From a bacterium (GTDB lineage: Bacteria > JAJVIF01 > JAGGVT01), in contig JAGGVT010000076.1 in the NCBI GenBank assembly GCA_021157815.1, positions 1-10,113 of the forward strand: a stretch of DNA of 10,113 nt. Direction: 5' to 3'. Positions 1 to 10,113 of this stretch are shown here, piece after piece. Made by a program: the position numbers and the translations under genes. The notes under the pieces were generated by a model. That model made no database searches and was not told where the DNA came from. It worked only from the letters and a program-made list of their open reading frames with translations. Position 1 is the first letter of the stretch. Every line of letters begins with the position of its first letter.

Positions 1-15
1 ATCAAGTATATTCAA

Positions 16-90
16 TGTCATTCCGGGCTTGACCCGGAATCCATCTTCAAGCCTGGAAGACGTGGATTCTGAATCAAGTTCAGAATGACA
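16..90. repeat. Nested palindromic intergenic repeat
   Basis: Two 28-base arms (16-43 and 63-90) are inverted copies of each other, identical at 22 of 28 positions by eye, separated by 19 bases. Each arm is also a small hairpin: a 7-base stem around a 5-base loop at 21-39 and again at 67-85. The two small stems differ in sequence, but the changes are paired, so both stay perfectly complementary. The arm sequence resembles dispersed repeats seen in many environmental bacterial genomes (from memory). No transposase is present. It could be a MITE-like element or an RNA hairpin pair. Confidence 0.75.
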
Positions 91-105
91 ATTTGCCATC
101 TTTGA

Positions 106-408
106 GGAAAGATAAAATTAAAACAGGATTTCTCAACCGACTGCCTTAGGTTTAATCTTGACCTTGAGAAGATTAGAAATGACGCGGACAGAATTGACCA
201 GCCGGATGAATTGGCATTCCTCGCTCAGTTTCTTAGTGGCGACAACGCTGTCGCTGAATTGTGGATTGACCGTAAAACAGGTTATCTCGCGGGATTAGCA
301 TTTGAGATTGATGAAATTGAGAATAGCGGGAATCCTATTGATGTGAAAATCATCCTGAAGAATTTCAATTGTGATGTGGATATAATAATGCCAACATTCA
401 CGAAGTGA
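106..408 (+). pseudogene. 3' remnant of a gene for a probable exported or lipoprotein-like protein
   Basis: An open frame of about 100 codons runs from just after an in-frame stop (103-105) to the TGA at 406-408. It has no ATG; the first usual start is a TTG at 211, in the middle of protein-like sequence. The second half reads as a beta-rich C-terminus, with ELWIDRKTGYL near the middle and DVKIILKNFNCDVDIIMP at the end. That pattern (tryptophan-isoleucine-aspartate strand, then alternating strands, then a final I-x-x-P) recalls C-termini of lipid-binding or LolA-like exported proteins, but this is only a resemblance. No signal peptide or N-terminal half is visible, and the palindromic repeat lies immediately upstream. 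I read it as a 5'-truncated gene. A short intact gene starting at TTG 211 is possible but has no convincing ribosome binding site. Confidence 0.55.
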
Positions 409-409
409 A

Positions 410-432
410 TGTACTGAGCTTGTCGAAGTACA
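410..432. repeat. Short palindrome between converging gene ends
   Basis: The six bases at 410-415 are the reverse complement of 427-432, around an 11-base centre. The core contains the gagcttgtcgaag string familiar from dispersed palindromic repeats in many bacterial genomes (from memory). It lies exactly between the stop of the gene remnant (408) and the stop of the minus-strand DtxR gene (435-437), so it could act as a two-way transcription end. No run of T follows on either strand, so an intrinsic terminator is not supported. Confidence 0.4.
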
Positions 433-434
433 CT

Positions 435-1124
435 CTAGCGCACTTTCCCCCAAATCTTCGATGCCATACCTCCGCCCAGCGCGATTCGGGTGCCTTTGAC
501 TTCGAGTATAACCTGTCCGCCTTGATTAAAAATTATATCCGCGATTGTGTCCGGCAGAAGTCCAAGTGTGGCGAGTCGCTTGTTTAAATTGGGACCGCCA
601 TCGATTCCCTTGACCAGAAACTGCTTGCCCTCGGGAGCTTTGGTTAGATTGCACAAGCCTTTCTTTATGAAATCCTCACTGCGAGTAACAATCTTCTTCT
701 GCCTCATTTTATCACGGTAACCCTCAAACCACGCCGGTCTGTCCTCGTAATGGTCCTCGACGGCAGACATGAATGCGGCAAGGTTTTCGACTGTTTCAGG
801 ACTGAGAACATGTTCAACCTTGCATGCGTCATCATCTGCAATTTCGTATGACACCCCCAGCACTTCCTGAAAGAAATGCGAGATTAGATTATGGCGACGG
901 TAAACCTCATGGGCATACTCCTGTCCCTTTTTTGTCAGTTCGACATGGCCATACGATTCATGTTTTATTAATTCCTTTTCCTTGAGCACTTTCAACGCTG
1001 AGTTGACTGACGGCATTTTAACATCCAGAGCCTGAGCGATATCCTTCACGCGAACAGCTTTGTTTTTCGCTGACAGGATGCTGATAGTCTCAAGGTAATC
1101 TTCTATGCTTGCGGTTAATTTAAT
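435..1124 (-). CDS. DtxR/MntR-family metal-dependent transcriptional repressor (proposed ATT start)
   Basis: Cytoplasmic DNA-binding repressor of metal homeostasis, of the family that uses Fe(II) or Mn(II) as co-repressor. From the proposed ATT start the product is 229 residues, normal for three-domain members. Order: winged helix (about 1-70, opening LTASIEDYLETI, then VKDIAQALDVKMPSVNSALK), dimerisation and metal-binding domain (about 71-145, with RRH at 76-78 and C101-x2-E104-H105), and a C-terminal FeoA/SH3-like domain (about 157-229, ending ALGGGMASKIWGKVR). The first conventional start is GTG at 1049, giving 204 residues, but it would delete the first helix with likely metal ligands D9 and E12. 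No ATG, GTG or TTG lies in frame between the upstream TGA (1134-1136) and that helix. The perfect Shine-Dalgarno GAGGT supports ATT at 1122-1124; a sequence error is the alternative. C101 is as in DtxR/IdeR, while D9 is as in MntR, so metal preference cannot be told. A dyad over its promoter suggests autoregulation. Confidence 0.9.
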   Translation of the reverse strand: MKLTASIEDYLETISILSAKNKAVRVKDIAQALDVKMPSVNSALKVLKEKELIKHESYGHVELTKKGQEYAHEVYRRHNLISHFFQEVLGVSYEIADDDACKVEHVLSPETVENLAAFMSAVEDHYEDRPAWFEGYRDKMRQKKIVTRSEDFIKKGLCNLTKAPEGKQFLVKGIDGGPNLNKRLATLGLLPDTIADIIFNQGGQVILEVKGTRIALGGGMASKIWGKVR

Positions 1125-1130
1125 GATGCA

Positions 1131-1135
1131 ACCTC
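1131..1135 (-). promoter_or_regulatory. Shine-Dalgarno site deciding the DtxR gene start
   Basis: On the minus strand GAGGT is fully complementary to the 3' end of 16S rRNA and lies 6 bases before the ATT codon at 1124-1122. That ideal spacing fits no other usual start codon in the gene's frame. The same stretch is inside a six-codon frame in another register (ATG at 1140, TAA at 1122-1120) whose stop overlaps the ATT, so initiation by coupling is also conceivable. Confidence 0.6.
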
Positions 1136-1160
1136 ACCATGTCTGGAATTCAAACCAGTC

Positions 1161-1202
1161 AATATCATCTAAAAGTTAAAAAGTACTAACTTTCATGATA
1201 TT
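1161..1202. promoter_or_regulatory. Candidate DtxR-type operator, 42-bp interrupted dyad
   Basis: Inner arms AAAGTTA (1172-1178) and TAACTTT (1187-1193) are perfect inverted repeats around 8 bases. Outer arms AATATCAT (1161-1168) and ATGATATT (1195-1202) are also perfect inverted repeats. The dyad fills the space between the -35 and -10 boxes of the minus-strand promoter and covers the -10 box. Position, symmetry and the adjacent repressor gene fit an autoregulatory operator. The sequence is not a textbook DtxR or MntR box, so the assignment to this repressor is an inference. Confidence 0.6.
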
Positions 1203-1208
1203 TGTCAA
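1180..1208 (-). promoter_or_regulatory. Promoter of the DtxR-family gene
   Basis: On the minus strand a perfect -35 TTGACA (1208-1203) is followed after 17 bases by TACTTT (1185-1180), a weak -10 matching 3 of 6 consensus bases. Transcription would begin near 1173 and leave a leader of about 50 nt before the proposed ATT start. The dyad at 1161-1202 overlaps it. Confidence 0.55.
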
Positions 1209-1363
1209 TGGATAAATAATAACATATTATTATCTGGATAAGGATATGAACTTAAAGCATTGCGACAGTGTCTTTTTTATCGATAAAGCTTATCACGGGA
1301 GTGCATGGTCAAGCTATTGTCATGCAGGACGATAATAAAATCGACCGGAGTACGATTGGACTG

Positions 1364-1392
1364 TTGACAGTGTTTTCCCATGATAGTATAAT
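1364..1392 (+). promoter_or_regulatory. Perfect consensus sigma-70 promoter
   Basis: TTGACA (1364-1369), 17 bases, TATAAT (1387-1392): both boxes match the housekeeping consensus completely at ideal spacing. Transcription should start near 1399, about 280 nt before the aldolase. This is the strongest promoter seen in the window and probably drives the aldolase, or a small RNA encoded in the leader, or both. Confidence 0.8.
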
Positions 1393-1446
1393 CAGATTTG
1401 GATAACGTCTTCATGTCCCCTTGAAAGTGGGCCTCAACATTTTCCC

Positions 1447-1489
1447 GAACTGTAAATGAACATATGTAATTGGCGTGAACAGTTCATTT
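1447..1489 (+). other. Leader structure with two competing pairings
   Basis: AAATGAAC (1454-1461) pairs perfectly with GTTCATTT (1482-1489). GAACTG (1447-1452) pairs perfectly with CAGTTC (1480-1485). Both use bases 1482-1485, so the two helices exclude each other. TGAACAGTTCA (1476-1486) is also a palindrome in DNA and could be a protein site. No known riboswitch class was recognised. Confidence 0.4.
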
Positions 1490-1526
1490 GTTGATTCTAT
1501 ATGAGGTTATATTCAGGAGCAGTAGT

Positions 1527-1568
1527 ATTGATAAACGTTTTGCGTTTGCATCAAATACGTTTATGAAT
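1527..1568 (+). other. Stable hairpin in the aldolase leader
   Basis: Bases 1527-1538 pair with 1557-1568 over 12 positions with one mismatch. TTTG (1539-1542) then pairs with CAAA (1552-1555), leaving a small bulge and a 9-base loop. There is no T run directly after it, so it is not a standard terminator. It lies about 110 bases before the aldolase start. Confidence 0.5.
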
Positions 1569-1678
1569 CAAAGATGATTTTTGAAAATACTGAAATTCAA
1601 AATACACCAATCCACCGGATGTGATAATCACTGCAGGATTTTAAACAATTTCAAGATGAAAAAAGGAACAAAAAAAAC

Positions 1679-2527
1679 ATGCCAAAGGTAACATCGCTCG
1701 AACTGATTCAGGAGGCACGCAGCAAGGGACACGCAACAGGCGCGTTCAATGTATATAATCTGGAAAGCATCCAGGCAGTATCTGAGGGTGCGAAAGACAC
1801 AAATGTCGGAGTTATTTTCCAGTTAACCAAAAGCGCCGCTGAGTACGGCGGGTTGAAAAACATATACGATTTAATAATGAATTGTATTGATATTTACGGC
1901 ATCCGAGCCGCGATTCATCTGGATCATGGCCCAACGATTGATATGGTCGATGAATGCCTTGAAATCGGATTTTCATCTGTTATGTACGATGGCAGTGCAC
2001 TGCCTTTTGATGAGAACGTTGAAAAGTCCACCATATGCGCACAAAAAGCTCACGCCGTGAATGCGACAAGCGAAGCTGAACTTGGAAAGCTTGTCGGAGT
2101 TGAGGATGATGTTTCGGTCGATGAAAAAGAGGCGTATTATACGGATCCGAAAGACGCGCTCAAATTTGTCGAGGCAACGAAAATTGATCTTCTCGCGGTT
2201 GCAATCGGCAACGCCCACGGATTCTACAAGGGCGAACCGCATATTGATTTCGACAGGCTTGCTGAAATACGAGATATTGTTGACACTGCGATTGTTCTTC
2301 ATGGGGCATCCGGAATTCCCGACGATGCAATCCAGAAAGCGATATCGCTGGGAATAGGGAAAATAAACATCGACACTGAATTTCGATATGCTCTTATGCG
2401 GGGAGTTGAAGACTATTTAAAGGCTAACCCGGACACAGCCCAGGCTCGAAAAGCTCTCTCTGACGGGCGCGAACGAATGAAACAAAAGGTAATTGAAAAG
2501 ATTAATTTATTCAGGCCGGGAGTATAG
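1679..2527 (+). CDS. Class II ketose-bisphosphate aldolase (fructose- or tagatose-bisphosphate aldolase type)
   Basis: Cytoplasmic zinc-dependent aldolase that cleaves a ketose bisphosphate into dihydroxyacetone phosphate and glyceraldehyde 3-phosphate, in glycolysis and gluconeogenesis. The 282-residue length and the whole sequence fit the class II GatY/KbaY/FbaA family. HLDHG at 80-84 carries the catalytic aspartate D82 and zinc ligand H83. The other zinc ligands are H180 (AIGNAHGFYKGEP) and H208 (VLHGASG). GASG (209-212) and NIDTE (230-234) make the phosphate and substrate site. These positions coincide with those I recall for E. coli GatY. The start is ATG at 1679 after AAAAAAGGAAC, with a rather long gap of about 10 bases. 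It lies far downstream of the perfect promoter at 1364-1392. Sequence alone does not separate fructose from tagatose bisphosphate; the position next to rho, as for fbaA in Bacillus, and the lack of other sugar genes favour fructose. Confidence 0.93.
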   Translation: MPKVTSLELIQEARSKGHATGAFNVYNLESIQAVSEGAKDTNVGVIFQLTKSAAEYGGLKNIYDLIMNCIDIYGIRAAIHLDHGPTIDMVDECLEIGFSSVMYDGSALPFDENVEKSTICAQKAHAVNATSEAELGKLVGVEDDVSVDEKEAYYTDPKDALKFVEATKIDLLAVAIGNAHGFYKGEPHIDFDRLAEIRDIVDTAIVLHGASGIPDDAIQKAISLGIGKINIDTEFRYALMRGVEDYLKANPDTAQARKALSDGRERMKQKVIEKINLFRPGV

Positions 2528-2543
2528 CATTAATGATTATTTT

Positions 2544-2555
2544 GCCTGACCAGGC
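2544..2555 (+). terminator. Weak candidate terminator after the aldolase
   Basis: GCCTG (2544-2548) and CAGGC (2551-2555) form a short GC stem with a minimal loop 16 bases after the aldolase stop. It is followed by GTTTATATCTTT, rich in T but interrupted. It may end some transcripts, with others reading into rho. Confidence 0.3.
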
Positions 2556-2628
2556 GTTTATATCTTTCATTTTAATTTATTAAGATTAACAATCAGAATT
2601 TCCGATTATATTGGAAACGGAAGGAACA

Positions 2629-3933
2629 ATGGAAATTGCACAGATGGAAAACATGACTCTCAAAGATCTTCAGAATCTTGCGAAAGAGCAGGATGTTCAT
2701 GGTATTACCGGGCTGAAGAAGCAGGATTTGATATTCAAAATCCTGCAGGCTCAGACAGAACAGAATGGTCTTATCTTTGGTGAGGGTACACTTGAAATCC
2801 TTCAGGAGGGTTATGGTTTTCTGCGAAAGAACGGATATACACCATCCTCTGAGGATATCTATGTATCGCAGTCGCAGATTAAACGATTCGCACTGCGAAC
2901 AGGAGACATAATCTCAGGCCAGGTAAGGCCTCCAAAAGAGAACGAGAAATATTACGGGTTGCTTCGAGTAGAGGCGATTAACGGGATAAATCCTGAAATG
3001 ATAAGGCGTCGAAAACTGTTCGATCGCGAGATTCCGATATATCCCTTCGAACCTATTACTTTGGAGGTTCATCCAAAGGAAAAATCCACCAGGATAATCG
3101 ACCTTGTTTCACCTATCGGCAAGGGGACACGAGGACTAATTGTATCACCGCCAAAAGCTGGCAAGACAATAATCCTGAAGAAAATCGCAAACTCGGTTAC
3201 TGAAAACCACCCGGAGATTACAGTCATGGCGCTTCTGATTGATGAGCGCCCGGAGGAAGTTACAGACTTCGAGCGTTCTGTCAAGGGTGAAGTTGTGTCA
3301 TCGACATTCGATGAGCGCCCGGATCATCACATACAGGTCGCGGAAATGCTGCTCGCAAAGGCGAAAAGGCTGGTTGAACAGGACAAGGACGTTATAATCC
3401 TTCTCGATTCAATCACCCGTCTTGCCCGCGCGTATAACCTCGTGATGCCATCAAGCGGCAAAACACTCTCCGGCGGACTTGATCCGAATTCACTTCACAA
3501 GCCCAAACGTTTCTTTGGTGCAGCCAGAAAGCTTGAAGGTGGCGGCAGCTTGACAATTGTTGCAAGCGCGCTTGTTGAAACCGGAAGCAGGCTTGATGAT
3601 GTTATCTTCGAGGAATTCAAAGGCACTGGCAATATGGAGCTAATCCTTAACAGGGACCTTGCTAACAGGCGAATATTCCCCGCTATCGATATCCTGCATT
3701 CATCGACAAGGCACGATGAGCTGCTTTATCCGCCGGAATATCTTGACAGCATTCGAGACCTCAGGCGAATTATCGATTCTCTTGGTGATCAACGCGGCAC
3801 TGAATTCGTAATTGACAGGCTGTCGAACAAGACTTTCAGTACAAACAAGCGATTCATCGAAGCCATACCGAACTGGTATAACATTTTCATGAAGGGTGAC
3901 CTCGACAGGCCAAACGGCCATTCAGGCATGTAA
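2629..3933 (+). CDS. rho: Transcription termination factor Rho
   Basis: Hexameric RNA-dependent ATPase and helicase that ends transcription of untranslated RNA. From ATG 2629 it has 434 residues, within the family range. A SAP-like N-terminal helical region (about 10-40, [12 protein letters not shown]...GLKKQDLI) is followed by the primary RNA-binding cold-shock-like domain (about 50-125, GYGFLR and [12 protein letters not shown]) and the RecA-like ATPase. Visible elements: Walker A PPKAGKT (174-180), catalytic DERPEE with E206 and R207, Walker B VIILLD (255-260) with [12 protein letters not shown]-loop [10 protein letters not shown] (276-285), R-loop GTGNMELIL (332-340) and a likely arginine finger R361. 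All key residues expected from E. coli Rho are present. ATG 2629 is preferred to an upstream in-frame TTG (2611) because GGAAGGA lies 5 bases before it and the extra six residues are not conserved-looking. There is no long inserted domain. It is followed by an intrinsic terminator. Confidence 0.97.
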
Positions 3934-3967
3934 GCAATCTGGATATGCGCTTCGCTTTTAAATAAGT

Positions 3968-3996
3968 ACAGGGGTTTCGTAACCTGTCTTTTTTTT
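3968..3996 (+). terminator. Intrinsic terminator after rho
   Basis: ACAGG (3968-3972) pairs with CCTGT (3983-3987), with additional GGTT/AACC pairing possible inside the loop. After one C it runs into eight T residues (3989-3996). It lies 35 bases beyond the rho stop. Confidence 0.8.
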
Positions 3997-4008
3997 CTAA
4001 AATACAGC

Positions 4009-4037
4009 TTGCTGATATGCCATTCATGTAATAGAAT
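4009..4037 (+). promoter_or_regulatory. Candidate rpmE promoter
   Basis: TTGCTG (4009-4014), 17 bases, TAGAAT (4032-4037): the -10 matches 5 of 6 and the -35 matches 3 of 6 consensus bases. It sits just after the rho terminator. If used, the rpmE leader would be about 215 nt and would contain the whole nested palindrome. Confidence 0.4.
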
Positions 4038-4077
4038 TATTGTTTGCATCTGTAAATGTTTGCAAATATAAAAGTTT

Positions 4078-4209
4078 GAGTTCTCTGAAAAAAAGAAATA
4101 AATTGTAACCCGGTTTCTCATTAACCGGGGTAATACAAGAATATTACCCATGTTTTCCCGGCTAATGAGAAGCCGGGCTTCAATATTAAGAGTCTTTTTC
4201 AGAGGTCTC
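4078..4209. repeat. 132-bp nested palindromic element in the rpmE leader
   Basis: The outer ends are inverted repeats: CTCTGAAAAA (4083-4092) with TTTTTCAGAG (4195-4204), extended by GAG at 4078-4080 and CTC at 4207-4209. Inside are three hairpins: CCCGGTT/AACCGGG (4109-4129), GGGTAAT/ATTACCC (4128-4149) and CCCGGCT/AGCCGGG (4157-4177). The first and third are inverted copies of each other and differ at two positions that are paired, so each keeps a perfect 7-base stem. The element can fold as one long hairpin or as three small ones. No coding sequence is inside. It could be a MITE-like repeat, a regulatory leader, or both. Confidence 0.8.
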
Positions 4210-4260
4210 GCTTATAGATATCACTGATACAGTAATTATTATCAAGGAATTTTAGGTAAG

Positions 4261-4530
4261 ATGAAAAAGGGAATACATCCAAAACTACACAAGGTCACTG
4301 TAACATGCTCCTGTGGTGAAACATACGAAACTATCTCGACACGAGAATCTCTTAAAGTGGAGATATGTTCGAAATGCCATCCATATTTCACAGGCAAGAA
4401 GAAGATAATCGACAAGGGCGGTCGAGTGGACAGGTTCAAAAGGCGATATGCCAAGGCCAGCGGCGCGTATAAGTTCACCGAAGAAGGTGCTGAAACCGAA
4501 AAAACAGAGGAAACCAAATCCGAAGAATAG
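4261..4530 (+). CDS. rpmE: 50S ribosomal protein L31, zinc-binding type
   Basis: Small protein of the large ribosomal subunit, at the bridge to the small subunit. The core is typical: MKKGIHP start, four cysteines at 16, 18, 36 and 39 (CSC and CSKC) forming the zinc site of the C+ form, then [24 protein letters not shown] at about 40-63. The 89-residue length exceeds the usual 66-75 because of a C-terminal acidic tail (about 74-89, mostly E, T and K). Such tails vary within the family and are probably disordered. The zinc form suggests growth where zinc is available; no zinc-free paralogue is in the window. The rho-rpmE order is widely conserved. A strong terminator follows, so it is probably a single-gene transcript. 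Confidence 0.97.
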
Positions 4531-4558
4531 AATTCATCGGAAATACGGAAAATCTCAG

Positions 4559-4581
4559 AAACCGGCTTTGCCGGTTTTCTT
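4559..4581 (+). terminator. Intrinsic terminator after rpmE
   Basis: AAACCGGC (4559-4566) pairs perfectly with GCCGGTTT (4570-4577) around a three-base loop, and the run continues as TCTT. It lies 28 bases after the rpmE stop. Confidence 0.85.
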
Positions 4582-4638
4582 GCTGATAAGTGAAAGGCTT
4601 ATTAATAATGTCTCAAGTTAGATAATTTCAGGTCGAAT

Positions 4639-4667
4639 TTGATTTTAACCGTGCAAACTCTTAAAAT
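4639..4667 (+). promoter_or_regulatory. Candidate rubrerythrin promoter
   Basis: TTGATT (4639-4644), 17 bases, TAAAAT (4662-4667): 4 of 6 and 5 of 6 consensus matches. Transcription would start near 4674, giving a leader of about 50 nt. Two ATTATAT-like strings follow in the leader (about 4666-4687); no clear PerR or Fur box was recognised. Confidence 0.5.
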
Positions 4668-4722
4668 TATATGTTGATTTATTATATCAGTACAAGTAAC
4701 GCAAATTACACGGGAGAGCGAC

Positions 4723-5295
4723 ATGGAAATAAAAGGATCACAAACCGAAAAGAACCTTCTCACCGCTTTCGCGAGTGAATCGCAGGCAAGGAATCGCTAT
4801 ACATACTTTGCCAAGGTTGCGGAGAAGGAAGGATATCATAGAATTGGGCGCTTATTTCTCCAGACTGCGGAACATGAGCGAATTCACGCAAAGAATTTCT
4901 TCAGGGAACTTCCCGGCGGGGATGCTGAAATAACAGCTACTTTCCCCGCAGGCGTGATTGGAAATACAACGGAGAACCTCAAAGCCTCGATTGCGGGAGA
5001 GCATGAAGAAAGCAGCGAGATTTATCCAGCGTTTGCTCAGGTCGCACGCGATGAGGGATTCGAGGAAATCGCCCGACTGTTTCTTAATGTGGTAGTCTCC
5101 GAGCAGATGCATGAGAAACGTTTCAAGAAACTGCTTAAGTACATTGAGGAGGACAAGGTCTGGAAGCGTGATGAACCTGTTGTCTGGACATGCTCGAAAT
5201 GTGGTTTCACACTGGAAGATAATGAGCCGCCGGAAAAGTGTCCGGCATGCGCACATCCGAAAGAGTACTTTGAAATCCTGAATGAGAACTATTGA
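4723..5295 (+). CDS. rbr: Rubrerythrin
   Basis: Cytoplasmic non-haem di-iron peroxidase that reduces hydrogen peroxide to water, typical of anaerobes and microaerophiles. It has 190 residues, almost the same as Desulfovibrio rubrerythrin. The N-terminal four-helix ferritin-like domain (about 1-145) carries the full di-iron ligand set: E19, E52 and H55 (EHERIH), E93 and E96 (GEHEES), E127 and H130 (SEQMH). The C-terminal rubredoxin domain (about 152-190) has C157-x2-C160 and C173-x2-C176 to bind one iron and relay electrons. Ferritin-like first and rubredoxin last is the classical order, not the reversed one. The start ATG 4723 follows GGGAG with about 7 bases spacing. It has its own promoter and no clear terminator, so some transcripts may continue into the cysteine-rich gene. 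No rubredoxin reductase, superoxide reductase or Fur gene is adjacent. Confidence 0.97.
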   Translation: MEIKGSQTEKNLLTAFASESQARNRYTYFAKVAEKEGYHRIGRLFLQTAEHERIHAKNFFRELPGGDAEITATFPAGVIGNTTENLKASIAGEHEESSEIYPAFAQVARDEGFEEIARLFLNVVVSEQMHEKRFKKLLKYIEEDKVWKRDEPVVWTCSKCGFTLEDNEPPEKCPACAHPKEYFEILNENY

Positions 5296-5304
5296 ATTTA
5301 AGCC

Positions 5305-5333
5305 TTGACAATATTATTTGTCTAGTGTAAAGT
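5305..5333 (+). promoter_or_regulatory. Candidate promoter of the cysteine-rich protein gene
   Basis: Perfect -35 TTGACA (5305-5310), 17 bases, TAAAGT (5328-5333, 4 of 6). The -10 box lies inside the 11-base palindrome GTAAAGTTTAC (5327-5337), a possible operator. A TATAAT at 5348-5353 is an alternative -10 without a good -35. Confidence 0.5.
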
Positions 5334-5370
5334 TTACTTGATATAAATATAATGTTTCAAGGTTTTCAAA

Positions 5371-5826
5371 ATGAGAAATAACATAATATACATGATGGGA
5401 ATTTTCATTGGAGTAGTGTTTTGTTTTGCATTACTTCATATGTTGAACACACAAAAGGCTTTTGCTTGTTGTGAACGAGCAAACGATCCCATATTTGAAG
5501 ATTGGACGGATTATCAAGAAGAACACTGTCCAAATAACTATGGTTATGAATGTTACTTGCGACGTTGTATAGGAAGAGTTAAGACACGATGCAACCTTGG
5601 TGTGCTTTGCGGTCCTATTACTGGTTTTTCATGTTTACCTAATTGTTTCGATGATCCTGTTGTGTATTGCAACGATTCCTGCAATAAGGGAGCTAACATT
5701 TCGACTGTATGGCAATGGGTCCAAATTCAACCAGGAACAGATTGCGAGCCATATTTATGCTTCTGTCAATGTAATGGTCTTCATGCTATGAAGGAGCTTT
5801 ATGGTGACGACTGTTATGAAGATTAA
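5371..5826 (+). CDS. Secreted cysteine-rich protein of unknown function
   Basis: I do not recognise a family. The 151-residue product begins with a short basic end and a hydrophobic segment (about 5-25), then QKAFA followed by CC at 33-34. This fits a Sec signal peptide cleaved after A32, or less likely an uncleaved anchor; position 33 is not in a good lipobox. The mature part of about 119 residues has 16 cysteines (33, 34, 53, 61, 66, 74, 80, 88, 92, 100, 104, 125, 130, 132, 134, 148), an even number suggesting disulfides or metal binding. CFCQC at 130-134 is the densest cluster. There is no CxxCH haem motif and no regular 4Fe-4S spacing. Start ATG 5371 follows AAGG by about 9 bases; downstream in-frame ATGs at 5392 and 5395 would spoil the signal peptide. 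Base composition looks poorer in G and C than in rho or rbr, with many TGT codons. It has its own promoter, and a second exported-protein gene follows. Confidence 0.8.
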   Translation: MRNNIIYMMGIFIGVVFCFALLHMLNTQKAFACCERANDPIFEDWTDYQEEHCPNNYGYECYLRRCIGRVKTRCNLGVLCGPITGFSCLPNCFDDPVVYCNDSCNKGANISTVWQWVQIQPGTDCEPYLCFCQCNGLHAMKELYGDDCYED

Positions 5827-5831
5827 ACCGC

Positions 5832-5860
5832 TTGCCACATTTATGATATAAAATTATGTT
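5832..5860 (+). promoter_or_regulatory. Candidate promoter of the lipoprotein gene
   Basis: TTGCCA (5832-5837, 5 of 6), 17 bases, TATGTT (5855-5860, 4 of 6). An AT-only inverted repeat (ATAAAAT and ATTTTAT, about 5848-5883) and a run of seven T (5892-5898) follow, which could instead act as a weak terminator for the preceding gene. Confidence 0.35.
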
Positions 5861-5922
5861 AATATAACCTTCATCCATTTTATCTTAAGTTATTTTTTTC
5901 TTTACCGATAAGCTGGAGTGAT

Positions 5923-6942
5923 ATGATGCTAAACAGATTAACAAATCCAATGAATGTAATCATTTTTTGTTTGATGATATTCCTGACAATGTCATGCTCC
6001 GAGTCTCCCCAGGTCAAACCTGATTCAAAATCAGTTTCTCAACCCGATGTTCCTTCCATTGATGCAGATCAGGAACGCATTTCATATGCCATGGCAGCAA
6101 AGAAGATCCTTCACTTTCTTAGCATAAACCATATTGCGGTTATTGAATTATCATGCAGCTATTATCATGATGCTTTTGGTAAAATGCCTGATTCGCCAAC
6201 TGATATGCTGGATGCTGGTTTTATGCTTGTTTGGCCGGGAAACACTTATCAGCAAGGTCCAATAAAACTTCTTGACTCACCACCTGACCTGTCAAAACCA
6301 AATGATATGGGAAATATTTACTACAAACGCTACGATGATCACACTGCGAGCATTTTTTTCCTCTCTCTAAATTTTTCTGAATCAACTGATGATAATCCTG
6401 TTTGGAAATTAGTTGAAATGAAAATAGAATCTGCGACCGCTGCGTACGCACTTCATCCCGATAGCTCTGATACTGATCCTTATGTAATTATTGGCTATCA
6501 ATTAAAGGACCTTTCCAAGGATGAACTCATGAGGTATGGTTATCAACGAAATCTATCACAGACGTTGTCGTTTATTGTAAATGACTCATTGAAACGAACA
6601 GGCCAAATGGATGATTCATTTGGTAATATGCTGATAGGTGGTCGCTATTATCTTTCAAAACCTGGGCTTCAATTCTTGAAAAACAAAGTTGCTAAAAACG
6701 AAACTTATTTTGATATGGGCAAATACGCGGACGGTCTTCATGTCTTCTATTTATGCAAAGAACCTGATGAGGACAGAGATATTGAATGTCGAAAATTCAA
6801 CGACAGCATAGGAGATATTGGCAAAATTGAATACAATCTGGATTGTCCGGATTCAGTTGAATCAGTTTCAATATTTAGTTCGCAGAATCTACAGGATATT
6901 ATCTTTCCTGATGATTGTTACTTGAATCAAGACAATTTGTAA
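5923..6942 (+). CDS. Probable lipoprotein of unknown function
   Basis: No family is recognised. The 339-residue product has a hydrophobic N-terminal segment (about 11-24) ending LTMSC, with C25 as the likely lipidated cysteine. The lipobox is imperfect, having threonine at -3, but the following S, E, P, D-rich linker (26-50) is typical of lipoproteins. The rest is soluble. Residues 80-100 (YYHDAFGKMPDSPTDMLDAG) recall the Y-x-x-x-x-G-x-x-P-x-S-x-x-D-L stretch after the first helix of pseudopilin-like and related bacterial proteins, but no type IV pilin N-terminus is present. Two cysteines occur near 278 and 289 and two near 308 and 332, which could form disulfides outside the cytoplasm. The start is ATG 5923 or 5926; GGAG lies 5 or 8 bases before them. 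Like the preceding gene it is less GC-rich in appearance than the flanking housekeeping genes. Context suggests cell-envelope localisation; the role is unknown. Confidence 0.8.
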   Translation: MMLNRLTNPMNVIIFCLMIFLTMSCSESPQVKPDSKSVSQPDVPSIDADQERISYAMAAKKILHFLSINHIAVIELSCSYYHDAFGKMPDSPTDMLDAGFMLVWPGNTYQQGPIKLLDSPPDLSKPNDMGNIYYKRYDDHTASIFFLSLNFSESTDDNPVWKLVEMKIESATAAYALHPDSSDTDPYVIIGYQLKDLSKDELMRYGYQRNLSQTLSFIVNDSLKRTGQMDDSFGNMLIGGRYYLSKPGLQFLKNKVAKNETYFDMGKYADGLHVFYLCKEPDEDRDIECRKFNDSIGDIGKIEYNLDCPDSVESVSIFSSQNLQDIIFPDDCYLNQDNL

Positions 6943-6987
6943 CATGCTTTAATAATTCCATCACATCAACCGTAACTGTTTTTTTCC

Positions 6988-7016
6988 TTGTTCCCCCATT
7001 TGCGCTTTGTTATAAT
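6988..7016 (+). promoter_or_regulatory. Extended -10 promoter before the DUF1385 gene
   Basis: TATAAT (7011-7016) is perfect and preceded by TG at 7008-7009, giving the extended -10 form TGtTATAAT. A weak TTGTTC -35 (6988-6993) lies 17 bases upstream. The leader to the TTG start is about 130 nt and contains a possible long-range pairing TCCGGT (near 7030) with ACCGGA (near 7100). Confidence 0.6.
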
Positions 7017-7152
7017 TCGGTGTCTCTTTTCCGGTAAAGATTCGATGTGGTTATTGTTGCCATCAATAATTGTATCCTGAGAGAGACGAATTCATGATAA
7101 ACCGGATTATGGGTAAAACCAGGTATTTGTCCGTGTTAAAGGTTAAATTATT

Positions 7153-8157
7153 TTGAAATCAAAATACATTTTCAATTTCCTCTGTGCTCCTGAGGAACGT
7201 GAAGCCAAACTGTATGGCGGCCAGGCGATACTTGAGGGCGTAATGATGAAAGGCTCCAACAAGGCGGTTGCCTCCGTGCGATGTCCCGATGGAAGCATCA
7301 AATCCAAAGTTATAAAGGAATGGCCTGAAAAGAAGGGATTCGATATAAAACGCATGTCGTTTATTCGAGGCATTTTCGTGCTTTATGAATCCCTCACACT
7401 TGGCATGATAGCTCTCAGATATTCAGCTGAAACAGCTTTTGACGAGGAAGAAGGAGAAAAGCCAAATCCCATCATCGAAAGCCTGATGTTCGCTGTCAGT
7501 ATCGCGCTCGCAATCGGATTGTTTCTTGTTTTTCCCACCAAACTTGTTGAGTGGATCGGATTAAAGGAAGCCGGCGCCAGTTTAAGCCCATCAGATCCTA
7601 ACGCTCTTCTTCTAAACCTTGCAGAGGGTGTAATTAGAATTATCATTTTCGTTGGCTACATTCTTGCAATTTCACTGATGAAAGATATCAAGCGCGTTTT
7701 CAGATATCACGGCTCGGAACATAAAACAGTAAACGCCTATGAAGCCCGTGTTCCTCTGACAGTTAAAAATGTTCAGAAATACCCAACCGCGCATTTCAGA
7801 TGCGGCACGAGTTTCATTTTTATCGTTGTGATTGTGCATATTTTAATTTCAGCATTGTTCGGATTCTCGGATAACATTTGGATTCGCACAGCTATACGGC
7901 TCGGCACGCTTATTCCGGTAGCGTCAATATCCTATGAACTGCTTCGGCTCAGCGCGGCTAATAAATCCTTATTGTTAAGCAGAATCCTCTTCTTTCCCGG
8001 AATTGCTTTTCAGAAAATCACCGCGCTGGAGCCTGATGATGACATGGTTGAAGTGGCGATTGACGCATTCAAGCAGGTTATTCCCGAAGATGATCCCCTA
8101 ATTATCGAAAAGCAGAATCAAGATGAGGAAGTTTCCGCTGACATAAATCCAGATTAA
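7153..8157 (+). CDS. DUF1385 (YqhQ-like) integral membrane protein
   Basis: Conserved membrane protein of unknown biochemical function. Family hallmarks are in order: YGGQAILEGVMMKG (21-34), a short strand region VASVRCPDGSI (39-49), SFIRGIFVLYESLTLGMIALRYSAE (69-93), YHGSEHKTVNAYEA (185-198), the HFRCGTSF motif (214-221), and a C-terminal ITALEPDDDMVEVAIDAF (289-306). Hydrophobic segments lie at about 111-130, 159-176, 219-238 and 246-266. The length of 334 is normal. Start: TTG at 7153, the only usual start codon upstream of the conserved YGGQA block; AAAGG lies about 10 bases before it. Internal ATGs near 7243 would remove the hallmark. In many bacteria this gene lies between rpmE and prfA; here rbr and two exported-protein genes separate it from rpmE. 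A SpoIIE-type gene follows after 27 bases, probably in the same operon. Confidence 0.92.
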   Translation: MKSKYIFNFLCAPEEREAKLYGGQAILEGVMMKGSNKAVASVRCPDGSIKSKVIKEWPEKKGFDIKRMSFIRGIFVLYESLTLGMIALRYSAETAFDEEEGEKPNPIIESLMFAVSIALAIGLFLVFPTKLVEWIGLKEAGASLSPSDPNALLLNLAEGVIRIIIFVGYILAISLMKDIKRVFRYHGSEHKTVNAYEARVPLTVKNVQKYPTAHFRCGTSFIFIVVIVHILISALFGFSDNIWIRTAIRLGTLIPVASISYELLRLSAANKSLLLSRILFFPGIAFQKITALEPDDDMVEVAIDAFKQVIPEDDPLIIEKQNQDEEVSADINPD

Positions 8158-8184
8158 CCTTATTACTCCGATAATTTCAATGTA

Positions 8185-9906
8185 GTGACTAACCTGTTCG
8201 ATGAAATATCATCATCTGATGCGGATGACTTTCGCGAGAATTTCACACAATTTCTGCATGGCAAAGGCCTTGATAAATCGGCAAAAAAAAACGCGGCAAG
8301 CCGGAAAGTTAAAATCCGCCTGCTTGAATTACTGCTGAATCCTGAATCGGGCGCCAAAGACGATGATTTCCGCGATGAACTGCAGAAAGTCATTGAGCGA
8401 ATCTCAGAGATAAACGTCCTGGATACTCCAGGCATACCAGCGGCAACATCAGACATTCTTGAAATAACATACGAATATAAAAATCAGATTCTGAAACATC
8501 TCGACAACAACACAATCCCGGACGAGAAGAAAACACTCTGGCGGCGGCATATTAATGAGTTTTTTGACAATTTCATCCTTGAGCTGGTCAGACGATGGGA
8601 GAATTTTGAAAGCGAAAGGTACCTTGAGGAACTTGAACGCGCGCAAATTGATAAGGAACACCTGGAGAAAGAGAATAACCGCCTGAAAGGAATATACGCG
8701 CTGTCAATCGAAATTGCAAAAATCGCCAATCCTGATGAGATATACAGATACCTTGCACAGAAACTGCCATCGATTCTGGCATTCGATAACCTGATAATCC
8801 TTGATGCATCATCAGGAGAAATCAGGGAACAGGTTTTCCCTGTGAATAAAACCTCCCTCTCTGAGATTAACGCTGGTCGAAACAAGATTGAAGATATCTA
8901 TGAACTCTTCCAGCGGATTGTTATCATCCGTGATTTGGTTGAAACGCGGATTCATAATCCTGATAAAGTCGATACACAAGTTGAAGATGTCGATGCTCCT
9001 GAGAGCGTTTTTATTCCCATGCTCGAAAGTGATTATGCATGGGGAATTATCGGAGTATTAAGACGCGCGGGACATCCGTTTAACTCGCAGGAGGTTCAGT
9101 CGCTGTCGATTGTTACAAGCCTTGTTGACCAGATTGTGCGAAATATCAACGTGATTAGGCGTGAAAGAACGCTCGCGCGGTCGCTTGATGATCAGCTTAA
9201 AATTGCAAAAACAATCCAGCTTAATGTCCTGCCGGATAGTTTCAAATCCGATCAACTGACAATTGAAACAAGATTCAAGCCATCCGAGACAATCTCAGGC
9301 GATTTCTACCAGTTTTTCAAAACCAATACAAACGATACCGGTGTGCTTATCGGTGATGTAACCGGGCATGGAGTGGCTGCCGGATTGATGATGATGACAG
9401 TCATGGGAATTCTCACTGAGGTTTTCGCTATTGAGGGCTTGAGTATTACTCAAATGCTTCAACGCGCCAACCAGAATTTAAGCCGCATTGTAAGCGAGGA
9501 GTTTTTCGTAACAGGCCTCGCATTGTGGAAATCGCCTGACAACAAACTTCGATATTTCAACGCGGGACATCCTCCCGGGCTTTTATACAGGAAAAAAACA
9601 GGTAGTATCCTGGAGTTGTATCCGGGCGCTTTCCCGCTTGGCATTTTCGAAGATCAGAAAGTTACAGCAAAAGAGGTTCCTCTTGAGAGCGGTGACCGTA
9701 TCCTGCTCTACACTGATGGATTGATTGAGGCAAAAGATCAAAACAACATGCAGTTTGGAATCGCCAATCTGAAGGAATTATTCATAAATAAAATAAATTC
9801 CAGTTGTGATGTTCTTCTGGATGAAATACTCGATGCTGTATATTATCACGCCGGGACAGACGATTTGCGTGATGATGTCGCGCTCGTGCTGATTGAGAAT
9901 AAGTAA
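8185..9906 (+). CDS. GAF-domain SpoIIE/RsbU-type PP2C serine phosphatase
   Basis: Cytoplasmic signalling phosphatase of the RsbU/SpoIIE kind, which dephosphorylates anti-anti-sigma factors (STAS proteins) in partner-switching pathways. Its 573 residues comprise an N-terminal helical region without recognised family (1-135), a charged coiled coil (about 138-170), a GAF-like sensor domain (about 171-320), a linker helix (321-345, ending in the typical AKTIQLNVLP), and the PP2C domain (about 355-572). Metal-site motifs are intact: SGDFY (D373), GDVTGHG (D391), FNAGHPP (458-464), LLYTDGLIEA (D511) and DLRDDVALV (D563, D564). No transmembrane segment, receiver domain or kinase is fused. Start GTG 8185 is the only usual start after the TAA of the DUF1385 gene in the same frame; no clear Shine-Dalgarno is visible, so translation may depend on the preceding gene. 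No STAS or HATPase partner is in the window. It is followed at once by a strong terminator. Confidence 0.93.
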   Translation: MTNLFDEISSSDADDFRENFTQFLHGKGLDKSAKKNAASRKVKIRLLELLLNPESGAKDDDFRDELQKVIERISEINVLDTPGIPAATSDILEITYEYKNQILKHLDNNTIPDEKKTLWRRHINEFFDNFILELVRRWENFESERYLEELERAQIDKEHLEKENNRLKGIYALSIEIAKIANPDEIYRYLAQKLPSILAFDNLIILDASSGEIREQVFPVNKTSLSEINAGRNKIEDIYELFQRIVIIRDLVETRIHNPDKVDTQVEDVDAPESVFIPMLESDYAWGIIGVLRRAGHPFNSQEVQSLSIVTSLVDQIVRNINVIRRERTLARSLDDQLKIAKTIQLNVLPDSFKSDQLTIETRFKPSETISGDFYQFFKTNTNDTGVLIGDVTGHGVAAGLMMMTVMGILTEVFAIEGLSITQMLQRANQNLSRIVSEEFFVTGLALWKSPDNKLRYFNAGHPPGLLYRKKTGSILELYPGAFPLGIFEDQKVTAKEVPLESGDRILLYTDGLIEAKDQNNMQFGIANLKELFINKINSSCDVLLDEILDAVYYHAGTDDLRDDVALVLIENK

Positions 9907-9915
9907 CTCTCCCCG

Positions 9916-9965
9916 CCCCAGCCCTCCCCGCGAGCGGGGAGGGAGTTTTTGAATGCAAGGCTAAT
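9916..9965. repeat. GC-rich 50-bp direct repeat, copy 1
   Basis: Identical to the copy at 10063-10112 at 48 of 50 positions by eye, with a 147-base period. It contains a perfect 9-bp GC hairpin followed by T5. The CCCTCCCC/GGGGAGGG core resembles dispersed repeats common in some environmental genomes (from memory). Confidence 0.85.
9922..9950 (+). terminator. Intrinsic terminator after the SpoIIE-type gene
   Basis: CCCTCCCCG (9922-9930) pairs with CGGGGAGGG (9935-9943) around CGAG, then AG and five T (9946-9950). It begins 16 bases after the stop, inside repeat copy 1, so a repeat appears to serve as the gene's terminator. Confidence 0.8.
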
Positions 9966-10062
9966 TTCTCCATGCTCAGGGATAGAAAAGGAGGGAATAT
10001 AAAAAGCGTTTCCCCACGCTCGCAAGAGAAATAATAGAGGGAAAACTCAAATCCCCCCTCCT

Positions 10063-10112
10063 CCCCAGCCCTCCCCGCGAGCGGGGAGGGAGTTTTTGAA
10101 TACAGGGCTAAT
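10063..10112. repeat. GC-rich 50-bp direct repeat, copy 2
   Basis: Second copy, with the same hairpin (10069-10077 with 10082-10090) and T5 (10093-10097). It would form another rightward terminator although no gene precedes it directly. It reaches within one base of the window end, so its full length is unknown. Confidence 0.8.
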
Positions 10113-10113
10113 C

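Follow-up and report, generated by a model that had tools for sequence, protein, structure and literature searches.

In Escherichia coli two genuine AUU starts are known, and the AUU codons of infC and pcnB limit the translation of genes whose products are made in low amount (PMC9410913). Similar cases have been described in Staphylococcus aureus, where cvfC1 starts at AUU and ccpN, a gene for a transcription repressor, starts at AUA; in poor medium, reporters with such non-standard starts reached about 10% of the AUG level (PMC13009471). A narrow search of the literature found no work in which an AUU start is linked to MntR or to genes of the DtxR family.

We have analyzed a contig of 10,113 nucleotides (the window, i.e., the whole stretch of DNA examined) that carries on its minus strand the gene of a metalloregulator of this family. 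A non-standard start close to the first helix of the protein is the best explanation of the 5' end of this gene. The features involved are the following:

435–1124, minus strand: gene of a DtxR/MntR-type metalloregulator whose C-terminal domain is FeoA; counted from ATT 1124, the frame has 229 codons up to the stop at 437-435
1122–1124, minus strand: ATT, the most likely start codon, with GAGGT at an aligned spacing of 6; nearest usual start of 7/124 homologues
1125–1127, minus strand: ATC, adjacent alternative start codon, with GGTGA at an aligned spacing of 8; nearest usual start of 15/124 homologues
1131–1138, minus strand: Shine-Dalgarno site GGTGAGGT, with the registers GAGGT (1135-1131) and GGTGA (1138-1134)
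1134–1136, minus strand: TGA, the stop that bounds the frame on its upstream side, as read from the sequence
1120–1140, minus strand: six-codon frame ATG GTG AGG TTG CAT CAT TAA, probably non-functional
1174–1191, minus strand: operator AGTTAG-N6-TTAACT, the TTAG-N6-CTAA of the family with one mismatch
1203–1208, minus strand: TTGACA, presumed -35 element, as read from the sequence

The product belongs to the DtxR/MntR family, with both the winged-helix domain PF01325 (Fe_dep_repress, 49.5 bits against a cut-off of 26) and the metal-binding and dimerisation domain PF02742 (Fe_dep_repr_C, 68.6 bits against 27) above the Pfam cut-offs, as is the FeoA domain PF04023. The alignment to Bacillus subtilis MntR (1on1) was read at D8, E11, H77, E99, E102 and H103, which we take to be the numbers of its metal ligands. 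Equivalents of D8, E11, H77, E102 and H103 are present, the first two of them in helix 1, while the position of E99 is occupied by Cys, as in DtxR. The NCBIfam MntR equivalog models scored 91.9, 77.4 and 72.5 bits, all below their curated cut-offs (153, 138 and 350 respectively), and for this reason we do not name the regulator MntR. The gene has a coding score of 67 bits in its own frame, which stays open to the stop with the domains intact and no further lesion along the 229 codons, and no second PF01325 gene was found in the genome.

The minus strand reads TGA (1136-1134) GGT TGC ATC (1127-1125) ATT (1124-1122) AAA TTA ACC GCA AGC ATA GAA GAT TAC CTT GAG ACT ATC. Between the TGA and the conserved first helix there is no ATG, GTG or TTG in frame, the earliest being GTG 1049. 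This agrees with the preliminary description, which placed helix 1 between these two codons with no usual start ahead of it, and whose coordinates were all correct. A phase-specific coding model, for which long ORFs in a 443 kb sample of this genome served as training set, gave the 24 codons from ATT to GTG 1049 a score of +5.5 bits in frame and of -28.7 and -24.5 bits in the other frames. In no other frame does this segment score as coding, and helix 1 lies within the coding region. The stretch just upstream of ATT, in the same frame, scored -16.4 bits. Of the 241 coding ORFs in the 443 kb, none has a longer coding-like stretch ahead of its first usual start than the one before GTG 1049. Read-through of the TGA can be discarded, as the frame beyond it meets another stop before any start codon.

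The highest-scoring other stretch of this kind lies near position 7244 of another locus of the genome (L078), and we read it as a frameshifted gene. There (7180-7290, contig C130) an AAA-type ATPase gene has its frameshift just before SEENIRRAIKTAES, either a decayed gene or an assembly indel, and the case indicates that indels or decayed genes do occur in this draft.

Shine-Dalgarno sites are in use in this genome: of 234 long genes taken from the 443 kb, 92 have a match of five bases or longer, with a spacing peak at 4–8. The GAGGT that had been placed six bases ahead of ATT is indeed found at 1135-1131, and its spacing of 6 is modal within that peak; GGTGA stands at a spacing of 8 from ATC. 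The pairing energies, for which the standard anti-Shine-Dalgarno sequence was assumed because a contig ends within the 16S gene and the tail is missing, were -7.6 kcal/mol for ATT and -7.4 kcal/mol for ATC. These values beat 81 and 78% of the gene leaders respectively, and 96% of the background. At ATG 1140, the first codon of the six-codon frame, pairing was -2.7 kcal/mol versus a background median of -2.2. The gene combines a correctly placed Shine-Dalgarno site with the lack of a usual start before the conserved beginning of the protein. The start is probably one of the two codons, ATT or ATC, and for ATT specifically we would put the chances at about even. By its spacing the GAGGT register appears to point to ATT over ATC; the sequence cannot separate them, since GGTGA suits ATC no less than GAGGT suits ATT. 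Of the ATT start claimed earlier, then, the non-standard nature stands, and ATT is still the favoured codon, though not distinguishable from ATC 1127.

We compared 126 DtxR-family N-termini, including the one described here, obtained from searches of relatives and of genome contigs. Helix 1 was placed by HMM and columns were counted relative to our gene, with ATC as 0 and ATT as 1. All but two of the 126 genes had a usual start (ATG, GTG or TTG) within columns -14 to +3, the nearest one falling at column 0 in 15 and at column 1 in 7 of these 124. The two without a usual start at the equivalent place were the regulator of the window and L007 (1490-1560, contig C66 of genome G107), a DtxR-family gene that has ATC at column 0 and no usual start before helix 1. 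No evident Shine-Dalgarno site precedes the ATC of L007, and G107 is the only representative of its order in the genome collection. The regulator gene itself is absent from three relatives of the same class, and no close relatives of it were found in the phylum, in viral contigs or in the genome collection, where the matches were Bacillota genes with 46–54% identity. One genome of the class (G003, L037:1501-1752) has no DtxR-family gene, yet a stretch of its coding sequence resembles the FeoA portion of the regulator.

Upstream of the gene, the core of the operator reads TTAG-N6-TTAA (1189-1176). An exact TTAG-N6-CTAA was present in the upstream region of 39 of the 126 homologues, versus 0.44 in shuffled sequence, and we infer that the site ahead of the regulator is autoregulatory. 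Over the whole genome the searched operator pattern had two perfect matches, one at this gene and the other at C27:49510. The latter (C27:49510-49527, L041:1501-1518) is a perfect DtxR-type palindrome. It immediately precedes the gene of an exported CbiX-type chelatase, which is likely a member of the regulon. With two such sites, the second before the chelatase gene, the data suggest that the regulon is small. A promoter is predicted at TTGACA (1208-1203), although the scan for consensus promoters did not report this element. In that case TACTTT (1185-1180), located 17 bases after it and inside the operator, would be a weak -10, and the transcript would start near 1173, giving a leader of about 50 bases.

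Elsewhere in the window, a perfect sigma-70 consensus promoter (TTGACA-17-TATAAT, 1364-1392, plus strand) is found about 290 bases ahead of the gene at 1679, presumably a class II fructose-bisphosphate aldolase. Positions 124-408 of the plus strand, after repeat-like sequence at 1-118, hold an open frame with no start codon near its beginning (DFSTDCLRFNLDLEKIRNDADRIDQPDEL...) that resembles the end of a disrupted gene. At the contig end (9782-10111, minus strand) there are two copies of a stretch translating as SKTPSPLAGRAG, similar to a dispersed repeat.

Several other explanations of the missing start have to be weighed. An error of sequencing or assembly, or a minority strain variant, could have replaced a usual start at 1124 or 1127, or an indel could be hiding one, and we regard this as unlikely, if well short of negligible. 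The assembly is a draft of 221 contigs with at least one frameshifted gene (L078) in the 443 kb sample, ATT is a single substitution away from ATG, and nearly all homologues, as described above, do have a usual start. Against it, an indel would bring in ATG 1140 with its background-level pairing and would leave a good Shine-Dalgarno site unused inside the gene, and the frame is long and intact, with no other defect. We hold error or variant to be disfavoured by about four to one, a figure that is a judgement and that weighs the improbability of a random error in one given codon and the two real AUU starts of E. coli. A genuine loss of the start codon, in a gene newly silenced whose remainder has not yet decayed, would give the same picture by a single mutation. 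This seems very unlikely for a gene that keeps its 229 codons free of other lesions, with domains, operator and Shine-Dalgarno site intact, and that is the sole PF01325 gene of the genome.

Within the preferred explanation itself, ribosomes leaving the six-codon frame could re-initiate at ATT or slip into the frame of the gene. The overlap suggested in the preliminary description does exist, since the TAA of the small frame (1122-1120) and ATT have T1122 in common. The coupled initiation proposed there found no support and is in our opinion highly improbable: ATG 1140 has no Shine-Dalgarno site of its own, and an ATG mini-frame that stops no more than 2 bases from the start accompanies 21 of 253 ordinary starts (8%), so the arrangement does not go beyond chance. 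A slip from the frame of ATG 1140 was discarded, as it needs a +1 shift at CAT TAA, where no recognisable signal was seen beyond the Shine-Dalgarno site. Finally, a start at GTG 1049, the earliest usual codon in frame, giving a protein of 204 residues, is extremely improbable: its pairing is -0.1 kcal/mol (weaker than 93% of the gene leaders) with no Shine-Dalgarno site, helix 1 and two conserved metal ligands would be lost, the segment upstream scores as coding, and none of the 126 census homologues starts, or is obliged to start, at its equivalent; homologues that do start there had been named as a finding that would overturn the ATT claim.

The preferred explanation is thus a start at ATT or at its neighbour ATC. 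The predicted product is, with good probability, an intact and self-regulated metal-sensing repressor of the DtxR/MntR type. Guided by the Shine-Dalgarno site GGUGAGGU, translation would start at AUU 1124-1122, or possibly at its neighbour AUC 1127-1125. Initiation at either codon would be inefficient because IF3 discriminates against AUU and AUC, and such weak initiation would keep the repressor scarce, in addition to its transcriptional self-repression. In our analysis, weak AUU/AUC initiation limiting an autoregulated repressor is the most likely reading. It is quite unlikely, in contrast, that a conserved weak start sets the level of repressor by growth state or IF3 activity, as a translational layer on metal homeostasis; on that reading the independent case of L007, with its ATC, would hint at recurrence in the DtxR family. 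The infC gene of this organism (L040 1421) appears to have ATG with a good Shine-Dalgarno site, and so a self-control of IF3 like that of E. coli infC is not evident here.

If true, a metal-dependent repressor would be added to the few AUN-starting genes listed for bacteria, and would be a further type of repressor, after ccpN, whose amount may be limited by the choice of start codon. Gene finders limited to ATG, GTG and TTG would miscall it as a protein of 204 residues without helix 1. The regulator resembles other MntR/DtxR metalloregulators with a C-terminal FeoA (SH3-like) domain in its helix-turn-helix, metal-binding and dimerisation, and FeoA domains, and also in the upstream operator of the TTAG-N6-CTAA type; it differs from them in having no usual start codon and in falling below the MntR equivalog cut-offs. 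With infC and pcnB of E. coli it would share an AUU start that limits a gene made in low amount, but infC regulates itself through IF3, while the gene described here encodes a metal regulator. The likeness to S. aureus lies in ccpN, whose product represses transcription and whose AUN start is non-standard, and in the AUU of cvfC1. In both of these genes the Shine-Dalgarno motif is extended and the start codon conserved, whereas here the site has an ordinary length and the start codon is read from one genome. Non-standard starts as a way to make little protein are uncommon and already known in bacteria, and this gene is a further example.
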